Shown here: positions 1 through 64,000 of the stretch, one piece after another
How the letters are laid out: each line of letters starts with the position of its first letter
Position numbering within the stretch: position 1 is the first letter of the stretch
Source: Candidatus Poribacteria bacterium
Lineage (GTDB): Bacteria; Poribacteria; WGA-4E; WGA-3G
Assembly (NCBI GenBank): GCA_022827625.1
Contig: JAJEIE010000033.1
Span: forward strand, 248,001 to 312,000
DNA: 64,000 bases
Direction: 5' to 3'
Notes under the pieces: model-generated
Told to the model about the DNA's origin: nothing
Seen by the model: only the letters and a program-made list of their open reading frames with translations
Databases searched by the model: none
Made by a program: the position numbers and the translations under genes

Positions 1-3000
1 TTGCCATCGGGACCGATGACGCGCAATTCAACCACGTCTCCGACTTGAACGACGCTCCGCCGCGTTAAATCGGCAGTTGCTGCAGCGAAGTAATTCCCTT
101 GCACCGAGGCGGTCATCCTACCGTTTGTTCTCAGGTTCCGGACGCTTACTGTGTAGCCATCAAACGCCGGTTTGCCTTCCAAGTGTCCACTGACGACGAA
201 CGCCCATGCTTCTTGGGAAACCCCCCTGTCCCCCCTTATCAAGGGGGTAATGGCAGGTGATGCTGGAATAGCCGCTTCGGTTGGATCCGTCCAGGGTGCG
301 CCGACGAAGGCGAAGTTGCGGGTTTGTGGGACATTGACGATATAGCCTTGTCCGCCTTCAATTGGAAAACCGTCGTCGGGCGCGCCGGGTGTCCAGGCGA
401 TGAAATGCTGGTTTGCTGCATCAAGCGTGATGATGGTCGTCGCCCCTGTCATGGCAACAAGGTTCTTGGCAGTCATCGGTGTTGTTGGTGCCAACGGCAG
501 AGAAATCATATTCAGACCTTTAGACAGCGTGGTGGTGTAGGTGTTACTATAACTTTCCGCTTCCACTTGTGAGGCAGGTCTGGCGACGAACCCGTGTCTG
601 CGTCCATCAGGAGAGTCGTAGTGTCCGACGATAGAGCCGTCCTGATTAATATTCCAACCTTCCGTGCTAACGCTGCCCGGAACCTTTAATTCTTTCAGGT
701 TGAGGGGGTTGCCGAAATAGGTGCGCGGGACATCCCCGATTGCTTTCGCTCTGCCAACGACACTTCTTGATTCGTTGAGCCCGTGAAGAAAAAAGTATTC
801 CAGATTTAGTGCTGCTGGCAGATCGATATATAAAAACCTACCCGTTGCGCCACGCATGTAGGCATGATATATGCCTGCAGCATCGGCGTAGCTGCCCACG
901 ATATGGCCCGTCCAACTCACAAAATCGGAATAAGTTGCCGCTGCTCCGGGAACCTCAACGATTGTATCGCCTGAGAACCCGCGGCGCACACCATCAGCCC
1001 CAATAAAATGACCTGTCAGTGCGCCGGTCGCATCACTGATACCGTATATCTCCGTTTGGACAGAACCCGGAAAATCGTATTGCCGCAGTTCGCCATTTTC
1101 TAAGATGACCCCATGGTACAGCCCCTCGCTGTCTTGGTAGTGCCCGGCAGCTCGTCCATCATTACCGAGCCCATAGAAATAAGTGGCTTGCGAGCCGGGG
1201 AAATCGTAGGTGTTAAAAACGCCATCAATCAGCGTAAAGGCGACCATTTTTTCACCATCAGCACTCGGCGTGTTGCCAGCGTAATCGTCAAAGTCGGAAC
1301 TCGCTGTCAACGCTAAAAATTCTACACCCGGAACATCAATACTCTCAAATATATAGCCGGTGGGTGCGCCAATGCGTCTATTGCTGGTTCTTGGATCAGT
1401 GCTCTCTATGGGTCTGGCGATAAATCCGTGTCTGCGTCCATCTGCTGTGTCATAGTGTCCAACGACAGAGCCGTCCTGATTGATATTCCAACCCTCTGTG
1501 CCAACGCTATCTGGAACCCGCAATTCTTGTAGGTTGAGGGGGTTGCCGACATAAGTGCGCGGAACACCCTCCACGGGTTTGGCGCGGCCAACGGCAATCA
1601 GCCCATCGTTGAGACCGTGGAGAAAAAAGTAGTCCAACTCCTCTTTGAGTGGAAGGTCGAGCGTTGCAAAGCTACCTCCCGGACCACGCAAGTATGCATG
1701 ATATGTGCCCGCAGCACTCACGTAACTGCCCACAATATTGCCTAACCCGCTCACAAAATCGGCATAAGTTTCCGGTGCTCCGGGATACTCAACGATTGTG
1801 TCCCCAGAGAACCCGCGGCGCACGCCGGAAGCATCTATAAAACTACCTGTCAATGCGCCTGTTGAATCGCTATACCCGTATATCTCCGTTTCGACGGCAC
1901 CCGGAAAATCGTATTGTCGCAGTTCGCCATTTTCTAAGATGATACCGTGGTGCAGACCGTCGCTATCTTCGTAGTGTCCTGCGGCTTCCCCATTGTTACC
2001 AAATGCGTAGAAATAAGTGTTCTGAGAACCGGGGAAGTCATAGGTTGTAAAAATACCATCAATGAGCGTAAAGCCGACGGTTTTAGTGCCATCTTCACTT
2101 TTGGTGTTTCCTGCATAGTCTCCTAAGTCGGAACTCGCCGTCACCGCTAAGAAGTCTACACCTGGAACGTCGATCGTTTCAAAGGTATAGTTGTCGCTGG
2201 TGGATGGGACAACGGGTGGCTCCTCGATGGGTGCAGCGGTGTCCGTTATGGGTCTTGCGATAAACCCGTGTGTTTTGCCATCCGCTGATTTATAGTTCCC
2301 AACGATAGAGCCGTCTTGATTAATATTCCAACCGTCCGTGCTAACGCTGTCCGGGACTTCCAAACTTTGTAATCCGTGCTGGAGTGTTCCGACGGCAGTG
2401 CGCGGAATATCACCGATCAGTTTGGCTCGCACCACAACACGTCCTGCATCGTTGACACTATGCACAAAAAAGTATTCAAACAGTGCTGCTTGTGGAAGGT
2501 CGAGAGATAGAAATTTGCCATCTGGGTTCCGTACGTATGGCTTATATACACCTTGGGCATCAATGAAGCTGCCAATGATAGCACCTTCAGCACTCACAAA
2601 ATCGGCATAAGTTGCCGATGCCTCGGGATACTCAATGATTGCGTCGCCTGAGAAGCCACGGCGCACACCGGAAGCGTCTATAAAATTACCCGTCAGTGCC
2701 CCGGTCGCATCGCTCATCCCGTATATCTCCGTTTCGACGGCACCCGGGAAATCGTATTGGCGCAATTCACCGTTTTCTAAGATGACCCCGTGAGACAAAC
2801 CCTCGCCATCCTCGTAGTATCCGGCAGCATTCCCATTGTTGCCGAGTGCAAAAAAATAGGTATTCTGTGCGCCGGGGAAATCGTAAGTCGTAAATACGCC
2901 ATCAATGAGCGTAAAGCCGACGGTTTTTTGACCATCAGCACTCGGCGTGTTGCCGGCGTAATCCTCAAAATCGCTACTGGCGGTCAACTCCAAAACATCT

Positions 3001-3992
3001 ACGCCGGGGACATCAATGGTTTCAAAAGTATAGTCGACAAAGACAGGTAAGACAACGGGTGTATCCTCAACGGGTGCAGCGGTGTCCGTTATGGGTCTTG
3101 CGATAAATCCGTGTCTGCGTCCATCCGCTGTGTCATAGTGTCCAACGACAGAGCCATCCTGATTGATATTATAGCCCTCCGTGCTAACGCTACCCGGGAA
3201 CTTAAGCTCCTGTAGTCCCTCTGGGAATAGACCGACATAAGTGATTGGCGGGGCACCTACCAATTTGGCTCGGGCAACGATCATCCTTGCATCGTTGATA
3301 CCGTGGACAAATAAGTATTCCTGTTTCGCTTCCGTTGTAAGTTTAAGGGATACAAAATCACCCTCTGCGACATGCACATAAGCATTGTATATGCCATCAG
3401 CATCTACGTAACTACCCACCATGCCGCCTTCCGAGTTCACAAAATCGGCGTAAGTTTCCAAAGCACCAGGGAATTCAACGATTGTGTCTCCTGAGAATCC
3501 ACGGCGAACACCATCAGCACCTATAAAATTACCCGTCAGTGCGCCGGTTGTATCGCTAATACCCCATAGTTCCGTTTGGACGGCACCCGGGAAATCGTAT
3601 GGCTCCAACTCGCCATTTCTCAAGACAACGCCATGGAATAGACCCTCGCTATCCTCGTAGTGTCCTGCGGCATCCCCGTTATTACCGAGGGCAAAGAAAT
3701 AGGTGTTTTTTGAACCGGGGAAATCGTAGGTTGTAAAAACGCCATCAATCAGCGTAAAGCCCACCATTTTGTCGCCATCAGGACTCCGAGTGCTACCGGC
3801 GTAATCCCCAAAGTCGCTACTCGCGCTCAACTGTAAGAACTCTACACCCGGAACGTCAATCGTCTCGAAGGTATAGTCATCGTTAATGGATTCGTCAACT
3901 TGCGCGGGTGTGTCGATTAGGAAAAAGGAATTGAGACACATCAACAATGTGAATGTGTAAAACAGAAAGTTGGTTTTTATCTGAGTGTGCAT
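1..3992 (-). CDS. Exported HAF-type repeat protein, C-terminus beyond window edge
   Basis: The frame is open from an ATG at 3992 to the left edge, giving 1330 codons without a stop, so the C-terminus is missing. A signal peptide (MHTQIKTNFLFYTFTLL...) is followed by four copies of a roughly 290-residue unit. Each unit begins near YTFETIDVPGV and contains TLIDGVFTTYDFPG, GHYEDSEGL, NGELRQYDFPGA, TGALTGNF and GVRRGFSGDTIVE. These resemble the 'HAF' extracellular repeats, short beta-strand motifs of unknown function. After the repeats comes a region with GLNMISLPLAPTTPMTAK and then PLIRGDRGV. An AAAGG Shine-Dalgarno lies 7 nt before the ATG. The gene is paralogous to the next gene upstream on this strand, which has only two units. 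It is probably secreted or on the surface; the role is unknown. Confidence 0.85.
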   Translation of the reverse strand, partial: MHTQIKTNFLFYTFTLLMCLNSFFLIDTPAQVDESINDDYTFETIDVPGVEFLQLSASSDFGDYAGSTRSPDGDKMVGFTLIDGVFTTYDFPGSKNTYFFALGNNGDAAGHYEDSEGLFHGVVLRNGELEPYDFPGAVQTELWGISDTTGALTGNFIGADGVRRGFSGDTIVEFPGALETYADFVNSEGGMVGSYVDADGIYNAYVHVAEGDFVSLKLTTEAKQEYLFVHGINDARMIVARAKLVGAPPITYVGLFPEGLQELKFPGSVSTEGYNINQDGSVVGHYDTADGRRHGFIARPITDTAAPVEDTPVVLPVFVDYTFETIDVPGVDVLELTASSDFEDYAGNTPSADGQKTVGFTLIDGVFTTYDFPGAQNTYFFALGNNGNAAGYYEDGEGLSHGVILENGELRQYDFPGAVETEIYGMSDATGALTGNFIDASGVRRGFSGDAIIEYPEASATYADFVSAEGAIIGSFIDAQGVYKPYVRNPDGKFLSLDLPQAALFEYFFVHSVNDAGRVVVRAKLIGDIPRTAVGTLQHGLQSLEVPDSVSTDGWNINQDGSIVGNYKSADGKTHGFIARPITDTAAPIEEPPVVPSTSDNYTFETIDVPGVDFLAVTASSDLGDYAGNTKSEDGTKTVGFTLIDGIFTTYDFPGSQNTYFYAFGNNGEAAGHYEDSDGLHHGIILENGELRQYDFPGAVETEIYGYSDSTGALTGSFIDASGVRRGFSGDTIVEYPGAPETYADFVSGLGNIVGSYVSAAGTYHAYLRGPGGSFATLDLPLKEELDYFFLHGLNDGLIAVGRAKPVEGVPRTYVGNPLNLQELRVPDSVGTEGWNINQDGSVVGHYDTADGRRHGFIARPIESTDPRTSNRRIGAPTGYIFESIDVPGVEFLALTASSDFDDYAGNTPSADGEKMVAFTLIDGVFNTYDFPGSQATYFYGLGNDGRAAGHYQDSEGLYHGVILENGELRQYDFPGSVQTEIYGISDATGALTGHFIGADGVRRGFSGDTIVEVPGAAATYSDFVSWTGHIVGSYADAAGIYHAYMRGATGRFLYIDLPAALNLEYFFLHGLNESRSVVGRAKAIGDVPRTYFGNPLNLKELKVPGSVSTEGWNINQDGSIVGHYDSPDGRRHGFVARPASQVEAESYSNTYTTTLSKGLNMISLPLAPTTPMTAKNLVAMTGATTIITLDAANQHFIAWTPGAPDDGFPIEGGQGYIVNVPQTRNFAFVGAPWTDPTEAAIPASPAITPLIRGDRGVSQEAWAFVVSGHLEGKPAFDGYTVSVRNLRTNGRMTASVQGNYFAAATADLTRRSVVQVGDVVELRVIGPDG
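218..248. repeat. Palindromic C-rich/G-rich repeat translated within the HAF gene
   Basis: The core CCCCCTTATCAAGGGGG (231-247) is an inverted repeat preceded by further C runs. In the coding frame of the minus strand it reads TPLIRGDRGV. The same element sits at the matching place in the neighbouring paralogue. Confidence 0.7.
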
Positions 3993-4037
3993 AACGAAAC
4001 CTTTCTTAAAGTATAAATTTTAAACGTAAAAATTGCC

Positions 4038-6740
4038 CTACTTTACAATGACGAGTCGCCGTGTTTGCTGGAAAGCGGGGGTCGTCAACTGGTAGAAATA
4101 GATACCACTCGCAACGCGTTCTCCCAGTTCATTACGCCCATCCCAATACGTAGCACGCTCCCGACTGCTATAGAAGCCTGCGGATTGGAAACCGAGCGAA
4201 AGCGTGCGAATCAGCCTACCGGTTGTATCATAAATAGATATTGATACAGGAGTATCTTCCGAGAGTTGATACGGAATCCACGTCTCCGGGTTAAACGGAT
4301 TCGGGTAGTTCTGCATCAGCAGATTCTGTGTCGGTCTACCGATACCGTCAAGCCTGAGGGACAAAACGGCGTTTGCGAGGTGTTTAGGAGTCACTTTAAA
4401 GCTAAGGGTTTGTGATTCAAGGTTGCCATCGGGACCGATGACGCGTAGTTCAACCACGTCTCCGACTTGAATAACGCTCCGTCGCGTTAAGTCGGCAGTT
4501 GCCGCAGCGAAGTAATCCCCTTGCACTGAAGTGGTTACCGTGCCGTTTGTTCTCAGGTTCCGGACGCTGACTGTGTAGCCGTCAAACGCCGGTTTACCTT
4601 CCAAGTGTCCACTGACGACGAACGCCCACGCTTCTTGGGAAACCCCCCTATCCCCCCTTATCAAGGGGGTAACGGCAGGTGCGGCAGCCACTTCCGTTTG
4701 ATCTGTTTGATCCGTCCAGGGTGCGCCGACGAAGGCGAAGTTGCGGGTTTGTGGGACATTGACGATATAGCCTTGTCCGCCTTCGATTGGAAAACCGTCG
4801 TCGGGCGCGCCGGGTGTCCAGGCGACGAATTGCTGGCTTGCCGCATCAAGCGTGATGACGGTTGTTGCCCCCGTCAGCGCGACAAGTGATTTTGCGGTCA
4901 TCGGTGTTGTTGGTGCCAACGGCACAGAAATCATGTTTAGACCTTTAGAGAGCGTGACAGTGTAGAAGTTGCCAAAATAATCGCTTTCTGTCTTGGCAGC
5001 GGGTCTTGCGATAAATCCGTGTCTGCGTCCATCCGCTGTGTCATAGTGCCCGACGACAGAGCCGTCCTGATTGATATTCCAGCCTTCCGTGCTAACGCTA
5101 TCTGGAAACTGCAACTCATGTGGTTGCCCGAACCTGCCGACATAGGTGCGCGGGATATCATCCACCAATTTGATCCTGGAAACGATAACCCCAACATCGT
5201 TGATACCGTGCGTAAAAACGTACTCCATGTTTGCTGCTGTTAAAACGTCACCAAATATAAACCTGCCATCTGGAGCGCGCCCGTATGCATGATATAGACC
5301 GTCTTTGTCTATGTAGCTACCCACGATGGTCCCTGACCCACTCACAAAATCGGCATAAGTTGCTAAGGCTTCAGGGACCTCAACGATTGTGTCTCCTGAG
5401 AAGCCGCGGCGCACGCCAGAAGCGTCTATAAAATTACCCGTCAGTGCCCCCGTGGCATCACTAATCCCATATATCTCCGTTTCAACGGCACCCGGAAAAT
5501 CATATTGCCGCAACTCACCATTTTCTAAGATGACGCCGTGGTATAGCCCCTCGCTATCTTCGTAGTGTCCGGCTGCTTGCCCATTGTTACCGAGCGCATA
5601 GAAACGCGTCTCCTGCGAGTCGGGGAAATCATACGTCGTAAAAACGCCGTCAATGAGTGTAAAGCCGACAATTTTTTCGCCATCAACACTCCGCGTGTTA
5701 CCCGCGTAGTCCTCAAAGTCGCTGCTTGCCGTTAGTTCTAAGAAATCTACGCCCGGAACATCAATGCTCTCAAAGGTATAGTCGGAACTGGCGGATGGGG
5801 TGACGGGTTGCGTGCCGACTTGTGGGGCCGTATCTGCTGTGGGTCTTGCGATAAATCCGTGTCTATGTCCATCCGGTGTGTCATAGTGTCCGACGACAGA
5901 ACCGTCGCGATTAATATTCCAGCCCTCCGTGCTCACACTCCCCGGAAACTGTAATTCCTTGAGTTGTCCAAGTCTACCGACATAGGTGCGCGGGACATCA
6001 CCCATCATTTTGACTCTGGAAACCGTAATCCCAATATCGTTGACACCATACGTAAAGGCATACTCCAGATTTGCTGCTGTTAAAACGTCGCCAAATATAA
6101 ACCTGCCGTCCGGGGCGTGCACGTATGAATGATATAGACCGTCTTTGTCTATGTAGCTACCTAAGATGGCCCCTGACGCGGTCGCAAAAGCAGCATAAGT
6201 TGCTAACGCTTCAGGGACTTCAACGATTGTGTCCCCTGAGAAGCCACGGCGCACGCCATCAGCACCTGTAAAATTACCGGTCAGGGCACCCGTTGTATCA
6301 CTGATACCCCATAGTTCCGTCTCGACGGCACCCGGGAAATCGTATTGTCGCAACTCGCCATTTTCTAAGACGACCCCGTGGTAGAGCCCCTCGCTGTCTT
6401 GATAGTGTCCGGCGGCTTGTCCATTATTACCGAGCGCAAAGAAATAAGTATTCTGTGCGCCGGGGAAATCATACGTCGTAAAAATGCCATCAATGAGCGT
6501 GAAGGCGACTTCTTTTTCACCATCGGCACTTTTCGTATAGCCGGCGTAATCCTCAAAATCGCTGCTCGCCGTCAATGCTAAAAAATCTACATCAGGAACA
6601 TCAATTGTCTCAAAGGTATAATTGTCACTGGCGGGTGCATCGTCAACTTGCGCTGCGGCACTGTTTAAAAAAAAGAAATTGAGACATATAAACAACGTAA
6701 ATGTGTAAAATAGAAAGCTGGTTTTAATATGCGTGTACAT
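4038..6740 (-). CDS. Exported HAF-type repeat protein with FlgD-like/sorting C-terminal domain
   Basis: 900-residue protein. I start it at the ATG at 6740 (MYTHIKTSFLFYTFTLF...) because that matches the start of the paralogue and has GAGG 8 nt upstream; an in-frame ATG 14 codons earlier has neither support. Order: signal peptide (about 1-31), two HAF-type repeat units of about 290 residues, a segment with GLNMISVPLAPTTPMTAKSL, then a beta-rich region ending in QNYPNPFNPETWIPYQLSED and GIYFYQL...RRLVIVK. That last part is the FlgD-Ig/type-A sorting-like domain common on exported proteins of this lineage. The gene lies 45 bp upstream of its four-unit paralogue, so the pair is probably a tandem duplication and may be cotranscribed. 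Function unknown; location probably cell surface or extracellular. Confidence 0.85.
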   Translation of the reverse strand: MYTHIKTSFLFYTFTLFICLNFFFLNSAAAQVDDAPASDNYTFETIDVPDVDFLALTASSDFEDYAGYTKSADGEKEVAFTLIDGIFTTYDFPGAQNTYFFALGNNGQAAGHYQDSEGLYHGVVLENGELRQYDFPGAVETELWGISDTTGALTGNFTGADGVRRGFSGDTIVEVPEALATYAAFATASGAILGSYIDKDGLYHSYVHAPDGRFIFGDVLTAANLEYAFTYGVNDIGITVSRVKMMGDVPRTYVGRLGQLKELQFPGSVSTEGWNINRDGSVVGHYDTPDGHRHGFIARPTADTAPQVGTQPVTPSASSDYTFESIDVPGVDFLELTASSDFEDYAGNTRSVDGEKIVGFTLIDGVFTTYDFPDSQETRFYALGNNGQAAGHYEDSEGLYHGVILENGELRQYDFPGAVETEIYGISDATGALTGNFIDASGVRRGFSGDTIVEVPEALATYADFVSGSGTIVGSYIDKDGLYHAYGRAPDGRFIFGDVLTAANMEYVFTHGINDVGVIVSRIKLVDDIPRTYVGRFGQPHELQFPDSVSTEGWNINQDGSVVGHYDTADGRRHGFIARPAAKTESDYFGNFYTVTLSKGLNMISVPLAPTTPMTAKSLVALTGATTVITLDAASQQFVAWTPGAPDDGFPIEGGQGYIVNVPQTRNFAFVGAPWTDQTDQTEVAAAPAVTPLIRGDRGVSQEAWAFVVSGHLEGKPAFDGYTVSVRNLRTNGTVTTSVQGDYFAAATADLTRRSVIQVGDVVELRVIGPDGNLESQTLSFKVTPKHLANAVLSLRLDGIGRPTQNLLMQNYPNPFNPETWIPYQLSEDTPVSISIYDTTGRLIRTLSLGFQSAGFYSSRERATYWDGRNELGERVASGIYFYQLTTPAFQQTRRLVIVK
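4640..4670. repeat. Second copy of the translated palindromic repeat
   Basis: The core CCCCCTTATCAAGGGGG lies at 4653-4669 inside the coding frame, again read as TPLIRGDRGV. It occupies the same protein position as the copy at 218-248. Confidence 0.7.
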
Positions 6741-6777
6741 AACGAAAACCTCATTTAAAATATGTTTTTCATAATAA

Positions 6778-6926
6778 CCCAAGTTGCTACTTATGTGATT
6801 TTAGATACACGCACACCGTTTTTCAGCCAAAAGCGATCTTTTTTGCGAAAAACTTAGCGGATTCCGTGCTATTTTCGGCCCGAAGATGCACAGGCTAACA
6901 GCCTATGCTACAAGTGGCAACTTAGG
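6778..6926. repeat. Intergenic inverted repeat enclosing a REP-like hairpin
   Basis: CCCAAGTTGCTACTT (6778-6792) and AAGTGGCAACTTAGG (6912-6926) pair over 15 positions with two mismatches. The interior holds a REP-like hairpin at 6888-6914 with stem AGGCT/AGCCT followed by ATGCTACAAG. The rest of the gap up to 7129 is AT-rich and shows no gene. Confidence 0.45.
6888..6914 (-). repeat. REP-like hairpin, AGGCT-stem type
   Basis: AGGCT-AAC-AGCCT forms the hairpin and TGCTACAAG follows it on the plus strand. Read on the minus strand the element begins TTGTAG. Close copies lie at 11530-11555 and 25106-25131. Confidence 0.65.
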
Positions 6927-7129
6927 TATAATAGTAAAGTAATATGTCAGATACCCTGTCCTGAAAGATGATACTTGTAGATGAAACTTTACAGGCTTGC
7001 GTCCAGCCATACCGTAAAAACAAGGACAGGCTATTCTGAGACACTCAGAAGTAATGAAAGTATGCAACATTGCGCAAAAAAAGACAAGAAAAATTTTATC
7101 TGTTTTCTCGGTTTTTTGCCGTACGGAAG

Positions 7130-8131
7130 TTATTCATCCCACGGCAGTGGCACGCCTAATCGTTCGCTGGCGGCGCGTGCGGATTCCTGTTCCATTTCGC
7201 CGTAACGGATACCCTCGCGACGATGCTGTTCCACCCGCTCAGTTTCGATAGCACCCGGCAGCAATGCCCTATCGGTCCCCGGCATCGGTTCATAAGTTTC
7301 ACGGACATCATGAACCATACGGTCAACTTCTGCCTGGAAAACAGCCAATGGCACAACAGATTCAATATCTATTGCGAGTACCATACCGCCTTGGGGAATG
7401 CTCCATTTTGCGGTATCTTCCGGTGCTGGTTCGGTGAAGCCGGTGAGTCCACCACCGAGTAGGTGTGCTACAGCGGTATAGCCGATGCTCTTGAAAAAGG
7501 CAGCGGGGATCATCGAAAGTAGGGCATCGAATTCGGGACCGCGTTGGTAGTCTGCCATAATACAGGTTGCTGCGTCGAGCACGACTGGGGGTTCATCATC
7601 GGATGGAACAGCGAAACAGATCGGCGGGTTACCGAAATAACCGAGCTGGGGTTTGGGGTCTTGGTTTCCGGCGTTACCGTGATTTCGGGATCCCTGCACT
7701 GAGAAACCGATGCACCCGGCTTCGTTACACATACGCGCATAGTGTCCCGCGGACCCGTAATGTCCAATATAACGGACGAGTCCCATCCCGATGCCGACTT
7801 CCTTCGCTTTAGCGATAGCGTGTTCAGTGGCACGCACCATCGGAAGGTAACCGAGTGTCCCGTTTCCGTCAAGCACGACAGCCGTGGGTGTTTCATGGAT
7901 GACACGGACATTAGGACGTGGGTTGAGGCTCCCGTTTTCAAAACCTGCACAATATCCGTTGACGGTTCGGGTGCCATGACTGCGCACGCCTCTCAGGTCG
8001 GAATTGACGAGTAACCGACTGATGAGGGCGGCGTGTTCGTGTGTGAGACCTGCTTTCTCAAAGCAAGCGGTAGAGAAGTTGAGAAGTCGTTCTTCGTCTA
8101 CGCGGACAAAAGTTTCTGGTGGTCTATTCAT
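7130..8131 (-). CDS. Ldh_2 family malate/L-lactate-type dehydrogenase
   Basis: 333-residue NAD(P)-dependent oxidoreductase of the Ldh_2 (MdhC/AllD/YlbC) family, which oxidises or reduces 2-hydroxy/2-oxo acids in the cytoplasm. Supporting motifs are RSHG with the family's catalytic histidine (H52), the TVNGY segment, GLVRYIGHYGSAGHYA (about 118-132), and PPVVLDAATCIMAD. Length is typical. Start: ATG with AGGAG 7 nt upstream. The real substrate cannot be read from sequence. The gene follows the binding-protein gene on the same strand, separated by a cluster of REP-like hairpins, so uptake and oxidation of one substrate is possible but only inferred. Confidence 0.85.
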   Translation of the reverse strand: MNRPPETFVRVDEERLLNFSTACFEKAGLTHEHAALISRLLVNSDLRGVRSHGTRTVNGYCAGFENGSLNPRPNVRVIHETPTAVVLDGNGTLGYLPMVRATEHAIAKAKEVGIGMGLVRYIGHYGSAGHYARMCNEAGCIGFSVQGSRNHGNAGNQDPKPQLGYFGNPPICFAVPSDDEPPVVLDAATCIMADYQRGPEFDALLSMIPAAFFKSIGYTAVAHLLGGGLTGFTEPAPEDTAKWSIPQGGMVLAIDIESVVPLAVFQAEVDRMVHDVRETYEPMPGTDRALLPGAIETERVEQHRREGIRYGEMEQESARAASERLGVPLPWDE

Positions 8132-8148
8132 GTTTTTCTCCTACATTT

Positions 8149-8273
8149 GGGGTTGGAAACCTCTCCTACAAAGAAGCGTCGGGATTTGGAAATCCCGCCT
8201 ACAGTGGATATGAGTCGGGATTTGGAAATCCCGCCTACAAAGAAGAGGCAGGATAGGGAAATCCCGCCTACTC
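8149..8273 (-). repeat. Cluster of four REP-like hairpins
   Basis: Four short hairpins follow one another: GGTTggAAACC + TCTCCTACA (8149-8170), CGGGATTtggAAATCCCG + CCTACA (8180-8203), the same again (8216-8239), and a variant ending GGGAAATCCCGCCTAC (8246-8272). Each carries the CTAC tail on the plus strand (GTAG foot on the minus strand). The last one reaches into the stop codon of the binding-protein gene. Confidence 0.7.
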
Positions 8274-9425
8274 AGGCTCAATCTGTTTGTAGAATTGCTT
8301 TTTGCCGTCTTTGATGGTGAAGATGACTGCGCTTTTGGTTGGGTGACGATTTTCATCATAATTCACAATAGTTGTTGCGCCGACGTAGTTTTTCGTTGCC
8401 GCCAGCTGATCTCGGATTGCCTCACCATCAAGCGTTCCGGCGCGTGCGATGGCGGCGAAGAGCAGTTTTGCTGCATCGTAGCTGACTGCCTGTCCGCCGA
8501 TAGGCGTTTCTCCATATAGAGATTGATAGGTTTCAACGAAGGCTTTTCCGCTCGGTTTATCGGTTGCCGGTGAAAAATGTCCACTAAAGAAGCTGCCTTC
8601 AATGTCAATTTCCTCGTTCGTTAGCAGTGTTGAGTTGTCCCATGCATCAGCACCGAGGAAAAGCACGGGTTTTCCTGCGGTGTTCTGTAAGGATAAGGTT
8701 CTCGCCTGCTGTGTTACACGTACGATTTCTTCTGATAACCCTGATACAAAAAGGGCTTCCGGCATAGCCGCAGCGATCCGTTCGAGCGGTTGTGTGAAAT
8801 CTGTGGTGCCTTCTTCATAGAATTCATCCGCTGCGATTGTCCCGCCGATGTTAGTGAAATTCGTACGAAAGAATTCCGATATACCTTCTGTATAGACTTC
8901 ATTGCTTCGGGTGAGTATTGCGACGGAAGTCAAACCGAGCGTTTCCACAGCAAATCGCGCCATAACTGCGCCTTGAAACGCGTCTGTGAAGGCAGCCATG
9001 AAAACAAAATCCCCAGCACCTGTTACATTTGGGTTCGTTGCCGTTGTGGTAACCATAGGGATGCTGTGTTGCTGTGCGACTTCACTTATTGGAATCGCAT
9101 GTGCTGAACGGTTGGGTCCAAGGATCGCGATGACGTTGTCGTCAAGGATCATTGTTGAAGCCGCTTGGACTGCCTCATCCGCTTCCATAAGCCCAATTGC
9201 GGTTACTAATTCAACGGGCATCCCCAACAATCCGCCACTTGCGTTAGCTTCGGACACCGCTATTTCGGCGCCGTTTGGATATGTCACCCGGCTCCCCGAG
9301 GCGAGGAACCCTATTTTAACCGCTTCTGCTTGCATGGGTACGGTTATCTGTTCTGTCCGTTCACAGCCAAGGAGTATTGTTATCAACGTCAAGAAGCCAA
9401 ATATTGCTATAAGTTTACTTTTCAT
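8268..9425 (-). CDS. ABC-type branched-chain amino acid/amide-like substrate-binding lipoprotein
   Basis: 385-residue periplasmic binding protein of the Leu/Ile/Val-binding (Peripla_BP_6) type. The N-terminus MKSKLIAIFGFLTLITILLGC is a lipoprotein signal with a lipobox ending at Cys21. The mature part starts EAVKIGFLASGSRVTYPNGAEIAVSEANASGG and contains VIAILGPNRSAHAIPISEVAQQ and PMVTTTATNPNVT, the usual landmarks of the family. Start: ATG with AGAGGAATA upstream. No permease or ATPase genes of the transporter are adjacent, so it is an orphan receptor here. The stop codon TAG lies in the GTAG foot of a REP-like hairpin, so the C-terminal residues may have been set by repeat insertion. Confidence 0.85.
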   Translation of the reverse strand: MKSKLIAIFGFLTLITILLGCERTEQITVPMQAEAVKIGFLASGSRVTYPNGAEIAVSEANASGGLLGMPVELVTAIGLMEADEAVQAASTMILDDNVIAILGPNRSAHAIPISEVAQQHSIPMVTTTATNPNVTGAGDFVFMAAFTDAFQGAVMARFAVETLGLTSVAILTRSNEVYTEGISEFFRTNFTNIGGTIAADEFYEEGTTDFTQPLERIAAAMPEALFVSGLSEEIVRVTQQARTLSLQNTAGKPVLFLGADAWDNSTLLTNEEIDIEGSFFSGHFSPATDKPSGKAFVETYQSLYGETPIGGQAVSYDAAKLLFAAIARAGTLDGEAIRDQLAATKNYVGATTIVNYDENRHPTKSAVIFTIKDGKKQFYKQIEPE

Positions 9426-9556
9426 TATTCCTCTTTTTTTTTATTTTTTCTTGTATTATTCAACGATTTCTGATAAAGTGCATACACGACAAAACACCTA
9501 TAATGTATTATCTTTTAATTTATGAAAATAAACAAGTGATTTCTATTTAATATGTA

Positions 9557-10321
9557 ATGCCTATGGAAAATTTGATCACAGTCATTGGGCGCGGGCATTC
9601 GGGAACGCGCGCTATTTCGCATACCTTGTATGCCAGTGGGGTTTTCATGGGAAGCCAACTGAACCCATCCGGTGATAAAATCCCACCGTTCGCGATGTAT
9701 GATGCGTGTCGAGTGATGGCGCAATACATCAAATGGCAAGGCGGGTTATCGTGGGATTTTGAACCGCTATTTACAATGCCGATCGATCCAGAATTTGAGG
9801 GGCTTATCAGGACATACCTTGAGGATGTCCTACGGGATCCGGCTCCGCACAAGGGCTGGAAAATTCCAGAGACCACACTCGTCTATCCGTGGATAATTCG
9901 GATGTTTCCGGAGATAAAATATATCCATTGGATTCGGGATCCACGGGACTGTATTCGGGGGAGCCACAAAACCGATGACCTTCGGGACTTCGGGGTCGTA
10001 TACCCTGAAACCGACGATATCTATGAACGACGGGCGATTTCGTGGATCTATCAGTATAAGCTCATGCAGGCAACACCGATGCCTAAGAATGTTATCCAGA
10101 TCCGTTTTGAGGATTTTGTACTGAATCAGGAAAAAACCCTTAAGCAACTTGAGGCGTTCTTAGGTATTCCGTTAGGTCGGATAATTGTCCGACCGGATGC
10201 GGTCGCACGTTGGAAAAAAGATTTTTTGGAATTAGAACCAGGGAAATCGTTACCGCAATACGAATTTGCGTTTCTGCAAGAGGCAATTGTTGAAAACGGT
10301 TATCCCTTAACACCAACTTAA
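9557..10321 (+). CDS. Sulfotransferase-family protein
   Basis: 254 residues. GRGHSGTRAIS (11-21) is a P-loop-like 5'-phosphosulfate binding segment. WIRDPRDCIRGSH (125-137) matches the 3'-phosphate (PAPS) binding region of sulfotransferases. The expected role is transfer of a sulfuryl group from PAPS to a carbohydrate or other acceptor; the acceptor is unknown. ATG-CCT-ATG gives two possible starts two codons apart. No clear Shine-Dalgarno is present in the AT-rich leader, where TATAAT occurs near 9503. The gene faces away from the binding-protein gene, so the 130-bp gap holds divergent promoters. Confidence 0.75.
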   Translation: MPMENLITVIGRGHSGTRAISHTLYASGVFMGSQLNPSGDKIPPFAMYDACRVMAQYIKWQGGLSWDFEPLFTMPIDPEFEGLIRTYLEDVLRDPAPHKGWKIPETTLVYPWIIRMFPEIKYIHWIRDPRDCIRGSHKTDDLRDFGVVYPETDDIYERRAISWIYQYKLMQATPMPKNVIQIRFEDFVLNQEKTLKQLEAFLGIPLGRIIVRPDAVARWKKDFLELEPGKSLPQYEFAFLQEAIVENGYPLTPT

Positions 10322-10322
10322 T

Positions 10323-10352
10323 AGTTTTCAGTTGTCGGTTTTCAGTTGTCGG
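10323..10352. repeat. Short TTTTCAGTTGTCGG direct repeat
   Basis: TTTTCAGTTGTCGG occurs twice in a row just after the sulfotransferase stop. It belongs with the TCAGC-type low-complexity repeats found at other gene ends in the window. The remainder of the gap to 10455 shows no gene. Confidence 0.5.
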
Positions 10353-10455
10353 TTAAATGCTTGCGGCAGTTGCCTGGCACTTGAATGCCACAAGTCGTTC
10401 TTGCCCGAATACCGATAACTAATTTTACGTACAGTCTTGATAAAAAGGAATTATT

Positions 10456-11481
10456 ATGTCAACAAATACTTCTTATCGTGTTGGACTCGTCGGCGCTGGT
10501 GGAATCGCCAATGCGCACGCCAGCGCGTGTCAACAAGCACCGAGTGCTGAATTGGCAGCGATCTGTGATGTGTCGGAGCATGCATTAGCCACCTTCGGTG
10601 AACGATATGACGTAGATCCTGAGAACCGGTACCTCTCTTTAGAAGAGATGTTAGACACCGAGAACTTGGACATCGCTATTATCTGCACATGGGGTGCCTT
10701 TCACGCTGAGGTCGGTATCCAGATTTCTGAATCCCAGCAGGTGAAAGCGATTTTGTGTGAAAAGCCGTTTACCTCGACTGCTGCGGAGGCGGAAGCGTTT
10801 GTCAGTGCGGCGCAAGAGAACGGTGTGCTGGTGGCAGAAGCGTTTAAATTTCGACATCATCCGATGCACCTGAAGGCGAAAGAACTCATTGATTCGGGGG
10901 CAATCGGGGATTTTAAGACGATCCGCAGCACCTTCTGCACGGGTGGCGGCGGCGGTGGTCCTGAAACGCGCCGTCCTGAGATGAACTGGCGGTTTAACAA
11001 GGCGAAAGGCGGCGGTAGTATTTACGATCTGGCGTGTTACAATATCCACCACGCGCGATTTATGTTTGGTGCTGAACCGATTCGGGTGTCCGGGATGTCT
11101 CAAGCCGGGTTAGAGGTGGACGATGGTTCCTATCTATTGTTGGTATTCCCGGGTGAACGCGTGGCACAGATTTCTACCGGTTTTAATTGCGCCGGTGGAC
11201 AGTATGCCGAGATGTCCGGCACTGGTGGTATGTGTCGACTCGATCGGGTTTGGAATAACGAGAACTCAGCGGTCAATATTGAACTCATCACACGAGAGGG
11301 CACAGAAGTTATTGATTTTGAACCGTGTTTCCAATTTGCGTTGCAGTTAGAGCATCTATGCGAAGTTTTAACAACTGGAAAACCGCACCGGGTCTCACCG
11401 GAAAGCTGCGTGAATCAGATGCGGGTCATTGATGCTGCGTTTGAAGCGATGGCGACTGGACGAACGGTTGAGTTGGGGTGA
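10456..11481 (+). CDS. Gfo/Idh/MocA family oxidoreductase
   Basis: 341-residue NAD(P)-dependent sugar or cyclitol dehydrogenase-like protein. The N-terminal Rossmann fold shows VGLVGAGGIANAH (9-21). AILCEKPF (98-105) is the conserved EKP motif that contributes the catalytic lysine. The second half contains FKFRHHPMHLKAKELIDSGAIG and GGGSIYDLACYNIHHARFMFG, typical of the C-terminal alpha/beta domain. An unusual run of six glycines (GGGGGG) sits around residue 160. Start: ATG with AAGGA upstream. The specific substrate is not identifiable. Confidence 0.88.
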   Translation: MSTNTSYRVGLVGAGGIANAHASACQQAPSAELAAICDVSEHALATFGERYDVDPENRYLSLEEMLDTENLDIAIICTWGAFHAEVGIQISESQQVKAILCEKPFTSTAAEAEAFVSAAQENGVLVAEAFKFRHHPMHLKAKELIDSGAIGDFKTIRSTFCTGGGGGGPETRRPEMNWRFNKAKGGGSIYDLACYNIHHARFMFGAEPIRVSGMSQAGLEVDDGSYLLLVFPGERVAQISTGFNCAGGQYAEMSGTGGMCRLDRVWNNENSAVNIELITREGTEVIDFEPCFQFALQLEHLCEVLTTGKPHRVSPESCVNQMRVIDAAFEAMATGRTVELG

Positions 11482-11529
11482 CGTGGGTTTGGTATTTGTA
11501 ACGTAAAGTGTAAGTTGGTAGATACAAAT

Positions 11530-11555
11530 GCACAGGCTAACAGCCTATGCTACAA
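11530..11555 (-). repeat. REP-like hairpin, AGGCT-stem type
   Basis: AGGCTAACAGCCTATGCTAC repeats the 6888 element almost exactly. The stem is AGGCT/AGCCT with the CTAC tail on the plus strand. It lies in the 142-bp gap before the HAD hydrolase gene. Confidence 0.65.
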
Positions 11556-11623
11556 CAACTCACAGAATCTAAAAGCGTCTGCTACAAAGGTGACAATTTC
11601 CGTTATTCTAACAACTAACTACT

Positions 11624-12319
11624 ATGGCGAATTTTACGGAGACAAAAGCACTTACTTTTGATTTATTTGGTACGATTCTGGATTTAGGCGGTAGCCTAAC
11701 ACCCTTCATTAGCGAATCCCTAAATGCCCGTGATGCGAATGTATCAGCCGATGATTTTTGGGCACAGTGGCGGTATCGCCAGCGGATTGAGCAGTATCAG
11801 GATACGATTATGATGCTCGGGCATAGCGGCTATCTGGAGACTGTTCGGCGCGCTGTCCACTATGTTCTGAGGGCAAACGGTATTGATGCGGCTCCCGAAA
11901 CAGTGGCGGAGTTTATGCGGGGTTGGCAGTCTCTCTCGCCTTTCCCTGAAGTTTTGTCTGCCCTCGCGAAACTGAAATCTCGGTATCAGTTGGTGGTTTT
12001 ATCTAACGGCGATCCGTCGTTTCTGGATTATCTCGTCACGGAACGGGTGGCATGGGAGTTTGACGCTGTGATTTCGGTTACATCGGTGGGTGCGTTTAAG
12101 CCGCATCCAGCGGTTTATCGTGGTGCAGCCGGGAAGTTAGGGCTTGAAGTCAATGCGTGTATCATGGTATCGGCGAATTCGTTTGATATTATGGGGGCGC
12201 GGGCGTGCGGCTTTAGGGGCGCGTTTGTGAACCGCTACGAACTACCGTATGAGGATACACCGTATCAACCGGATGTAACGGTGGATGATTTTACGGCGTT
12301 AGCAGCAGCCTTGCTATAA
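11624..12319 (+). CDS. HAD-superfamily hydrolase, haloacid dehalogenase type II-like
   Basis: 231 residues. Motif I is TFDLFGTILD with the nucleophile D13. Motif II is VVLSNGD, motif III the lysine in AFKPHPAVY, and motif IV-like VSANSFDIMGARACGF, the layout of type II haloacid dehalogenases and related phosphatases. The cap domain lies between motifs I and II. The reaction is hydrolysis of a C-halogen or phosphate ester bond; sequence alone does not decide which. The ATG has no convincing Shine-Dalgarno. The gene is convergent with the TolB-like gene, and the short space between them is filled by TCAGCGGTCAG repeats. Confidence 0.82.
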   Translation: MANFTETKALTFDLFGTILDLGGSLTPFISESLNARDANVSADDFWAQWRYRQRIEQYQDTIMMLGHSGYLETVRRAVHYVLRANGIDAAPETVAEFMRGWQSLSPFPEVLSALAKLKSRYQLVVLSNGDPSFLDYLVTERVAWEFDAVISVTSVGAFKPHPAVYRGAAGKLGLEVNACIMVSANSFDIMGARACGFRGAFVNRYELPYEDTPYQPDVTVDDFTALAAALL

Positions 12320-12320
12320 G

Positions 12321-12360
12321 AGCAGTCAGCGGTCAGGTCGCTTCGCTTTCAGCGGTCAGG
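12321..12360. repeat. AGCGGTCAG-type short repeats at a convergent gene junction
   Basis: AGCAGTCAGCGGTCAG and TTCAGCGGTCAGG surround GTCGCTTCGC. On the minus strand the repeat supplies the last codons and stop (CCTGACCGCTGA) of the TolB-like gene. Confidence 0.55.
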
Positions 12361-13311
12361 GCTCTTTACTTTACCCCATAGTGTTGTTAATAATGACATC
12401 GAGGGGGAGACGGGCAGCTGCTTCGGTGCGAACCAATTCCCGGTATCATTACTCCCGTTGTCTGTCAGCCGTGTCGCCTTTTGACTTATTAAATTGACTT
12501 TGAAAATTTGTGAGTTGCTTCCGATAACGCCTTCTGTGTAAATAATCTCATTCCCAAACGGTGCCCACGCCGGTGTGTTCGCAATGAATGACTCAATCCG
12601 TTTGAGATACGTTCCATCGCGATTCGCGATGAATAGAGACTTTCGCTTTACTGCGGGTTTAAACCAAACAAAGGCGACTCTGTTTTCAAGTGGTGACCAT
12701 GCGGGTTCAGACATTCTTGGGAAGTCGTCAGGAAAAAGCGTCTCCTGCGCACGCGTTTCTAAGTTGATAAACCGGATTTGACGGCTTGCCCAGTGAATTT
12801 CGTCTGCGACCACAAAAGCGATTTCTGTGCCGTCCGATGACCATTTTGGGTATCCACTGTGGGCATTCTTTAGATGCACAATCAGTTCCACAGACGTTCC
12901 GTCTGGGTTGGCTGTGTGGATATTTATACCCCCTAAAGCACGCTGTGCATAGGCAATTCTCTTGCCATCAGGCGACCATTCGGGATGTGTTCTGTAGGCA
13001 TTCGTGAACCCAAACAGCGGGCGCACATTCCTTCCATCTGGATCCATTAGATAGAGATCACGCGTCCCGCCGCGGTTGGAGTTGAAGAGAATCTGGTCGC
13101 CTTTTGGTGAGATGACCGGGTTGCAATCAACGGCGCGGTCGTAGGTGAGTCGCTCCTGTCGGGTTCCGTTCGGGTTCATTATGTAGATTTCCCAATTGCC
13201 GTCGCGATTTGACGAAAACACAATCTTTTCGCTACTCAGGGGTTTGGCAAAAACTGGACAGAGCAATCCGAAGATGAGACAACAGAGGATAAATATGTGT
13301 CGCAGTTTCAT
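12349..13311 (-). CDS. Exported TolB-like beta-propeller (PD40) protein
   Basis: 320 residues from the ATG at 13311. I prefer this start to an ATG five codons upstream because GGGAGG lies 7 nt before it and MKLRHIFILCCLIFGLLCPVFA is a clean signal peptide. Blades of the WD40-like PD40 type repeat: IVFSSNRDGNWEIYIMNPNG, ILFNSNRGGTRDLYLMDPDG, HPEWSPDGKRIAYAQ, YPKWSSDGTEIAFV, PAWSPLENRVAFV. TolB-type propellers are periplasmic and bind partner proteins; a specific role is unknown. It follows the 13339-14127 gene by 27 bp on the same strand, so the two are probably one operon. The C-terminus KSPDR is encoded by a dispersed repeat. Confidence 0.82.
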   Translation of the reverse strand: MKLRHIFILCCLIFGLLCPVFAKPLSSEKIVFSSNRDGNWEIYIMNPNGTRQERLTYDRAVDCNPVISPKGDQILFNSNRGGTRDLYLMDPDGRNVRPLFGFTNAYRTHPEWSPDGKRIAYAQRALGGINIHTANPDGTSVELIVHLKNAHSGYPKWSSDGTEIAFVVADEIHWASRQIRFINLETRAQETLFPDDFPRMSEPAWSPLENRVAFVWFKPAVKRKSLFIANRDGTYLKRIESFIANTPAWAPFGNEIIYTEGVIGSNSQIFKVNLISQKATRLTDNGSNDTGNWFAPKQLPVSPSMSLLTTLWGKVKSPDR

Positions 13312-13338
13312 AAGCACCCTCCCCATGTTGCCAAAGCA

Positions 13339-14127
13339 TTATGGGCGCATTTTGAGTTGCGACCATGTCACAGCAAGTTTATCGTGCGGTTCAACAGCAA
13401 GAATTTTATCCTGAAGGGTAGCGGCATAGAACAGCAGGTTTTCAATAAACGGAAGATTCGTATCGACCTTCACCTGATCTTCATTTTGTATCGCCGTGAT
13501 GATATATGCGCCCTTACCGTGATATAGAAGTGCCACCACGAGATGTTTACCAACCGTGGCGAGTGGAATATACGCGGGATCGGGGTTGTGCCATTTATCA
13601 TCCGTCACAAACTCTTTTATCTTGTTTGGCTCAGTGAAAAGCGTCCCAACCTCTGGTGCTTTTGTCGGTTCAAAATTCTGTGTCCTATCGGTTTCATCAC
13701 CATTTAGAGGTTTAGGGAGCCAAGGTGTTGGACACCCGACAGCATCATCGTGGTCCTGCTCAACGTTAATACAAACCCCGCCCTCTTCAACAAACGCTAA
13801 AACGGCATCTGCGCCCTGATCCGTGAAACGCCATCCCCCTTCACAAATCTCACCTTGCCCAAGCCAAAGGATATCAAAATCAGCGGCATCGGCTTTCGGG
13901 AGTTTCGGATCTTTCGTAATTTCGTACTCGAAGGTAAAATTCTCAACTTTTTTCACATTTTTACTAATCGTTGGTGCTTCAACTTGGGTTATGTTGTTCC
14001 CCAACATCAGTACCTTTTTTGTTGACGCAGCTATTGATGTAACAGAGAACATCACTACAGTAAAGAGAAAACACAAACAACCCACTAAAACCGTATGAGA
14101 TTGACTCGTTATTGTATCCCTTTCCAT
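13339..14127 (-). CDS. Exported protein of unknown function, possible ThuA/glutamine-amidotransferase-like fold
   Basis: 262 residues. The N-terminus contains a hydrophobic signal (TVLVGCLCFLFTVVMFSVTSIAAS). Next comes KKVLMLGNN and an ADFDILWLGQGEICEGG...GADAVLAFVEEGGVCINVEQDHDD segment that looks like a Rossmann-type class I amidotransferase-like (ThuA/DUF4350-like) layout. LVVALLYHGKGAYIITAIQ and IENLLFYAATL near the end fit the same fold. I do not see a catalytic triad, so the call is structural only. Start: ATG with AAGGAG 11 nt upstream. It lies just upstream of the TolB-like gene, in the same orientation. Confidence 0.6.
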   Translation of the reverse strand: MERDTITSQSHTVLVGCLCFLFTVVMFSVTSIAASTKKVLMLGNNITQVEAPTISKNVKKVENFTFEYEITKDPKLPKADAADFDILWLGQGEICEGGWRFTDQGADAVLAFVEEGGVCINVEQDHDDAVGCPTPWLPKPLNGDETDRTQNFEPTKAPEVGTLFTEPNKIKEFVTDDKWHNPDPAYIPLATVGKHLVVALLYHGKGAYIITAIQNEDQVKVDTNLPFIENLLFYAATLQDKILAVEPHDKLAVTWSQLKMRP

Positions 14128-14295
14128 TTCTTACATAGCTCCTTTTGATGTAGTAGAAAATTGTGCAGGTTCCAGAATATAAAGGTTCGCTTACCTCTGC
14201 TCTGATAGACGTATCTGCGCTTATTTGCCGAAATAATAACATTATTGTAAAAAAAATGTCAAGAAAAAGTCAAATAATTCTTCTTCTTGACGAAT

Positions 14296-14460
14296 TTACC
14301 GTGGGATGCCGTCGATGGTGAGGAAATTGTTGTAGACGATTTGGGTTTTGTCTCTGGAGAGTTTCATCTTCTCGCCGCGCTAATCGAGTGGGAGGTCGAG
14401 GTTCGGAATGTAGTATTGTTCGATGGCTTTGCGGATGGGGCTGATGTTGAGGTTCGGCAT
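14296..14460 (-). pseudogene. Remnant of a restriction-modification methylase: first 17 codons joined to a C-terminal piece
   Basis: Reading from the ATG at 14460 gives MPNLNISPIRKAIEQYY, the N-terminus of the R-M enzyme whose other copy starts at 17273 (MPHLNIRPTHKPIKQYY). It then runs without a break into IPNLDLPLD-stop-RGEKMKLSRDK and TQIVYNNFLTIDGIP, which is the C-terminal region of the same enzyme (16024-16130 in the other copy). Hundreds of codons are missing between the two parts. A TAG replaces the tryptophan codon at the end of LPLDW. A TAA ends the remnant. It starts 5 bp after the stop of the gene at 14466-15017. Confidence 0.8.
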
Positions 14461-14465
14461 AGCGT

Positions 14466-15017
14466 TCACAACTTTTGATTGGGCAGAGTTGTTGTGAATT
14501 CTTCAATAGTTTGTGCTTGTATTGCTACGCGGCGGAGCTGCTTGAGCTGCTGCAGATCGTCAATACTCTCCAAGGTAGCCTTTAGGTCTTGCGTAGACTT
14601 CGGTTGGAATCGAAGTTCAAGAGCTTCAAGGATACCTTCAATGGTACTCTCTTTTACGCCATCGCGAATGCCTTGTTGGTGTACCTCTCTGAGATTTTCA
14701 ATAGGTTCCTTGGCGGCATGTTCCTGGAGAATCTTCACAATCATTGGTGCAATAGGGCGGAGTTTTTCCAGTAACTCATCATCATAAATTGAGAGAAAGA
14801 TTCCCTTGCTAACGTCCATAGGGAATCCCTCCACTTGTTCAACACCATCAAGCGCGTAGCGAACGCGCGCGAAGGGACCGTATCGGTGGCCTTTGTGATA
14901 AGGCTCTTCCACCCGTAAAAATTCGATGGAATCGACATTAGGTAAACGTCCTTTCACATCAACTGTCTTATATGTAAGCTCAAGCCTGTCAGCGGGATTC
15001 ATTTTATGTATTTTCAT
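14466..15017 (-). CDS. Unrecognised 183-residue protein, possible partner of the ADP-ribosyltransferase-like gene
   Basis: 183 residues. The N-terminal part (MKIHKMNPADRLELTYKTVD... to FLSIYDDELLEKLRP) is not recognised. The C-terminal part (about 125-180: GVKESTIEGILEALELRFQP, LKATLESIDDLQQLKQLRRV and TIEEFTTTL) resembles the helical tail seen at the end of many Rpn/DUF4351-type and related small proteins, with no nuclease core in front. Start: ATG with AGGAG 8 nt upstream. It follows the 15050-15625 gene by 32 bp on the same strand, so the two form a probable operon. It could be an antitoxin or immunity partner; that is inference from position only. Confidence 0.65.
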   Translation of the reverse strand: MKIHKMNPADRLELTYKTVDVKGRLPNVDSIEFLRVEEPYHKGHRYGPFARVRYALDGVEQVEGFPMDVSKGIFLSIYDDELLEKLRPIAPMIVKILQEHAAKEPIENLREVHQQGIRDGVKESTIEGILEALELRFQPKSTQDLKATLESIDDLQQLKQLRRVAIQAQTIEEFTTTLPNQKL

Positions 15018-15049
15018 GAAAGTGACTCCTAATTATGAAAGATGCCCCT

Positions 15050-15625
15050 CTAATAAACATCAAAGCGATTCTGGACACAATTTGCGGGAATCCTACCGTA
15101 AGCAAGGAGTTCTGCATCTCGGAGCGCGCGGACCAAGGTCTCTAATTCGAGTGTCAAGTTAGGCGGGCGCGGGGTGCCTCCATTTGAGGGAGGCTGCATC
15201 GCTTGTTGTACCAGAAAATGCCCCATATTTCTTGGGTCAACAACACCGAGCAAGAATTCTTGTGAGCCATCGTGCTGGTAGGGAGGTCCCATAGCAGGAG
15301 GCAGTAGTATTTTCGCGATTTCCTTCACCGGGTCCAGAATTGTTATCTCGTCTGGCAGCGGATCTGGCACCTCAATTTCATAGACATAGGCAGGATTGTT
15401 TAGTGTCGGGATCACCGTACTATTTGACACTGCATAGTCGCGTGCCACTCCGTATGAGCGCGTCAGAGAAATAAAAGGGGTGTTGGCAGTGCCTCTGGAA
15501 ATATGATGCATCATCCGAGCAGCCGTTAGCGTCGATTCGGGAGTTCTGGCGGTAAACCCACTTTCCGCTGGATTGTTGAGATACCAATAAGTGTTAATGC
15601 CTGCCCCTCGGTAAAATATAGGCAT
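15050..15625 (-). CDS. Putative ADP-ribosyltransferase-fold protein (toxin-like)
   Basis: 191 residues. MPIFYRGAGIN gives the Y-R-G start of R-S-E type ADP-ribosyltransferases (R6). TPFISLTRSYGVARDYA (about 49-65) matches the FIS-T-S strand and the following helix. YVYEIEVPD and SQEFLLGVVDPRNM supply the later strands and a candidate catalytic Glu in the Q-E position. If active it would transfer ADP-ribose from NAD+ to a protein or nucleic acid target. No secretion signal is visible, so it would act in the cytoplasm. Start: ATG with AAAAGGAACGCA upstream. It is first in a two-gene unit and lies between two decayed copies of one R-M gene. Alternative: a non-enzymatic relative with the same fold. 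Confidence 0.6.
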   Translation of the reverse strand: MPIFYRGAGINTYWYLNNPAESGFTARTPESTLTAARMMHHISRGTANTPFISLTRSYGVARDYAVSNSTVIPTLNNPAYVYEIEVPDPLPDEITILDPVKEIAKILLPPAMGPPYQHDGSQEFLLGVVDPRNMGHFLVQQAMQPPSNGGTPRPPNLTLELETLVRALRDAELLAYGRIPANCVQNRFDVY

Positions 15626-15801
15626 TGCGTTCCTTTTATCTTCACTTACCCTTTTTCAAACAATGTGAAATCGTTGTCCACTCGCTATTAGTTTAACACG
15701 AATTGCGATGCTGTGTCAATTCAATCATTAGTTAGGTCGTGGGTTGTGGGTTCCAAGTTAGCAATTAGGAAAAGAAAGCCGGGATTGGGAAATCAAGAGT
15801 C

Positions 15802-15825
15802 GGGATTAGGAAATCCCTCCTACAG
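15802..15825 (-). repeat. REP-like hairpin, GGGATT-stem type
   Basis: GGGATTAGGAAATCCC followed by TCCTACAG, plus-strand tail. A decayed copy (GGGATTGGGAAATCAAGAG) lies just to its left at 15781. It overlaps the last codons of the R-M pseudogene region. Confidence 0.65.
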
Positions 15826-17273
15826 AACAGAAGGTAACTTTTCGATAATATCTACTGTCTCTAAGCTAACGGTGATGACCTTGCCTATCAACTTGACGAT
15901 GTACTGTGGGTCATCGGCACGGTTGGGATCGTTGACGATGCCGCTCCGTTTGTCTGTCTTTACACGATACTGGTCTATCACCCACTCCAATGCGGAACGG
16001 GTGCCGAGTCGGTAATCAAAGACTTGTGGCGGAATGCCGTCGATGGTGAGGAAATTGTTGTAGACGATTTGGGTTTTGTCTCTGGAGAGTTTCATCTTCT
16101 CGACGCGCCAATCAAGTGGGAGGTCGGGGTTCTGGATGAACTTGAGCTTGCTGAATTCGGGTTGAGATTCATAGTGAACGTGGATTTCTGCGAGTCGTTC
16201 GCCAGCCTTTGCGAAGCTCCAGAAGTCCTTAGCAAAAGGGATGTGGGGCAGATCGCGTTTGAGGTTCGCCTCGTATTTTTCTCGATAGTCGGGGTGATGT
16301 AAGAGTCCGTAGTTGTAGTGGAAGATGTCCCACTTGGTGATGGTGTCGTCTTTATAGTGGGTTCGGAACTCGATTAATGCCCAATCGGTGATGTTTTCGC
16401 ATGCCATCAAACGCCACACCCTCAAGAAAGCCGTTATTCGTTACAAAAGCGACAACCCCTTCTTCTCCAATCCTATCCGATGCCCATCGAATCGCTTTTA
16501 CATACGGATCGGAGAGTTTATTTCTCAGCGTTGCTTTAGAATCTCTGGCGTACGTGTCCGCAACCAACTTGTCCATCGTCTCATATTTCCGGTTCTTGTT
16601 GTTGTCGTTTTCGTTGACCTGCCCCATATTATAGGGTGGGTTGCCGATAACGATGAACATATCGGATTCTTTCTGCTTTTCAACGTGTGCGGTATTGTCA
16701 GGGGTGAAAAGATTGTGTATTGTTTTGGCGTTCGGTTTCGATGAGTGCGGTTAGTTTTTCACCGAGTTCTGGCACGATCTCTCGGAATTCGGTGACGGCG
16801 GTATGCCACGCGGCGATGTTCTCCTCCTGATAGGCGAAGAAGGTCTGTAGCACGTGGACGAGGTTCCGCGGTTCGCGGATGTCGAGGTCGAGTTGGAGCT
16901 CACCGTGTTGGTAGAGGAGTGCGTGGGTTGGCGACTGCACGACGATGTTCTTGGACGGATAGCCTGCAGCAAATTTCTTGTCTGCTTCTGTGTAAAGATT
17001 GTCCTGTGTATCTTTTGCTTCCCAATGTCCAAAGGGTAGGTTGAAGGTATCGACGACTTCGCCATCGGGTGTGATGCGTCTTTTTTCTGGTGTGTAGTGT
17101 GTCTTTTCACAGAGGAGCGTGAGGTTTGCTTGGCGCGAGTAGTGTTGGAGGAGGTTTTGGAATGCTGCTCGGACGGTGCCTTCGTTCTGTTCGCCAAGCC
17201 GTTCATAGGTTTCAAGTTCGGCGTAGTATTGTTTGATGGGTTTGTGGGTGGGTCTAATATTGAGATGGGGCAT
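15820..17273 (-). pseudogene. Type IIG/ISP-like restriction-modification methylase, broken by two deletions
   Basis: Three pieces in different frames line up in the order of one large enzyme. Piece 1 (17273-16698) is the N-terminal nuclease-side region: MPHLNIRPTHKPIKQYYAEL, LPFGHWEAKDTQDNLYTEAD, FAAGYPSKNIVVQSP. Piece 2 (about 16720-16352) has LFTPDNTAHVEKQKESD and the N6-adenine methylase motif IV NPPYN, then WASDRIGEEGVVAFVTNN and AFDGMRKH. Piece 3 (16425-15820) is the C-terminal target-recognition side: ENITDWALIEFRTHY, TKWDIFHYNYGLLHHPDYR, FDYRLGTRSALEWVIDQYRV. From memory, intact relatives are near 1000 residues; here the middle and the part after motif IV are missing. Both joins shift the frame, so no functional enzyme is expected. 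Confidence 0.85.
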
Positions 17274-18001
17274 CGCTTTTGAGTTATCTTGTTTTCGATT
17301 AGACCTTGGGATCGTAGGGGCGAGGAATGTAATACATTGTCCCGCAAGCCCACACGCGACTTGCGCTATGGATTTCGTCTATTCCCAGACTAAATCCCCG
17401 CGTCCGTGCCATGAATTCCAATCGGACAGAGAACGCCTGAAGAAACCCTGAGAAATACCCAAGCAAATCCCCTCCGCCGCATGTACCTTAGAACTCAAAC
17501 TGATGGACGTGACTATAGATTAACGGAATTGTATATCTGAATCAATCTTCGTTAAAAATGTTACACCTGTCTACCGTTTGGTGTGTTGCCTATAATGTTA
17601 GAGAGCCCAGTTACTGCAAGGGTTTGTTGATGTTTAATTCCTGATTTTCTCTTGTGTTGAAAAAAGAGAATTTCGCGAAAAGTGTAACATTTTTTTCTGG
17701 CAATTGGCTGTTGGCAATCGGAAACGGTTGGAAACTATTGTTTGTAGAATGATGCAATATTCGCCTCTTTGGTAAAGTCTTATGATATATTATACCATTT
17801 TTGCTAACTGATGTCAAGTAAAAAATATATTATCCGTTAGCCGTCAGCGGTCAGTGTCTATCTGAAGCGTAGATGATGCGGTGTGAGTTCTTTGTAGCAT
17901 AACCTGTTAGGTTGTGCCTTGTTACGTATAACCGATTCAACGATTTCAACCTGTGAAATCTCTACTGTCTGAATCGGGATATACAGGATTTTTAGACAAT
18001 C
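17274..18001. other. 728-bp intergenic stretch with a 13-bp inverted repeat, no convincing gene
   Basis: AAAAATGTTACAC (17554-17566) and GTGTAACATTTTT (17682-17694) are perfect inverted copies 115 bp apart, which could mark a small mobile element remnant. A CCGTCAGCGGTCAGTG repeat lies near 17840. Short open frames here show no family features, and I see no RNA gene. Confidence 0.4.
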
Positions 18002-21000
18002 TTAATCGGATTCGTCCGGATCATACACATTTTCATAATAGTATACAACCGTTTTCAGATCCCACCAATGTTTCTCTTTAAAACAGATGCGTATCATTTC
18101 ACTATTCGATTTCAAAAGGACTTGGATGCATATCTTTTCAGCATTGGGTTCCAAGTAGATTTGAGGGTTATCTGAATTCTTCAGCGCGTTATAGAAAGCC
18201 TCTCGGGTTTTTCGGTCTTTCTTCACAAACTCTTTATACTTTGCCGCGCACTCTGGACACAGTGCCAGATATTGTGCTTCATGCTCTTTGAAAAAGTGAC
18301 CTTTTCCAAATGCCTCGACTGCTTCAAAGTAATCCTCATCGCTATTCCGCTTTTTGAACGGCATACCCTTTGAACATATCTGACACAGCATTCTGTTTTC
18401 GTCCGTTGTCGTATACTGTTCCCTAAGATAAGTCCTTGGGTCAATAGTGTTGCGGGTTGACCGAATTCTCCACGCCCGAGTTTCATATTCTTTTTCCTCA
18501 GTCTCATCAAGTTCTATAATAAGTAATTCACTACGCCGATTTCGGGTGCGAAGATTTTTTAGTAACTCGTCCGGTGTTTTTCCTTGCTCTTTAAAAAAAT
18601 CTGAGGCCAACTTGGCTTCATCCGCCGAACTGAATCCGATTTCCGCAGCATATTGATTTCGTCTCCTTTTTTCGTATTCCTCATGAATGTTTTCTAACCT
18701 TTGTTGTTTTGTAGTCTTGCCAAATTCAATCGCTTCAAGCCATGCTTGCTCGGCATCGTAGGGAAAATCTCCAGGGAGGCACTCTCTTAAAGCGTCGCAG
18801 GGACGTACAAAAGAAATGGTGTCTCCATTCTTTTGTGGAACCCATTTTGAATTCCTTAATTCGTGTACAAGAGTAGAATGTCCCTCATTGAGAGGATTAG
18901 ATTGATTCCAACAGAACCGTGCTTTTAGGCAAGATTCCGGAAGAAAACACATCGTTTTCCAAAACAATTTTGACTTAACAATCGAAGGATTAGTAAGAAG
19001 AAGCTGGAATTCAGGGATCCTATAATCTTCATCTATCCCTGTATCACTTCTCCAATGGCCTGATCCTTGCCCAAGATGACCGCTCCATTGGGGATGATTT
19101 TCTGGAATTATCTGCCCTTTAGCCTCTAGTTGTGTTCTTGCTCCTAACGCCTCCGCGAACTTGCCAATCTTTTTTGGATCTATGTCAGATTGTTCGTAAT
19201 CTAATGAAAAATAAGGATCAACATTTTCTTCATCTATAAATTCCCAGTATTCCTCATCCTCATAATAGACATTCAGACCTGTCTCAAGATAAGGTGAATC
19301 CAGGAAAATGAGAGATGTAGACCAGTTGCCGCCAGAAGTATTGAAGATATTGTATTCATTAAACAAAATTCCATTATTGGGATTGTTCTCCACAAAGGAA
19401 ATGAATCTCTTCATATCTTTCTCGTGAAGTTTAGAGGGTATTATAGTGTCTGGGTCCTCGTATCGCTGTCTCAAAATTGCTTTAATTCGCGCTTCTTCAT
19501 TCACTTCGGAAACGCCAATATCTTCAAGAAAGTTCCGAGCTTTTTTCTGCTGATTTTTGTTTTTTCCGGATGAATAGACACTTTTAACAACATAATGAAA
19601 ATTTATATCTTGTGTGTCTCCTTCTTGAAATTCATACTCCACGTCATCAATAGGAAAATAGCACTCACTACCGATTCTGTATTCACCATCACTACAACGA
19701 ACAATACGAAGGTCTGAACAGAGATAATCATCATCACTAAGGAAGGCGTATAGCTGTTGGTGCCATTCGTCAGATTTGCTTTTCAACCATTCTGTTGCCT
19801 TTTCATGGGTATCCAGCTTCTCTATCAAATTCTCAGTTGTCCAACGAGAAATATCCAGCATGGATAAGAAATTGTCTTCCGGTTGGTTAATTTGCCGCGG
19901 GTTAGCAATCCATAAACGCTGAGAATTATCTTTCCAGAGAAGTGTTGCCAGATCTTTGTCGTCAATCAGATCAGATAATGTCCTTGGACCTCTATAGCAC
20001 TCTGAGGCTGGAGCATGCCCTCCCTGTTTCATGGGCACCAATTTTTTCTGATTAAATTCTGTGGTTAGCTGCTCTTGGATCGGAAGGTAAAAAGGAGACA
20101 GATTATTCGTATTATTAGGTAGTGTCGCGAGGAATTCTACATCCAACAACCCTCGATCTCGAATAACATGCATTGACTCAGCAACTAAATCTGCAATGTG
20201 GTCGCGTAGTTCGTCATTGGCTGGAGTATCTCGAACACTGTCCCGAGCGACAGTTGATGCAAATGGGGCATGCAAGTGAAATCTTAGTTTAGAGGTTTCC
20301 TTTACTGCAGGAAAATAGATAGAGACCTGTCCAGGATTCAGCGGGATGATCTTCCATCCCCCACCTTCAGATTTATCCATACCAAAAGCAATCGCGATTT
20401 GACAACACTTAGGGCTATCGTCCTCGTCCTGAACATCAACATCCTTCGTAAATCGAAGATACTGGTTAGACTCAGGAGTTTGACCTCCAGGAGGCCTAAC
20501 ATAAATTTCAATTCGGTTTTCATCATTCACAAAACCTCTTCGTTCTAAAAAACCTACTGTTGAATCAGGTAGACGATATTCTATCTTGCGAATGTTATTC
20601 AGGAATAGTAACGTATTTTCGTTTAGTTCCCGGAGATTCTTTTCTATTTCAGCCATCGCTTTTTCAGCAGATTTTTTGGGATTGTCAAAAGGAAAAACAA
20701 AACGAGTTTTCCCTTCACCAAGTGCACCTGGAAACAACTTTTCCGTATCAGGTACAACTATATCCCGAATACGAAAATGAAACTCGCTCGATTCAATCTC
20801 TGGTGTGGCAGTGTAAGCAAATACCGCCTTGAAACCGATACCAAACTTACCAATGGCAGTAGGATCATCTTTTTTTGTGCTAAAACCTATACTTGTTATC
20901 GCTTCTACGTCTTTTAGAGAAAAAAGTCGATCTCCATTATGTTCAAATACCGCGCTATCTTTGTTTAGTAGGAACCGAACCTCTGATGCTCCTGCATCCT

Positions 21001-21631
21001 CAGCGTTTTGGAGGAGTTCATAGATAAAATGCGCATCGTCCGGATACAAGTCAGTGAGCAAATGCTTAATGCCCTCTTCAAAATTGTTTTCTTTGTTTGC
21101 TTCTACCCATTTTTTGCGCTTTTCGCGTAATTCGTGAAGATTTTGGTTCTGTGCCAGGTTTTCATTTAATTCTTCTCTAAAACCGAATAACCCACCTCGG
21201 TATACAAGCACAACTTCCTTACCAACCCTCATAAATAAATGATTATGATCAAAAGCTTGCAGCTCACCGCGAATTACATGACCTCTACGCGTAACAATGG
21301 CTATATTATTCGCAACAACTGATTCCAGTTTATCGCCATCAACACAAAAATAATTTTGTGCAGTGCTTTTTCGGTTGAGCCTGAGATCCTTTACCGGACC
21401 AAACATTTTGATGTGCGGTTTCACATCTGGCATCTTTTCAAGGGGAAAAGCAAAAAGAATATCCTCTTTATGCAGAAGATGACGTTTACCTTCTTTGTCA
21501 ACACCGTGTACTCTATTATGGATATGAGTCTTGATATCCATTAAATCAACTTTGCGTTCGTGTAAGTAAAATCGGATAGGTGTATCAAAATTCTGTGTCA
21601 GTAGTAAATCAGCGTCCCAATCATGATTCAT
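18002..21631 (-). CDS. Sacsin/Hsp90-type ATPase with N-terminal Hfq/Sm-like domain
   Basis: 1209 residues. I start it at 21631 (MNHDWDADLL) because AAAGGAA precedes it and homology with the 25205-25750 protein begins there; an upstream in-frame start would overlap the helicase gene. About 1-150 is shared with that protein, including ILFAFPLEKMPDVKPHIK and the Hfq-like IVTRRGHVIRGELQAFD...LVYRGGLFGF (about 111-151). At 200-280 is a GHKL/sacsin ATPase: YELLQNAEDAGA (N box, N209, D212) and AIGKFGIGFKAVFAY (G box). Near the C-terminus, LCQICSKG and LALCPECAAKYKEF form a two-CxxC zinc-binding site like a degenerate HNH. It lies 49 bp after the helicase gene, so they are probably one operon. Such ATPases paired with helicases are typical of defence loci; an antiviral role is inferred. 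Confidence 0.8.
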   Translation of the reverse strand: MNHDWDADLLLTQNFDTPIRFYLHERKVDLMDIKTHIHNRVHGVDKEGKRHLLHKEDILFAFPLEKMPDVKPHIKMFGPVKDLRLNRKSTAQNYFCVDGDKLESVVANNIAIVTRRGHVIRGELQAFDHNHLFMRVGKEVVLVYRGGLFGFREELNENLAQNQNLHELREKRKKWVEANKENNFEEGIKHLLTDLYPDDAHFIYELLQNAEDAGASEVRFLLNKDSAVFEHNGDRLFSLKDVEAITSIGFSTKKDDPTAIGKFGIGFKAVFAYTATPEIESSEFHFRIRDIVVPDTEKLFPGALGEGKTRFVFPFDNPKKSAEKAMAEIEKNLRELNENTLLFLNNIRKIEYRLPDSTVGFLERRGFVNDENRIEIYVRPPGGQTPESNQYLRFTKDVDVQDEDDSPKCCQIAIAFGMDKSEGGGWKIIPLNPGQVSIYFPAVKETSKLRFHLHAPFASTVARDSVRDTPANDELRDHIADLVAESMHVIRDRGLLDVEFLATLPNNTNNLSPFYLPIQEQLTTEFNQKKLVPMKQGGHAPASECYRGPRTLSDLIDDKDLATLLWKDNSQRLWIANPRQINQPEDNFLSMLDISRWTTENLIEKLDTHEKATEWLKSKSDEWHQQLYAFLSDDDYLCSDLRIVRCSDGEYRIGSECYFPIDDVEYEFQEGDTQDINFHYVVKSVYSSGKNKNQQKKARNFLEDIGVSEVNEEARIKAILRQRYEDPDTIIPSKLHEKDMKRFISFVENNPNNGILFNEYNIFNTSGGNWSTSLIFLDSPYLETGLNVYYEDEEYWEFIDEENVDPYFSLDYEQSDIDPKKIGKFAEALGARTQLEAKGQIIPENHPQWSGHLGQGSGHWRSDTGIDEDYRIPEFQLLLTNPSIVKSKLFWKTMCFLPESCLKARFCWNQSNPLNEGHSTLVHELRNSKWVPQKNGDTISFVRPCDALRECLPGDFPYDAEQAWLEAIEFGKTTKQQRLENIHEEYEKRRRNQYAAEIGFSSADEAKLASDFFKEQGKTPDELLKNLRTRNRRSELLIIELDETEEKEYETRAWRIRSTRNTIDPRTYLREQYTTTDENRMLCQICSKGMPFKKRNSDEDYFEAVEAFGKGHFFKEHEAQYLALCPECAAKYKEFVKKDRKTREAFYNALKNSDNPQIYLEPNAEKICIQVLLKSNSEMIRICFKEKHWWDLKTVVYYYENVYDPDESD

Positions 21632-21680
21632 TATGAAATTCCTTTGGATTAAATTTCCAAATCCATTTATACAACTATAA

Positions 21681-24600
21681 TTAGAGGAAAGGATCAGCAA
21701 ATACTTCCAAAATCCCATAAGCCACAAGTTCTGTTGTAACATCGGCTTTTGCTGCTGCTTCATCAAATTCCTCGGCACGCCGTCGATAATCTACCTCGGC
21801 GTTGGCAAGCTCGCTACGTCGCATGCGTTGAATGTTTGCATTCGTCGCCTGCGCGATTCTATCCTCAAGGAGTTTAACGCGTTTCTGATGACTGGTTGAC
21901 AGACTTTCTTTACGGTAACTTGCTAACGCCCGCGTATGCTCCTGATGCTTAGAGCGTGCTTCAGCCCATAGCTGCTGTTGCACATTTTCTAACGCTTCCT
22001 GTTCAGTAAGGACTGGATTTTCCTGTATCTCATTATCCACTGCCCTTTCAAGTAAGTAGTTAAGGTGTGGTGTCAACTCACCTGATATAGCAATCGGCTT
22101 AAGTACCAAATGTTCTCGAATTCCGAGGAATCGCCATTGATAGATAGCAAATTCATATCTCCCAGCGGGAACCTTATTTGTTCTGACCTTGAGCATAGCA
22201 ACAACTTCTTGATCGGTTTTTAATGCTTCAGCAGCCTGTTTCACCAACGGATGTGTCGGCATGATAAATACAGCATCAGAATGGTGAGCAGCACAATCGG
22301 CTTCAAAGGTTATAGATAGATGCTGATCGGATCCCTTTAACCATCTCTCCCACTCCCGATAAACGCGAGTATTCTCCCTCGAAAATTGCTGAAAGTCACC
22401 TAATAAGGCATTCCGGGCAGATTCGGAAAGCCGAAGGGTCTTGAGAGGTTTCTCACCAAGGATGAATTCTTGCTCGCTTCCAATCTGCTTTGCCAGATAG
22501 CGCGTAACCAGCCGCTGTATAGATTCAGGCGATAGCCAGAAACTGGAGGCATCCGCCACCTCTTTCTCCATTCTATCTTCAGGAAAACGGAGTCCAAACA
22601 GATCTAATTGTTGTTCTTCAAGGGCTTCCTGCATCTTTATCTTTGCAATTTTGCCAACAGCCAGTGCTTCCAATTTGGTTCTACGCGCTTCTGGTGGTAA
22701 TTCGTAATTCTGGACGATGTCACGTAACTCGGTCGTAATTTCACTAAGGATTTCCTCGTTACCACCCAACGCACTCTCAAATATACCGATGCGACGTAAG
22801 CATCGTTCATAGATATCGGCATCAACGGTTCCCGGGGTAATCAGATTGATGATGGTTACACTTTCGCTCTTTTGACCTCTCCGGTCAATCCGACCGATAC
22901 GTTGCTCAATTTTCATCGGATTCCACGGTAGGTCGTAGTTGACGATACAGTCACAGAATTGGTAGTCTAACCCTTCACACCCAACTTCTGAAAAAAGCAT
23001 CAAGTCAACGCTATCGCTGTCCGATCGTGGTTTTTCAAACCGATTGCGGAGTTCTAAACGTTCTCCATCCGGCACCCCACCGTGAATGAGTCCGACGCGA
23101 AAACCGTCGGCTATAAGGTGTTTGTGCAGATAGGCGAGTGTATGGCGGAAGCTGCTAAAAATCATCATCTTGTTATTGGAAAGACATTGCCTATCCTGAA
23201 CAATTTTTCGGAGTGCTGCTAACTTTAAATCCTCTGCATCAAGATTTTTTGCCTTTTCAAGCAGCACCTGGATCTGTTCACGAATTTGTGTAACGATTTC
23301 TGAAGAAGGCATGGCATCAACGGCGTCAGCTTCTGCCCATTCAAGTTCGTCAAGGTGGCGATGCAAAATATCTTCAAGGAGTGGTTCGAGTCCATGTAGA
23401 CAACTTGCCAATTGTCGGCGGAGTGTGGTCATCATGAAGCCAACTCCCTGACTACCGTGTAAGCTGCGGAATATTTCCGACTGGGTTTCAAGCAATGCCT
23501 CATGGAGTTCGGATTCCTCCGTCGCCAATTCTACTTCCACAGTGTGTGAACGACGGATTGTAAATTCACCAATATCACGACGACGGGTTCTATTGATAAT
23601 TCCTGAAAAAGTGTGGAGTGCTTCCATATCCATGATGAGTTGAACCCGATCTTCTGGAGTGATGTTTTTTCTACCCAAATGCTTTCTAATCCGTATGAAT
23701 TCGGGATTATCCTTTAGGATTGATTGCCCCCAGGAAGTTGACGCAGCTTGGTCAAGTGTTTCCGTTGCGATTTGTATCCATCCCCTCTCTTGCGCACGCG
23801 CAGCATCAACGGCTTGATTAATGAAAGGATTCGGCTTCGCTATATGATTAAAACTCTCCTCATCCAAAATCAGATCAGGACGCAAAACATTCAGGAGAAC
23901 AAACAGGTCATGACTACCGAGTTGGATAGGCGTAGCTGTGAGAAAAACAGCTGCATCCGCATTTTCACAGAAAAACCGAACTGCTTCGTGATTGGCTGTC
24001 CCCTGATTTCGGATATGATGTGCTTCGTCAACAATGACCAGATCAAAGCGCGGCGGTGGATCCAGATCCAGAAGCCCTTTACCATTTTTTTTCTTGCGTT
24101 TCTTTCCGGGACCAAAAAGAAGATCGTTATTCAACAACGAATAGGGGAGAATCACTTTTTTGTATTGTTCCGGCCATTCACCGTCCAGATGCGTCTCTCT
24201 AATGCAGTGTTGCAATTTCTTTCCGTCGAGATGCTCAAAATTTTCGTCGAACCGTTTCATCTCCCGCTGCCATTTTTGCTCGGCTACTAAGGGGCGCGGA
24301 CATATAATGAGGACAGATTCAACATCAGTTCGCGCTTGTAATTCCCTCAAAATCAATCCAGCCTCAATTGTCTTTCCTACACCAACACTATCAGCGATAA
24401 GCAACCTCGGCAGGTCTGCTTTGATGAATTTCAGGACGGGTCGATATTGGTACGGAATAAAGTCAACCCGCGCTGCGTTGAGGGAGTATAACGCAGATAT
24501 TGCGGGATAACGAATTTGAAGGGCTGTGAGGTAAGCGTGAAATTCATCACACGAAAGACTTTGAAACTGATCGGTTTGAACCTCAATTTGCAGCTGAGAA

Positions 24601-24761
24601 GGATAAAAGGTCTGAATACTTCCATTAACAAAAACGTTGATGCGGCTTTCAGGGGACCCAGGTAAGACTGCGACAACAGCTCCGCGAGTCGTCGGGTCCG
24701 CTTTTAGCAGGACAATTTGACCTGGAACAAATTCTTGCAAAGGATTCGGTGTGTTATTCAT
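21681..24761 (-). CDS. SNF2/RapA-type DEAH helicase
   Basis: 1026 residues. The N-terminal 60 residues (FVPGQIVLLKADPTTRGAVV...) look like a small beta-barrel. Helicase motifs follow: Q-motif-like FIPYQYRPVL (101-110), Walker A ADSVGVGKTIEAGL (K130), DEAHHIRN (245-252) and TATPIQ (275-280). The second lobe has MMIFSSFRHTLAYL, LFSEVGCEGLDYQ and WNPMKIEQRIGRIDRRGQ with the arginine fingers. The C-terminal about 350 residues are helical. It resembles stand-alone SNF2 helicases such as DrmD of DISARM, but no other DISARM gene is present. Start: ATG with AAAGG upstream. Presumed role: ATP-driven translocation or remodelling on DNA, together with the downstream ATPase. Confidence 0.85.
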   Translation of the reverse strand: MNNTPNPLQEFVPGQIVLLKADPTTRGAVVAVLPGSPESRINVFVNGSIQTFYPSQLQIEVQTDQFQSLSCDEFHAYLTALQIRYPAISALYSLNAARVDFIPYQYRPVLKFIKADLPRLLIADSVGVGKTIEAGLILRELQARTDVESVLIICPRPLVAEQKWQREMKRFDENFEHLDGKKLQHCIRETHLDGEWPEQYKKVILPYSLLNNDLLFGPGKKRKKKNGKGLLDLDPPPRFDLVIVDEAHHIRNQGTANHEAVRFFCENADAAVFLTATPIQLGSHDLFVLLNVLRPDLILDEESFNHIAKPNPFINQAVDAARAQERGWIQIATETLDQAASTSWGQSILKDNPEFIRIRKHLGRKNITPEDRVQLIMDMEALHTFSGIINRTRRRDIGEFTIRRSHTVEVELATEESELHEALLETQSEIFRSLHGSQGVGFMMTTLRRQLASCLHGLEPLLEDILHRHLDELEWAEADAVDAMPSSEIVTQIREQIQVLLEKAKNLDAEDLKLAALRKIVQDRQCLSNNKMMIFSSFRHTLAYLHKHLIADGFRVGLIHGGVPDGERLELRNRFEKPRSDSDSVDLMLFSEVGCEGLDYQFCDCIVNYDLPWNPMKIEQRIGRIDRRGQKSESVTIINLITPGTVDADIYERCLRRIGIFESALGGNEEILSEITTELRDIVQNYELPPEARRTKLEALAVGKIAKIKMQEALEEQQLDLFGLRFPEDRMEKEVADASSFWLSPESIQRLVTRYLAKQIGSEQEFILGEKPLKTLRLSESARNALLGDFQQFSRENTRVYREWERWLKGSDQHLSITFEADCAAHHSDAVFIMPTHPLVKQAAEALKTDQEVVAMLKVRTNKVPAGRYEFAIYQWRFLGIREHLVLKPIAISGELTPHLNYLLERAVDNEIQENPVLTEQEALENVQQQLWAEARSKHQEHTRALASYRKESLSTSHQKRVKLLEDRIAQATNANIQRMRRSELANAEVDYRRRAEEFDEAAAKADVTTELVAYGILEVFADPFL

Positions 24762-24942
24762 ACTTTACCTTTGTCCTTTCCTTGTAATTTGAAAGTTTTA
24801 CTCACCTAATAATAGGTTAGGGCTATTTATGGCGAAACCCATAATTAAGTGCACACTGAAAAGTTAGCGAGGTTAGGAAACCTCGCCAGCGTCGGTAGGG
24901 CTTTCTCGTTTACTATTTTCAAAATGTATACTTATTTATCGG

Positions 24943-25062
24943 ATCCACCATAGTTTTAAGGTTTTTTTGCGCGTTTGAGTGGGCGAGTCGCGAACGGGAG
25001 CTCGCTCCTACAGCGAAGAGTCGGGATTGGGAAATCCCTCCTACAGAAGAACTATGGTGGAT
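24943..25062. repeat. 13-bp perfect inverted repeat flanking REP-like hairpins
   Basis: The arms ATCCACCATAGTT and AACTATGGTGGAT enclose 94 bp with two hairpins of the CCTAC-tailed kind. In RNA the whole would fold into a branched hairpin upstream of the helicase start. Confidence 0.6.
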
Positions 25063-25105
25063 GCCGTAATTACTTACACATCCTCCGAATTCCGAAACGT
25101 CTATG

Positions 25106-25131
25106 GCACAGGCTAACAGCCTATGCTACAA
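25106..25131 (-). repeat. REP-like hairpin, AGGCT-stem type
   Basis: Third copy of AGGCTAACAGCCTATGCTAC in the window, same orientation as the copies at 6888 and 11530. Confidence 0.65.
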
Positions 25132-25204
25132 GTCTGGTAAATATAACATTATTTTTAGAATTCACCATAAATGCCCCTAATAATAGGTAGTGGGGTCTTG
25201 ACAC

Positions 25205-25750
25205 TTATAAAGTCTCGTCAGATTGCGTTTCAATCGTGAAATCAAGCAAGCCGTGTCGGTACACAATCACCAGCTGCCCCCCGATTCGCATGTAAAGAAC
25301 ATATTTGTCGAAATGGTGAACCGAACCTATCAAGACGTGTCCTGACCGGGTAACAATGTTCACATTGGATTTGTTCGCCTTCGCTTGCTTAAGAAGTTCG
25401 TCATCCACGTGATACCGATCTGCTCTGGTTTGAATCGGTTGAAGATTCTCTGCTCTCAACGACTTTCTTATTTTTACATAGGGTTTCAGGTCCGGCATCT
25501 TCTCTTTAGGAAAAGCAAACAAAACGTCCAATTTCGCCATCTTCACCCGTTCACGGTTGGTATCAATCGCCCATATTATATACGCGTTCGTTCTGATTTT
25601 GGACATATCGCATATACCTGTATAAGTGACGAAGCGGACGGGTTGTGCAAAATGTTGGCTTAATATCTCGTTAGCGTTCCAATTATCGCTATTTTCCTTT
25701 GATTGTTGAGATTCCGGTTGCTGTTCGTCCAAATCTAATACTGTTGCCAT
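25205..25750 (-). CDS. Small protein with Hfq/Sm-like domain, related to the ATPase N-terminus
   Basis: 181 residues. About 1-25 are polar and Gln-rich. From 22 on it matches the N-terminus of the sacsin-type ATPase: WNANEILSQHF, DVLFAFPKEKMPDLKPYVK (75-93), then IVTRSGHVLIGSVHHFDKYV and VIVYRHGLLDF (about 132-171). The last part follows the Sm1/Sm2 pattern of Hfq (G-x(n)-FDxFV...VYKHAI). It is expected to bind RNA or to form rings with its relatives; this is inferred. Start: ATG after AGGAAATATGAGGT. It begins 21 bp after the SLBB export gene on the same strand, so it is probably cotranscribed with it, and sits 443 bp before the helicase gene. Confidence 0.7.
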   Translation of the reverse strand: MATVLDLDEQQPESQQSKENSDNWNANEILSQHFAQPVRFVTYTGICDMSKIRTNAYIIWAIDTNRERVKMAKLDVLFAFPKEKMPDLKPYVKIRKSLRAENLQPIQTRADRYHVDDELLKQAKANKSNVNIVTRSGHVLIGSVHHFDKYVLYMRIGGQLVIVYRHGLLDFTIETQSDETL

Positions 25751-25771
25751 ACCTCATATTTCCTTTTTAAT

Positions 25772-26944
25772 TCACCCCGACAACTGGATTAGAATGCCGA
25801 CGCCGGCGATGATGATATAGGCGAATGTGGTGACGAGGCCCCAATTCACCTCAAACTTCTTTTTTATTTCTAAAATATCTCCCGGATAGAGTAAGACCTG
25901 CTGCGGGGTTGTGCCTTCGGTGGTATTGGGTGCTAATGAGACCTCTACAGTTGTGCCGTCACGGCGGTGGATAACAACCGCTTCTCGGTTGGCTGAAACG
26001 TCGAACCCGCCGCTAAGGGCAACGGCTTGGGAAATGCTCAGGGGTCCGCGAACACGCTGTGCTGCTGGGTTGCGGACATAACCCGTCACATAGATAGGTT
26101 CAACTTTGAAGACGTTGGGAACATACAGCACATCGCCGTCTGATAGAAGAGGGGATGGCGAATTGTTCTCGGACGATTTCCAAAACTGCTCCGAACGGTT
26201 AAATTCGGTGAGTGTGCCGTCTTTTGCGACTTTTACGAGTGCTGTGAGATCTGCCTCTTGGGTGGGGCCGCCGGCGCGTGCGAGTGCCTGCGCAATGCCA
26301 ATCTCTCCACGGATAAAGAGTTTTCCGGGGGTCTGGACCTGCCCCTGCACTTCAATCACACTCAAAGGCATGACGAACACGAGATCGTTCACACCGACGC
26401 GGATATCTGTGTAAGCACGGTTTGTTGAGAGGTCGTAGGTTTCGACCCTTTGTGCGGTGTCGGTACGGATGAGCTGCACGCCTTGACGGTCGGCATTTTC
26501 CGCCATACCCCCGGCGAGTGCGATGGCACGGTATAAACCGATGTCCGTTTCAGGGGAGATGGGGTAACGTCCCGGTGTCTTTACTGCACCACCCACAAAA
26601 ACGCCGTGTTCCTGTAAGACGGGAGACACCATAACGATAGGATTGCGGACATGATTATCCCTGACGAGAAACTCGCGAATCAGATGGTTGACCGCCATCA
26701 CCGTCTGTCCAGCAACATCAAAGTCGCTACCGAAATAGTTAATCTTTCCGTCTTCACGGACCTGTACGGAATGTGTATACTCCGGTTGCCCGACCACCGC
26801 AATGAGGAGGGTATCCCCTTTTTTAATGCGGTAGACATCGCTGAAAAGTGTGGGACTCGCAATGAAAAACAGTAAAATCGTAAACGCTTGCAAGCAACGG
26901 ACGGGAAAACGGGAAACTCGCAAGCTTCGGAAAAAATAGATCAT
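25772..26944 (-). CDS. Polysaccharide export/biosynthesis protein with SLBB domains
   Basis: 390 residues. A signal or membrane segment (about 16-36, LQAFTILLFFIASPTLF) is followed by a Poly_export domain (YRIKKGDTLLIAVVGQPEYTHSVQVREDGKINY). Three SLBB-type repeats follow: VFVGGAVKTPGRYPIS, VEVQGQVQTPGKLFIRGEIGIAQALARAGG (read around 190-220), and IYVTGYVRNPAAQRVRGPLSISQAVALSGG. The C-terminus is a membrane helix (WGLVTTFAYIIIAGVGILIQLSG). Wza-like proteins form the outer-membrane channel for capsule or exopolysaccharide export. No glycan synthesis genes are adjacent. The start codon overlaps the end of a short upstream frame (ATGA), and no strong Shine-Dalgarno is seen. Confidence 0.85.
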   Translation of the reverse strand: MIYFFRSLRVSRFPVRCLQAFTILLFFIASPTLFSDVYRIKKGDTLLIAVVGQPEYTHSVQVREDGKINYFGSDFDVAGQTVMAVNHLIREFLVRDNHVRNPIVMVSPVLQEHGVFVGGAVKTPGRYPISPETDIGLYRAIALAGGMAENADRQGVQLIRTDTAQRVETYDLSTNRAYTDIRVGVNDLVFVMPLSVIEVQGQVQTPGKLFIRGEIGIAQALARAGGPTQEADLTALVKVAKDGTLTEFNRSEQFWKSSENNSPSPLLSDGDVLYVPNVFKVEPIYVTGYVRNPAAQRVRGPLSISQAVALSGGFDVSANREAVVIHRRDGTTVEVSLAPNTTEGTTPQQVLLYPGDILEIKKKFEVNWGLVTTFAYIIIAGVGILIQLSG

Positions 26945-27028
26945 AGCGTCTTACCGAGAAGAAACTCCGCCTCATATATGTTTGATGTCATCAGTCGTAT
27001 TGCGCTGGTTCCTTCTCGCCTAAACCTT

Positions 27029-27238
27029 TCAACCTTTCTTAGCTCGAATGAAAGAGAGTTGTAAATCTTGTGTAGATGACAGTTTACGAGGACCGCCCTT
27101 TTTGGCAGGTTTTTTCCGCCAATGCTCTCTGACGTAACTACCGTTGTTCCTTTGGTGCGCTCGGACATAAATTTTGTCCGTGATGCGCATGTGAGATTCT
27201 ACCTCTTTAAAGAGGTAAAGTTGCTTCACTTTCTTCAT
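27029..27238 (-). CDS. Small basic hypothetical protein
   Basis: 69 residues, rich in Lys and Arg, with KIYVRAHQRNNGSYVREHWR in the middle. The VxAHxR...YVREHWRK pattern looks like small conserved basic proteins I have seen but cannot name. It begins 18 bp after the zinc-ribbon gene on the same strand. The Shine-Dalgarno (AGGCAAG) is weak. It could bind nucleic acid; no function is assigned. Confidence 0.45.
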   Translation of the reverse strand: MKKVKQLYLFKEVESHMRITDKIYVRAHQRNNGSYVREHWRKKPAKKGGPRKLSSTQDLQLSFIRAKKG

Positions 27239-27256
27239 GGCAACTTGCCTGCAAGT

Positions 27257-27604
27257 TTAAACGTCCTGTAGTGAATCGAAATAAGCCTTGAGGGACTTCC
27301 GTGCCTGGGAAAGTAAATTGCTTGGCACAAGGACATCTCCCCATTCAGATTCCGTGAGATTGCCTTTCACACCGCCATAATAAGGGACTTCATGGCAGCG
27401 CAAATAGACAGGAATGCCGTCCTCCTCTAAAACGCTCTGAAGGATATTTCCTGCCATTTCATTTGGTACAGATTCAACAGCGTACCAATCCCCATACTCC
27501 GTTACTTCGGTTTGCATGCGTTCAGGCACGAGTTGTACCTGGCAATCCGCACACATTGATACTTCTGGTTTATATTCAGCGTTGCATTGTGGACAAAACG
27601 GCAT
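27257..27604 (-). CDS. Zinc-ribbon plus DUF2007-like small protein
   Basis: 115 residues. MPFCPQCNAEYKPEVSMCADCQVQL (read as CxxC...CxxC) is an N-terminal zinc ribbon. The rest (WYAVESVPNEMAGNILQSVLEEDGIPVYLR...GDVLVPSNLLSQARKSLKAY) matches the DUF2007 pattern of small signal-transducing-like domains. Cytoplasmic; function unknown. A strong AGGAGGAACATC precedes the ATG. Confidence 0.75.
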   Translation of the reverse strand: MPFCPQCNAEYKPEVSMCADCQVQLVPERMQTEVTEYGDWYAVESVPNEMAGNILQSVLEEDGIPVYLRCHEVPYYGGVKGNLTESEWGDVLVPSNLLSQARKSLKAYFDSLQDV

Positions 27605-27886
27605 GATGTTCCTCCTTATGAATGGGAGAGGCTGGACCTCACCAGTAAAAGAACCTTTGGGTTTCGGAGTTGTGTGGTGCCTTGCCGTGTTGCATCGGCT
27701 AATGGGAGTCGCCGTTGTTTAACCTAATCTCGTTATAGTAGCATAAAAGAAAAAAATTGTCAAGCGTATTTTTAAGGTGTCAGTTGTCAGCGGTCAGCGA
27801 TCGGCAGTCAGCAATTGGTAAGGGTCGCGACTGGAAGATCAGCGAGGTTAGGAAACCTCGCCTACCGAGTGTGGTGTATTGTGGTG
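27605..27886. other. 282-bp gap with TCAGC repeats and a REP-like hairpin
   Basis: GTCAGTTGTCAGCGGTCAGC and CGGCAGTCAGCAATTGG (about 27780-27815) are low-complexity TCAGC repeats. GCGAGGTTAGGAAACCTCGC + CTACC (27842-27866) is a REP-like hairpin with the usual tail. No gene is seen. Confidence 0.55.
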
Positions 27887-28708
27887 TTAGGTTGGGAATT
27901 GCCAGAGCTGCAGTGCGGTCTTGCCTAACACCGATTCCCGATCTTCGGGTGTAAAGAAATCCATTTCGTCGCGGACGACTGCTAAGGTTTCCGCATAAGT
28001 GGCGTGTGTGAGACAGACGGGCCAGTCTGTACCCCACATAATCCGCGAACCGCCGAATGCGTGATATACCTTTTTGACCTGATCGTATGTGTCCGCCCAC
28101 GGAAAACCGGTCTTCGAGATTGACCACGTGTGGCTTATCTTGACATAAACCTTGGGGAAGCGCGCCAAGTCGAGCAGCAGTTCGTGCTTTTCAGGCGCAT
28201 CGGGTGCACAACCCGCCATGTGATCAATCACAACATCAAGATTCGGATGTTGCTCTATAAGGGGCACGAGATCTACCAACCGATCCGCTCCGGTGAGAAT
28301 CAACATCGGCACACCGAGGTCTTCGGCGCGACGGAAGATGGGTGGCATCAACGGTCCCGCGAACCAATCGCCATCGGGTCCCACAGATGGGCTCAGACGG
28401 ACACCGTGAAACCCATCTTCCTCTGTCCAGCGACTGAGATGGTCAGGTGCTTCGGGATCTTCGGGGTTGATTCGGCAGACCCCCATGAATTTATCGGGGT
28501 ATCTTTTCATTGCGTCCGCTGCGTAACGGTTATCCCATCGGTAGTGGATGACCTGAACAAGGACGGTTTTTTCAACGCCGTTCGTTGCCATTAACGCCAA
28601 GAGCGTTTCTGCAGTGGCATCGTCTTCTGGTGGGTTTGTTGTTTCCGGTGCCCACGGGAAGCGTGGATCGTTTTTCCAGACGTGAACATGTGGGTCAATG
28701 ATTCGCAT
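27887..28708 (-). CDS. Amidohydrolase-2 family (TIM-barrel) hydrolase
   Basis: 273 residues. IIDPHVHVWKNDPRFPW at the N-terminus is the HxH metal motif in the form used by the fuconolactonase/dicarboxylate-hydrolase type. Later landmarks are GFHGVRLSP, LDVVIDHMAGC, VYVKISHTW and RIMWGTDWPV, the last with the conserved Asp. Likely role: hydrolysis of a lactone or similar cyclic or carboxylated compound from sugar or aromatic breakdown. Start: ATG with AAAGGAACC upstream. Confidence 0.85.
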   Translation of the reverse strand: MRIIDPHVHVWKNDPRFPWAPETTNPPEDDATAETLLALMATNGVEKTVLVQVIHYRWDNRYAADAMKRYPDKFMGVCRINPEDPEAPDHLSRWTEEDGFHGVRLSPSVGPDGDWFAGPLMPPIFRRAEDLGVPMLILTGADRLVDLVPLIEQHPNLDVVIDHMAGCAPDAPEKHELLLDLARFPKVYVKISHTWSISKTGFPWADTYDQVKKVYHAFGGSRIMWGTDWPVCLTHATYAETLAVVRDEMDFFTPEDRESVLGKTALQLWQFPT

Positions 28709-28737
28709 ATTGTGGTTCCTTTTTTATAGGACGACCA

Positions 28738-28762
28738 GTGCGGTTGGAAAACCGCACCTACG
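28738..28762 (-). repeat. REP-like hairpin, GTGCGGTT stem
   Basis: GTGCGGTTggaAAACCGCAC followed by CTACG. The architecture is the same as in other elements, with a stem unrelated to them in sequence. Confidence 0.65.
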
Positions 28763-28772
28763 TATTTGGCAG

Positions 28773-29768
28773 TCAGGTGTTTTTGGTAAACCTGCTGTTC
28801 GTTAAATACCCGTACGCCCCTAAGGGTAGACAGTAAAGTAAGATTAGAATGTGCAAACTAAACCCGGCGACAGTGGCGGTCTCTACCGATGTACCGAAAT
28901 GGTGCAACAACCAGACGAAAGGAAACTCCGTTGTTCCGAAGTTGCCGACGGTTTGGACGGGAAATAAGTTAAAGACGTTCGTGAATGCGAGTGCGAATAA
29001 CACCTCGGTCATCGGAATATCAATCCCCATCTCCATAACAAGGTAGCACTGGAACCCGAAGCGGATGACGAGACAGAGTAGTGAATATAGCCACACCTCT
29101 AAAAAGCGTTGATTTGATCGAAACGCCATTAGGTCTTGCAGGACTTCCACCCCTTTGTTGACTCCCCAAGAGAGCGGTCGCACTTCGAGACGTAGTAGGG
29201 GCGCTGCGTATCGCTCTGCAAACCTCAGACAGGCATTCGGGACAGCGTACACAGAAATTACGGTTATAATCAGACCGCCACCTACCAGCAAGGGAAGCAG
29301 ATAAAGCAGCCTCCCCGAGAACGTCTCGCGGAGCTCGGTGCGCAGGAGCCACGCAGTCGCAATCACCAAACCCATTAGCAGCACAAGGTCAATCAGGCTT
29401 GCCACCAACAGCGAAGCGATGCCGTGCGTCGCTTCCACCTTCTGTCGTCGTTGCATGAGATAGACATAAGAGATGTCCCCCGTCCGCATCGGTAGAATAT
29501 TGCCCCAAAAGGTATGCAACGCCAAGATTGGAAAGATGTGATGGACACGACTCTCAAGGTTGAGTAATGCCCGAAACCGTAGCGTTTTCGCGAAAACCAA
29601 TAAACAATAGGCTATGAACCCGATTAAGAGTGCCTCTATTGACAATCTGCTGAGGGTTCGTGGGATTTCTTGGAGATCAATCTGTCTTAGAAGGAAGTAA
29701 GCTAAGATGATTGCCAGCACTGTCGGTAAGCCGATTTTGGCAATCTGCTGGAATTGCTTTCTGTTCAA
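28773..29768 (-). CDS. Lysylphosphatidylglycerol synthase-type/flippase-like membrane protein
   Basis: 331 residues with about eight hydrophobic helices, beginning GLPTVLAIILAYFLLRQIDL. The family (LPG_synthase_TM, UPF0104, AglD-like) shows PRTLSRLSIEALLIGFIAYCLLVFAKTLRFRALL, PMRTGDISYVYLMQRRQKV and NLFPVQTVGNFGTTEFPFVWLL. The conserved R-T-G-D and G-x-T-E residues are present. Members move or modify lipids or lipid-linked sugars in the inner membrane. The start is read as TTG at 29768 because no ATG lies in front of the first helix; this is uncertain. Confidence 0.8.
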   Translation of the reverse strand: MNRKQFQQIAKIGLPTVLAIILAYFLLRQIDLQEIPRTLSRLSIEALLIGFIAYCLLVFAKTLRFRALLNLESRVHHIFPILALHTFWGNILPMRTGDISYVYLMQRRQKVEATHGIASLLVASLIDLVLLMGLVIATAWLLRTELRETFSGRLLYLLPLLVGGGLIITVISVYAVPNACLRFAERYAAPLLRLEVRPLSWGVNKGVEVLQDLMAFRSNQRFLEVWLYSLLCLVIRFGFQCYLVMEMGIDIPMTEVLFALAFTNVFNLFPVQTVGNFGTTEFPFVWLLHHFGTSVETATVAGFSLHILILLYCLPLGAYGYLTNSRFTKNT

Positions 29769-29884
29769 AGGCGCGCTCGCTATCCGTGATTTTTAGACGA
29801 TCTGTTTATTTTAGAGAAGTTGTATTATGATATATGTGACAGGCTTAATTGTCAAGGGAATATTGGTTGTGCCCTAAAAAACAA

Positions 29885-29913
29885 TTGCTTTTTAGGGAGA
29901 TGTATTCTATAAT
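29885..29913 (+). promoter_or_regulatory. Sigma-70-like promoter for the MFS gene
   Basis: TTGCTT (29885-29890), a 17-bp spacer, and TATAAT (29908-29913), 45 bp before the ATG. Confidence 0.55.
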
Positions 29914-29958
29914 ATATTCTATCTATATCTTTAGGAAACACGGTATTCATCTTACTTC

Positions 29959-31182
29959 ATGAAAAATCAGCAACCCCCATCAAAAGCGTCCTCTCGGGAA
30001 CAATTCTACTTTCTGACGTTGTGCCATACCGTTCTGGACTCTTACGCGACACTTCTGTCCCATCTACAACCCCGCTTATTAGAAAAGTTCGCCACAGCCG
30101 CTACCCGAAACAGTTTAGCCGGTAATTTCGTCTCAGTTTACAGTGTTTTTAGCTCATTCGGACAGATAATCTTTGGATGGCTGTCGGATCGGGTACGGAC
30201 GGTGCATTTTGTGACGTTTGGCGTTGGACTTACTGCTATCGGTCTAAGCCTCTTATGGGTTGCCCCGTCCGTTTTATCTGTGTATATCCTCTTAGCCATC
30301 GGTGGTATCGGTATCGCCGCGTTCCATCCACAGGCGACGGCTTATGCGGGTGCTCTCGCAAAAGGTAGAGGGATAGGTACCTCTATTTTTCTCACGGGCG
30401 GTAACATTGGACGTGCCCTGGGTCCACTGGTACTGATGTACATTCCGTATCGTTTTGGTTTGGATTACCTCGTCTGGGAAATGATACCGGGTTTACTTCT
30501 CACACTGATGGTGCCAAAAGTGCTGAAATTTGATAAGGATCTGGATTTGACGGCCTCCACTCGTGGAACGCCGAGCGATGGCGTGAGACCGCAAGAGTCC
30601 TTCTGGACCGTCGCAAGTCCACGTCTGCTTCCACTGATTGTGCTTTTCATTATTGCTGCATTCCGCACCGTTACGCTCACAGGTTTAGAAACCTTCCTAT
30701 CCGTCCACTTAGACGACCAAAATTACTCGGATCAGATGCGTTCACTTGTCATCGCGCTTTTCATCTTTGCAGGTTCTATGGGTATCATGTCAAGCGGTTG
30801 GCTGATAACGCGTGTCAATACTTATGTGCTATTGCTGGTCTCGCTTCTGGGTGCACCACCGCTCCTTTATGCCTCGCTCCATACAGATGGACTTAGTTTC
30901 CTCACACTCCTCTTTTTAGGGAACGTCATCCTCACCAGCTCGATAACAGTTAACATTATCTTAGCACAGATGATGTTGCGCGGACATGAAAGCATTGCTT
31001 CCGGCTTTATGATGGGTGCGGCGTGGGGGGTCGGCGGCTTATTGAATAAATTTGTTGGTGATTTGGGGGATCAATTCGGTCTGCCGATTGTGTTAGACGG
31101 TTTGGTGATGATTCCGTTAGTCATGGCACCGCTCCTGATTCTGCTACGCGATCAACCCGATCTGTCGAAACCGAGTTTGTGA
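29959..31182 (+). CDS. MFS transporter, fosmidomycin-resistance (Fsr)-like
   Basis: 407 residues with about twelve membrane helices. The loop between helices 2 and 3 has GWLSDRVRTVHFV, the MFS signature. GIGIAAFHPQATAYAGALAKGRG and LTGGNIGRALGPL are typical of Fsr-like efflux proteins. It probably exports a small molecule in exchange for protons; the substrate is unknown. ATG after a short AT-rich leader with a good promoter; the Shine-Dalgarno is poor. Repeats of the GTCAGCA kind begin just after the stop. Confidence 0.82.
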   Translation: MKNQQPPSKASSREQFYFLTLCHTVLDSYATLLSHLQPRLLEKFATAATRNSLAGNFVSVYSVFSSFGQIIFGWLSDRVRTVHFVTFGVGLTAIGLSLLWVAPSVLSVYILLAIGGIGIAAFHPQATAYAGALAKGRGIGTSIFLTGGNIGRALGPLVLMYIPYRFGLDYLVWEMIPGLLLTLMVPKVLKFDKDLDLTASTRGTPSDGVRPQESFWTVASPRLLPLIVLFIIAAFRTVTLTGLETFLSVHLDDQNYSDQMRSLVIALFIFAGSMGIMSSGWLITRVNTYVLLLVSLLGAPPLLYASLHTDGLSFLTLLFLGNVILTSSITVNIILAQMMLRGHESIASGFMMGAAWGVGGLLNKFVGDLGDQFGLPIVLDGLVMIPLVMAPLLILLRDQPDLSKPSL

Positions 31183-31185
31183 AGG

Positions 31186-31215
31186 GCTATCAGCAGTCAG
31201 CAGTCAGCAGTCAGA
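31186..31215. repeat. CAGCAGT heptamer repeat
   Basis: ATCAGCAGTCAGCAGTCAG and a further CAGTCAGAGG make about three and a half units of a 7-bp repeat immediately after the MFS stop codon. Confidence 0.6.
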
Positions 31216-31268
31216 GGTCGCAATCAGGAGATCGCCCTACAGATAGCGGTTGGTTTCGCGTAATATTT

Positions 31269-32360
31269 TCAAAAAGTCCATAATAGGCTTAGGAAATGGG
31301 TGCTGATTAGGTCTCCGAAGAGGAGTGCGTAATCGAGACGGAACTCGCGGAGTAGGATGCCGATACCGGCGGTAATGCGGTTATCACGGTAGCCGATGCG
31401 TAATGCCAAGGGACTGCTAATATGATACTCGGCACCGAGATGCATCTGCCCGCCGTAGCGTTGCTGCCACTGGTAGGAGAGGATGAGTTTTCGACCAAAA
31501 ATATGAGGATTGGTGTACGCCACACCGACGTTCCAATTCGAGGGGATGGATTCTTTAGGCGCAGATTCGGTATTCCAAGTCAAAGTCGTCTTTGAGATGT
31601 CTTGAAGGTTCAAACCGAACGAGAAGCTGCCAACGTTTTCTAAGCCGAAAATAGCATTGAGATCCGGTAAGCGCGCAAGTATACCGACATCAAAGCCGTA
31701 GCCGCTGCTCCCATAATTATAGGTATCCAGATCCCCACTGCTCAGTCGCTGTGAAATCCATTTGGCGTTGACCCCAACCATCAACGCCGGCGGCGAAGAA
31801 TCCCTTCCAAAGTTGTCCCACCACGATTGGCTGACGACCCACCCGGTCGCGAGGGTCAGAATATAGGCGTTCTCGCTATCATTGAGGTAACCCGCTGGAT
31901 CGAAATCTGAGGCGCGCGGTCGATTCTTTGCGAGATTCTTCCGTTCATCGGCACTAATATTGGGATCGAACGCTGGAACGAGAGGGTATATGGGAATGTC
32001 GTCCACGCCTGCGCGAAGCCATGACAATCCGAGATTGAGTTTCGGTAGGAGCTGCGTCGTGCCGGAGACATAATTGAACGCACCTAATCCCGAACGTCGT
32101 GCGGCATGCATGAGACAGAATTGATACTTATCAGAAACGCCTGCGATCCCTGCGGGATTCCAGTAGGTGGCAGTGACATCGTCTGCTATGCTGACATACG
32201 CGCCCCCCAATCCGAGTGCCCGTCCACCAACGCCGTTTGTCAGAAAATCTCCGGTATAATTTTCCGCTGAAGCCGGCGGCACAACGATGGAGCCTAACGC
32301 CATCAGAACCATTAATAGACACGTGAAGATATTAGACTTCTGTTTTCGCAATTGAGTCAA
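31269..32360 (-). CDS. PorV/PorQ (UPF0164) family outer-membrane protein
   Basis: About 363 residues from a TTG at 32360, which has AAAGGAA upstream. The frame extends to a GTG at 32396, but that codon lies inside a REP-like hairpin. The signal peptide ends PPASAENYTG. The mature start FLTNGVGGRALGLGGAYVSIADDVTATYWNPAGIAG is the hallmark of the PorV/UPF0164 family of outer-membrane beta barrels. The C-terminal strands include YQWQQRYGGQMHLGAEYHIS and ITAGIGILLREFRLDYALLF. Relatives act in type IX secretion or outer-membrane transport. The NYPNPFNP-type domain on the 4038-6740 protein could be a client, which is inference. Confidence 0.8.
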   Translation of the reverse strand: MTQLRKQKSNIFTCLLMVLMALGSIVVPPASAENYTGDFLTNGVGGRALGLGGAYVSIADDVTATYWNPAGIAGVSDKYQFCLMHAARRSGLGAFNYVSGTTQLLPKLNLGLSWLRAGVDDIPIYPLVPAFDPNISADERKNLAKNRPRASDFDPAGYLNDSENAYILTLATGWVVSQSWWDNFGRDSSPPALMVGVNAKWISQRLSSGDLDTYNYGSSGYGFDVGILARLPDLNAIFGLENVGSFSFGLNLQDISKTTLTWNTESAPKESIPSNWNVGVAYTNPHIFGRKLILSYQWQQRYGGQMHLGAEYHISSPLALRIGYRDNRITAGIGILLREFRLDYALLFGDLISTHFLSLLWTF

Positions 32361-32390
32361 TTGATTTCTGTTTCCTTTGAAAAACGTGAA

Positions 32391-32414
32391 CGGCACACGG
32401 CGTGTGCCGACTAC
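32391..32414 (-). repeat. REP-like hairpin, CGGCACACG stem
   Basis: CGGCACACGgCGTGTGCCG (9-bp arms around a single G) followed by ACTAC. It supplies the GTG that would otherwise be taken as the start of the PorV gene. Confidence 0.65.
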
Positions 32415-32416
32415 TT

Positions 32417-33280
32417 TTAAACCCTATTTAGATCGAAAGCGTTCCAATAGTATTGGTACTTCGTCGAGTTCCAATCCGTATAAATTTCATCCCAACCCAT
32501 TCGGTTAAAATGCGGCAATAGCGATCCTTCTGTAACCGGTTGCGAGGCACCTTGATACCGGTAATCCACTGAAAGGCGAATCCGATCAGCGGTCTGATTC
32601 GGCAGTGCCTTGTGAACGGCGTGGCTGTGAAAGAAAAGCGCGTCGCCAATCTCGTAATCACCAACGACCCAATATAAGCCATCGGCTTCCAAGGGTGTCG
32701 TATCAATACCGAGTCCACCTGCCCCGAATGCGGGTTTGACGGGATAAATCCCGCGCCGATGTGATCCAGATAATACAGACAAGCCCCCTAACGCCGTTGG
32801 ACACGGACCGAGCGGTATCCATGCGGTATAAGTATCTTCTGTGCCTCGGATGTGGATATAGTCCTGATGTGCAGGCGTTGTGTATTTGGTGTTCTCAGGG
32901 AACATAATTCTTCCAATATTCCGCGGATGCACGAGCGTCTTCTCACCGAAGAGTTTGTCGCACATATCCAAAATTGCGGGATGATGCGCGAAGGCGTGGA
33001 ACGACTCCATGCTTTGGAATTCGTCTAAGACGGGCCAATAACCGTCATCCCCTTCCATGTAGGGACCGCCCGTCCGAATGCCGTCCATCAACGCGTCTCC
33101 ACCTTCTGCCCAGCCGTGCTGATGGCAGATTTCCAAGAAATCTCGACGTAAGTTGAAGATAGCATCAGTATCAATCAAACTACGAAAAAAAAGATACCCG
33201 TCTTGCTGTGCCTGTTCTCGGAGTTTCTCTGGCTGATCCAAGAGTTCATTTGAGACAGTAAAGGGTTTAATACTCGCCAT
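32417..33280 (-). CDS. Phytanoyl-CoA dioxygenase (PhyH) family protein
   Basis: 287 residues. Fe(II)/2-oxoglutarate-dependent oxygenase fold. TTPAHQDYIHIRG carries the HxD iron ligands, and DALFFHSHAVHKALPNQTADRIRLSVDYRYQ carries the distal His and the Arg that binds 2-oxoglutarate. WIPLGPCPTALGGLSVLSGSHRRG is the typical core strand pair. The substrate is unknown; such genes are expanded in this lineage. Start: ATG with AAGGAGC upstream. Confidence 0.88.
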   Translation of the reverse strand: MASIKPFTVSNELLDQPEKLREQAQQDGYLFFRSLIDTDAIFNLRRDFLEICHQHGWAEGGDALMDGIRTGGPYMEGDDGYWPVLDEFQSMESFHAFAHHPAILDMCDKLFGEKTLVHPRNIGRIMFPENTKYTTPAHQDYIHIRGTEDTYTAWIPLGPCPTALGGLSVLSGSHRRGIYPVKPAFGAGGLGIDTTPLEADGLYWVVGDYEIGDALFFHSHAVHKALPNQTADRIRLSVDYRYQGASQPVTEGSLLPHFNRMGWDEIYTDWNSTKYQYYWNAFDLNRV

Positions 33281-33483
33281 ACAATGCTCCTTCGCTTGCG
33301 AAAACAGTAGCGTGTCAATGTTGTGTCGTTAAAGAAATTATAGCAACAAAACGGAGGTATGTCAAATCAAAGCGGTCGGCGTTCAGCAATCAGCGGTCAG
33401 CAGTCAGTTCAGCGTCCGTTCTATTTAGCCTCTTTAGTTGTAAAGGGCATCGGTTTTCTTGAAAAAAACTGTAGCCTGAAAAA

Positions 33484-33539
33484 GGCGAGGTTAGGAATGC
33501 ACGTCGCATTTAGGCGAGTACGCCGCAAAACCTCGCCAG
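33484..33539. repeat. GGCGAGGTT hairpin interrupted by a 38-bp module
   Basis: GGCGAGGTT (33484-33492) and AACCTCGCC (33529-33537) are the arms seen compactly at 27842. Between them lies a module whose minus strand reads TTTTGCGGCGTACTCGC, which is also found at 62290 and 62585. TCAGC-type repeats lie just upstream at 33372-33408. Confidence 0.55.
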
Positions 33540-33555
33540 GGATAGAGAGGAAATA

Positions 33556-33837
33556 GGTCCGACGGGCAATGAATTGCCCTACTACAAACTGGGAACCTTT
33601 GATAACGGAGACAAGTATTGACAGGTCCGACGGGCAATGAATTGCCCTACTACAAACTGGGAACCTTTGATAATGGAGACAAGTATAGCGATGGAAAGGA
33701 AACAGGTCCGACGGGCAATGAATTGCCCTACTACAAACTGGGAACCTTTGATAATGGAGACAAGTATTGACAAGTCCGACGGGCAATGAATTGCCCTACT
33801 ACAAACTGGGAACCTTTGATAACGGAGACAAGTATTG
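33556..33837 (-). repeat. Tandem array of four REP-like units
   Basis: Four units begin at 33556, 33624, 33705 and 33773. Each has GGGCAATgaATTGCCC + TACTACAAAC and then TGGGAACCTTTGATAA...GAGACAAGTAT. Units are nearly identical, 68, 81, 68 and about 65 bp long. The second has an extra AGCGATGGAAAGGAAACA. The same hairpin occurs singly at 62339, 62459 (inverted) and 62634. Confidence 0.8.
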
Positions 33838-33921
33838 GGGCACGGGAATATTATTATATGGCAATTTCAGAAATATGATACAATAGCGTAAGCATATCCT
33901 TAAATCTTTGGGAGACACCTC

Positions 33922-35103
33922 ATGCTTAGCATCAAACATCTTGAAGCGATTTCCTTGAACGTCCCATTTTACCACGAACGGGTTAGCCAACACATGCACC
34001 GCGCTTTGACGCACGGGGAACGCGTTCACGTTTATCGCGTCGAACTCAGCAACGGTGTTATCGGCTACGGCGAAAATTTAGCAGACGAATCGGCGAACAT
34101 TGAACGCATGATTGGACAGAACGCATTTGCATGTATGAACGATGATAGCATCGGGTTCGGCATTCAGATGTCGCTTTTTGATGCGATTGGTAAATCTGTG
34201 GGTGTACCGGTCTACCAACTCATCGGACCAAAAGTCCGCGAGCGGTGTCCTATTTCGTGGTGGGACATCGATATGCCGCCAGAGGATTGGGTGGCGGAAG
34301 TCGAGGAATCCGTGAAACGCGGCTACACTTCAGCGAAACTGAAAGCGCGTCCGTGGCGCGATATCTTCGCACAAGTCGATGTTGTTGGTGATGCCGTGCC
34401 AGCAGATTACCGACTCGACATCGACTTCAACGGCTTCCTACGGACTGCGGATAACGCTATTCCGGTGCTACAACAGTTAGACGAACACCCAAACGTTGCC
34501 ATCTATGAAAGCCCATACTATCTTGGCACGGATGTCGCGGGTGCGGCGCGGTTGCAAGCGGCTGTTCAGAAACGGATTGTCGAACATTTCAACGAAGCGT
34601 GTCTGCATGCGCGATGTTGCGGTGGGTTTGTCGTTGGTGGCGGCGTGAACTCGCTCCGACGGACGAATGCGCTCTGTGCTTCGTTTGCGCAACCCTACTG
34701 GCTTCAGATGGTAGGCACGGGGATTACAACTGCATACGCAGTGCATCTCGGTGCAGTCTTGTCGCAAGCGGAATTGCCTGCGATTACGTGCCACGAGTTA
34801 TGGGAATCGGACCTGCTTGAAACACGACTGGCTGTTGTTGATGGAACGATTGCTGTTTCGGAGTCGCCGGGGTTGGGGATTACGGTGGATGAGGCAGCGT
34901 TGACGGAATATCGTGTGGATCCGTCCGCGCCGACACCGCAGCAACTCTTTCGTGAGAGTGATTATACTTGCAGGGTGCATATTCCAGACGGTAGCGGTGG
35001 TGAGACGGTTCACGATTTTAGCGGCGAGGATGTCTATTATCCGGCGTTTAGTGAGGGGGAGTATCCGGGGTTCGTGCCGGGAGTTTGGATGGAAGTGGTT
35101 TGA
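33922..35103 (+). CDS. Enolase-superfamily (mandelate racemase/muconate lactonizing) enzyme
   Basis: 393 residues. An N-terminal capping domain (IKHLEAISLNVPFYHERVSQH) is followed by a TIM barrel. Expected catalytic and metal residues are visible: SAKLKARPW (KxK-type lysines), YRLDIDFNGF (first Asp ligand) and VAIYESPYY (Glu ligand). The C-terminal GTGITTAYAVHLGAVL segment is also typical. The reaction is abstraction of a proton alpha to a carboxylate, leading to dehydration or epimerisation of a sugar acid; substrate unknown. Start: ATG with GGGAGACACCTC upstream. The stop is 11 bp before the lipoprotein start, so the two may be coupled. Confidence 0.82.
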   Translation: MLSIKHLEAISLNVPFYHERVSQHMHRALTHGERVHVYRVELSNGVIGYGENLADESANIERMIGQNAFACMNDDSIGFGIQMSLFDAIGKSVGVPVYQLIGPKVRERCPISWWDIDMPPEDWVAEVEESVKRGYTSAKLKARPWRDIFAQVDVVGDAVPADYRLDIDFNGFLRTADNAIPVLQQLDEHPNVAIYESPYYLGTDVAGAARLQAAVQKRIVEHFNEACLHARCCGGFVVGGGVNSLRRTNALCASFAQPYWLQMVGTGITTAYAVHLGAVLSQAELPAITCHELWESDLLETRLAVVDGTIAVSESPGLGITVDEAALTEYRVDPSAPTPQQLFRESDYTCRVHIPDGSGGETVHDFSGEDVYYPAFSEGEYPGFVPGVWMEVV

Positions 35104-35114
35104 AAAGGGACGAG

Positions 35115-35885
35115 ATGCGGCTGATTCTTTTTACTGCTTGTGGGATATTACTACTCTTGTTTGGCTGCGGTTCGGACGAAACGCCTGAACCGATAGAAGT
35201 CGTGCCAAACTATTTCCCCGACGGCATCGGCACCCGATGGGTTTATCTACATTCTGACGGAAGCCAAGGGACAACTGAAGTTAACGACGAAATAAACATT
35301 GACGGCAAGAACTATCGAACCCTCAAGGAAACACCACCAAATGAGAAAACCGATTTTAACTTGCTGAAACCTATCTCCTATTGGGTCACAGAAAATCAGA
35401 TTCTTTTCGCTGTGGGTGGGGAGGTTGACCACTATGTTCAAAACGAAATCCCGGCTTTGGTCCAAGACGATCTTGCAGGTTTGGACGTGCGTGTTATAGT
35501 AGAACCTGTTTCACCGCCTGAACTGGTCTTCCTGCACTTTCCATCGAGTCCGAGTTTTCAGTGGAATGCCCTTAATATGAAGGTTAACGGGAGTATTATG
35601 TTGCAGAATCTTGCCCTCCTTCAGTTTCCCTTTGAAGTGGTTATTCGTGTCACGGGTGAAGTCGTCGCCGAAGGTCCCCTCGAAACGCCTGCCGGAAACT
35701 TTGAGAACGCCTATCAACTTGAATATCAGACGGAAATCACACAGACGCTTTTTTCAGAAACAGAAACGATAGCGCATCGCCAGACGATATGGTTTGTGCC
35801 TTATGTTGGGATCGCGAAAAGTGAAAACGAATTAGGAGGGTCAGAGTTGATTGCGTATTCCTTGGCACAAGGGGTCGAAGAGTAA
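35115..35885 (+). CDS. Lipoprotein of unknown function
   Basis: 256 residues. I start at 35115 (MRLILFTACGILLLLFGCGSDE) because AAAGGGACGAG precedes it and it gives a perfect lipoprotein signal with Cys18. The frame extends 10 codons further up into the preceding gene. The mature protein is beta-rich: YFPDGIGTRWVYLHSDGSQG, EVVAEGPLETPAGNFENAYQLEY, QTIWFVPYVGIAKSE. This layout, in which a value is converted and checked after 'TPAGxFxNAY', is common among surface lipoproteins of unknown role. Its last four codons and stop (GVEE-stop) are part of a 108-bp tandem duplication. Confidence 0.75.
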   Translation: MRLILFTACGILLLLFGCGSDETPEPIEVVPNYFPDGIGTRWVYLHSDGSQGTTEVNDEINIDGKNYRTLKETPPNEKTDFNLLKPISYWVTENQILFAVGGEVDHYVQNEIPALVQDDLAGLDVRVIVEPVSPPELVFLHFPSSPSFQWNALNMKVNGSIMLQNLALLQFPFEVVIRVTGEVVAEGPLETPAGNFENAYQLEYQTEITQTLFSETETIAHRQTIWFVPYVGIAKSENELGGSELIAYSLAQGVEE

Positions 35886-36085
35886 AGGGCAGAACAGTGA
35901 GTTGGAACGTGCGATGAATCGCACTACTACAAACGAATCCTTTGGGTTACGGCACGACGGCGCATGTCTATTACTTTAGGGGTCGAAGAGTAAAGGGCAG
36001 AACAGTGAGTTGGAACGTGCGATGAATCGCACTACTACAAACGAATCCTTTGGTTACGGCACGACGGCGCATGTCTACTACATTT
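35871..36085. repeat. 108-bp tandem duplication that includes the end of the lipoprotein gene
   Basis: Copy 1 begins with GGGGTCGAAGAGTAAAGGGC at 35871 and copy 2 at 35979, with only a few differences. Each holds a REP-like hairpin GTGCGATgaATCGCAC + TACTAC (35909-35930 and 36017-36038). Copy 2 ends directly before the ATG of the next gene. Confidence 0.85.
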
Positions 36086-36086
36086 A

Positions 36087-37151
36087 ATGAAAGTTATTAT
36101 TCTAAGTGATAACAGACCGGGACACTATAAGCAGTCCTTAGGCATTGTGCAAAAATTGCCTGAATGCCGAACGGAATGGCTTGAGGTTCGATTCAGGCAG
36201 AAGTGGCGCGATAATCTCTTGCGGGTCTTTATGTGTGTATTCGGTGGGTTACCACTACCAGCGTCGCTTATCCACATGCTCCTGCAATGGAGCCTGACCC
36301 CTGAAACCTATAGTGCCGTAACACGCCTTCAGACTATTGATGTTATCCTTTCAACTGGATCGTCTGTGGCAGCCGTCAATCTACTTCTTGGTAGAATTTT
36401 CCGTGCTAAAACGGTTACGTGTCGGAGACCTTCACCGATAGGCACACGTTATTTCGATCTCGCCATCCTCCCGATGATTTCATGGCATAGTGTGGGCGGT
36501 TCGAGTAATATCTGCAAAACGATAGGGGTGCCGAACCCGATTTCATCGGACACACTGAATGCTGAACGGAAACGACTGAAACAGGAACTTAACCTGCCGA
36601 ACTGCCAGCGTATTGGGATACTCCTCGGTGGGACAGATCGACACGAGACAATTACGACGGCAGACGCGGCGAAACTGCTCGATATTTGCGAAACAGTCGC
36701 GGCGGAAATGAACGCACAGGTACTGGTGACGACCTCTCGTCGAACGCCACCAGATGTGGTAGCGAGTCTGTCCTCGACATTGCAGCACACCGATTGGTGT
36801 CCACTCTTCATTGTACCGGATGTCCCTTCGGAACTTGAAGATCCGTATCAAGCGATTCTTGCTTTAAGCGATCTCCTTATTGTCACTGCGGATAGCTTCT
36901 CAATGGTCTGTGAAGCTGCGAGTAGTGGATGTCCAGTGATTGTTCTCATACTGTCAGAAGAAAAGGCAAGACTCCCCAAACGACATGAAGTCTATCGGTA
37001 TATGGAAGCACAAGGGATTGTGCGTCGATGTAGACTCGATAATTTAGCGCAATACATTGTCCCCATGCTAACTTCGCGTGTCCCGAACACCCCGCTCCAA
37101 GACACAGAAACAGCAGCACAAGCAATCAATTCTCTCATGGCTGGCAGCTAA
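36087..37151 (+). CDS. ELM1/GtrOC1-family putative glycosyltransferase
   Basis: 354 residues. The N-terminus KVIILSDNRPGHYKQSLGI is the signature of the ELM1 (mitochondrial fission ELM1-like, DUF1022) family, GT-B fold proteins in bacterial envelope clusters. LSTGSSVAAVNLLLGRIF, IGILLGGTDRHETIT, VLVTTSRRTPP and LLIVTADSFSMVCEAASSGCPVIVL complete the pattern. It probably transfers a sugar nucleotide in envelope glycan synthesis. No Shine-Dalgarno is visible, since the start follows directly on the duplicated repeat. A strong terminator follows the stop. Confidence 0.78.
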   Translation: MKVIILSDNRPGHYKQSLGIVQKLPECRTEWLEVRFRQKWRDNLLRVFMCVFGGLPLPASLIHMLLQWSLTPETYSAVTRLQTIDVILSTGSSVAAVNLLLGRIFRAKTVTCRRPSPIGTRYFDLAILPMISWHSVGGSSNICKTIGVPNPISSDTLNAERKRLKQELNLPNCQRIGILLGGTDRHETITTADAAKLLDICETVAAEMNAQVLVTTSRRTPPDVVASLSSTLQHTDWCPLFIVPDVPSELEDPYQAILALSDLLIVTADSFSMVCEAASSGCPVIVLILSEEKARLPKRHEVYRYMEAQGIVRRCRLDNLAQYIVPMLTSRVPNTPLQDTETAAQAINSLMAGS

Positions 37152-37170
37152 TCCGAAAATATCTTCAACA

Positions 37171-37206
37171 AAATGGCGAGGTCTTTCGACCTCGCCATTT
37201 TATTTT
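37171..37206. terminator. Intrinsic terminator, probably bidirectional
   Basis: AAATGGCGAGGTC-TTTC-GACCTCGCCATTT (37171-37200) is a perfect 13-bp stem with a 4-nt loop, followed by TATTTTT. It lies between the convergent ELM1-like and Cache lipoprotein genes. Confidence 0.9.
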
Positions 37207-37251
37207 TAAACTTATTTTATTTTGAAGCTTGCTGCCTCGAACAAATTCAGA

Positions 37252-38214
37252 TTAATTCACCGTTGGATCAGTCGTAACGTCCCCCGCTGATTCAGCACCT
37301 TCCGGGCCCGGGACATAGTATCCAGAGGCGAATAGATAACCGTCATGCCGAATCGCCCATGTGCGTTTCTGTTCATTTTCACCGGTTTCGGGATTGGGCC
37401 ACAGGTACTCAATCCAGAGTCCTATTTCAGTCGCTTTAGCGATTTCTACGCCGAGTGGTGATCCATCAAGCCCCATAATATCCTTAAGATCTGTTCCGAC
37501 GAAGTCTGGCCTGGGTGCGTGCGCGACAAAGTGATCGTTTTCGTCAGTGATAAAGACATACCACTGTCCGTCGATATTCGCCGGATCGTTATAGTAGGTT
37601 GCTATAGCCTCAAGCCCTGCCAATTCATAACGGGCAATCGCTGCCAGGACAGCAACACGCGTAAAGGCTTCTGGATCATCTTTCGAGACCATTGGTTGGG
37701 TTGCGGGATCCGGTGTCCACGCCTGATAATATCCCGAACCGAAGAGATAGCCGTCGTAACGGATTGACCATGTGCGCTTCTGTTCCAATTTGTTCGTTTC
37801 GGGATTGGGCCACAAGTACTCAGTCCAGCGTCCCTCTTCCGTTGTCATAGCGATGTTCGCGCCTACCGATGATCCATCAATCCCGGGAATACCTTTTATA
37901 TCTGTACCAATGAAATCGGGAACTAATGGATGCGCAACATAGAGATCGTTTGCATCAGCGATGAGGACATACCACTGTCCGTCAACATTTGCCGGATCGT
38001 TGTAGTAGGCGACCATTGCCTCGCGGCCTTCCGTTTTGTAAAGATCAATCGCCGCTTGTACAAGTGCTACTGCGAATGCTGCTGGGTCATCTGCTGTGGG
38101 TGTTTCGGGCGATGTTATGGCATCCATCACCGGTTTGGTCATCGATCTTTCACAACCGGTCATGCCAAACGCTATAAGTCCTACAACAAGCAGTATAAAC
38201 AAAAAATTTCTCAA
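37252..38214 (-). CDS. Lipoprotein with two tandem Cache-like domains
   Basis: 320 residues from a TTG at 38214. AAAAGGAGT lies 6 nt upstream and the product begins (M)RNFLFILLVVGLIAFGMTGC, a clean lipoprotein signal. The longer frame to 38268 would begin inside the promoter. Two similar halves follow, each with AxxxYNDPANxDGQWYV, HP-x-PDF-x-GTD and EYLWPNPET...QKRTW-x-IR-x-DGYLF-x-SGYY. These are extracytoplasmic ligand-binding Cache-type domains. No kinase or chemoreceptor part is fused, so it may bind a ligand or act with a separate partner. Confidence 0.8.
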   Translation of the reverse strand: MRNFLFILLVVGLIAFGMTGCERSMTKPVMDAITSPETPTADDPAAFAVALVQAAIDLYKTEGREAMVAYYNDPANVDGQWYVLIADANDLYVAHPLVPDFIGTDIKGIPGIDGSSVGANIAMTTEEGRWTEYLWPNPETNKLEQKRTWSIRYDGYLFGSGYYQAWTPDPATQPMVSKDDPEAFTRVAVLAAIARYELAGLEAIATYYNDPANIDGQWYVFITDENDHFVAHAPRPDFVGTDLKDIMGLDGSPLGVEIAKATEIGLWIEYLWPNPETGENEQKRTWAIRHDGYLFASGYYVPGPEGAESAGDVTTDPTVN

Positions 38215-38257
38215 TTTTTGACTCCTTTTTTCGTCGATAGAATTTAATACAGATTTA

Positions 38258-38286
38258 ATTGTATACATTTATGCGGCAATTGTCAA
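38258..38286 (-). promoter_or_regulatory. Sigma-70-like promoter of the Cache lipoprotein gene
   Basis: On the minus strand TTGACA (38286-38281), a 17-bp spacer and TACAAT (38263-38258). Transcription would begin near 38250, upstream of the TTG start at 38214. Confidence 0.7.
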
Positions 38287-38383
38287 ATCCGTCATTTTTT
38301 TCTTGCTATTTTTTTGCTTATCGTGTAAATTCTGTAATAAATTGATAAATACTATTATTGAAGCAAGGCGGAGGAGAAAAATC

Positions 38384-38764
38384 ATGAAATTTGCTGGGAA
38401 AAACCACTTATATTTCCTTATCTTTGGAATTATGCTTATTGGGTGTCTTCTACTGCCGAATTTCAAGGCGAAAACAGAGATATACACTGGCTCCCAAACT
38501 GCTGAAGTCTTATACGTTACCCCGGATATGAAAGACTGGATTGTGATAGATGAAAATGCGTTACCCAATATTCCAGGAAGGATTTATGTGCTAAAAACTG
38601 AATCACGTGCTGAGATTTGGCACACAAATGCTATAACCCGATCGGAAAATGGAGAACTCTCTGAGAGACAGAAGTTGAACCTTTTGAATACCGGTAAAGC
38701 ACCAAAGGGTTGGGAAGTGATATATGTGGATGAAGCGGGAAGCCCCATCTCAGCGAAAAGATAA
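38384..38764 (+). CDS. Small exported protein of unknown function
   Basis: 126 residues from the ATG at 38384, which has GGAGGAG 8 nt upstream; an in-frame start at 38303 lacks this. MKFAGKNHLYFLIFGIMLIGCLLLPNF is a signal or membrane anchor, with a possible lipobox IGC. The rest (SQTAEVLYVTPDMKDWIVIDENALPNIPGRIYVLKTESRAEIW) is not recognised. It is divergent from the Cache gene and may share its control region. Confidence 0.6.
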   Translation: MKFAGKNHLYFLIFGIMLIGCLLLPNFKAKTEIYTGSQTAEVLYVTPDMKDWIVIDENALPNIPGRIYVLKTESRAEIWHTNAITRSENGELSERQKLNLLNTGKAPKGWEVIYVDEAGSPISAKR

Positions 38765-38837
38765 AGAGAGCATTCCGGTTGTTTCTCACTACACGCACTA
38801 CCGACTGCCGAGCAGTCAATAGAAGATTGGAGATCTC

Positions 38838-40067
38838 ATGTCCAACCCATTAGCAGTTTCAGGTGGCACACCTGTCCGCAACACAGCAACAGACCCTTGG
38901 CCCGAATGGCCCCTCCATACAACCGAGGAGTGGGAATCAAAAATCGAGCCGTTGCTTAAGGAAGTGTACTTCAGTGGGCACGAAGGCTCTGGTGGCGCGA
39001 TGATTAAGCGGTTCAGTGAGCAATATGCTCAGTATACGGGTACAAACTACGCCCTCTTTATGCCGCACGGTACCGATTCAATTAGTGCCGCTGTCGCGGG
39101 GGCACTCGACCTCGATGGATTCAGCGCTGGTGGCGAAGTTATCGTGCCTAACTATACATTCGTCGCAACAGCAAGTGCTGTCTTAGAACGCCGATGCACC
39201 GTGGTATTTGTAGACATTTCACCAGAGACATTTACGATTGATCCAGAGGCAGTCGAAGCGGCGATCGGTCCAGAGACGCGCGCGATTCTACCTGTCCATC
39301 TCGGTGGCCATCCAGCAGATATGGGCGCATTACGGGAGATCGCACAACGTCACGAACTCGCAATTATTGAGGACTGCGCGCAAGCACACGGCGCAGAATA
39401 TCAGACAAAGAAGGTCGGTGCGCTCGGCGATGTCGGCGCGTTTAGTTTCCAAGCCTCAAAAAACCTGACTTCTGGCGAAGGCGGGATGGTCACGACTAAC
39501 GATAAGGACATCCACGACCGCGTCAGTGCCTTTATGAATGTCGGACGTGCCCCCGACGGTGCAAGATGGGAATATCCAAGACTCGGTTGGAATTATCGCC
39601 CATCGGAATACCTCGCAGCGATACTGATCGCACGCTTAGAACTCTTAGAAGCACAGACGCAGCACCGAAACCGAAATGCTACCTATCTGTCCGATGCCCT
39701 GAAATCAATTGCGGGTATCACACCGCCGCAACTCGCACCGTGGGTTACCAAACACGGGTATCACCTCTACTGTCTGAAGTACAACCGTGAAGGATTCGGT
39801 GGTAAATCGCGGCAAGCGTTTGTCGACGCGCTATCTGCTGAAGGTGTGCCGTGTTCAATCGGCTATCGTTCTCCACTTTCAGAGGAACCCGGTATGGCAC
39901 ATGTTGCACAGAAATATCCGAACCTCATTCGGTCGCTGCCCTGTCCAAACGCGGCATCGGTCTGTGAACAGAGCGTCTGGCTTTTCCAAAACCTTTTGCT
40001 CGGTTCGGAGACGGATATGGATCAGATCGTCGAGGCTATTACCAAAATCCACGGCGCATGGAATTGA
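38838..40067 (+). CDS. DegT/DnrJ/EryC1/StrS-family aminotransferase
   Basis: 409 residues. PLP-dependent sugar aminotransferase fold. YALFMPHGTDSISAAV, VIVPNYTFVATASAVL, AIIEDCAQAHGAEY and DVGAFSFQASKNLTSGEGGMVTT (with the PLP lysine in SKNL) are the expected motifs in order. The family makes amino sugars or, in related members, acts as dehydratase. Start: ATG with GGAGATCTC upstream. No dedicated NDP-sugar genes lie beside it, so the product cannot be named. Confidence 0.88.
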   Translation: MSNPLAVSGGTPVRNTATDPWPEWPLHTTEEWESKIEPLLKEVYFSGHEGSGGAMIKRFSEQYAQYTGTNYALFMPHGTDSISAAVAGALDLDGFSAGGEVIVPNYTFVATASAVLERRCTVVFVDISPETFTIDPEAVEAAIGPETRAILPVHLGGHPADMGALREIAQRHELAIIEDCAQAHGAEYQTKKVGALGDVGAFSFQASKNLTSGEGGMVTTNDKDIHDRVSAFMNVGRAPDGARWEYPRLGWNYRPSEYLAAILIARLELLEAQTQHRNRNATYLSDALKSIAGITPPQLAPWVTKHGYHLYCLKYNREGFGGKSRQAFVDALSAEGVPCSIGYRSPLSEEPGMAHVAQKYPNLIRSLPCPNAASVCEQSVWLFQNLLLGSETDMDQIVEAITKIHGAWN

Positions 40068-40129
40068 TTTCCCATGAACCCTTCATCTCCAAGCCGTAAG
40101 TGTTGGGCAAATCCCGCCGAAAATTTTTG

Positions 40130-41941
40130 ATGCAGCCACAAAGCAGCAAACCGCTCCTTGTATATGATAACGATTGCGATTTCTGCCGATACTGGATTGC
40201 CCAATGGCAGCACGTCACGGGTGATCGTGTTGATTATGCCCCGTACCAAGAGGTGGCATCGCAATTCCCGGAGATACCAATCTCAGCGTTTGAAAACTCG
40301 GTGCAGCTGATTCAGGAAAACGGAACGGTGCTTAGCGGCGCAGCGGCTGTTCTGCGCGCCTTGAATAGCGGCTTCCTCCTCTGGTGCTACTACCACCTAC
40401 CCGGATTCGCCAAGGTCTCTGAAGGGGTCTACCGCCTTATCGCACAGCACCGCCCCTTTTTTTCTGCAATGACCCGCTGGCTGTGGGGATCCCACACCGA
40501 AAGCACCTCCTTCTGTTTTTCGCGCTGGTTATTTCTGCGTGCCCTCGGTTGTATTTACCTCATCGCCTTCCTCTCTCTCTGGGTCCAGGTCCATGGGCTT
40601 ATTGGAAGTAACGGTATTTTACCGGCGGACCAGTTTTTGGCTGCAGTGGGTCAACAGGTCGGAACATCAGGCTATCACCTCGTCCCAACGCTGTTTTGGT
40701 TGAACCCGTCAGACCTCTGCCTTCACCTTTTGTGCGCTGGTGGCGTTGTTCTATCCTTGGTCTTAATCGCTGGTTTCTTTCCAACGTGGACCTTAGTCGG
40801 TTTATGGGCATTCTATCTGTCGCTGGTGTCAGTCGGGCAAGTTTTTCTGAGCTTCCAGTGGGATGTGCTGCTCTTAGAGGCAGGATTTTTGGCAATCTTT
40901 TTCGCGCCGCTTCAAATCCGCGACACACTTTCACGGGCTTCCCAACCTTCCAGGGCATTTCTATGGCTCTCACGTTGGCTTTTGTTCCGGTTGATGTTTG
41001 CTTCCGGGTTCGTCAAACTTGCCAGTGATGAAGTGTGGCGAAACCTGACCGCCCTTAATTTTCACTATGAAACGCAGCCTCTGCCGACATCAATCGCGTG
41101 GTATGTGCATCAGTTACCCGAATGGTTTCATCAAATCTCAGTCATCGGCATGTTCGCTATTGAGTTGGTTATTCCGTTCCTGATTTTTGCACCGCGACGC
41201 TTGCGAACTGCTGGGGGCATCGGATTAGTGGGATTACAAGTCTTAATCATCCTGACAGGGAACTACTGTTTTTTCAATCTGTTGACGATTATGTTGTGTC
41301 TTCTGCTTATCGACGACGTGACATGGAAAAGGTTCCTACCGAAAAGGTTGATGCCATCTATCCGTTTGCGCGAACAGTCATCGCATAGATATAGACGCAT
41401 CTGCATAGGGGTCGTGGCAGTGCTTCTCTTTCTCCTAAGCGGCATCCGATTCAGCGGTCAACTTTTCAGAGAGATACGGTTGCCAGCTGTTGCTTGGATT
41501 ACACCGTTTCGGAGTGTGAACACCTACGGACTTTTTGCCGATATGACCGAGTCGCGTCCTGAAATTATTGTCGAAGGTAGCAATGACCGGATAACATGGA
41601 AAACTTATGAATTTCGATGGAAACCGGGGGACCTCACAACCGCGCCGAAATGGGTTGCCCCACACCAACCGCGTCTGGATTGGCAGATGTGGTTCGCCGC
41701 GCTGCAAGGGGACTATCAGAATACCTATTGGTTTCTCAATTTTATGGGATCGTTGTTGCGCGGAAATCCAGAAGTGCTAAAATTATTAGCAGACAATCCG
41801 TTTCCCGAGACACCGCCACGTTATGTTCGGGCGACGCTTTACAATTATCGCTTTACGGACCCCGCCACGAAACGTTCAGGCGGTCTGTGGTGGGAACGCG
41901 AATGGCGCCGAGTTTATTGTCCAGCAATTTCACTTCGTTAA
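40130..41941 (+). CDS. DCC thioredoxin-like domain fused to lipase maturation factor membrane domain
   Basis: 603 residues from the ATG at 40130; a GTG ten codons upstream (40100) is an alternative, and neither has a good Shine-Dalgarno. The N-terminus LLVYDNDCDFCRYWI is the YDxxCxxC motif of the DCC (DUF393) thiol-disulfide family. After about residue 120 it becomes a polytopic membrane protein of the lipase maturation factor (LMF1) family: SFQWDVLLLEAGFLAIFFAP, WRNLTALNFHYETQPLPTSIAWYVH, FRWKPGDLTTAPKWVAPHQPRLDWQMWF and PRYVRATLYNYRF. The thiol domain suggests a role in disulfide formation or folding of exported proteins. That link is inferred from the fusion. Confidence 0.8.
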   Translation: MQPQSSKPLLVYDNDCDFCRYWIAQWQHVTGDRVDYAPYQEVASQFPEIPISAFENSVQLIQENGTVLSGAAAVLRALNSGFLLWCYYHLPGFAKVSEGVYRLIAQHRPFFSAMTRWLWGSHTESTSFCFSRWLFLRALGCIYLIAFLSLWVQVHGLIGSNGILPADQFLAAVGQQVGTSGYHLVPTLFWLNPSDLCLHLLCAGGVVLSLVLIAGFFPTWTLVGLWAFYLSLVSVGQVFLSFQWDVLLLEAGFLAIFFAPLQIRDTLSRASQPSRAFLWLSRWLLFRLMFASGFVKLASDEVWRNLTALNFHYETQPLPTSIAWYVHQLPEWFHQISVIGMFAIELVIPFLIFAPRRLRTAGGIGLVGLQVLIILTGNYCFFNLLTIMLCLLLIDDVTWKRFLPKRLMPSIRLREQSSHRYRRICIGVVAVLLFLLSGIRFSGQLFREIRLPAVAWITPFRSVNTYGLFADMTESRPEIIVEGSNDRITWKTYEFRWKPGDLTTAPKWVAPHQPRLDWQMWFAALQGDYQNTYWFLNFMGSLLRGNPEVLKLLADNPFPETPPRYVRATLYNYRFTDPATKRSGGLWWEREWRRVYCPAISLR

Positions 41942-41958
41942 ACGAGACAGGAGAATTT

Positions 41959-42726
41959 ATGCCCAGTCAATTTTTAACCGTTGCCTTGGAAGCAGCGAAA
42001 AATGCTGAAGAGATAATCACCGCCTACTACACCGATGATATAAAAGTCGAACTCAAAGACGACGAGACACCGGTTACCGTTGCCGATAGGGGCGCGGAAA
42101 AAGTTATCCGTGAAACCATCAAACAGGCTTTTCCTGACCACGGTTTCCTCGGCGAAGAGTACGGAACACAGGAAGGCACATCGCCATATCTTTGGATCAT
42201 CGACCCTATTGATGCGACTAAGAATTATATCCGAAAAATCCCGATCTTCGGCACACAAATTGCGCTGATGCAAGGCGAAGAACTTATTCTTGGTGTCTCC
42301 AATGCGCCGCTTTTGAACGAACTCCTTTATGCGGAAGCAGGCGGTGGTGCGTTTCTAAACGGCAAACCGATCCAAGTGTCCAATGTAACGCAACCCGAAG
42401 ACGCAATGATCTGCCACGGTGGATTGAAATGGTTTATAGAGAAAGGGACCTTCCCGGGTGCTTACAACCTTATCAACGACGCAGCACGTTCGAGAGGGTT
42501 CGGCGACTTCTACATGTATCACCTTGTGGCTTCTGCGAGAGCAGATGCTGTTATTGAAGCAGCGATTAGCATCTGGGACATCGCTGCCATCACTGTTATT
42601 GTCCGGGAAGCCGGTGGGCAGGTAACAGACATACAAGGACAGCCTGTTACGAAAGATACTGCGTCCCTCGTAGCGACGAATGGGGTCTTACATAGTGCGA
42701 TTTTGAACTATTTTCACGGTGCTTGA
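41959..42726 (+). CDS. Inositol monophosphatase/histidinol-phosphatase-like enzyme
   Basis: 255 residues from the ATG at 41959, with CAGGAG 7 nt upstream. The frame is open far into the preceding gene, but that part has no similarity to the family. Motifs: VTVADRGAEKVIRE, HGFLGEEYG (Glu metal ligand), LWIIDPIDATKNYIRKIPIFGTQIAL (the DPIDATKN signature with Asp and Thr ligands) and SIWDIAAITVIVREAGG. Mg2+-dependent phosphatase; histidinol phosphate or inositol phosphate are both possible substrates. Confidence 0.85.
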   Translation: MPSQFLTVALEAAKNAEEIITAYYTDDIKVELKDDETPVTVADRGAEKVIRETIKQAFPDHGFLGEEYGTQEGTSPYLWIIDPIDATKNYIRKIPIFGTQIALMQGEELILGVSNAPLLNELLYAEAGGGAFLNGKPIQVSNVTQPEDAMICHGGLKWFIEKGTFPGAYNLINDAARSRGFGDFYMYHLVASARADAVIEAAISIWDIAAITVIVREAGGQVTDIQGQPVTKDTASLVATNGVLHSAILNYFHGA

Positions 42727-42738
42727 CTTCTGATTTAC

Positions 42739-42767
42739 TTGAACATTTCAAGGAGATGTGTTATACT
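42739..42767 (+). promoter_or_regulatory. Sigma-70-like promoter for the cyclase gene
   Basis: TTGAAC (42739-42744), 17-bp spacer, TATACT (42762-42767), 55 bp before the ATG at 42823. Confidence 0.55.
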
Positions 42768-42822
42768 ACATAGCATAGATTTGCAAAAGTAAAAGGTTTG
42801 TAGGAAGGAAAGAAAAAAGAAA

Positions 42823-43503
42823 ATGCATCTTGACTTCAAAAATGTGCTGGATCTCTCCTATGTGGTTGATGAAGATAGCCCACGTGAATTGCCGATTGAT
42901 CCGGCGAAAATATACGATCAGGCGACGTTAGAAAAAGATGGCTACTTTGAAAGCCGCGTTGACATGTCCGGACACTACTCCACGCACATGGATGCCCCTT
43001 GTCTCATGTATCCGGGTGGCGCGACCATCGCCGAAATTCCAAAAGAGAAACTGACGGGACATGCAGTATTGATGGATTTTTCCGCTATTAAGAAACCGAA
43101 CGACGCTGTAACGGCTGAAGATGTTAAAGCGTGGATAACTGAAAACGGCGAAATTCCAGTGGACAGTATCGTCTTCATGAGAACAGGGATGGACAGATTC
43201 GTCTATCAAGACAACTTCAATCGGGAGTGGATCGGCTTCAGTGAGGATGCCGCTGAGTTGCTCGTCGAAAAGGGCATAAAAGTCATAGGTACAGATGCGT
43301 GCAGCATTGATTCGGTTGCGGGACACCCACCGTTGCACGACGGTTTACCGCCTGCACATCTCGTCTTCTTGGGTGCGGGTATCCCACACGTTGAAGATCT
43401 GTGCAATTTAAGTCAGTTGCCGACGCATTTCTATGTCGTCATTGCGCCCCTAAAATTGGCACAGAGTTCCGGTGCACCGACTCGCGTCTTCGCATTCGTG
43501 TAA
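42823..43503 (+). CDS. Cyclase-family (kynurenine formamidase-like) metal-dependent hydrolase
   Basis: 226 residues. DLSYVVDEDSPR and MSGHYSTHMDAPCLMYPGGATIAEIP are the metal-binding region of the cyclase family (HxTHxDAP pattern). IVFMRTGMD and IGTDACSIDSVAGHPPLHDGLPP follow as in family members. Likely hydrolyses an amide or lactone; the substrate is unknown. Start: ATG with AAGGAAAG upstream. Confidence 0.82.
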   Translation: MHLDFKNVLDLSYVVDEDSPRELPIDPAKIYDQATLEKDGYFESRVDMSGHYSTHMDAPCLMYPGGATIAEIPKEKLTGHAVLMDFSAIKKPNDAVTAEDVKAWITENGEIPVDSIVFMRTGMDRFVYQDNFNREWIGFSEDAAELLVEKGIKVIGTDACSIDSVAGHPPLHDGLPPAHLVFLGAGIPHVEDLCNLSQLPTHFYVVIAPLKLAQSSGAPTRVFAFV

Positions 43504-43567
43504 GTCAGTATTGTCCAGACAACTCTCCTGCCAGATAAGCGGTAGAGAGTTCATCCGCCAAGAAAAA

Positions 43568-45019
43568 ATGATACCCAATATCCCTGAACCGATCCGAAAC
43601 CTGTTACGGGAAATAGGCGAAGTCGGTGGAGAAGGCACTTACCTTGTCGGCGGGTCCGTCCGGGACCTGCTGCTGAAACGCTCAAACCTCGACATCGACA
43701 TCGTTGTGGAGACGGATGCAATACGAGTCGCAAAAGCGATGCAGCATCAATGGAACGGAACACTGGATATGCATCCGCAATTCGGCACCGCAACTGTCAC
43801 GCCAGCGAACCCGAACCTGCCCAAAATAGACTTCGTCACGGCACGTTGTGAAACTTACGAAACTGCAGGAGCGTTACCTATAGTAGCACGTGGGACCCTC
43901 AGGGAGGACCTGCATCGGCGCGATTTCACGATCAACGCATTAGCAATGCGTTTAGATAAGAGTGCTTTCGGGACTATTGTTGATAACACCGGCGGACTCG
44001 AAGACCTTGAGAAAGGTGTCATCCGCGTTCTACACCGGCGAAGTTTTATGGACGATCCGACCCGTATCTTCCGGGCGTGTCGGTATGCTGGACGCTACGG
44101 TTTCCGTCTCGCTAACGCTGACGTACCTCTGATTCAGGAAGCACGCTCTGTCCTGGCGCAACTCAGTGGTGAACGGATTCGGAACGAAATTGACAGAATA
44201 TTTCTGGAGGAGAACGCCCCACGGATTTTGCAACGCCTTGCAGAATTAGGCGTATATGATACTATCTTTACGGAGTGGAAGATTTCACCGGATTTCGCAT
44301 CCGATTTTCAAATGGCACAACGGGCAATCGCTTGGGCATCAGCGTATCTTACTGATGACGAATTTCGGTCTGAACTTGTGCGTTGGATGGCATTTTTTGG
44401 CGTGCATACGCCAATATATCAAATTGAGGCACTCAGTTTCAGACTTGTTCTGCCGCATCAACTGCGGAGGTTGGTAAGCCCCGCACAAGCAGAGAACCAC
44501 CAAGTTTCGCTTGAGAAGGTCACACACGCTGCCTTTGAAAAACTTGGATTCCCGTTGTCGCAGCACGTTTCAATTGAACACCAAAATGGAAAATGGCTCA
44601 TCGTTGATGCAGATGTTTCAACACCGACAGGAACAACTTACGTATGCGGAGAAAGCAGCCTATTTGGGGTAGAAACGCCGCTCACTACTTATAAGCAATT
44701 AAAAAAAGGACTCACGTCACTAAAGAAACCAGTGAAACCGAGCGAAATTTACCGATTGCTGAAACCTTATCCGATTGAAGCGTCAGTTATAGCATCTGAA
44801 GATGAAACAGTCCCGCAATGGAAACGGGAAAACATCAAAGACTATCTTTTGGTCCTGCGCAAGGTTCAACCCTTTATTACAGGGCAAGATTTAATTCAAT
44901 TAGGAAAAAAGCCGAGTCGTGCGTTTAAAACGCAACTTTGGGAACTATTTGCTGCACAATTAGACGGAGAAATTAACAATAAAGAGGAGGCACATTCCCG
45001 CTTACGGACTTTTGTATAG
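43568..45019 (+). CDS. cca: CCA-adding/polyA polymerase-type tRNA nucleotidyltransferase
   Basis: 484 residues from the ATG at 43568; the frame runs further upstream into the cyclase gene without family similarity. TYLVGGSVRDLLLKRSNLDIDIVVE gives the GGxVRD and DxD motifs of class II nucleotidyltransferases. HRRDFTINALAM and FMDDPTRIFRACRYAGRYGFRL are the head-domain signatures. The enzyme adds or repairs the 3' CCA of tRNA from CTP and ATP. The C-terminal 200 residues are less typical, and no HD domain is seen. It is first of a + strand run toward the scp genes. Confidence 0.85.
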   Translation: MIPNIPEPIRNLLREIGEVGGEGTYLVGGSVRDLLLKRSNLDIDIVVETDAIRVAKAMQHQWNGTLDMHPQFGTATVTPANPNLPKIDFVTARCETYETAGALPIVARGTLREDLHRRDFTINALAMRLDKSAFGTIVDNTGGLEDLEKGVIRVLHRRSFMDDPTRIFRACRYAGRYGFRLANADVPLIQEARSVLAQLSGERIRNEIDRIFLEENAPRILQRLAELGVYDTIFTEWKISPDFASDFQMAQRAIAWASAYLTDDEFRSELVRWMAFFGVHTPIYQIEALSFRLVLPHQLRRLVSPAQAENHQVSLEKVTHAAFEKLGFPLSQHVSIEHQNGKWLIVDADVSTPTGTTYVCGESSLFGVETPLTTYKQLKKGLTSLKKPVKPSEIYRLLKPYPIEASVIASEDETVPQWKRENIKDYLLVLRKVQPFITGQDLIQLGKKPSRAFKTQLWELFAAQLDGEINNKEEAHSRLRTFV

Positions 45020-45094
45020 CAAGCTTGGCCCCATACGCTATTGGCTATGGGATGGCTTCGGCTTTCAGCGTTGACAAGCGGTGCCACATAGATA

Positions 45095-45775
45095 ATGGCT
45101 AATTTCGATCCTTTCGCCGCGATTCTTATCGTTACACAGTTTATTGTTCTGTTAACCTTTCACGAATGGGGACACGCGAAATCAGCAGATATGTTAGGGG
45201 ATCCGACAGCGAAGAATCAGGGACGGATGTCGTTGAACCCTGGGGTCCACATTGACATCATTGGCACAGTCATACTCCCGTTGCTTGGCACACTTTTTGG
45301 AGGTGCTTTCTTTGGGTGGGCGAAACCGGTGCCGGTCAACCCGTTCAATCTGAAGAACCCGCGACGGGATCTGATGCTAATCGCAGCGGCAGGACCTTTC
45401 ATGAACATCCTGCTCACTTTCGTCATTTTAGGAGGACTTAGGTTAGTCTTGGAATTCACAGACTTCAGTCCGCGCAGCTCACTGCTTCACGCTGAAATAA
45501 ACAGGCAAGTCATTCGGATGGCACTCATTAGCGTGTTTCTCGCAGCGTTTAATATGCTTCCACTTTTTCCGTTAGATGGATTTAGCGTTGTTCGGGGTTT
45601 GCTTCCAGAAGATGCTGCACGTCAATTTGAGAAATTAATGCCGTATGGCATGCCAATTTTGATGTGTCTTATCTTTCTGCCGTATTTCCTCCCTATACTC
45701 AACATATTTGGATTCTTGAGTGACATCAGTTACGCGATATTCGATTTAATAGCAACAATTGTCGGCTTACGATGA
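45095..45775 (+). CDS. Site-2 protease (M50) family membrane metalloprotease
   Basis: 226 residues, membrane protein. LLTFHEWGHAKSADMLGDPTAKNQGRMSLNP carries the HExxH-type site in the HEWGH form and the typical cytoplasmic turn. NMLPLFPLDGFSVVRGLL is the second motif with the Asp ligand. It belongs to the small YwhC/SpoIVFB-like group without PDZ domain. It cleaves within the membrane; the substrate is unknown. The Shine-Dalgarno is weak. Confidence 0.85.
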   Translation: MANFDPFAAILIVTQFIVLLTFHEWGHAKSADMLGDPTAKNQGRMSLNPGVHIDIIGTVILPLLGTLFGGAFFGWAKPVPVNPFNLKNPRRDLMLIAAAGPFMNILLTFVILGGLRLVLEFTDFSPRSSLLHAEINRQVIRMALISVFLAAFNMLPLFPLDGFSVVRGLLPEDAARQFEKLMPYGMPILMCLIFLPYFLPILNIFGFLSDISYAIFDLIATIVGLR

Positions 45776-45826
45776 ATAACAGGCTTTTTATATCAAACTT
45801 CAGCTACACCCTTGAAAGTCTCATAG

Positions 45827-46672
45827 ATGTTAACTGAAACAATTCAAACTCCTGAAAACCAAGACCTCGACACTGTGTCCCCGATGTATTCTATCAAATT
45901 AGAGGGATTCGAGGGACCGTTAGATCTACTGCTCCATCTCATTGAAAAAGAAGAGATGGATATTTATGATATACAGATCTCACAAATCACAGATCGGTAT
46001 CTGGAATACATTAATTTAATGGAGCAGTTGGACTTGGATGTTGCTTCTGAATTTTTGGTGATGGCGGCAACGCTGCTTCATATTAAATCACAGAGCATCC
46101 TTCCGCAGCTCACGCCAAACGCTGAATATACACTTGGGGATCAGGCGGAACTTGTCCGACAACTCTTAGAATATAAGCGGTTTAAAGAGGCATCACAGGC
46201 GTTAGATGTTTACGCAGAACGGCGCACGTTGCTCTACAGCAGAAGCCCGAAACTGCACGCCGATTTAGATGGTACGCGTGCGTTTGAAATTAAAGCGACA
46301 CTCTTTGACTTACTCTCTGCTTTCAAGAATATCACCGACCGTGCTGCAGAGATAGAGACCGAAGAGATGTACGAAACGGTCGAAGAAGAGACAATCACTG
46401 TTGAGGATAAAATCGCTTTCATTAACAGACAGTTGACAAACGAAGACCAATTGCTTTTTGAAGATTTGTTTCCGCTATCTTCAAGCAAGCTGGATAGGAT
46501 TGTCACATTTCTTGCTATTTTAGAACTGATTCGGATCGGGAAAATTGTCACCGTTCAAACCGATCATTTTGAGAGTATCTATATCGTTAAACAGGAGACG
46601 GCGGCAACCGATCGCGAGATTGCGCTGCCGCCGCCCGTAGAAACCGCTCACTCAGAAGAGCAAGGCTATTAG
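45827..46672 (+). CDS. scpA: Segregation and condensation protein A
   Basis: 281 residues, kleisin subunit of the SMC-ScpAB complex. YSIKLEGFEGPLDLLLHLIEKEEMDIYDIQISQITDRYLEYI is the conserved N-terminal SMC-binding region (read from about residue 23). A winged-helix end (DRIVTFLAILELIRIGKIVTVQTDHF) follows, with a short polar tail. It acts in chromosome compaction and segregation. The gene is 11 bp before scpB. Confidence 0.93.
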   Translation: MLTETIQTPENQDLDTVSPMYSIKLEGFEGPLDLLLHLIEKEEMDIYDIQISQITDRYLEYINLMEQLDLDVASEFLVMAATLLHIKSQSILPQLTPNAEYTLGDQAELVRQLLEYKRFKEASQALDVYAERRTLLYSRSPKLHADLDGTRAFEIKATLFDLLSAFKNITDRAAEIETEEMYETVEEETITVEDKIAFINRQLTNEDQLLFEDLFPLSSSKLDRIVTFLAILELIRIGKIVTVQTDHFESIYIVKQETAATDREIALPPPVETAHSEEQGY

Positions 46673-46683
46673 GAATTGAGTTT

Positions 46684-47322
46684 ATGGATTCTGAATACGT
46701 TACCCTCGTGGAACCAATAGATGACCCGGCTTCAATGTCGGAGCAAGCCTTGAAATCGGTTTTGGAAGCGATTTTGTTCGCTGCCAGTGAACCGATTTCG
46801 CTGAAACAGTTTCAGGCAGTCCTGTCGGGGTTAGACGCACGCACCCTCCGAAAAGTGCTTGATACACTCCGTGATGACTATCAAGAAATGGAACGCAGTT
46901 TTCACCTCGCTGAAATCGCGAACGGGTATCAAATTTGTACACGTCCGCAATACTCAGAGTGGATTCAGAAGTTTTATACCCAGCAAGTTCGCGTCACGCT
47001 ATCCCCGCCAGCATTAGAAACGCTTGCGATTGTTGCTTACAAACAGCCTGTCACGCGCGCCGATGTGGCTGCGATTCGAGGTGTCAACAGCGACAGTGTC
47101 CTGAATTCACTGATTGAGAAAGGGCTTGTCTCTATTGCTGGCAGAAAGGCAGGGCGTTCCCTCCTTTTCTCAACGACCGATGAGTTCCTTCAACAATTCG
47201 GATTGAAGGATGCCTCTGAACTACCTTCACTTGATGAGATTGATGAACTCCTGAGTGCACCCAACGGGAGCGAATCCCCTCAAGAACCGCCCCCAGCTGT
47301 TATGGAGGAGCGTACAGCGTAA
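46684..47322 (+). CDS. scpB: Segregation and condensation protein B
   Basis: 212 residues, partner of ScpA. ALKSVLEAILFAASEPISLKQF and PPALETLAIVAYKQPVTRADVAAIRGVNSDSVL are the two winged-helix landmarks, followed by LIEKGLVSIAGRKAGRSLLF. A Pro/Glu-rich tail ends the protein. AGGAATTGAG lies before the ATG. The stop TAA overlaps the ATG of thrC (TAATG), which suggests coupled translation. Confidence 0.93.
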   Translation: MDSEYVTLVEPIDDPASMSEQALKSVLEAILFAASEPISLKQFQAVLSGLDARTLRKVLDTLRDDYQEMERSFHLAEIANGYQICTRPQYSEWIQKFYTQQVRVTLSPPALETLAIVAYKQPVTRADVAAIRGVNSDSVLNSLIEKGLVSIAGRKAGRSLLFSTTDEFLQQFGLKDASELPSLDEIDELLSAPNGSESPQEPPPAVMEERTA

Positions 47323-48650
47323 TGGACTACAATGCATGGTTTCAATGCAGTAAAGGATGTGGTGAAACCTATCCACTCACAGAAATTATCTATCGGTGCA
47401 AAAACTGCGACGGCTTGTTAGAGGTGCAGCACGATACAGAGATACTGAAGCAACGCAGTGCTGCAGATTGGAAATCCCTTTTTGAGCAGCGTTACATGCG
47501 GACCCAATATCCGTATGGGAGCGGCGTTTGGGGAAAAAAGGAACTTGTCTGCCCAAATATTGAGGACACTAACATTATCTCCATGTATGAGGGTGGGACG
47601 AATCTGTTCTGGGCAGAACGCTTCGGTGAACAACTCGGTTTAAGCGACCTTTGGATTAAGCAGTGCGGGAACAGCCATACCGGCTCTTTTAAAGACCTTG
47701 GCATGACGGTTCTCGTCTCAATGGTTAAACAGATTATCGCTGAATCTGGAAACATTCGTGCTGTGATGTGCGCGTCTACCGGTGATACCTCCGCCTCACT
47801 CGCAGCGTATGCATCGGCAGCGGGCATCCCGGCGATCATCCTCTTGCCAAAAGAGAAGGTCACGCGCGAACAACTCATTCAACCCATCGCTAACGGGGCA
47901 TTGACGCTCTCACTGGAAACGGATTTCGACGGCTGTATGGCGATTGTGCAAAAACTCGCTGATCGCAAGGACTTCTACCTCGCGAATTCGATTAACTCTA
48001 TCCGAATTGAGGGACAAAAAACGATTAGTATCGAAATTGTGCAGCAGTTCAATTGGGAGGTTCCGGATTGGATCATTATTCCGGGAGGTAACCTTGGCAA
48101 TGTCTCTGCACTCGGACTCGGATTTCTAATGATGTTGGAACTCGGTATTATTGACAAGCTGCCACGCATCGCCTGTGCGCAAGCTGAACGCGCCAACCCG
48201 CTCTACCGAAGTTACCAAACCGGGTTCACGGAATTCCACGCAATTAAGGCACAAACGACGCGAGCAACGGCAATTCAGATTGGAAACCCTGTCTCAATCC
48301 ATCGTGCGGTCCGAGTCTTGAAACGGTTTGATGGTATCGTTGACCAAGCAACAGAAACGGAATTGTCGGATGCGGCGGCGAGAGCCGATAGAACGGGATT
48401 ATTCAATTGTCCACATACCGGTGTCGCACTGGCTGTCCTGATAAAAATGGTCGAACGTAAACAGATACAGCGGGACGACAGAGTCATCGTAATCTCTACA
48501 GCAAACGGTCTCAAATTCCCAGACTTCAAGGTAGGCTATCACAAGGTCGCCCCGGGTGAACCACCCCCGCGTTACTTGAACGCGCCAGTAGAGTTAGAAG
48601 CAGACTATGAGAAGGTCTTGAATCAGATTGGCGCGCATCTCGACGTATAA
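47322..48650 (+). CDS. thrC: Threonine synthase
   Basis: 442 residues. PLP-dependent enzyme that converts O-phosphohomoserine to threonine. An N-terminal zinc-ribbon-like part (CSKGCGETYPLTEIIYRCKNCDGLLEV) is followed by CGNSHTGSFKDLGMTVLVS with the PLP lysine and by ASTGDTSASLAAYASAAGIP. IIIPGGNLGNVSALGLGF is the phosphate-binding glycine loop. The length is that of the bacterial long form with the ribbon. The gene is translationally coupled to scpB. Confidence 0.92.
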   Translation: MDYNAWFQCSKGCGETYPLTEIIYRCKNCDGLLEVQHDTEILKQRSAADWKSLFEQRYMRTQYPYGSGVWGKKELVCPNIEDTNIISMYEGGTNLFWAERFGEQLGLSDLWIKQCGNSHTGSFKDLGMTVLVSMVKQIIAESGNIRAVMCASTGDTSASLAAYASAAGIPAIILLPKEKVTREQLIQPIANGALTLSLETDFDGCMAIVQKLADRKDFYLANSINSIRIEGQKTISIEIVQQFNWEVPDWIIIPGGNLGNVSALGLGFLMMLELGIIDKLPRIACAQAERANPLYRSYQTGFTEFHAIKAQTTRATAIQIGNPVSIHRAVRVLKRFDGIVDQATETELSDAAARADRTGLFNCPHTGVALAVLIKMVERKQIQRDDRVIVISTANGLKFPDFKVGYHKVAPGEPPPRYLNAPVELEADYEKVLNQIGAHLDV

Positions 48651-48801
48651 CACACCCATCTTTAGCATTTTCCCGTTCATCCGGGACAATGCCACTTTAC
48701 GTCTCGCATTCTGCGCACACGCACGGCAATTTTTACAAAACAGCCGGTATGTGCCAGCCTTCTCCTGATAACCAATCTTTATATAATTAAGGACTCATTC
48801 C

Positions 48802-49317
48802 ATGAAAGATTTATCTAAGTTTATCCGAATTATACCTGATTATCCGAAGCCGGGTATTATGTTTAAAGACATTACACCCCTTTTAGCAAACGCTCCTGTT
48901 TTCAACGCTGTCATTGAGGTCTACGCAAACCACTATAAAGATAGTGGCGTTGACATAATCGCAGGACCCGAAGCAAGAGGGTTCATTTTTGCTTCTGCCC
49001 TTGCGTATCGAATGGGGGCAGGCTTTGTTCCTGTTCGTAAAAAAGGAAAGTTACCTTACGACATATTTGAAACGACCTACGATCTTGAATACGGCAAAGA
49101 CACACTCACGATTCATCAAGACGATTTTCCAAAAGGTAGCCGCGTCCTTTTGTGTGACGATCTCTTGGCTACCGGTGGAACGCTTGCGGCGACGATTGAA
49201 CTTGTTGAAAAAGCAGGTGGCGACATTGTAGGCATTGCCCTCTTAATAGAACTCACGGAACTCAACGGTCGAGAAAAGATGAGGAATTTACCAATCTTTT
49301 CTATCTTTGAATTTTAG
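48802..49317 (+). CDS. apt: Adenine phosphoribosyltransferase
   Basis: 171 residues. IPDYPKPGIMFKDITPLL at the N-terminus and VDIIAGPEARGFIFASALAYRMG are specific for Apt. RVLLCDDLLATGGTLAA is the PRPP-binding motif. It salvages adenine to AMP in the cytoplasm. Start: ATG with AAGGACTC upstream. The 151-bp gap before it contains no gene or RNA that I recognise. Confidence 0.95.
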   Translation: MKDLSKFIRIIPDYPKPGIMFKDITPLLANAPVFNAVIEVYANHYKDSGVDIIAGPEARGFIFASALAYRMGAGFVPVRKKGKLPYDIFETTYDLEYGKDTLTIHQDDFPKGSRVLLCDDLLATGGTLAATIELVEKAGGDIVGIALLIELTELNGREKMRNLPIFSIFEF

Positions 49318-49388
49318 ATACCCATACCCCCAGTTGCTACGCTATGAAAGCTAGCTTACAAAACGTCGTTGACATTATCATAAAAAAT

Positions 49389-49418
49389 TTGCAACGCATC
49401 TGTAAAATATGATATAAT
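49389..49418 (+). promoter_or_regulatory. Sigma-70-like promoter for xylA
   Basis: TTGCAA (49389-49394), an 18-bp spacer and TATAAT (49413-49418), 54 bp before the ATG. Confidence 0.5.
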
Positions 49419-49472
49419 TTAAACGTTCATCCGCGAACTTCGCCAAAACTAAAAGACAACAGGAGTGAATGC

Positions 49473-50642
49473 ATGTCAGAACAGTATCAGCCGAAGCCTG
49501 AGCATAAGTTCACCTTTGGATTGTGGACGGTGGGTAACCCCGGACGCGACCCATTTGGTGATGTCGTCAGGCCCCCCTTGAAACCTACCTACACTGTCCA
49601 AAAATTAAGCGAGCTGGGTGCCTACGGTGTTAACCTTCACGATAATGACCTCGTTCCCTTTGATGCCTCAGCTGTCGAACGTGATAAAATTGTTAGCGAA
49701 TTTAAACAGGCACTCGCCGACCACGGTATGAAAGTGCCGATGGCAACGACCAACCTCTTTTACCATCCAATCTTCAAAGATGGTGCCTTTACCTCTAACG
49801 ATCCGAAGGTGCGAGCGTTTGCGATCCAGAAGACCCTGAACGCCATTGATCTCGGTGTAGAACTCGGCGCAACGGTTTATGTGTTTTGGGGTGGACGTGA
49901 AGGTGCGGAAGTGGACGCTGCGAAGAACGGTCCCGACACTGTCAAGTGGAACCGTGAAGCGATGAACTACTTCACGCACTACGTTAAAGACCAAGGTTAC
50001 GACCTCCGTTTCGCTCTGGAAGCAAAGCCAAACGAACCGCGCGGTGACATCTATTTACCGACGACCGGACACATGCTTCACTTCATCGAAACACTCGATC
50101 ACCCAGAAATGGTCGGTGTGAACCCCGAATTCGCACACGAAACGATGGCGGGGTTAAGCTTCATCCACGGTGTCGCGCAAGCTTATGAGTCGGGAAAACT
50201 TTTCCATATCGATCTGAATGACCAGAAGATGAGCCGTTTCGATCAGGATCTGCGGTTCGGCTCTGAAAACATTAAAGGCGCGTTTTTCCTCGTCAAATTC
50301 CTCGAAGATGTCAACTGGGATGGTAACCGCCACTTCGACGCACACGCTTATCGAACTGAAGATGAACAAGGGGTTTGGGACTTCGCTGCTGGCTGTATGC
50401 GGAGTTATCTGATACTCAAAGAGAAAGCCCGTCGGTTCAATGAAGACGCTGAGATTCAAGGGATCCTCGCTGAACTCCACGCCGGTGACGCCGAACTTGA
50501 AGCCCTTATGGCACACTACAACGCTGAGAGCGTCGGCAAATTGAGGAAGATAGACTTTGAACCTGATACCCTTGCACAGAAAGGTCTTGGATACGAGAAA
50601 TTGGATCAACTCACGTTCGAGATACTCACGGGTGTCAGATAA
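49473..50642 (+). CDS. xylA: Xylose isomerase
   Basis: 389 residues, the length of the shorter class I (actinobacterial-type) enzymes. The N-terminus [19 protein letters not shown] matches these. Metal-binding and active-site segments: [21 protein letters not shown] (Glu), [34 protein letters not shown] (Asp ligands) and [10 protein letters not shown]. It interconverts D-xylose and D-xylulose (and glucose/fructose). Start: ATG with AGGAGTGAATGC upstream. No xylulokinase is adjacent; the next gene is cstA. Confidence 0.94.
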
Positions 50643-50690
50643 ACGAAGTCATTTGGCGAGCACAACCCTGAAAAAGTTGGAGCTGCGCTC

Positions 50691-52586
50691 ATGAATACAC
50701 TGATAATTGCGGTCTTGAGTTTTATCGGCTTCATCGTCGCCTATCATACATACGGTAAATGGTTGGCGAGAAAAATTTTTGGCTTGGATGCGGCAGCAAC
50801 GGTGCCGAGTCAAGAATTACGAGATGATGTCGACTACGTCCCTACGAAAAAAGAAATTATCTTTGGACATCATTTTACCAGCATTGCGGGTACAGGTCCG
50901 ATTGTGGGTCCGGCGATTGCTGTTTTTTGGGGATGGTTACCAGCGCTGCTCTGGGTCGTTCTCGGTTCGGTGTTTATTGGTGCTGTTCATGACTTTGGTG
51001 CGCTTGTTGTCTCACTGCGAAATCGGGGGCAGAGCGTCGGTGAAGTTGCGGGTAGAATGATTGGTCCGCGTGCCAAATTTCTCTTTCTTTTCGTCCTTTT
51101 TATGGGTTTGACCATTGTCCTCGCTGTCTTTGGTCTGGTCATCGCCCTTATTTTTTCCTACTATCCTGAATCCGTCCTTTCTGTTTGGATAGAAATTCCG
51201 CTTGCTATCGCCATCGGTCTCTGGATCTATCGCCGAGGTGGTAACATCCTTGTACCATCAATTGTCGCCCTCGGTATCATGTATATCGGGATGGCAGTCG
51301 GTGCCTACATCCTGCCGATTGATTTAGGACACTGGTTTGGTATCCCACTCCTCGGACAAACTTATCTGAACGTCGTTGTCATCTGGACACTGGTTCTCTT
51401 TGTCTACTGCTTCATTGCCTCTGTGCTGCCTGTATGGACCCTCCTACAACCCAGAGATTTCATCAACAGCCACGAGTTGGTATTAGCCCTGCTGCTCCTC
51501 ATACTCGGACTCGCTGTTGCGGGATTCACAGGCAGGGCAGATTTAGTGGCATCCGCGCCGGCTGTTGCTTCTGACATTCCACCCGATGCACCACCGATCT
51601 GGCCCTTCCTGTTTATTACCATTGCGTGCGGTGCTGTTAGCGGTTTCCACTGTATGGTGAGTTCCGGCACTTCCAGCAAACAGGTAGCGTCTGAAGGCGA
51701 CGCACAATACGTCGGCTACGGCGCGATGTTGCTTGAAGGGGGTCTCGCTGTTATTGTCATCCTCGCCTGCTGTGCTGGCATCGGTATGGGGATTTTTAAT
51801 CGTACGGGTACCGGCGCAAGTTATGCGTTTGAACCTATTGTCAAGACAGAAAGCGCAGCCCCTCTTACCAATCAAGAGGCGTGGAGAACTCGTTATGCAA
51901 CGAGTGAGACGGTAACAAATGCCGATGGTACAACACGTGTCGTCGGTGGTTGGGCAAGCCATACACTTAAAGCGAAGGTGAGTGCGTTTGTTGATGGGGG
52001 TGGCAACTTCCTTGCTTCTCTTGGGATTCCACTGAAGATGAGCATTTCGATTATGGCGGTGCTTGTTGCGAGTTTCGCTGCCACAACGCTCGATACAGCA
52101 ACACGGCTCCAGCGGTATGTTATCCACGAACTGGCGCACACTGTTAACATTAAGCCGCTGACGAATCGTTATACCGCAACTGCGTTTGCGCTGGTCTTAG
52201 CCGCTGCTGTCGCCTTGCTGCAGGGCGCGAGTGGACCTGGTAGTGGCGGATTGACGCTCTGGCCCCTCTTCGGCGCGACGAATCAGCTTTTGGCGGGATT
52301 GGCGTTCATGGTCATCGTCTTCTATCTCTTGCGCCGCGACAAGCCTATCTGGTTCGCGTTTCTCCCGATGATTGTTATGCTCGTTATGCCTGCGTGGGCA
52401 ATGCTCCATCAGATGTTCAACCCAGAGACGGGTTGGCTCTTCACTGGTCAATACCTGCTCTTCGGCTTCGGGGTTGCTGTAGAGGCATTGCAGATTTGGA
52501 TGGTTGTTGAAGGTGTCATCGCGTGGCGAAATGCCCGTGGGAACTATCCGGAACTTCCGCCGTTGGAAACTGCTGCCGCTGATTAG
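50691..52586 (+). CDS. cstA: CstA-family peptide/pyruvate transporter
   Basis: 631 residues with about sixteen hydrophobic segments. Landmarks are GHHFTSIAGTGPIVGPAIAVFWGWLPALLWVVLGSVFIGAVHDF, SGTSSKQVASEGDAQYVGYGAMLLEG and LDTATRLQRYVIHEL, all read across the molecule in family order. Carbon starvation protein A family members take up peptides or pyruvate. GGAGCTGCGCTC precedes the ATG. The gene is 48 bp after xylA and may be cotranscribed with it. Confidence 0.92.
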   Translation: MNTLIIAVLSFIGFIVAYHTYGKWLARKIFGLDAAATVPSQELRDDVDYVPTKKEIIFGHHFTSIAGTGPIVGPAIAVFWGWLPALLWVVLGSVFIGAVHDFGALVVSLRNRGQSVGEVAGRMIGPRAKFLFLFVLFMGLTIVLAVFGLVIALIFSYYPESVLSVWIEIPLAIAIGLWIYRRGGNILVPSIVALGIMYIGMAVGAYILPIDLGHWFGIPLLGQTYLNVVVIWTLVLFVYCFIASVLPVWTLLQPRDFINSHELVLALLLLILGLAVAGFTGRADLVASAPAVASDIPPDAPPIWPFLFITIACGAVSGFHCMVSSGTSSKQVASEGDAQYVGYGAMLLEGGLAVIVILACCAGIGMGIFNRTGTGASYAFEPIVKTESAAPLTNQEAWRTRYATSETVTNADGTTRVVGGWASHTLKAKVSAFVDGGGNFLASLGIPLKMSISIMAVLVASFAATTLDTATRLQRYVIHELAHTVNIKPLTNRYTATAFALVLAAAVALLQGASGPGSGGLTLWPLFGATNQLLAGLAFMVIVFYLLRRDKPIWFAFLPMIVMLVMPAWAMLHQMFNPETGWLFTGQYLLFGFGVAVEALQIWMVVEGVIAWRNARGNYPELPPLETAAAD

Positions 52587-52652
52587 GCAACACGGACATA
52601 AGAGACTGAAAACTACACGCAGGGCTGAATCCTTAATTTGGAGCGTAGAATT

Positions 52653-52967
52653 ATGCAATCTACCGACAGACAACACAGATTAGAACAACTTCGGCTTCGC
52701 GAGGCAGCAGGGATCTTGACCGAACAAGAAAAGGCAGAACTCTTAGCCATCTTCGCTGAGTTAGATGCGGAGGAAGCAGAAGCATTGAAACCAGCAAAAG
52801 AAAAAAGCGAAAAGCTGCAGGAAGAGAAAGCAGCACTTGAGGAGATGGTTTTGCAATTGCAAGATATTGTTACTGAGCATAAGCAACTACTAACCGATGC
52901 CCGCGCATATCTGACACAACTCCAATCAAAACGCGAACTATTTGCCAATAAATATTTTGGATTCTGA
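52653..52967 (+). CDS. Small coiled-coil protein
   Basis: 104 residues from the ATG at 52653, with GGAG upstream. It is almost entirely charged helix: HRLEQLRLREAAGILTEQEKAELLAIFAEL, then ALKPAKEKSEKLQEEKAALEEM and a tail with YLTQLQSKRELF. The pattern resembles small cytoplasmic coiled-coil proteins with a short hinge. No enzymatic site is seen and function is unknown. Confidence 0.6.
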   Translation: MQSTDRQHRLEQLRLREAAGILTEQEKAELLAIFAELDAEEAEALKPAKEKSEKLQEEKAALEEMVLQLQDIVTEHKQLLTDARAYLTQLQSKRELFANKYFGF

Positions 52968-53072
52968 TAAAATCATAGAGCACCAGACATTCAATCCTCC
53001 TCGCGTCTTTACAGTCTATTCTATCAATACCTTCTCTTAATTTTTTTCTATTCTAACTTTATAAAATTTAAT

Positions 53073-53101
53073 TTGATTTTAATTTTGTTTAATGTTATCA
53101 T
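53073..53101 (+). promoter_or_regulatory. AT-rich promoter of the DUF2089 operon
   Basis: TTGATT (53073-53078), 17-bp spacer, TATCAT (53096-53101) in a very AT-rich 130-bp stretch before the ATG at 53150. Confidence 0.4.
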
Positions 53102-53149
53102 ATTATAGAACTGTTAAATAGTATTCGGATTTACCGGAAAGGCGATACG

Positions 53150-53440
53150 ATGAATATACAAATTCCGAAGTGGCTCTCTGTCCTGAGTGAAGAAGAACTC
53201 CACTTCGTCAAACGATTTGTTTTAGCGTCCGGTTCTCTTAAGGACTTAGCAAAACAGTATAAAGTCTCATATCCCACCTTGAGAATACGGCTGAATCGGC
53301 TCATCGACAAAATCAATATCGCCGATGATTCTGAAGTAGTTAATCCGTTCTTATTGAAGATCCGTTTGATGGTAGCAGATGGCACGCTGACGCAGGCTAC
53401 AGCAAAATCACTTATCAAAGCTTATGAGGAATCAAAATGA
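53150..53440 (+). CDS. DUF2089-like helix-turn-helix protein
   Basis: 96 residues. WLSVLSEEELHFVKRFVLASGSLKDLAKQYKVSYPTLRIRLNRLIDKI is the DUF2089 pattern: a helix-turn-helix of the sigma-factor region 4 kind. It probably controls transcription, maybe of its own operon. The stop overlaps the ATG of the next gene (ATGA), so the products are made together. SD: AAAGGCGATACG. Confidence 0.75.
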   Translation: MNIQIPKWLSVLSEEELHFVKRFVLASGSLKDLAKQYKVSYPTLRIRLNRLIDKINIADDSEVVNPFLLKIRLMVADGTLTQATAKSLIKAYEESK

Positions 53441-53820
53441 ACGAACCCTGGATTAGTAACACAGGAATGGCAGGCGGTATATTAGGGTCAATAATGGGTA
53501 TCCTCGGTGGAGTTGTTGGAACATTGGCAGGAGTACTTGCTCCAAAAGGAAAAGCAAAGCGACTCGTTATGGGTGTTGAGATTTTCGCAGTTGTTTTGTC
53601 CTTTACCCTACTTATTATCGGTATCACTGCATATCTGTCAGGGCAACCTCGCAATGTCTGGTATTGCTTTGGTTATCCTGGTCTCCTTTGCCTAGTGATC
53701 TTCGGCATAGGTGTCCCAGTTACGCTCAAACGGTACAGGGACGCTGAACTTAGAAAGGCAATGTCTGAAGATCTAACACTTGGACGTAATGTAGAAGAGA
53801 AAGAGATTTCCGATGAATGA
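53437..53820 (+). CDS. Small membrane protein, possible partner of the DUF2089 regulator
   Basis: 127 residues with three hydrophobic segments: MAGGILGSIMGILGGVVGTLAGVLAP, VEIFAVVLSFTLLIIGITAYL and PGLLCLVIFGIGVPVTL. A cytoplasmic tail rich in Glu follows. The start overlaps the preceding stop by 4 bp and the stop overlaps the next start, so all three genes are one operon. Not recognised; it could be a membrane sensor or anchor for the regulator. Confidence 0.7.
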   Translation: MNEPWISNTGMAGGILGSIMGILGGVVGTLAGVLAPKGKAKRLVMGVEIFAVVLSFTLLIIGITAYLSGQPRNVWYCFGYPGLLCLVIFGIGVPVTLKRYRDAELRKAMSEDLTLGRNVEEKEISDE

Positions 53821-54469
53821 ACCCTTTGATGCCAACATCTTCCGAGATACGTTTAATAGATACGTTGGGAAGTACGAAACCTTTTGTATAATTTTAACGC
53901 TTGTCATCAGTTCCCCATTCATTGCTTATGGGATCGCATGGTATTTAGAGCAGGCAAAAGTCGACATCAAAGGTTTCTTAAACGTCTGGCATACCTTAGG
54001 TCTTTCTCACCTAAGTTACGAATTAATCTCATCAGGAATGATTTCATTCGGAAATTTGTCTTGTGGTGTGATCTCCATCGGTCTGTGGGGGTCTTGCGGT
54101 ATTATTTCGATCGGTTTATGGGGGTCTTGCGGCGTAATTTCGATTGGTCTGTGGGGATCTTGCGGTATAATCTCCATCGGTGGCATGTCCTCTGCTGGCA
54201 TTATTGCCCTTAGCTCGGGTTATACCTGCGGACTCATCGCTATCGCTACGGGAAACAAAAAACCGTTTGAAAAGAATCAATATATAAACGGAAAGGCGTT
54301 TGGATTTATTGCGATTGGACGGCACGCGCGAGGGGTTTATACGCTGTCTTATCATGACGATAGTGAAGGCACTTATCAACTTTCACCGAAACGTCAGGAT
54401 CCGGAGGCTGTGGCACTCTTTACCCAGGGGTTCCGAAAGTTTAAAGGCGCGTTTGCCCTTCCTTCTTAA
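53813..54469 (+). CDS. Membrane protein with GLWGSCGIISI repeats
   Basis: 218 residues. One membrane helix (FCIILTLVISSPFIAYGIAWYL) is followed by three exact 10-residue repeats (GLWGSCGxIS) within a longer S-x-G-x(3)-S-x-G series, then SAGIIALSSGYTCGLIAIATG and FGFIAIGRHARGVYTLSY. The regular spacing suggests a right-handed beta-helix-like or membrane-embedded repeat. It overlaps the preceding gene by 8 bp. Function unknown; the operon with a DUF2089 regulator suggests a stress or envelope sensor. Confidence 0.7.
   Translation: MNEPFDANIFRDTFNRYVGKYETFCIILTLVISSPFIAYGIAWYLEQAKVDIKGFLNVWHTLGLSHLSYELISSGMISFGNLSCGVISIGLWGSCGIISIGLWGSCGVISIGLWGSCGIISIGGMSSAGIIALSSGYTCGLIAIATGNKKPFEKNQYINGKAFGFIAIGRHARGVYTLSYHDDSEGTYQLSPKRQDPEAVALFTQGFRKFKGAFALPS
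54066..54180 (+). repeat. 30-bp tandem repeat inside the membrane-protein gene
   Basis: GGTCTGTGGGGGTCTTGCGG and its variants recur three times with a 30-bp period, each encoding GLWGSCG(I/V)IS. Confidence 0.75.
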
Positions 54470-54516
54470 AACAATTCCTTAGAGCGGTTTTGCAACATTT
54501 TGGAGGAAAATAAAAA

Positions 54517-54909
54517 GTGGACAAACCTTACACAACTATTCAATGCAATGGTTACCAATTAACGATCTACCATGGGATTGACCCTCTGGATCCCGACAAC
54601 GATAATGTTGATGTTCATGTAACCTTTCCTAATGGTGACAGTTTCTCCGCAGTCTTTTTTACGCTCCAAAATATTGCTACCTTGATGAAAGGCTACGAAA
54701 AGACTGGCGAAGGTGCTAATGGTTTGTATTTCTGGACATCTGATATGCTAATTGTCCAAAAACTTACTGAACAAGCCATTTGTGAAACAGTTGACAGTTT
54801 ATTAGCAGACGGTGAGTTTGAATCTGTTTTTTCAAAAAATGAGGCATCTACAATTATCTCACCTGAAGATGGAGATAGACTTTTTAAACGCTTTAACGAA
54901 TCTTTATAG
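54517..54909 (+). CDS. Hypothetical protein with GTG start
   Basis: 130 residues, start GTG with GGAGGAAA 9 nt upstream. TTIQCNGYQLTIYHGIDPLDPDNDNVDVHVTFPNGDSFSAVFFTLQNIATLMKGYEKTGEGANGLYFWTSDMLIV is an alpha/beta protein (read to about residue 80). It resembles small immunity-like or stress proteins but is not assigned. It follows the membrane operon by 47 bp. Confidence 0.65.
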   Translation: MDKPYTTIQCNGYQLTIYHGIDPLDPDNDNVDVHVTFPNGDSFSAVFFTLQNIATLMKGYEKTGEGANGLYFWTSDMLIVQKLTEQAICETVDSLLADGEFESVFSKNEASTIISPEDGDRLFKRFNESL

Positions 54910-54987
54910 AACTCTATAAATCCTACCGCTGCCCTGAAAACAATCTGAATTCAATCCCACGAAAAATGAGCGTCTACCTACAAAACT

Positions 54988-55767
54988 TTATGTTGAAAGC
55001 CCGTCAACTGCCTCAAAGAAATCGGCATTTGATGCGCTGAAGCCGTATTGCTGTTCTACCTCCCGAATAGCGATCTCTGTGGTGAACAGGTTATCGTAAG
55101 TATCGGGAAACTCGACACCTGTTGTGGCATCGCGGAGTAGCACGATGTTATACCCATACCGCGCCATAGAACGGATACCGTAGTCCCTGCCCAATACACA
55201 CCAATTCGTTGCAAAACCGGCGAAGATCAGATGCAAAATACGCCGCTCTTCTAACAACTCATGCAACTGCTGTCCGGTCGCGATAACAAACTCTTCGGGT
55301 CTCACGTCAATCGCAGGAGAGACGGAAAGTTGGTCTGCGAGTTTGTCCCAATGCACGCCGATCCCCGGCGGTTGACTTCGGGGACCACGGTAAACGGCAT
55401 AATCCCCCTCGCGGCTTCGGAAATCGGAGGGGGGCCACGTCGGAGGGACAGAGGGTTCTGGGGGTTTGTGCCGTTGGAGTTGCGGATACTGCTCGGCGAC
55501 TGGCGGCGAGGGGGCATGCACGATTGTCAAGCCTGCCTGCCGCGCAGCGTCTAATACTGGCACCACGCACGCCTTCGTTATCCGTGCGGCGCGTTCTATC
55601 CAACTCTCAATGAAATGGACGTTCCAGAGATCAACGAGTACCAAAGCCGTCTCCTCAACAGGCAACGGCATCTCAAATTCACGCCGGATGAAAGCGGTTT
55701 CAAGGCACGGCTCGTCTGCCGGGGTGCTATCCTGAAAGTAACGGACGCGTAAATCTAAGGTTTTCAC
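54988..55767 (-). CDS. Isochorismatase-like cysteine hydrolase
   Basis: 259 residues. EETALVLVDLWNVHFI gives the catalytic Asp, and LIFAGFATNWCVLGRDYGIRSMARYGYNIVLLRDATTGVE carries the nucleophilic Cys. The family hydrolyses vinyl ethers, amides or N-carbamoyl groups. The start is read as GTG at 55767 (MKTLDLRVRYF); no Shine-Dalgarno is visible. The gene follows the M16 genes on the same strand after a strong hairpin. Confidence 0.8.
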   Translation of the reverse strand: MKTLDLRVRYFQDSTPADEPCLETAFIRREFEMPLPVEETALVLVDLWNVHFIESWIERAARITKACVVPVLDAARQAGLTIVHAPSPPVAEQYPQLQRHKPPEPSVPPTWPPSDFRSREGDYAVYRGPRSQPPGIGVHWDKLADQLSVSPAIDVRPEEFVIATGQQLHELLEERRILHLIFAGFATNWCVLGRDYGIRSMARYGYNIVLLRDATTGVEFPDTYDNLFTTEIAIREVEQQYGFSASNADFFEAVDGLST

Positions 55768-55782
55768 AATGTAAAGCTAAGA

Positions 55783-55809
55783 CAAATTAGGCTTTAGCAG
55801 CCTAATTTG
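55783..55809 (-). terminator. Strong 11-bp hairpin overlapping the M16 stop codon
   Basis: CAAATTAGGCT-TTAGC-AGCCTAATTTG is a perfect stem with a 5-nt loop. The TAG stop of the M16-like gene is within it. There is no U run, so termination may be weak; it may also be another REP-like element. Confidence 0.5.
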
Positions 55810-57952
55810 GCTCCTGAAATAGGGATTCGTCGAGTTCGGCGTTCAATGTGACACCTGTTACCCAACTTTCAGAGAAAAGTTGACCGTCTACGTTCTGAAC
55901 AACGTGGTATGCGACTTTAACACCATCAACATCACGGTAATCGTCCATGAGAGACTCTCTGTTCGCTGTAACGCCTTGTGCTATCTCGCGATAAGCGAAT
56001 TTTACGACATAATGCGTCTCCTCGCTCACAAAAAGCCGTAAGGCTTCGCCAGACGGCTGTGGCACAAGCAGCACATGTGCGGATTTGCCCTGCACATCCT
56101 CCGTACCCGCATACTGAACCGAAATCTCACTTTGTGAGAGATTCGTCAGAAGCCATATCGTTTCCCGGAAGACTGCATCCTTAAAGGAGTTTGTCACATC
56201 AGGCGGCAAAGGTTGAACCCCCATTGGTGTCATTGCAAACCCAGAGGCACCATCAAAGACATATCCCATCTCACCCTGTGGTAGCTTGATATCCTGTCTG
56301 AATTTGTCAGGATAGACGTAGTAGGATTTGCCCTCGACTTGCATTTGCCCCATCGGTGAGTTTGCCGTAGCACGCGCTTCGATGACAATATTCTTCACCG
56401 CTTGGAGCTTCTCAAGTCCACCGTGTGCTTCAACAGCAGCGGCAAGGACTTCTTTGGCTTTCACCATGTCTGTTTCACTCGCTTCGGGCATCGGTTCAGC
56501 AGGCGGTGGCGGTGCGGGTCGCTCTATCTCAATTTCGTTAACCGCTCCGAACTCTTCAAGGGGTCGGTCGAAATTCTCTTTATTGCCGACAGTGACAATT
56601 GTGAGTGCGTCTGGATGGAGATACTTTTGCGCGACTGCTTGTACATCTTCCGCTGTGACCTGAGCGATATTATCGGTATAGGTTTCAAGGAAACCCGGTG
56701 CGTAATCACGATAGTCAAGCATCATCTGTTGAAAAGCGATTTGCGAACTGCTTTCAAAACCAAACACAAACGAATTAATAAGTGAATCTTTGGTGCGCTG
56801 CAGTTCCACTTCCGGCACAGGCGTATCTCGGAGTCCCTTGACGACATCGATAATGAGTGAAACCGCCTCGGCAGTTTTCTCGGTACGCGTCTGCGAATAG
56901 GCAAACCATTCCCCTGGATTTGTGTAGTACGATGTGTGCATCAGGCTCCCGACCATATAAGCGAGTCCATGTTTCTCGCGTACTTCTCTCATAAGACGAG
57001 AGGTGAATCCCCCTTCGCCGAGAATCTCATTCATGACGCGGAGGGCGAAGAAATCAGGGAAATCCGGTGTACGTTTGATCCCGAAATGCCCGATTAACAT
57101 CGTGGTTTGTGGGAGGTCTTTGAAGATATAATTAACAGACGGCTTTGGCGTCGCATCCACCGTTGGGACCTCTGGAAACGCAATTTTCTGACTTCCCCAG
57201 CCCTCAAACACTTTTTCGAGTTGCGCTATCAAGGTCTCCGTATCAAAATCGCCTGTAATCGCCAACATTATGTTACCAGGATGGTAATACTTTGCGTGAA
57301 AGGCTTTGAGGTCGTCAACAGTGATACTTTCTATGCCTTCCATTTCAGTATACCACCCGAACGGATGGTCAGTTCCGTAGAGCAAAGCAGAGAAATTACG
57401 CCATGCGAGCTGGATAGGATTATCGTTACGCCGACGGATGCGTTCGACCGACTGTTGCTTACGGAGTTTCAGTTTGTCCTCACGGAATGCCGGATTCCTG
57501 AGTACATCCGCAAAGATTTCTAATCCCGTTTCGATGTCCTCGGCGAGTGTTGAGAGGTTAACTGTTCCGTATTCACGGGACATGCCGATTTCGACAGAAG
57601 CCGCCATGGATTCCAATTCCTCGTTCAGTGCGTCCGGTTCACGCGACACTGTCCCACCTGTCCGCATGACACTCGCACATATTGACGACAAGCCCACTTT
57701 ATCCGGAGGATCGTAGATATCGCCGGTTTTGACTAAACCGCTGATGTTGAAAAGCGGTAACTCATTGTCTTCAATGAGGTAGAGTTTCATTCCGTTCGAG
57801 AGCGTACGTTTCTCTGGAACGGGTGGTTTAAACTTAATCGGTTCATAGGTAAGCACTTCGTGTGGTCTTGCGAATGTAGAGGGAACTCCCCACACAACAA
57901 GACAAACGATCAGTGTTGCGATGAGCGTTCCAGTAGAAGTCCATTTTTTCAT
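55802..57952 (-). CDS. M16-family peptidase homologue without the metal site, with C-terminal extension
   Basis: 716 residues. Signal peptide about 1-28 (TLIATLIVCLVVWGVPSTFA). Two M16-type halves follow: RTLSNGMKLYLIEDNELPLFNISGLVKTG, YHPGNIMLAITGDFDTETL, GEGGFTSRLMREVREKHGLAYMVGS. The HxxEH zinc site is absent (DKVGLSSICASVMRTGG stands there), so this is the non-catalytic partner. The last 230 residues (AAVEAHGGLEKLQAVKNIVIEARAT...) are an extra beta-rich domain. The start overlaps the stop of the active partner (TAATG). It probably forms a periplasmic heterodimer with it. Confidence 0.85.
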   Translation of the reverse strand: MKKWTSTGTLIATLIVCLVVWGVPSTFARPHEVLTYEPIKFKPPVPEKRTLSNGMKLYLIEDNELPLFNISGLVKTGDIYDPPDKVGLSSICASVMRTGGTVSREPDALNEELESMAASVEIGMSREYGTVNLSTLAEDIETGLEIFADVLRNPAFREDKLKLRKQQSVERIRRRNDNPIQLAWRNFSALLYGTDHPFGWYTEMEGIESITVDDLKAFHAKYYHPGNIMLAITGDFDTETLIAQLEKVFEGWGSQKIAFPEVPTVDATPKPSVNYIFKDLPQTTMLIGHFGIKRTPDFPDFFALRVMNEILGEGGFTSRLMREVREKHGLAYMVGSLMHTSYYTNPGEWFAYSQTRTEKTAEAVSLIIDVVKGLRDTPVPEVELQRTKDSLINSFVFGFESSSQIAFQQMMLDYRDYAPGFLETYTDNIAQVTAEDVQAVAQKYLHPDALTIVTVGNKENFDRPLEEFGAVNEIEIERPAPPPPAEPMPEASETDMVKAKEVLAAAVEAHGGLEKLQAVKNIVIEARATANSPMGQMQVEGKSYYVYPDKFRQDIKLPQGEMGYVFDGASGFAMTPMGVQPLPPDVTNSFKDAVFRETIWLLTNLSQSEISVQYAGTEDVQGKSAHVLLVPQPSGEALRLFVSEETHYVVKFAYREIAQGVTANRESLMDDYRDVDGVKVAYHVVQNVDGQLFSESWVTGVTLNAELDESLFQEPN

Positions 57953-59469
57953 TATTCTTTACCCTCCGCGTCGTCACTCGTGGGTGCTACTGCCTCTTTT
58001 TTAACGAGTGTAGCGACAGTGCGGTTGCTTTTCGTAAAATAGGTATTTGCGACTTTCATGATGTCTTCCGGCGTAATCCTATACATCGTTTCCCGCCAAT
58101 CAAGGATATAACGCCAGTCGCCTGCGAGTCCTTCATAGAAGGTTAATTGCCGTGCCATTCCGGCGTTTGAACTCAGCCCTCGGATGAACCCCGCCTCGAC
58201 CTGTTTGAGGATACGTTTAAATTCCTTTTCCGCAACAGGTTCGGTTTTGAGCCTTTCAAGTTCAGCATAGATCGCTTCTTCAACATCGGCGGCGGTGTGC
58301 GGTGCGCGCGGTGTAGCACTGACCACAAACAGATTATCGTAGCGTCCGCCGGGATATCCGTTTACCGAATTAGCAGAGACAGCGATCCCCTCCTCAACGA
58401 TATTTTTGTAGAACCGAGAGGTACGCCCATCAGAAAGGATGGCACTAATCATATCAAACACATAATCATCGAAATGTGGGAGTGTCGGTTTATGATACCC
58501 AATCATGAGTTGGGGTTCCGCGTCGAATTCGACTTCAATCCTGCGTTCCCCTTCTTGCGGGGGTTCATCCGCCGTGACTTCAGGAGGAAGCGGTTGGGAC
58601 GGCATATCGCCGAAGTATTTCTCAATCAGCGCGATGGTTTCGGTGGGATTAATACTCCCAACGATAACCATGATTGAATTGTTCGGTGCGTAGTGGATGC
58701 GAAAAAATTCCTCGGCTTTCCGCCGATTTAGCATAGCGATATCCGAGGGCCAACCGATAATCGGCATACCGTACGGATGGGCAGTAAAAGCGGTCGCGAT
58801 AAACTGCTCATAGAGTTTCCCACCGGGTTGGGTATCCACCCGCATCCGGCGTTCCTCTTTGACAGCCTCACGCTCAACATAAAATTCACGGAGGACAGCA
58901 TTCTTGAGCCGATCCGACTCAAGCATTGCCCACAACTCTAACTTGTTCGATGGCAATTCGACTGTGTAAATGGTATAGTCAACAGAGGTACCAGCGTTGA
59001 ATCCGGTACTCCCGTGCTGCGTATAGATTTCGGTATACTCTCCCGTAACAATCCACTCTTTTGCGAGTTCTTGTTGCGTTTTAAGTGCCTCTTCCAATTC
59101 GGCAATTTTTGCGTCATCTGCTCTGGAACCTTTTGCCCGCTCCATGTCGAGGGCATCGCCTATCCGATCGATTTCGGCAAGTACTTCCCTCTCTTTTTCA
59201 TAATCCTTCGTGCCGATGGTTTTAGTGCCTTTAAACAACATGTGTTCGAGCATGTGTGCGATGCCGCGCGTATCGTCTGATTCATCGACGGAACCTGCTT
59301 TGAAGAGGATATATGGAGCGATAGTCGGGGAGGTGTGGCGTTCAATCATTAACAACTTCAGACCGTTGGGAAAAGTATGCTCTATCACCCGATCTGAAAG
59401 GTCTTGTGCTGATACTATTCCGTGTAAGGCAACGAAAAATAGGATCAGCAAATAACGTATATGTTTCAT
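57952..59469 (-). CDS. M16-family zinc metallopeptidase, catalytic subunit
   Basis: 505 residues with signal peptide IRYLLILFFVALHGIVSAQ. NGLKLLMIERHTSPTIAPYILFKAGSVDE leads to GIAHMLEHMLFKGTKTIG, the inverted zinc motif HxxEH. A further Glu ligand lies downstream. The second half has YAPNNSIMVIVGSINPTETIALIEKYFGDMP and the R/Y pair region. A 40-residue charged insert (ALDMERAKGSRADDAKIAELEEALKTQQELAKE) follows the active site. It degrades peptides in the periplasm. ATG with GGAGATAA upstream; coupled to the downstream non-catalytic partner. Confidence 0.9.
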   Translation of the reverse strand: MKHIRYLLILFFVALHGIVSAQDLSDRVIEHTFPNGLKLLMIERHTSPTIAPYILFKAGSVDESDDTRGIAHMLEHMLFKGTKTIGTKDYEKEREVLAEIDRIGDALDMERAKGSRADDAKIAELEEALKTQQELAKEWIVTGEYTEIYTQHGSTGFNAGTSVDYTIYTVELPSNKLELWAMLESDRLKNAVLREFYVEREAVKEERRMRVDTQPGGKLYEQFIATAFTAHPYGMPIIGWPSDIAMLNRRKAEEFFRIHYAPNNSIMVIVGSINPTETIALIEKYFGDMPSQPLPPEVTADEPPQEGERRIEVEFDAEPQLMIGYHKPTLPHFDDYVFDMISAILSDGRTSRFYKNIVEEGIAVSANSVNGYPGGRYDNLFVVSATPRAPHTAADVEEAIYAELERLKTEPVAEKEFKRILKQVEAGFIRGLSSNAGMARQLTFYEGLAGDWRYILDWRETMYRITPEDIMKVANTYFTKSNRTVATLVKKEAVAPTSDDAEGKE

Positions 59470-59569
59470 TTATCTCCATATTGCGGCAGCCGCCTCTGTT
59501 AAACGATGCCGCTTCCTTTCTATAAAAGTTGTCAGTTATCGGAGAAAGGGTTTTTAGTTATTAGTTTTT

Positions 59570-59678
59570 GGTTATAAGTTAAGAGCCCCTCTGTAACAAT
59601 CTCCCCAGCCAGGCTTGGTGTACACCAACGAAAGGTCAATTGTTACAGGAAACCTCTTAACTTAAATAACTTATAACC
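59570..59678. repeat. 109-bp near-complete palindrome
   Basis: GGTTATAAGTT pairs with AACTTATAACC, AAGTTAAGAG with CTCTTAACTT and CTGTAACAAT with ATTGTTACAG. The centre carries TTGGTGTACACCAA. It lies just after the rubredoxin-like gene and before the M16 start. TTAGTTATTAGTTTTTGG repeats are at its left border. Confidence 0.75.
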
Positions 59679-59680
59679 AC

Positions 59681-59938
59681 TTAGGCTTTCTCAAGATCAC
59701 CGAGTAATCCGACGAGGGCAAATCTGACATGTGATGAGAGTGCAGAATTTTCTGCGCGAAGATCTGCGCCCTCTGCGTCTGGATACATGACATGTGCTGC
59801 GACTGCGCGTTTGACCCATCGCTCCGCTCGATCATCGTAGGGAATGTATTTTTCTTTAGGTGCCGTGCAAGCCGGGCACTCGTCTGGTGGGCTATCTGCT
59901 TCTTTCCACAAATAACCACAGGCTACACAAACAAACAT
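59681..59938 (-). CDS. Rubredoxin/rubrerythrin-type zinc-ribbon small protein
   Basis: 85 residues. FVCVACGYLWKEADSPPDECPACTAPKEKY has the CxxC...CxxC iron or zinc site of rubrerythrin-like rubredoxin domains. The rest is a short amphipathic tail with AERWVKRAVAAHVMYPDAEG. It probably binds one iron or zinc atom and acts in electron transfer or oxidative stress. Strong AAAGGACTTTACC upstream of ATG. Confidence 0.75.
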   Translation of the reverse strand: MFVCVACGYLWKEADSPPDECPACTAPKEKYIPYDDRAERWVKRAVAAHVMYPDAEGADLRAENSALSSHVRFALVGLLGDLEKA

Positions 59939-60087
59939 GGTAAAGTCCTTTCTCTATTTCTCAAGAAGATTTGAAGTTATAGGGTTTAAAGTTACAATTA
60001 ACGACTACATATTAGCAGATTTGGGATTGGAATGCAAGGTTTAAATGCTAAGATTTAGCCAAAGTTTTGGACAGAGTGATTCGCCGA

Positions 60088-62136
60088 CTATTTCACGGAT
60101 TGATCTTTCAATTCAGCAATACGGTCTCGCAATGCGGCGGCTGCCTCATAATCGAGTTCAAGGGCAGCTTTTCGCATCTGCTTTGTTAAATCACTGATTA
60201 ACACTTCAACATCCTCAGGCGTAATACTCTCAACGGGAACCATAGGCTTATCAGATGCTTTGGTCTTGTACGTATCCTCAGACTCGGCGATCAGTTCTTG
60301 GATTGCTTTTTCAATTGTTGCGGGTGTGATGTCATTATCAACGTTATACTGGAGTTGAATGTCGCGTCGGCGTTGCGTCTCCTGTATGGCTTCCGCCATC
60401 GCGTCAGTGACATCATCTCCATAGAGGATGACCTCACCATCAACGTTTCGTGCAGCGCGTCCAGCGGTTTGAACGAGCGATCTGACGGAACGGAGGAACC
60501 CCGGTCGATCGGCGTCCAAGATTGCGACCAGAGACACCTCCGGCAAGTCAAGTCCCTCGCGAAGTAGATTGATCCCGACAAGGACATCAAAAACGCCTTC
60601 ACGGAGTTGGCGCAGAATACGCGCCCGATCAAACACATCAATCTCAGAGTGCATATAATCGGCACGGATCCCAGCCTCGGTTAAGTACTCGGTTAGGTCC
60701 TCCGCCATCCGTTTGGTAAGGGTCGTAACGAGGACGCGTTGCTGGTGTTTGACCCGATCCTGGATTCTACCGATGAGGTGATCGACCTGTCCGCGCACCG
60801 GATGGATCGTAATCTTGGGATCGACCAGTCCTGTGGGACGGATGATCTGCTCTACGATTTGATCACTATTTTCCATCTCATAGGGACCCGGCGTTGCCGA
60901 GACGAAAATAACTTGATTGACGCGCCCCTCAACTTCATCGAAACGGAGTGGACGATTGTCTAATGCAGACGGCAGCCGGAACCCGTGTTCGACCAGCGTT
61001 GTCTTCCGCGACCGGTCTCCTCGATACATCCCTCGGAGTTGTGGAATGGTTACGTGGGACTCATCAATAAAGAGCAAGAAATTGTCGGGGAAATAGTGCA
61101 TGAGGCAATAAGGCGGTTCACCGGGTTGTAACCCAGAGAGATGCCGCGAATAGTTCTCAATACCAGAACAATAGCCGACCTCCCGCAACATCTCCAAATC
61201 GAAACGGGTGCGTTGTTCAATGCGCTGCGCTTCCAGTAATTTATTTTGCTTCTCAAAAGTCAGAATTCGTTCTTGGAGTTCGAGTTCAATATTAATTAAC
61301 GCCTCGTCAAAGATTTCAGCATCGGTCATGAAGTGCTTCGCCGGGTAAATTTCGAGGGATTCATGTCGTTTCAAGACTTCGCCGGTTGTGGTGTCAATTT
61401 CGTTAATACGATCAATTTCGTCGCCGAAAAGTTCAATGCGATACGCGTTTTCGCTATAAGCCGGAAACACCTCAACGACATCGCCGCGCGCCCGAAAGAT
61501 ACCTTGCCAGAATTCAACATCGTTCCGAACGTATTGAATATCCACTAAAGCGCGCAGGAGGCTGTCGCGCCGGATTTCATCACCGACGGTTATATGAACT
61601 CTTTGGTTCTCAAATTCACGTGGAGATCCAAGACCGTAAAGGCAGGAAACACTCGCAACAACGATAACATCTTGGCGCGATATTAGGGAGGCAGTTGCAG
61701 CAAGGCGCATCCGCGTGATTTCTTCGTTTATGCGGACATCCTTTTCAATAAAGGTATCCGTAGCGGGGATGTATGCCTCTGGCTGATAATACTCGTAATC
61801 ACTGACGAAGTAATGAACGGCGTTATTTGGAAAAAATGTCCGGAATTCGTTGTAGAGCTGCGCGGAGAGTGTTTTGTTAGGCGAAATAACAAGCGTGGGC
61901 AGCTGGACGTTTTGAATGACATGCGCCATCGTGTAGGTCTTGCCAGAACCCGTCACACCCAGCAAGGTTTGTGCTTCATCGCCACGCAGGAGTCCGTTTG
62001 TGAGTTGATCAATCGCTTCGGGCTGATCGCCTTGCGGTGTGAAGTCTGAGACTAACTCAAATTCTGTGTCATCCAGTTCGACGGTGCCATCTTCTGGAGA
62101 ATCGACCTCTGTTAGCAATTCCCAATTCTCTCTCAT
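60088..62136 (-). CDS. uvrB: UvrABC system protein B
   Basis: 682 residues from the ATG at 62136. A longer frame to 62322 exists, but its first codons are made of a dispersed repeat (a second copy lies near 62617), so I reject it. DFTPQGDQPEAI, GVTGSGKTYTMAHVIQ (Walker A, 60-67), VSDYEYYQPEAYIPATDTFIEKD (beta-hairpin), LLFIDESHV and NLLREGLDLPEVSLVAILDADRPGFLRS are in order. The C-terminal UVR motif (LELDYEAAAALRDRIAEL) binds UvrC. It works in nucleotide excision repair with UvrA and UvrC. The tail end is at 60088. Confidence 0.93.
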   Translation of the reverse strand: MRENWELLTEVDSPEDGTVELDDTEFELVSDFTPQGDQPEAIDQLTNGLLRGDEAQTLLGVTGSGKTYTMAHVIQNVQLPTLVISPNKTLSAQLYNEFRTFFPNNAVHYFVSDYEYYQPEAYIPATDTFIEKDVRINEEITRMRLAATASLISRQDVIVVASVSCLYGLGSPREFENQRVHITVGDEIRRDSLLRALVDIQYVRNDVEFWQGIFRARGDVVEVFPAYSENAYRIELFGDEIDRINEIDTTTGEVLKRHESLEIYPAKHFMTDAEIFDEALINIELELQERILTFEKQNKLLEAQRIEQRTRFDLEMLREVGYCSGIENYSRHLSGLQPGEPPYCLMHYFPDNFLLFIDESHVTIPQLRGMYRGDRSRKTTLVEHGFRLPSALDNRPLRFDEVEGRVNQVIFVSATPGPYEMENSDQIVEQIIRPTGLVDPKITIHPVRGQVDHLIGRIQDRVKHQQRVLVTTLTKRMAEDLTEYLTEAGIRADYMHSEIDVFDRARILRQLREGVFDVLVGINLLREGLDLPEVSLVAILDADRPGFLRSVRSLVQTAGRAARNVDGEVILYGDDVTDAMAEAIQETQRRRDIQLQYNVDNDITPATIEKAIQELIAESEDTYKTKASDKPMVPVESITPEDVEVLISDLTKQMRKAALELDYEAAAALRDRIAELKDQSVK

Positions 62137-62247
62137 TTTCGGCTTCTTGCTCCTTCTCACAGGTCCGATTGTCTTTAGCAATCTGGGTTGCGGGGAATGC
62201 ATTATTTCAGCACTACAAGAAATTGATAGGGTATACAATAGTCTGTC

Positions 62248-62727
62248 AACATTGAAATGAGAGGTAAACCCAGCTTGTAGTAGGGCGATTTTGCGGCGTA
62301 CTCGCTCAAATGCGATGGGCATTATCGCACGTCAAAAACGGGCAATGAATTGCCCTACTACGAACAATTCATCTGTTTAGATGTGACAAACTAATGTATA
62401 CCATATATAGTAGATTTTGGAATTACTTACACACTTGTCCGTTACCAGAGTAGCGTTCGTAGTAGGGCAATTCATTGCCCGTTGTTTCAAAACATGTGCA
62501 AATAATTACGGGATCTACTATAGTATAGCATGTCTTACCGAAAACATTGAAATGAGAGGTAAACCCAGCTTGTAGTAGGGCGATTTTGCGGCGTACTCGC
62601 TCAAATGCGATGGGCATTATCGCACGTCAAAAACGGGCAATGAATTGCCCTACTACGAACAATCCATCTGTTTAGATGTGACAAACTAATGTATACCATA
62701 TAGTATAGCATGTCTTGCCGAAAATGT
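62248..62727. repeat. Two copies, 295 bp apart, of a 160-bp repeat block with REP-like hairpins
   Basis: Copy A (62248-62408) and copy B (62543-62702) both run from AACATTGAAATGAGAGG to GTATACCATATA. Each contains TTGTAGTAGGGCGATTTTGC, TTTTGCGGCGTACTCGC and the hairpin GGGCAATgaATTGCCC + TACTACG (62339-62362; 62634-62657). An inverted hairpin (GTAGTAGGGCAATTCATTGC) lies between them at 62459-62481. TAGTATAGCATGTCTT follows at about 62521 and 62702. The 5' part of copy A overlaps the long reading of the uvrB frame. Confidence 0.85.
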
Positions 62728-62744
62728 GTAGAGAGAAGTGTCGT

Positions 62745-64000
62745 TTAATGCTGCAAATTACAAAGCGAATTCGGTTGTTGCCCTTCAATAAATGCTTCAG
62801 TGTGAATGTTCTCTTCGGGGCAATCTACCCTTTTGAGAAGCCCACTCTTTTTATCAATGTCTCGGAAAACAATACCCTCAGGCACCGGAAATTCCTTATG
62901 GGGTCCGCGCGCCGCATCAATTACAAATTGCGCCCAGATTGGCAGTGCTGCTTTCGCCCCCTCTTGGTTGTAATTACGGCGACTTGACCGATTTTTATCG
63001 AATCCGACCCAAACCCCGACGACCAGATCCGTGGTATAACCGACGAACCACGCGTCTACGTTGTCATTGGTCGTTCCCGTCTTGCCCGCTGCCGGTCGCG
63101 TCATGCCCATTATGTGTTTCGCACGCCTACCGATTCCGTTTTGAATTACATTCTCTAAAGACGTAGTAATCTGATACGCGATCTTTTCATCTAAAACACG
63201 GGCGCGTTCGACCTGATGGTCTTGGGAGGGATAGATTACGGTTCCCGTTGTGTCAAGGATATATTGAATATGTACCGGCTGCGTCTGGGTTCCGCCGTTT
63301 GCAAAGATGCCATACGCCGAGGTTAACTCAAGGACCGTCATGCCGGACGCACCTAAAGAGAGGGCAGGCTTTGGGTCCATTGGGCTCTTAATACCCATCC
63401 GTTTCGTTAAATCGACGACGCGATTGATGCCTTCCCAAATACCGTTGTCGCCTATTGGTGTCTCCAAGACTGCCCTCGCCGTCGGGACGTTAATCGATTT
63501 GGTGAGTACATCGCGCATCGTGACGTTTCCCCTAAATCTTTCGGTATAGTTTCGAGGATACCACGTCTTCTGTCCAGGGAATGGAACAATCCCCCATCTC
63601 TTATCAGGGATAACTGTTGCAGGCGTTATGATTGACGGGTCTTCTAATAGAGAAGCGAAAATAATTGGTTTAAAGGCAGATCCAGGTTGCCGTCGTGCGC
63701 TTCCAATAGCACGATTGTAGTAATTAATCTCCGTCTCCGTGATGTGGTAATCGCGCCCACCTACCATCGCTTTAACATGACCTGTTTTGGGTTCAAATGC
63801 AATCAGGGCAGCTTGTAAATAACTATTAATTGGATCAACACCGTGTGGATTCCGTTTATTTGCATCATAATTCGGTAGGCTTCTTGGCGCGTAGGTCTTA
63901 TCCATATAGCGGAGATGCTTTGCGACTTCCCGTTCAGCGACGGCTTGCATAGACATATCTATAGTCGTGTAAACCTTTAGACCGTCACTATACAATTTGT
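62745..64000 (-). CDS. Penicillin-binding protein 1A-type, transpeptidase part (N-terminus beyond window edge)
   Basis: About 418 codons visible; the frame is open to the right edge. The section YSDGLKVYTTIDMSMQAVAE is the linker to the transpeptidase. RQPGSAFKPIIFASLL carries the active-site SxxK (S-A-F-K), TKSINVPTARAV the SxN and RPAAGKTGTTNDNVDAWFVGYT the KTG motif. The missing N-terminal half should contain the glycosyltransferase domain. The enzyme cross-links peptidoglycan in the periplasm. The end of the gene is NSLCNLQH-stop at 62745. Confidence 0.9.
   Translation of the reverse strand, partial: KLYSDGLKVYTTIDMSMQAVAEREVAKHLRYMDKTYAPRSLPNYDANKRNPHGVDPINSYLQAALIAFEPKTGHVKAMVGGRDYHITETEINYYNRAIGSARRQPGSAFKPIIFASLLEDPSIITPATVIPDKRWGIVPFPGQKTWYPRNYTERFRGNVTMRDVLTKSINVPTARAVLETPIGDNGIWEGINRVVDLTKRMGIKSPMDPKPALSLGASGMTVLELTSAYGIFANGGTQTQPVHIQYILDTTGTVIYPSQDHQVERARVLDEKIAYQITTSLENVIQNGIGRRAKHIMGMTRPAAGKTGTTNDNVDAWFVGYTTDLVVGVWVGFDKNRSSRRNYNQEGAKAALPIWAQFVIDAARGPHKEFPVPEGIVFRDIDKKSGLLKRVDCPEENIHTEAFIEGQQPNSLCNLQH

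Follow-up and report, generated by a model that had tools for sequence, protein, structure and literature searches.

What does a gene for an SNF2 helicase do beside one for a sacsin-type ATPase, when a small gene upstream encodes a protein that resembles the N-terminus of that ATPase? The preliminary description of the window, the whole stretch of 64,000 nucleotides that was analysed, from a sponge-type bacterium of the Poribacteria, proposed an undescribed defence system of two or three components. Below, the proteins are identified, their distribution is used to decide which of them belong together, and the possible functions are weighed.

Locus and gene content

The features are collected in Table 1. 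When the coordinates were recomputed, the three open reading frames, the 49-bp gap between helicase and ATPase (21632-21680) and the common module of ~150 residues all proved to be real. The locus had also been described as lying beside two restriction-modification (R-M) wrecks; they are indeed broken (three pieces), but by homology they are one type ISP gene and not two. This gene is intact, with ~1030 aa, in many relatives.

Table 1. Features of the locus, with positions in the window
Feature	Position	Strand	Basis
191-aa/183-aa conserved gene pair, recurrent hot-spot cargo	14466..15625	-	same pair in L076, L035
Type ISP (IIG-like) R-M gene, three fragments; usual hot-spot neighbour	15820..17273	-	homology
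Sacsin/Hsp90-type (GHKL) ATPase, 1209 aa; ATG at 21631	18002..21631	-	domain matches, AlphaFold2 core model
C-terminal zinc site of ATPase, CxxC...LCPxC, degenerate McrA-type HNH	18248..18385	-	profile vs EcoKMcrA 6GHC
ATP-binding core of ATPase, sacsin-type GHKL	20777..21076	-	sacsin domain, PF25794 3.5e-22, NF047352 1e-25
N-terminal tandem-Hfq module of ATPase, aa 1-155	21167..21631	-	37-38% identity to stand-alone gene
SNF2-type translocase/helicase, RapA/DrmD-like, 1026 aa	21681..24761	-	profile/PDB matches, motifs
MITE-like element, 158 bp, 32-nt imperfect terminal inverted repeats	24924..25081	.	between Hfq gene and helicase
Stand-alone tandem-Hfq protein, 181 aa	25205..25750	-	Pfam Hfq, family profile, YRH motif
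SLBB/polysaccharide-export gene, fixed left border of hot spot; outside the system	25772..26944	-	homology, hot-spot comparison

The helicase and the ATPase

The helicase matches SNF2/Helicase_C in Pfam and NCBIfam and DrmD in PADLOC (2e-112), and its top match in the PDB is RapA (6e-31). The catalytic motifs GVGKT, DEAH and QRIGRIDR are intact, and the protein is assigned to the RapA/DrmD type of SNF2 helicases on the basis of its sequence. Residues 1-64 form a small N-terminal beta domain that may be Tudor-like, as in related proteins (by analogy with PMC12839542). At some loci outside Poribacteria, the helicase carries an HEPN RNase domain; HEPN_Swt1 is found at the N-terminus in L004 (9.5e-22) and L127 (2.8e-14), and the RNxWAH motif is intact in 4/4 HEPN-bearing helicases.

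In addition to its sacsin-domain matches (Table 1), the ATPase matches TmtA models over residues 161-933 (PADLOC, 9e-63) and a sacsin structure in the PDB (3e-18). The N-box E/N/D and GIGFK are invariant in an alignment of 12 homologues. The core was modeled with AlphaFold2 (pLDDT 73), and the top Foldseek matches of the model are Hsc82 (1.2e-9), TRAP1 and sacsin SR1. With the motifs present and an Hsp90-like fold predicted, the protein is classed as a sacsin/Hsp90-type GHKL ATPase.

The C-terminal zinc site of the ATPase had been singled out for checking. Its profile matches EcoKMcrA (6GHC, 9.6e-7), revealing homology to McrA-type HNH domains, with the catalytic His lost: the EVHH dyad of McrA is replaced in all listed ATPase homologues, and HH occurs in none. 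An active C-terminal nuclease is ruled out by this loss, and the site is best read as an McrA-derived HNH domain that is catalytically dead. A search for a nuclease active site in the helicase–ATPase pair found none. Both genes are under purifying selection (dN/dS 0.08-0.10 for the helicase and 0.12-0.16 for the ATPase).

The tandem-Hfq module

The similarity between the 181-aa protein and the ATPase extends over ATPase residues 3-154 (E = 3e-26 in a whole-genome search), and the ATPase module matches the profile of the tandem-Hfq family with an E of 1.4e-46. Pfam identifies the stand-alone protein as Hfq (PF17209, 34.7 bits; cut-off 27), and its family profile matches S. aureus Hfq (1KQ1, 3.7e-11). 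In its C-lobe (residues ~113-174) the Y-R-H motif of the RNA site is kept (YRH); in the ATPase-borne copy the His is substituted (YRGG). Similarity of the N-lobe to Hfq is weak (hhalign P 3.6e-4, probability 37%; E of 0.34-1 with Hfq structures in the PDB). We therefore regard the module common to both genes as a predicted tandem Hfq, certain for the C-lobe and probable for the N-lobe. Of the checks suggested for the N-terminal 150 residues, profile comparison succeeded in identifying the C-lobe as Hfq, and structure prediction failed: the AlphaFold2 model of the stand-alone protein, from an alignment consisting of the two window copies, is poor (pLDDT 39).

That an Hfq-like module is coupled to the ATPase holds more widely, with the module at the N-terminus (window and L038), at the C-terminus (L043 and L051) or in a neighbouring gene. 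Other carriers of tandem Hfq are GmrSD-type, UvrD/GIY-YIG and RNase H-like exonuclease proteins, and CSD/S1 domains accompany the module in other fusions. A near-universal CSD-tandem-Hfq protein of Poribacteria is related to the module, and ordinary Hfq is missing from nearly all Poribacteria genomes examined. The tandem Hfq is a member of a family with housekeeping roles in the phylum, and it has been recruited onto the ATPase at either end. Plasmids and viral contigs gave no match to the module, the phage search gave one weak match (an unannotated 1.6-kb record), and none of the helicase–ATPase pairs seen outside Poribacteria has it.

Distribution and genomic neighbourhood

The helicase is present in 17 of 85 Poribacteria genomes. 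The ATPase or a remnant of it adjoins the helicase or lies near it in 16 of these, and the seventeenth helicase is at a contig end. Outside the phylum, the pair occurs in a BRC1 bacterium, on three rhizobial plasmids and one methanogen plasmid, and on contigs L123, L127 and L133 of a viral collection; for the rhizobial and methanogen plasmids, helicase and ATPase were searched independently and their coordinates are adjacent. The pair is accordingly a conserved unit, present in four unrelated groups, as had been supposed. Helicase–ATPase loci at the hot spot show frequent loss and degradation.

Helicases that are 91, 87 and 90% identical stand beside ATPases that are 23, 25 and 25% identical, respectively, and the ATPase types are intermixed on the helicase tree. 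Since nearly identical helicases (87–91%) have such divergent ATPases (23–25%), the ATPase must have been swapped.

The expected defence neighbourhood was also found, in a small set of loci judged partly by eye: most pairs outside the phylum have as neighbours Lamassu (LmuA/LmuB), PDC-M68 (PDC-M68A/B), Mokosh-like (MkoA-like), Gabija-like (GajB-like) and type I/III R-M genes. The type III R-M genes are among the known defence genes, and Vsr-like and HsdR-like genes were those judged by eye.

The stand-alone Hfq gene

Residues 3-176 of the stand-alone protein align with the C-terminus of type-B ATPases, and by this match the gene appears to be a tail separated from an ATPase of another type (type B). 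Mosaic forms join helicase residues 1-62, an ATPase linker and an ATPase Hfq tail. At the chromosomal hot spot, the gene is present at 6/10 loci with the helicase and at 10/22 without it (Fisher p = 0.70). Because it occurs with or without the pair, an obligate three-component system is ruled out; of the two sizes first proposed, the helicase–ATPase unit stands, and Hfq as an obligate third part does not.

It is quite possible, if short of probable, that the stand-alone Hfq gene resides at the hot spot independently and has a purely historical link to the pair, for instance as a regulator of the type ISP R-M enzyme or through co-option by the SLBB operon. At the helicase-free hot spots that have it, the gene lies right after the SLBB gene and often right before the ISP gene, and the purifying selection on it (dN/dS 0.17-0.46) persists in such hot spots. 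However, the gene or its mosaic forms descend from helicase/ATPase genes, and 2/2 ATPases with an N-terminal Hfq copy (window and L038) adjoin a stand-alone copy.

Proposed function and alternatives

The helicase–ATPase core is probably an undescribed two-gene defence module that is linked to RNA and swaps its ATPase. A defence role of the pair we infer strongly; the RNA mechanism we offer as conjecture. The translocase would run on invading DNA, or strip transcription or replication complexes from it. The constant helicase and exchanged ATPase suggest that the target is chosen by the ATPase, and this fast-diversifying protein may act as a nucleotide-driven clamp that supplies recognition, while the surface of the dead HNH domain would probably serve for docking or for contact with DNA. 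The tandem Hfq of Poribacteria would tie the complex to RNA, most simply to phage transcripts as they are made or to the RNA-decay machinery of the host, and would occupy the role of the HEPN RNase in other lineages. The Hfq copy of the ATPase may plug into a ring of the stand-alone protein, because the former has lost the RNA-binding His and the latter keeps it.

The same lost His fits a different and rather unlikely scheme, in which defence is DNA-directed and independent of RNA. The pair would be a stripped-down DISARM/BREX-like or type IV-like system that uses its SNF2 translocase and its GHKL clamp to recognise (modified) DNA, with bases read by the McrA-derived domain and Hfq acting as an oligomerisation or stabilising tag of Poribacteria. 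The closest characterised helicases, DrmD, BrxHII and DpdE, all belong to DNA-targeting systems, the McrA-type C-terminus derives from a modification-dependent nuclease, and pairs outside the phylum do without Hfq. Against this scheme, the pair contains no active nuclease that could be found, and both the HEPN RNase on some helicases and the CSD/S1 domains that other fusions carry next to Hfq point to RNA. A role in host transcription or RNA quality control is improbable. In such a role, a RapA-like recycler of RNA polymerase would work with a chaperone of the Hsp90 kind and an RNA chaperone of the Hfq kind in stalled transcription or stress recovery. In its favour, the helicase is closest to RapA among solved structures, sacsin and Hsp90 act as chaperones, and Hfq and CSD proteins are housekeeping RNA chaperones in Poribacteria. 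Against it, patchy occurrence (17/85), a hot spot with frequent loss and degradation, carriage on plasmids and viral contigs, defence genes nearby and the exchange of ATPases while the helicase stays constant are all unlike housekeeping.

For the RNA-linked defence module, a wider and doubtful extension is that Poribacteria have adapted their own tandem Hfq, an RNA chaperone, for use in immunity, and that on at least four unrelated protein classes it would add RNA recognition (e.g. of phage transcripts or sRNA-guided targets) to DNA-type defence. If tested and true, the helicase–ATPase system with its Hfq would be the first known case of immunity that uses this protein, and the recruitment of tandem Hfq would define a class of Hfq-dependent immunity, in a phylum that mostly lacks ordinary Hfq and has spread a double Hfq onto restriction-type proteins. 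A near-constant helicase with a freely exchanged ATPase is an unusual evolutionary signature for a candidate defence system, and whether Hfq has a role in immunity becomes testable with few genes, for which the versions on rhizobial plasmids come with a convenient laboratory host.

Comparison with known systems

The helicase is similar in architecture and sequence family to DrmD of class 1 DISARM (also to BrxHII and to ArmA of ARMADA). However, it scores 313 bits with the NCBIfam model DISARM_DrmD (cut-off 610), and its rhizobial and archaeal homologues score 312 and 300 bits. The earlier statement that no other DISARM gene is present was upheld by a genome-wide marker search: there is no DISARM/YprA marker, and PF09369 (MZB/DUF1998) has no match anywhere in a search that detected controls in 8/14. 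The helicase–ATPase operons contain no drmA/B/C, methyltransferase or PLD nuclease (DrmC). DISARM membership is ruled out by the DrmD score and the lack of an MZB/DUF1998 protein; the partner of the present helicase is a sacsin-type ATPase, and the ISP R-M gene is separate hot-spot cargo. RapA, the closest solved relative, differs in that the helicase scores 178 bits against an equivalog cut-off of 576, is patchy, lies in defence islands and has an ATPase partner.

Tiamat is a single-gene system, and its TmtA has a similar GHKL sacsin-type region. However, the TmtA models span 1063-1782 positions and similarity to them ends at residue ~933, and the present ATPase has an McrA-type zinc end and an SNF2 helicase. 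The C-lobe of the small protein is an Hfq with the Y-R/K-H motif, as in Hfq and tandem Hfq (PF17209, PF21979), but each chain has two lobes and is either joined to a predicted defence ATPase or separated from one, and the N-lobe is strongly diverged. No prior description of Hfq in Poribacteria, of sacsin with SNF2, or of tandem Hfq was found in the open-licence literature.

In VcSduA (Shedu), a proven antiphage protein, an N-terminal GHKL ATPase is a controlling domain, thought to control an active nuclease (PMC12137116), whereas the HNH-type domain of the present ATPase is catalytically dead. CoCoNuT, TOTE and paraMORC-HEPN combine defence ATPases or helicases with RNA-binding (CSD, YTH, S1) or RNase (HEPN) domains (PMC11090510, PMC12458937, PMC3710099), and no mention of Hfq was found in the literature searched on them. 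Their ATPase and helicase families differ from those of the present pair, but the logic is the same.

Conservation and genomic context of the pair

The preliminary description had listed three open reading frames with 49 bp between helicase and ATPase, and these were reproduced from the window coordinates. The helicase is present in 17 of 85 Poribacteria genomes; in 16 of these, an ATPase or its remnant adjoins it or lies near it (with one gene between in two), and in the remaining one the contig border is reached. On three plasmids of rhizobia and one of Methanomethylovorans, the hits of independent helicase and ATPase searches lie next to each other, and the pair also occurs in a BRC1 contig and in three viral-collection contigs (L123, L127 and L133). 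The pair is conserved elsewhere, and defence genes lie near it: neighbours outside the phylum include Lamassu (LmuA/LmuB), PDC-M68, a Mokosh-like nuclease, a GajB-like helicase, type III restriction-modification (R-M) and, judged by eye, Vsr and HsdR genes. We strongly infer that the pair functions in defence.

Features of the window and of compared loci
Feature	Location	Strand	Remarks
Stand-alone tandem-Hfq gene	25205-25750	minus	181 aa
MITE-like element	24924-25081		158 bp, 32-nt inverted repeats; inserted between Hfq gene and helicase
SNF2 helicase gene	21681-24761	minus	1026 aa
Sacsin-type ATPase gene	18002-21631	minus	1209 aa
Type ISP R-M gene	15820-17273		three short frames
Conserved hot-spot gene pair	14466-15017 and 15050-15625		183 aa and 191 aa; also in L076, L035
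Protein at ATPase position	L076:9867-11708		613 aa
Remnant locus (G073)	L039:9756-11550
Small rhizobial gene	L137:8227-8757, L138:8223-8753, L139:8214-8768		overlaps helicase
UvrD proteins	L052:5063-9079, L057:5115-9389

All same-genus copies of the locus occupy one chromosomal site 3' of the SLBB gene, with a type ISP R-M gene usually coming after them, which is intact (~1030 aa) at this site in many relatives but broken in the window. The MITE-like element is missing from genome G056, where Hfq gene and helicase are 20 bp apart. The 191-aa hot-spot protein weakly matches DUF7587 and could be a toxin-type enzyme.

Helicase and exchangeable ATPase

The window helicase belongs to the SNF2 family, with motifs I, II and VI all intact; its best model is DrmD (PADLOC, 2e-112) and its best solved-structure match RapA (6e-31). 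In related proteins of the BrxHII/RapA kind, a Tudor domain at the N-terminus precedes the helicase, a dead REase and a last domain (PMC12839542); by analogy, the first ~64 residues of the window helicase are a putative Tudor-like part.

ATPase types A, B and C do not sort apart on the helicase tree, and three sister helicase pairs that are 91, 87 and 90% identical adjoin ATPases 23, 25 and 25% identical. Thus, the ATPase has been swapped against a constant helicase, as expected if the ATPase carries specificity or meets counter-defence.

The sacsin-type ATP-binding domain spans ATPase residues ~186-285, and an AlphaFold2 model of residues 156-1209 (11 sequences, mean pLDDT 73) matches Hsc82, TRAP1 and sacsin SR1. 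For the C-terminal zinc site noted previously, a homology could be assigned: the CxxC...LCPxC region is homologous to EcoKMcrA's HNH domain (9.6e-7), and TagI and a CBASS HNH nuclease match more weakly. None of the inspected homologues keeps McrA's catalytic HH, and in most the remaining HNH positions are replaced too; the C-terminus is therefore a dead HNH domain, probably retained for binding or docking. The protein at the ATPase position of L076 has a McrA-type zinc domain, with Ig-like repeats replacing the GHKL ATPase.

The probable tandem-Hfq module

The ~150-residue module shared by the ATPase N-terminus (residues 1-155) and the stand-alone protein is probably a tandem Hfq. A profile of 20 family members matches Hfq structures through the C-lobe (3.7e-11), to which the N-lobe is similar (hhalign P 3.6e-4, probability 37%); the N-lobe's own likeness to Hfq is weak.

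As an obligate third component, the stand-alone protein had to be abandoned: at the hot spot, its gene occurs in 6 of 10 loci with the helicase and 10 of 22 without (p = 0.70). In five genomes, the operon has been shortened by an internal deletion to a mosaic gene that joins helicase residues 1-62 to type-B ATPase residues 843-900 and 1054-1241. In the window, the stand-alone gene matches a type-B ATPase tail, with a short DNA match at the gene start too, and all forms are under purifying selection; it is thus a retained fragment of an earlier ATPase. It is probably still a partner, since both ATPases with the N-terminal module have an adjoining stand-alone copy, and the modules of these two ATPases lack the YRH-motif His, which stand-alone proteins keep. 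In the L039 remnant, where the helicase is gone, only the final 267 aa of a type-A ATPase come after the stand-alone gene.

In L004, L123, L127 and L133, the helicase has at its N-terminus a Swt1-type HEPN domain whose RNxWAH motif is intact; for L004 and L127 the domain was tested by Pfam. A HEPN-SNF2 fusion has been reported (PMC3710099). In Poribacteria, the Hfq module on or next to the ATPase occupies the place of this domain. Rhizobial loci instead carry an upstream gene of 176-184 aa, overlapping the helicase by ~4 bp on two plasmids and 20 bp on the third; it looks sigma-70/HTH-type by eye and has no confident family match.

A ~316-aa cold-shock and tandem-Hfq protein is found in nearly every Poribacteria genome, and the module profile matches 79 of 85. 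Pfam Hfq detected hardly any ordinary short Hfq among the genomes searched, the main candidates being G002 frames of 96 aa and 135 aa. Since short Hfq is seemingly absent from nearly all of them, the cold-shock fusion (L104-L109, L163) may be the phylum's working Hfq. The window's genome holds three copies of the module: housekeeping L163, the stand-alone gene and the ATPase N-terminus.

Further fusions include GmrSD-type (DUF262/DUF1524) proteins (L054, L055, L155 and L156 by Pfam; L056, L062 and L157 by eye), with a C-terminal tandem Hfq and then a cold-shock domain, a unit present twice in L155. In UvrD helicases (L052, L057, L060; L058 by eye), tandem Hfq occurs together with a GrpE-like stretch and a GIY-YIG nuclease domain that has been inserted; in L052 and L057, S1 domains follow. 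This architecture is unusual in itself. The module is also present in an RNase H-like protein (L053). In several of these GmrSD, UvrD and RNase H-like fusions, the Hfq part is unscored by Pfam and was assigned by BLAST to the window protein plus the profile.

Proposed mechanism and comparison with known systems

The components, their adjacency, ATPase swapping and domain recruitment are established; the mechanism is conjecture. A translocase-clamp complex might target foreign DNA or the transcription complexes on it, with the Hfq module as a possible link to RNA or to an RNA-decay machine. No nuclease was identified in the pair.

No description of the pair, or of Hfq in defence, turned up in the papers searched. 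RapA identity was ruled out, and so was membership in DISARM, whose defining features were tested and do not apply; the helicase scores 313 bits against the curated DISARM DrmD model, versus a cut-off of 610. The pair is related to Tiamat, yet different. We place it with known helicase-ATPase defence; the recruitment of Hfq could be more than that.

What the first reader, a model, noticed from the sequence alone, without database searches (positions are those of the whole stretch)
21176..25366. An Hfq/Sm-like fold fused to an Hsp90-type ATPase and repeated in a separate protein
Seen: IVTRRGHVIRGELQAFD...LVYRGGLFGF in the ATPase and IVTRSGHVLIGSVHHFDKYV...VYRHGLLDF in the small protein line up with the Hfq Sm1/Sm2 pattern (FDxFV, VYKHAI). 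An additional block, LFAFPxEKMPDxKPxxK, precedes it in both. Known: Hfq rings bind AU-rich RNA. A fused copy on a GHKL ATPase is not an architecture I know.
Basis: partly seen in the sequence, partly recalled or inferred. Interest (0 to 1): 0.72.

Follow-up and report, generated by a model that had tools for sequence, protein, structure and literature searches.

The report
Hfq-like module on bacterial defence enzymes
In a sponge-associated bacterial phylum, a doubled version of the RNA-binding Hfq fold has been attached to several unrelated enzymes of the kinds bacteria use against viruses, including the Hsp90-like ATPase seen here, and it also exists as a small protein of its own; what it does there is untested.

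Summary
The small protein (P0001) and the N-terminus of the ATPase (P0003) share one ~155-residue module (38% identity, E 1e-31). Its C-terminal half is a real Hfq-type Sm domain: Pfam Hfq above cut-off in P0001, and PDB profile hits led by solved Hfqs. The 'LFAFPxEKMPD' block is not extra: it is the last strand and exit of a second, divergent Sm-like domain. So the module is a tandem Sm. P0003 is a sacsin-type GHKL ATPase beside a DrmD-like helicase. That pair also occurs on rhizobial and methanogen plasmids, and in close Poribacterial relatives, without the module, so the module is an add-on. In Poribacteria one clade of the module holds the P0001-type proteins and all 16 enzyme-attached copies in the tree: sacsin ATPases (both ends), GmrSD nucleases, UvrD helicases and an RNase H-like exonuclease. 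The parent form is probably a near-universal cold-shock-domain/tandem-Sm protein. Standalone copies keep Hfq's uracil-pocket residues (64 of 64); enzyme-attached copies mostly lost the aromatic (15 of 16), though on few independent events. I propose a docking or nucleic-acid-sensing add-on. Against it: P0001 is no commoner where the helicase/ATPase is present. Function is untested.

The parts
25205..25750 (-). P0001: standalone tandem-Sm protein, 181 aa, begins 21 bp after the SLBB/Poly_export gene upstream
25451..25687 (-). P0001 first Sm-like domain (residues 22-100), ending in the LFAFPKEKMPD block
   Evidence: AlphaFold2 pLDDT 75.7 with helix + five strands; Foldseek and VIA matches to Hfq
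25223..25423 (-). P0001 second Sm domain, Hfq type (about residues 110-176)
   Evidence: Pfam Hfq 117-170; PDB profile; VIA Z 9.9
21681..24761 (-). P0002: DrmD-like SNF2 helicase, 1026 aa
   Evidence: PADLOC DrmD E 2.3e-112; NCBIfam DrmD 313 bits, below its 610-bit cut-off
18002..21631 (-). P0003: tandem Sm + sacsin-type GHKL ATPase, 1209 aa; ATG 49 bp after the helicase stop
21386..21625 (-). P0003 first Sm-like domain with LFAFPLEKMPD block
   Evidence: alignments A1 and A3
21158..21364 (-). P0003 second Sm domain; pocket positions F42->N, H57->G
20777..21076 (-). P0003 sacsin ATP-binding domain (residues 186-285)
   Evidence: Pfam SACS 3.5e-22; PDB lizard sacsin 5v47 E 9.8e-12; ELLQNAEDA and GIGFK motifs aligned
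25772..26944 (-). SLBB/Poly_export gene (c2) marking the edge of the variable locus
   Evidence: Pfam; present in 33 of 38 genus genomes
15820..17273 (-). broken remnants of a type ISP restriction-modification gene beside the cassette

Best explanation
The shared module is two Sm folds in tandem: a divergent one and an Hfq-type one. SHOWN by sequence: homology of the second half to Hfq; attachment of one clade of the module to at least four kinds of enzyme related to defence families; its absence from close relatives of the same ATPase. INFERRED: the module derives from the phylum's cold-shock-domain/tandem-Sm protein and works as an add-on that lets a defence enzyme dock onto a ring of tandem-Sm subunits or onto nucleic acid. 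The standalone P0001 keeps the uracil pocket and would supply the RNA (or ssDNA) contact. The ATPase's own copy has lost it but is under purifying selection, and would mainly hold the enzyme in the ring. ATP-driven closing of the sacsin-type ATPase, together with the SNF2 helicase, would then act on the bound phage DNA or transcript. My weights: tandem Sm of Hfq descent 0.93; add-on of a defence-type helicase/ATPase cassette 0.8; docking rather than direct sensing 0.4.
For: Hfq identity: (42 of 58 module copies hit Pfam Hfq one by one at E<=0.01). First half is Sm-like: (pLDDT 75.7), hhalign above all 300 column shuffles for each of three targets; in an out-of-phylum copy Pfam Hfq_1 matches the first half (L176 residues 84-117, E 3.3e-5, below its cut-off). 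Recurrent attachment; one clade, SH-aLRT 99. Attached to sacsin ATPases at the N-terminus (window, L089) and at the C-terminus (L092, L093); P0003 and the C-terminal-type ATPases are about 25% identical, so probably at least two attachments. Add-on: helicase 45-47% and ATPase 28-30% identical on three Rhizobiaceae plasmids, alignment starting at P0003 residue 169, just after the module; P0003 relatives without it at 66% (G081) and 60% (G046) identity. Pocket: aromatic-42 and His-57 in 64 of 64 standalone copies, aromatic-42 in 1 of 16 attached. Constraint: dN/dS 0.205 for the ATPase-borne module (window against L089), median 0.32 over 91 P0001-type pairs.
Against: P0001 is not commoner where the helicase/ATPase is: helicase in 4 of 14 SLBB loci with P0001 and in 4 of 16 without it. 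P0001 is 443 bp from the helicase but 21 bp from the SLBB gene, so it may belong to that gene. The pocket contrast rests on about 2 changes of the fused label on the tree; the paired test found 1 independent pair on starred branches and cannot reach significance. No complex, ring, RNA binding or phage phenotype was tested. The first-half Z of 7.2 is below the 8 that the tool calls safe.
Confidence: 0.45

Rival explanations
1. Direct sensor: each enzyme-borne module binds its own ligand (RNA, ssDNA or a nucleotide) and switches its enzyme on, as proposed for WYL Sm-like domains; the changed pocket reflects a new ligand, not docking.
For: Eight of the 16 attached copies have D and two have E at position 42, a change more like new specificity than decay; cold-shock or S1 domains sit beside the module in several fusions. 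WYL Sm-like domains fused to helicases and nucleases are proposed ligand sensors (PMC4012209, passages).
Against: The residues at 42 and 57 vary among attached copies (D, E, N, H, S, L, Y at 42), with no single new pocket. An acidic residue does not favour nucleic acid. No ligand was tested.
Confidence: 0.33
2. Housekeeping regulator: P0001 is an RNA chaperone tied to the neighbouring SLBB/Poly_export gene, and its sharing of a domain with defence enzymes reflects common descent only.
For: P0001-type genes follow the SLBB gene directly in 14 loci; no association with the helicase/ATPase.
Against: P0001 falls in the clade of the enzyme-attached copies, away from the cold-shock core protein. 16 SLBB loci lack it. 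In five loci (L077, L078, L080, L085, L089) it bears an N-terminal segment like the helicase's own (three by phmmer at E<1e-15; all five seen in the sequences).
Confidence: 0.15
3. Vestige: the ATPase-borne module is a decaying leftover without function.
For: Pocket residues lost; close ATPase relatives do without it.
Against: dN/dS 0.205 for the module against 0.144 for the rest of the protein, window against L089; open frame in both.
Confidence: 0.05
4. Chance or convergence: an SH3-like barrel unrelated to Hfq.
For: P0003 alone has no Pfam Hfq hit; the first half has no sequence hit in the PDB.
Against: Of the 38 PDB sequences at E<=10 with the P0001 profile, all but one (a dynein light chain) are Hfq or Hfq-like; hhalign 62.6 against a maximum of 15.5 in 200 shuffles.
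Confidence: 0.02

Closest known systems
Hfq (PF17209), including tandem Hfq of Zymomonas/Sphingomonadales
   Same: Second half has Hfq fold and sequence; two Sm domains in one chain are known for Z. mobilis Hfq (PMC2877685, passages)
   Different: First half far diverged; bolted to ATPases, nucleases and helicases; NCBIfam Hfq cut-offs not reached
Zinc-finger/Hfq-like proteins of thermococcal and methanococcal plasmids
   Same: Hfq-like domain fused to another domain and encoded next to a helicase (PMC3543421, passages)
   Different: Single Sm, archaeal plasmids, no ATPase or nuclease fusion
WYL domains (Sm-like SH3 barrel)
   Same: Sm-like module spread over defence helicases and nucleases, often in two copies (PMC4012209, passages)
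   Different: Not Hfq by sequence; none of the five Pfam families met by module members is WYL
Tiamat (TmtA) and other GHKL defence ATPases such as VcSduA
   Same: Sacsin-type ATPase related to PADLOC TmtA (E 9.3e-63); a GHKL domain in a defence protein is known for VcSduA (PMC12137116, passages)
   Different: Paired with a SNF2 helicase; carries the tandem Sm module
DISARM DrmD
   Same: Helicase P0002 resembles DrmD
   Different: Below the DrmD equivalog cut-off; no other DISARM component found among the ten neighbours scanned

Membership tests
Hfq | Pfam Hfq domain above the curated cut-off | tested here: met
   P0001 34.7 bits against 27; P0003 alone gives no hit
Hfq | NCBIfam Hfq equivalog cut-off | tested here: not met
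   P0001 32.3 against 61.7 bits
Hfq | helix plus five-strand Sm fold | tested here: met
   P0001 second half: VIA Z 9.9, rmsd 0.8, 60 residues, on a model with pLDDT 50-70 there
Hfq | proximal pocket (aromatic 42, K/R56, H57; numbering recalled from E. coli Hfq) | tested here: met
   P0001 Y, R, H
Hfq | proximal pocket in the ATPase-borne copy | tested here: not met
   N, R, G
Hfq | hexameric ring that binds U-rich RNA | not testable with these tools
   needs biochemistry
Sm fold, first half | helix plus five strands resembling Sm/Hfq | tested here: met
   VIA Z 7.2, under the safe value of 8; hhalign above shuffles
Tiamat (TmtA) | TmtA profile over the whole protein | tested here: inconclusive
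   E 9.3e-63 over profile positions 4-794 of 1302; no curated cut-off
Tiamat (TmtA) | single-gene system (recalled) | tested here: not met
   helicase is the neighbour here and on four plasmids
DISARM | DrmD equivalog cut-off | tested here: not met
   313 against 610 bits
DISARM | DrmA, DrmB or DrmC nearby | tested here: not met
   none among the ten neighbours scanned
WYL | WYL profile | tested here: inconclusive
   no WYL among the families met by the 58 module members; 7qfz, a WYL protein, appears only as a weak Foldseek row

The most novel reading that the evidence does not exclude
A phylum-specific immune hub: one Hfq-derived tandem-Sm module is shared by unrelated defence enzymes (sacsin ATPase, GmrSD nuclease, UvrD helicase, exonuclease) so that they dock on, or are licensed by, a common RNA-binding ring of standalone subunits, making phage RNA a shared trigger for several otherwise independent systems.
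Probability: 0.18. Interest if true: 0.88.

Novelty: new variant of a known kind. Interest (0 to 1): 0.62.

Why it matters
Hfq is known as a stand-alone RNA chaperone. Here a doubled form has become a bolt-on part of several unrelated defence-type enzymes, much as WYL domains have elsewhere. If it senses or gathers RNA, it would link RNA recognition to DNA-directed defence and give a handle on how sacsin-type ATPase/helicase pairs are triggered. It also suggests that this phylum replaced ordinary Hfq by a cold-shock/tandem-Sm protein.

Tried and rejected
Full-length AlphaFold2 of P0001 gave pLDDT 43; only its second half (50-70) was used, and the first half was then folded alone. N-half against C-half over all 76 copies was marginal (16.56 against a shuffle maximum of 16.39, n=200; N-half against Hfq was inside the shuffles); the basal subset of 25 copies was clearer. 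That subset was chosen after seeing the first result. P0001 as a fixed partner of the helicase/ATPase was tested and not supported. A shared small gene upstream of the rhizobial helicases was checked: it has no Pfam hit (one of them scanned) and no visible likeness to P0001. A viral-contig scan found no relative (36 pattern hits, none confirmed); one weak phage-collection match to the ATPase only. The genome-contig scan found only Poribacteria, but finds close relatives only. VIA lists showed no family other than Hfq standing out; absence there proves nothing.

Rows dropped before counting: module copies covering under 120 profile positions and exact repeats, which leaves out L100 (module split over two frames), L084/L009/L012 (105-aa frames), L103, L104, L152, L153 and L151. 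L101 (no enzyme domain) was left out of the fused/standalone count. L147 counts as GmrSD by 31% identity to L096 only, its start being cut by the contig end; L097 and L098 were assigned by 39-40% identity to L096, not by Pfam.
Full report
WHAT IS THERE. The window lies in a Candidatus Poribacteria genome (relatives named; place). On the - strand run an SLBB/Poly_export gene (Pfam), P0001 (181 aa, 21 bp after it), a 443-bp gap, a DrmD-like SNF2 helicase P0002 (PADLOC E 2.3e-112) and, 49 bp on, P0003 (1209 aa). P0003 is a sacsin-type GHKL ATPase: Pfam SACS 3.5e-22, lizard sacsin 5v47 E 9.8e-12, NCBIfam sacsin domain above cut-off, PADLOC TmtA E 9.3e-63. Beyond it lie broken pieces of a type ISP restriction gene.

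THE SHARED MODULE. P0001 and P0003 residues 4-154 align at 38% identity, E 1e-31. The second half is Hfq: Pfam 34.7 bits against 27; 42 of 58 diverse copies hit Pfam Hfq one by one at E<=0.01; with the P0001 profile, all but one of 38 PDB sequences at E<=10 are Hfq or Hfq-like, best E 9.7e-8; hhalign score 62.6 against a maximum of 15.5 in 200 column shuffles. In the low-confidence model of P0001 (pLDDT 50-70 in this half) it superposes on Hfq with Z 9.9 and rmsd 0.8 over 60 residues.

THE 'EXTRA BLOCK'. The first half, folded alone from 13 rows, gave pLDDT 75.7 and helix-plus-five-strands. Strand 5 is VLFAFP, so the LFAFPxEKMPD block is the last strand and exit of a first Sm-like barrel. The best structural matches are Hfqs: Foldseek rank 1, E 0.058, prob 1.00; VIA Z 7.2, rmsd 2.8, 62 residues (below the safe 8). 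Sequence agrees moderately: a basal subset of 25 copies scores 26.3 against the second half of all 76 copies (300 shuffles, maximum 23.2), 24.0 against its own second half (maximum 21.1) and 21.0 against Hfq (maximum 15.5). The full set was marginal. In a copy from another phylum Pfam Hfq_1 matches the first half (E 3.3e-5, under its cut-off).

WHERE ELSE IT OCCURS. P0001 finds matches in 75 of 84 genomes of the phylum. Much of this is a core protein with a cold-shock domain followed by the tandem, full length in 63 of 84 genomes and in 67 if split matches are counted; 55 of 58 in the window's family (counted by hand). Pfam Hfq reaches its cut-off in 29 of 84. Nearly all listed matches are tandem-type frames; a short stand-alone frame over the cut-off (96 aa) was seen in G002 only. 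So ordinary Hfq seems to be missing, though MAG gaps and profile sensitivity limit that. Outside the phylum, full tandems appeared in 5 of 302 genomes (G125, G153, G177, G180, G270; the 386 less the phylum's 84), two of them with a cold-shock domain; the other out-of-phylum hits looked at match the second half alone, or are broken frames.

ENZYME ATTACHMENT. By Pfam and blastp the module sits on four sacsin ATPases (N-terminal in window and L089, C-terminal in L092 and L093), seven GmrSD-type nucleases (L096, L097, L098, L110 with two copies, L115, L128, L147), four UvrD helicases with GIY-YIG matches, weak in L094 and L100 (L094, L100, L126, L130), and one RNase H-like exonuclease (L095). PADLOC relatives of those scanned: TmtA, Orf5/HEC-06 and SspE, GajB; none for the exonuclease. 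In the quick tree of 81 rows all 16 attached copies and 15 P0001-type proteins form one clade, SH-aLRT 99.

AN ADD-ON. Rhizobiaceae plasmids carry the helicase (45-47% identity) next to the ATPase (28-30%, aligning from P0003 residue 169), and Methanomethylovorans has a more distant pair (30% and 27%); none has the module. Within the phylum P0003 relatives at 66% (G081) and 60% (G046) identity lack it. Of 13 hits that cover most of the ATPase, 4 bear the module (counted by hand); G057, with an in-frame stop between ATPase and module, is not counted.

POCKET. Numbering is E. coli Hfq, recalled; PMC11770335 (passages) places F39, Y55, K56 and H57 on the proximal face, which prefers U-rich RNA. 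Aromatic-42 and His-57 are kept in 64 of 64 standalone copies, and in 1 of 16 and 7 of 16 attached copies. The label 'fused' needs only about 2 changes on the tree and the paired test found 1 independent pair on starred branches, so this is a pattern, not a statistic. The attached module is still constrained: dN/dS 0.205 against 0.144 for the rest of P0003 (window against L089); P0001-type pairs have median 0.32 (91 pairs).

AGAINST A SIMPLE PARTNERSHIP. The SLBB locus is a hotspot. Fourteen loci have P0001 directly after the SLBB gene and 16 lack it; the helicase is present in 4 of 14 and 4 of 16, type ISP genes or remnants in 9 of 14 and 15 of 16 (counted; some contigs end early). G047, G057 and G050 were not counted: the first two have the module on or after the ATPase, the third has SLBB gene and module on separate contigs. 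P0001 is therefore not an obligate part of the pair. Still, in five loci it carries an N-terminal segment like that of the helicase, which could be shared function or a deletion scar.

MECHANISM. Best guess: a tandem-Sm ring, by analogy with the suggestion that three double-Sm Hfqs could make a hexamer (PMC2877685, passages), on which defence enzymes dock, with standalone subunits giving the nucleic-acid contact. The main rival is a WYL-like direct sensor (PMC4012209, passages). Neither was tested.

NOVELTY. Searches for Hfq with defence, Poribacteria, cold-shock or tandem fusions, and for sacsin or GHKL with helicase and defence gave no report, in their listings and the passages read, of an Hfq-type domain on a GHKL ATPase, GmrSD or UvrD protein. 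The library holds open-licence papers only. The nearest precedent is zinc-finger/Hfq-like plasmid proteins beside helicases (PMC3543421, passages).

Noticed in passing
L003:973-1929: Cold-shock domain + tandem-Sm protein, near-universal in the family, probably the phylum's stand-in for Hfq.
   Followed up: partly
window 14466-15625: Two small genes (183 and 191 aa) without a confident Pfam or PADLOC family that recur beside type ISP genes (clusters c42 and c76); possibly a toxin/antitoxin-like pair.
   Followed up: partly
L094:3178-9079; also L100, L126, L130: Two adjacent UvrD paralogues, the GIY-YIG match lying inside the helicase; only the second bears the tandem Sm, and it has a GrpE-like stretch.
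   Followed up: no
L110:3715-7095: One GmrSD-type protein with two tandem-Sm modules and cold-shock domains.
   Followed up: no
L084:4185-8009: ATPase and module in one frame with a stop codon between them, where L092 has them fused (77% identical ATPases).
   Followed up: partly
L200:7727-9340: Out-of-phylum 537-aa protein with the tandem Sm and a weak ParB_N match at its end.
   Followed up: no
window 24762-25204: 443-bp gap between P0001 and the helicase, without a called gene; its sequence looks like interspersed repeat.
   Followed up: no
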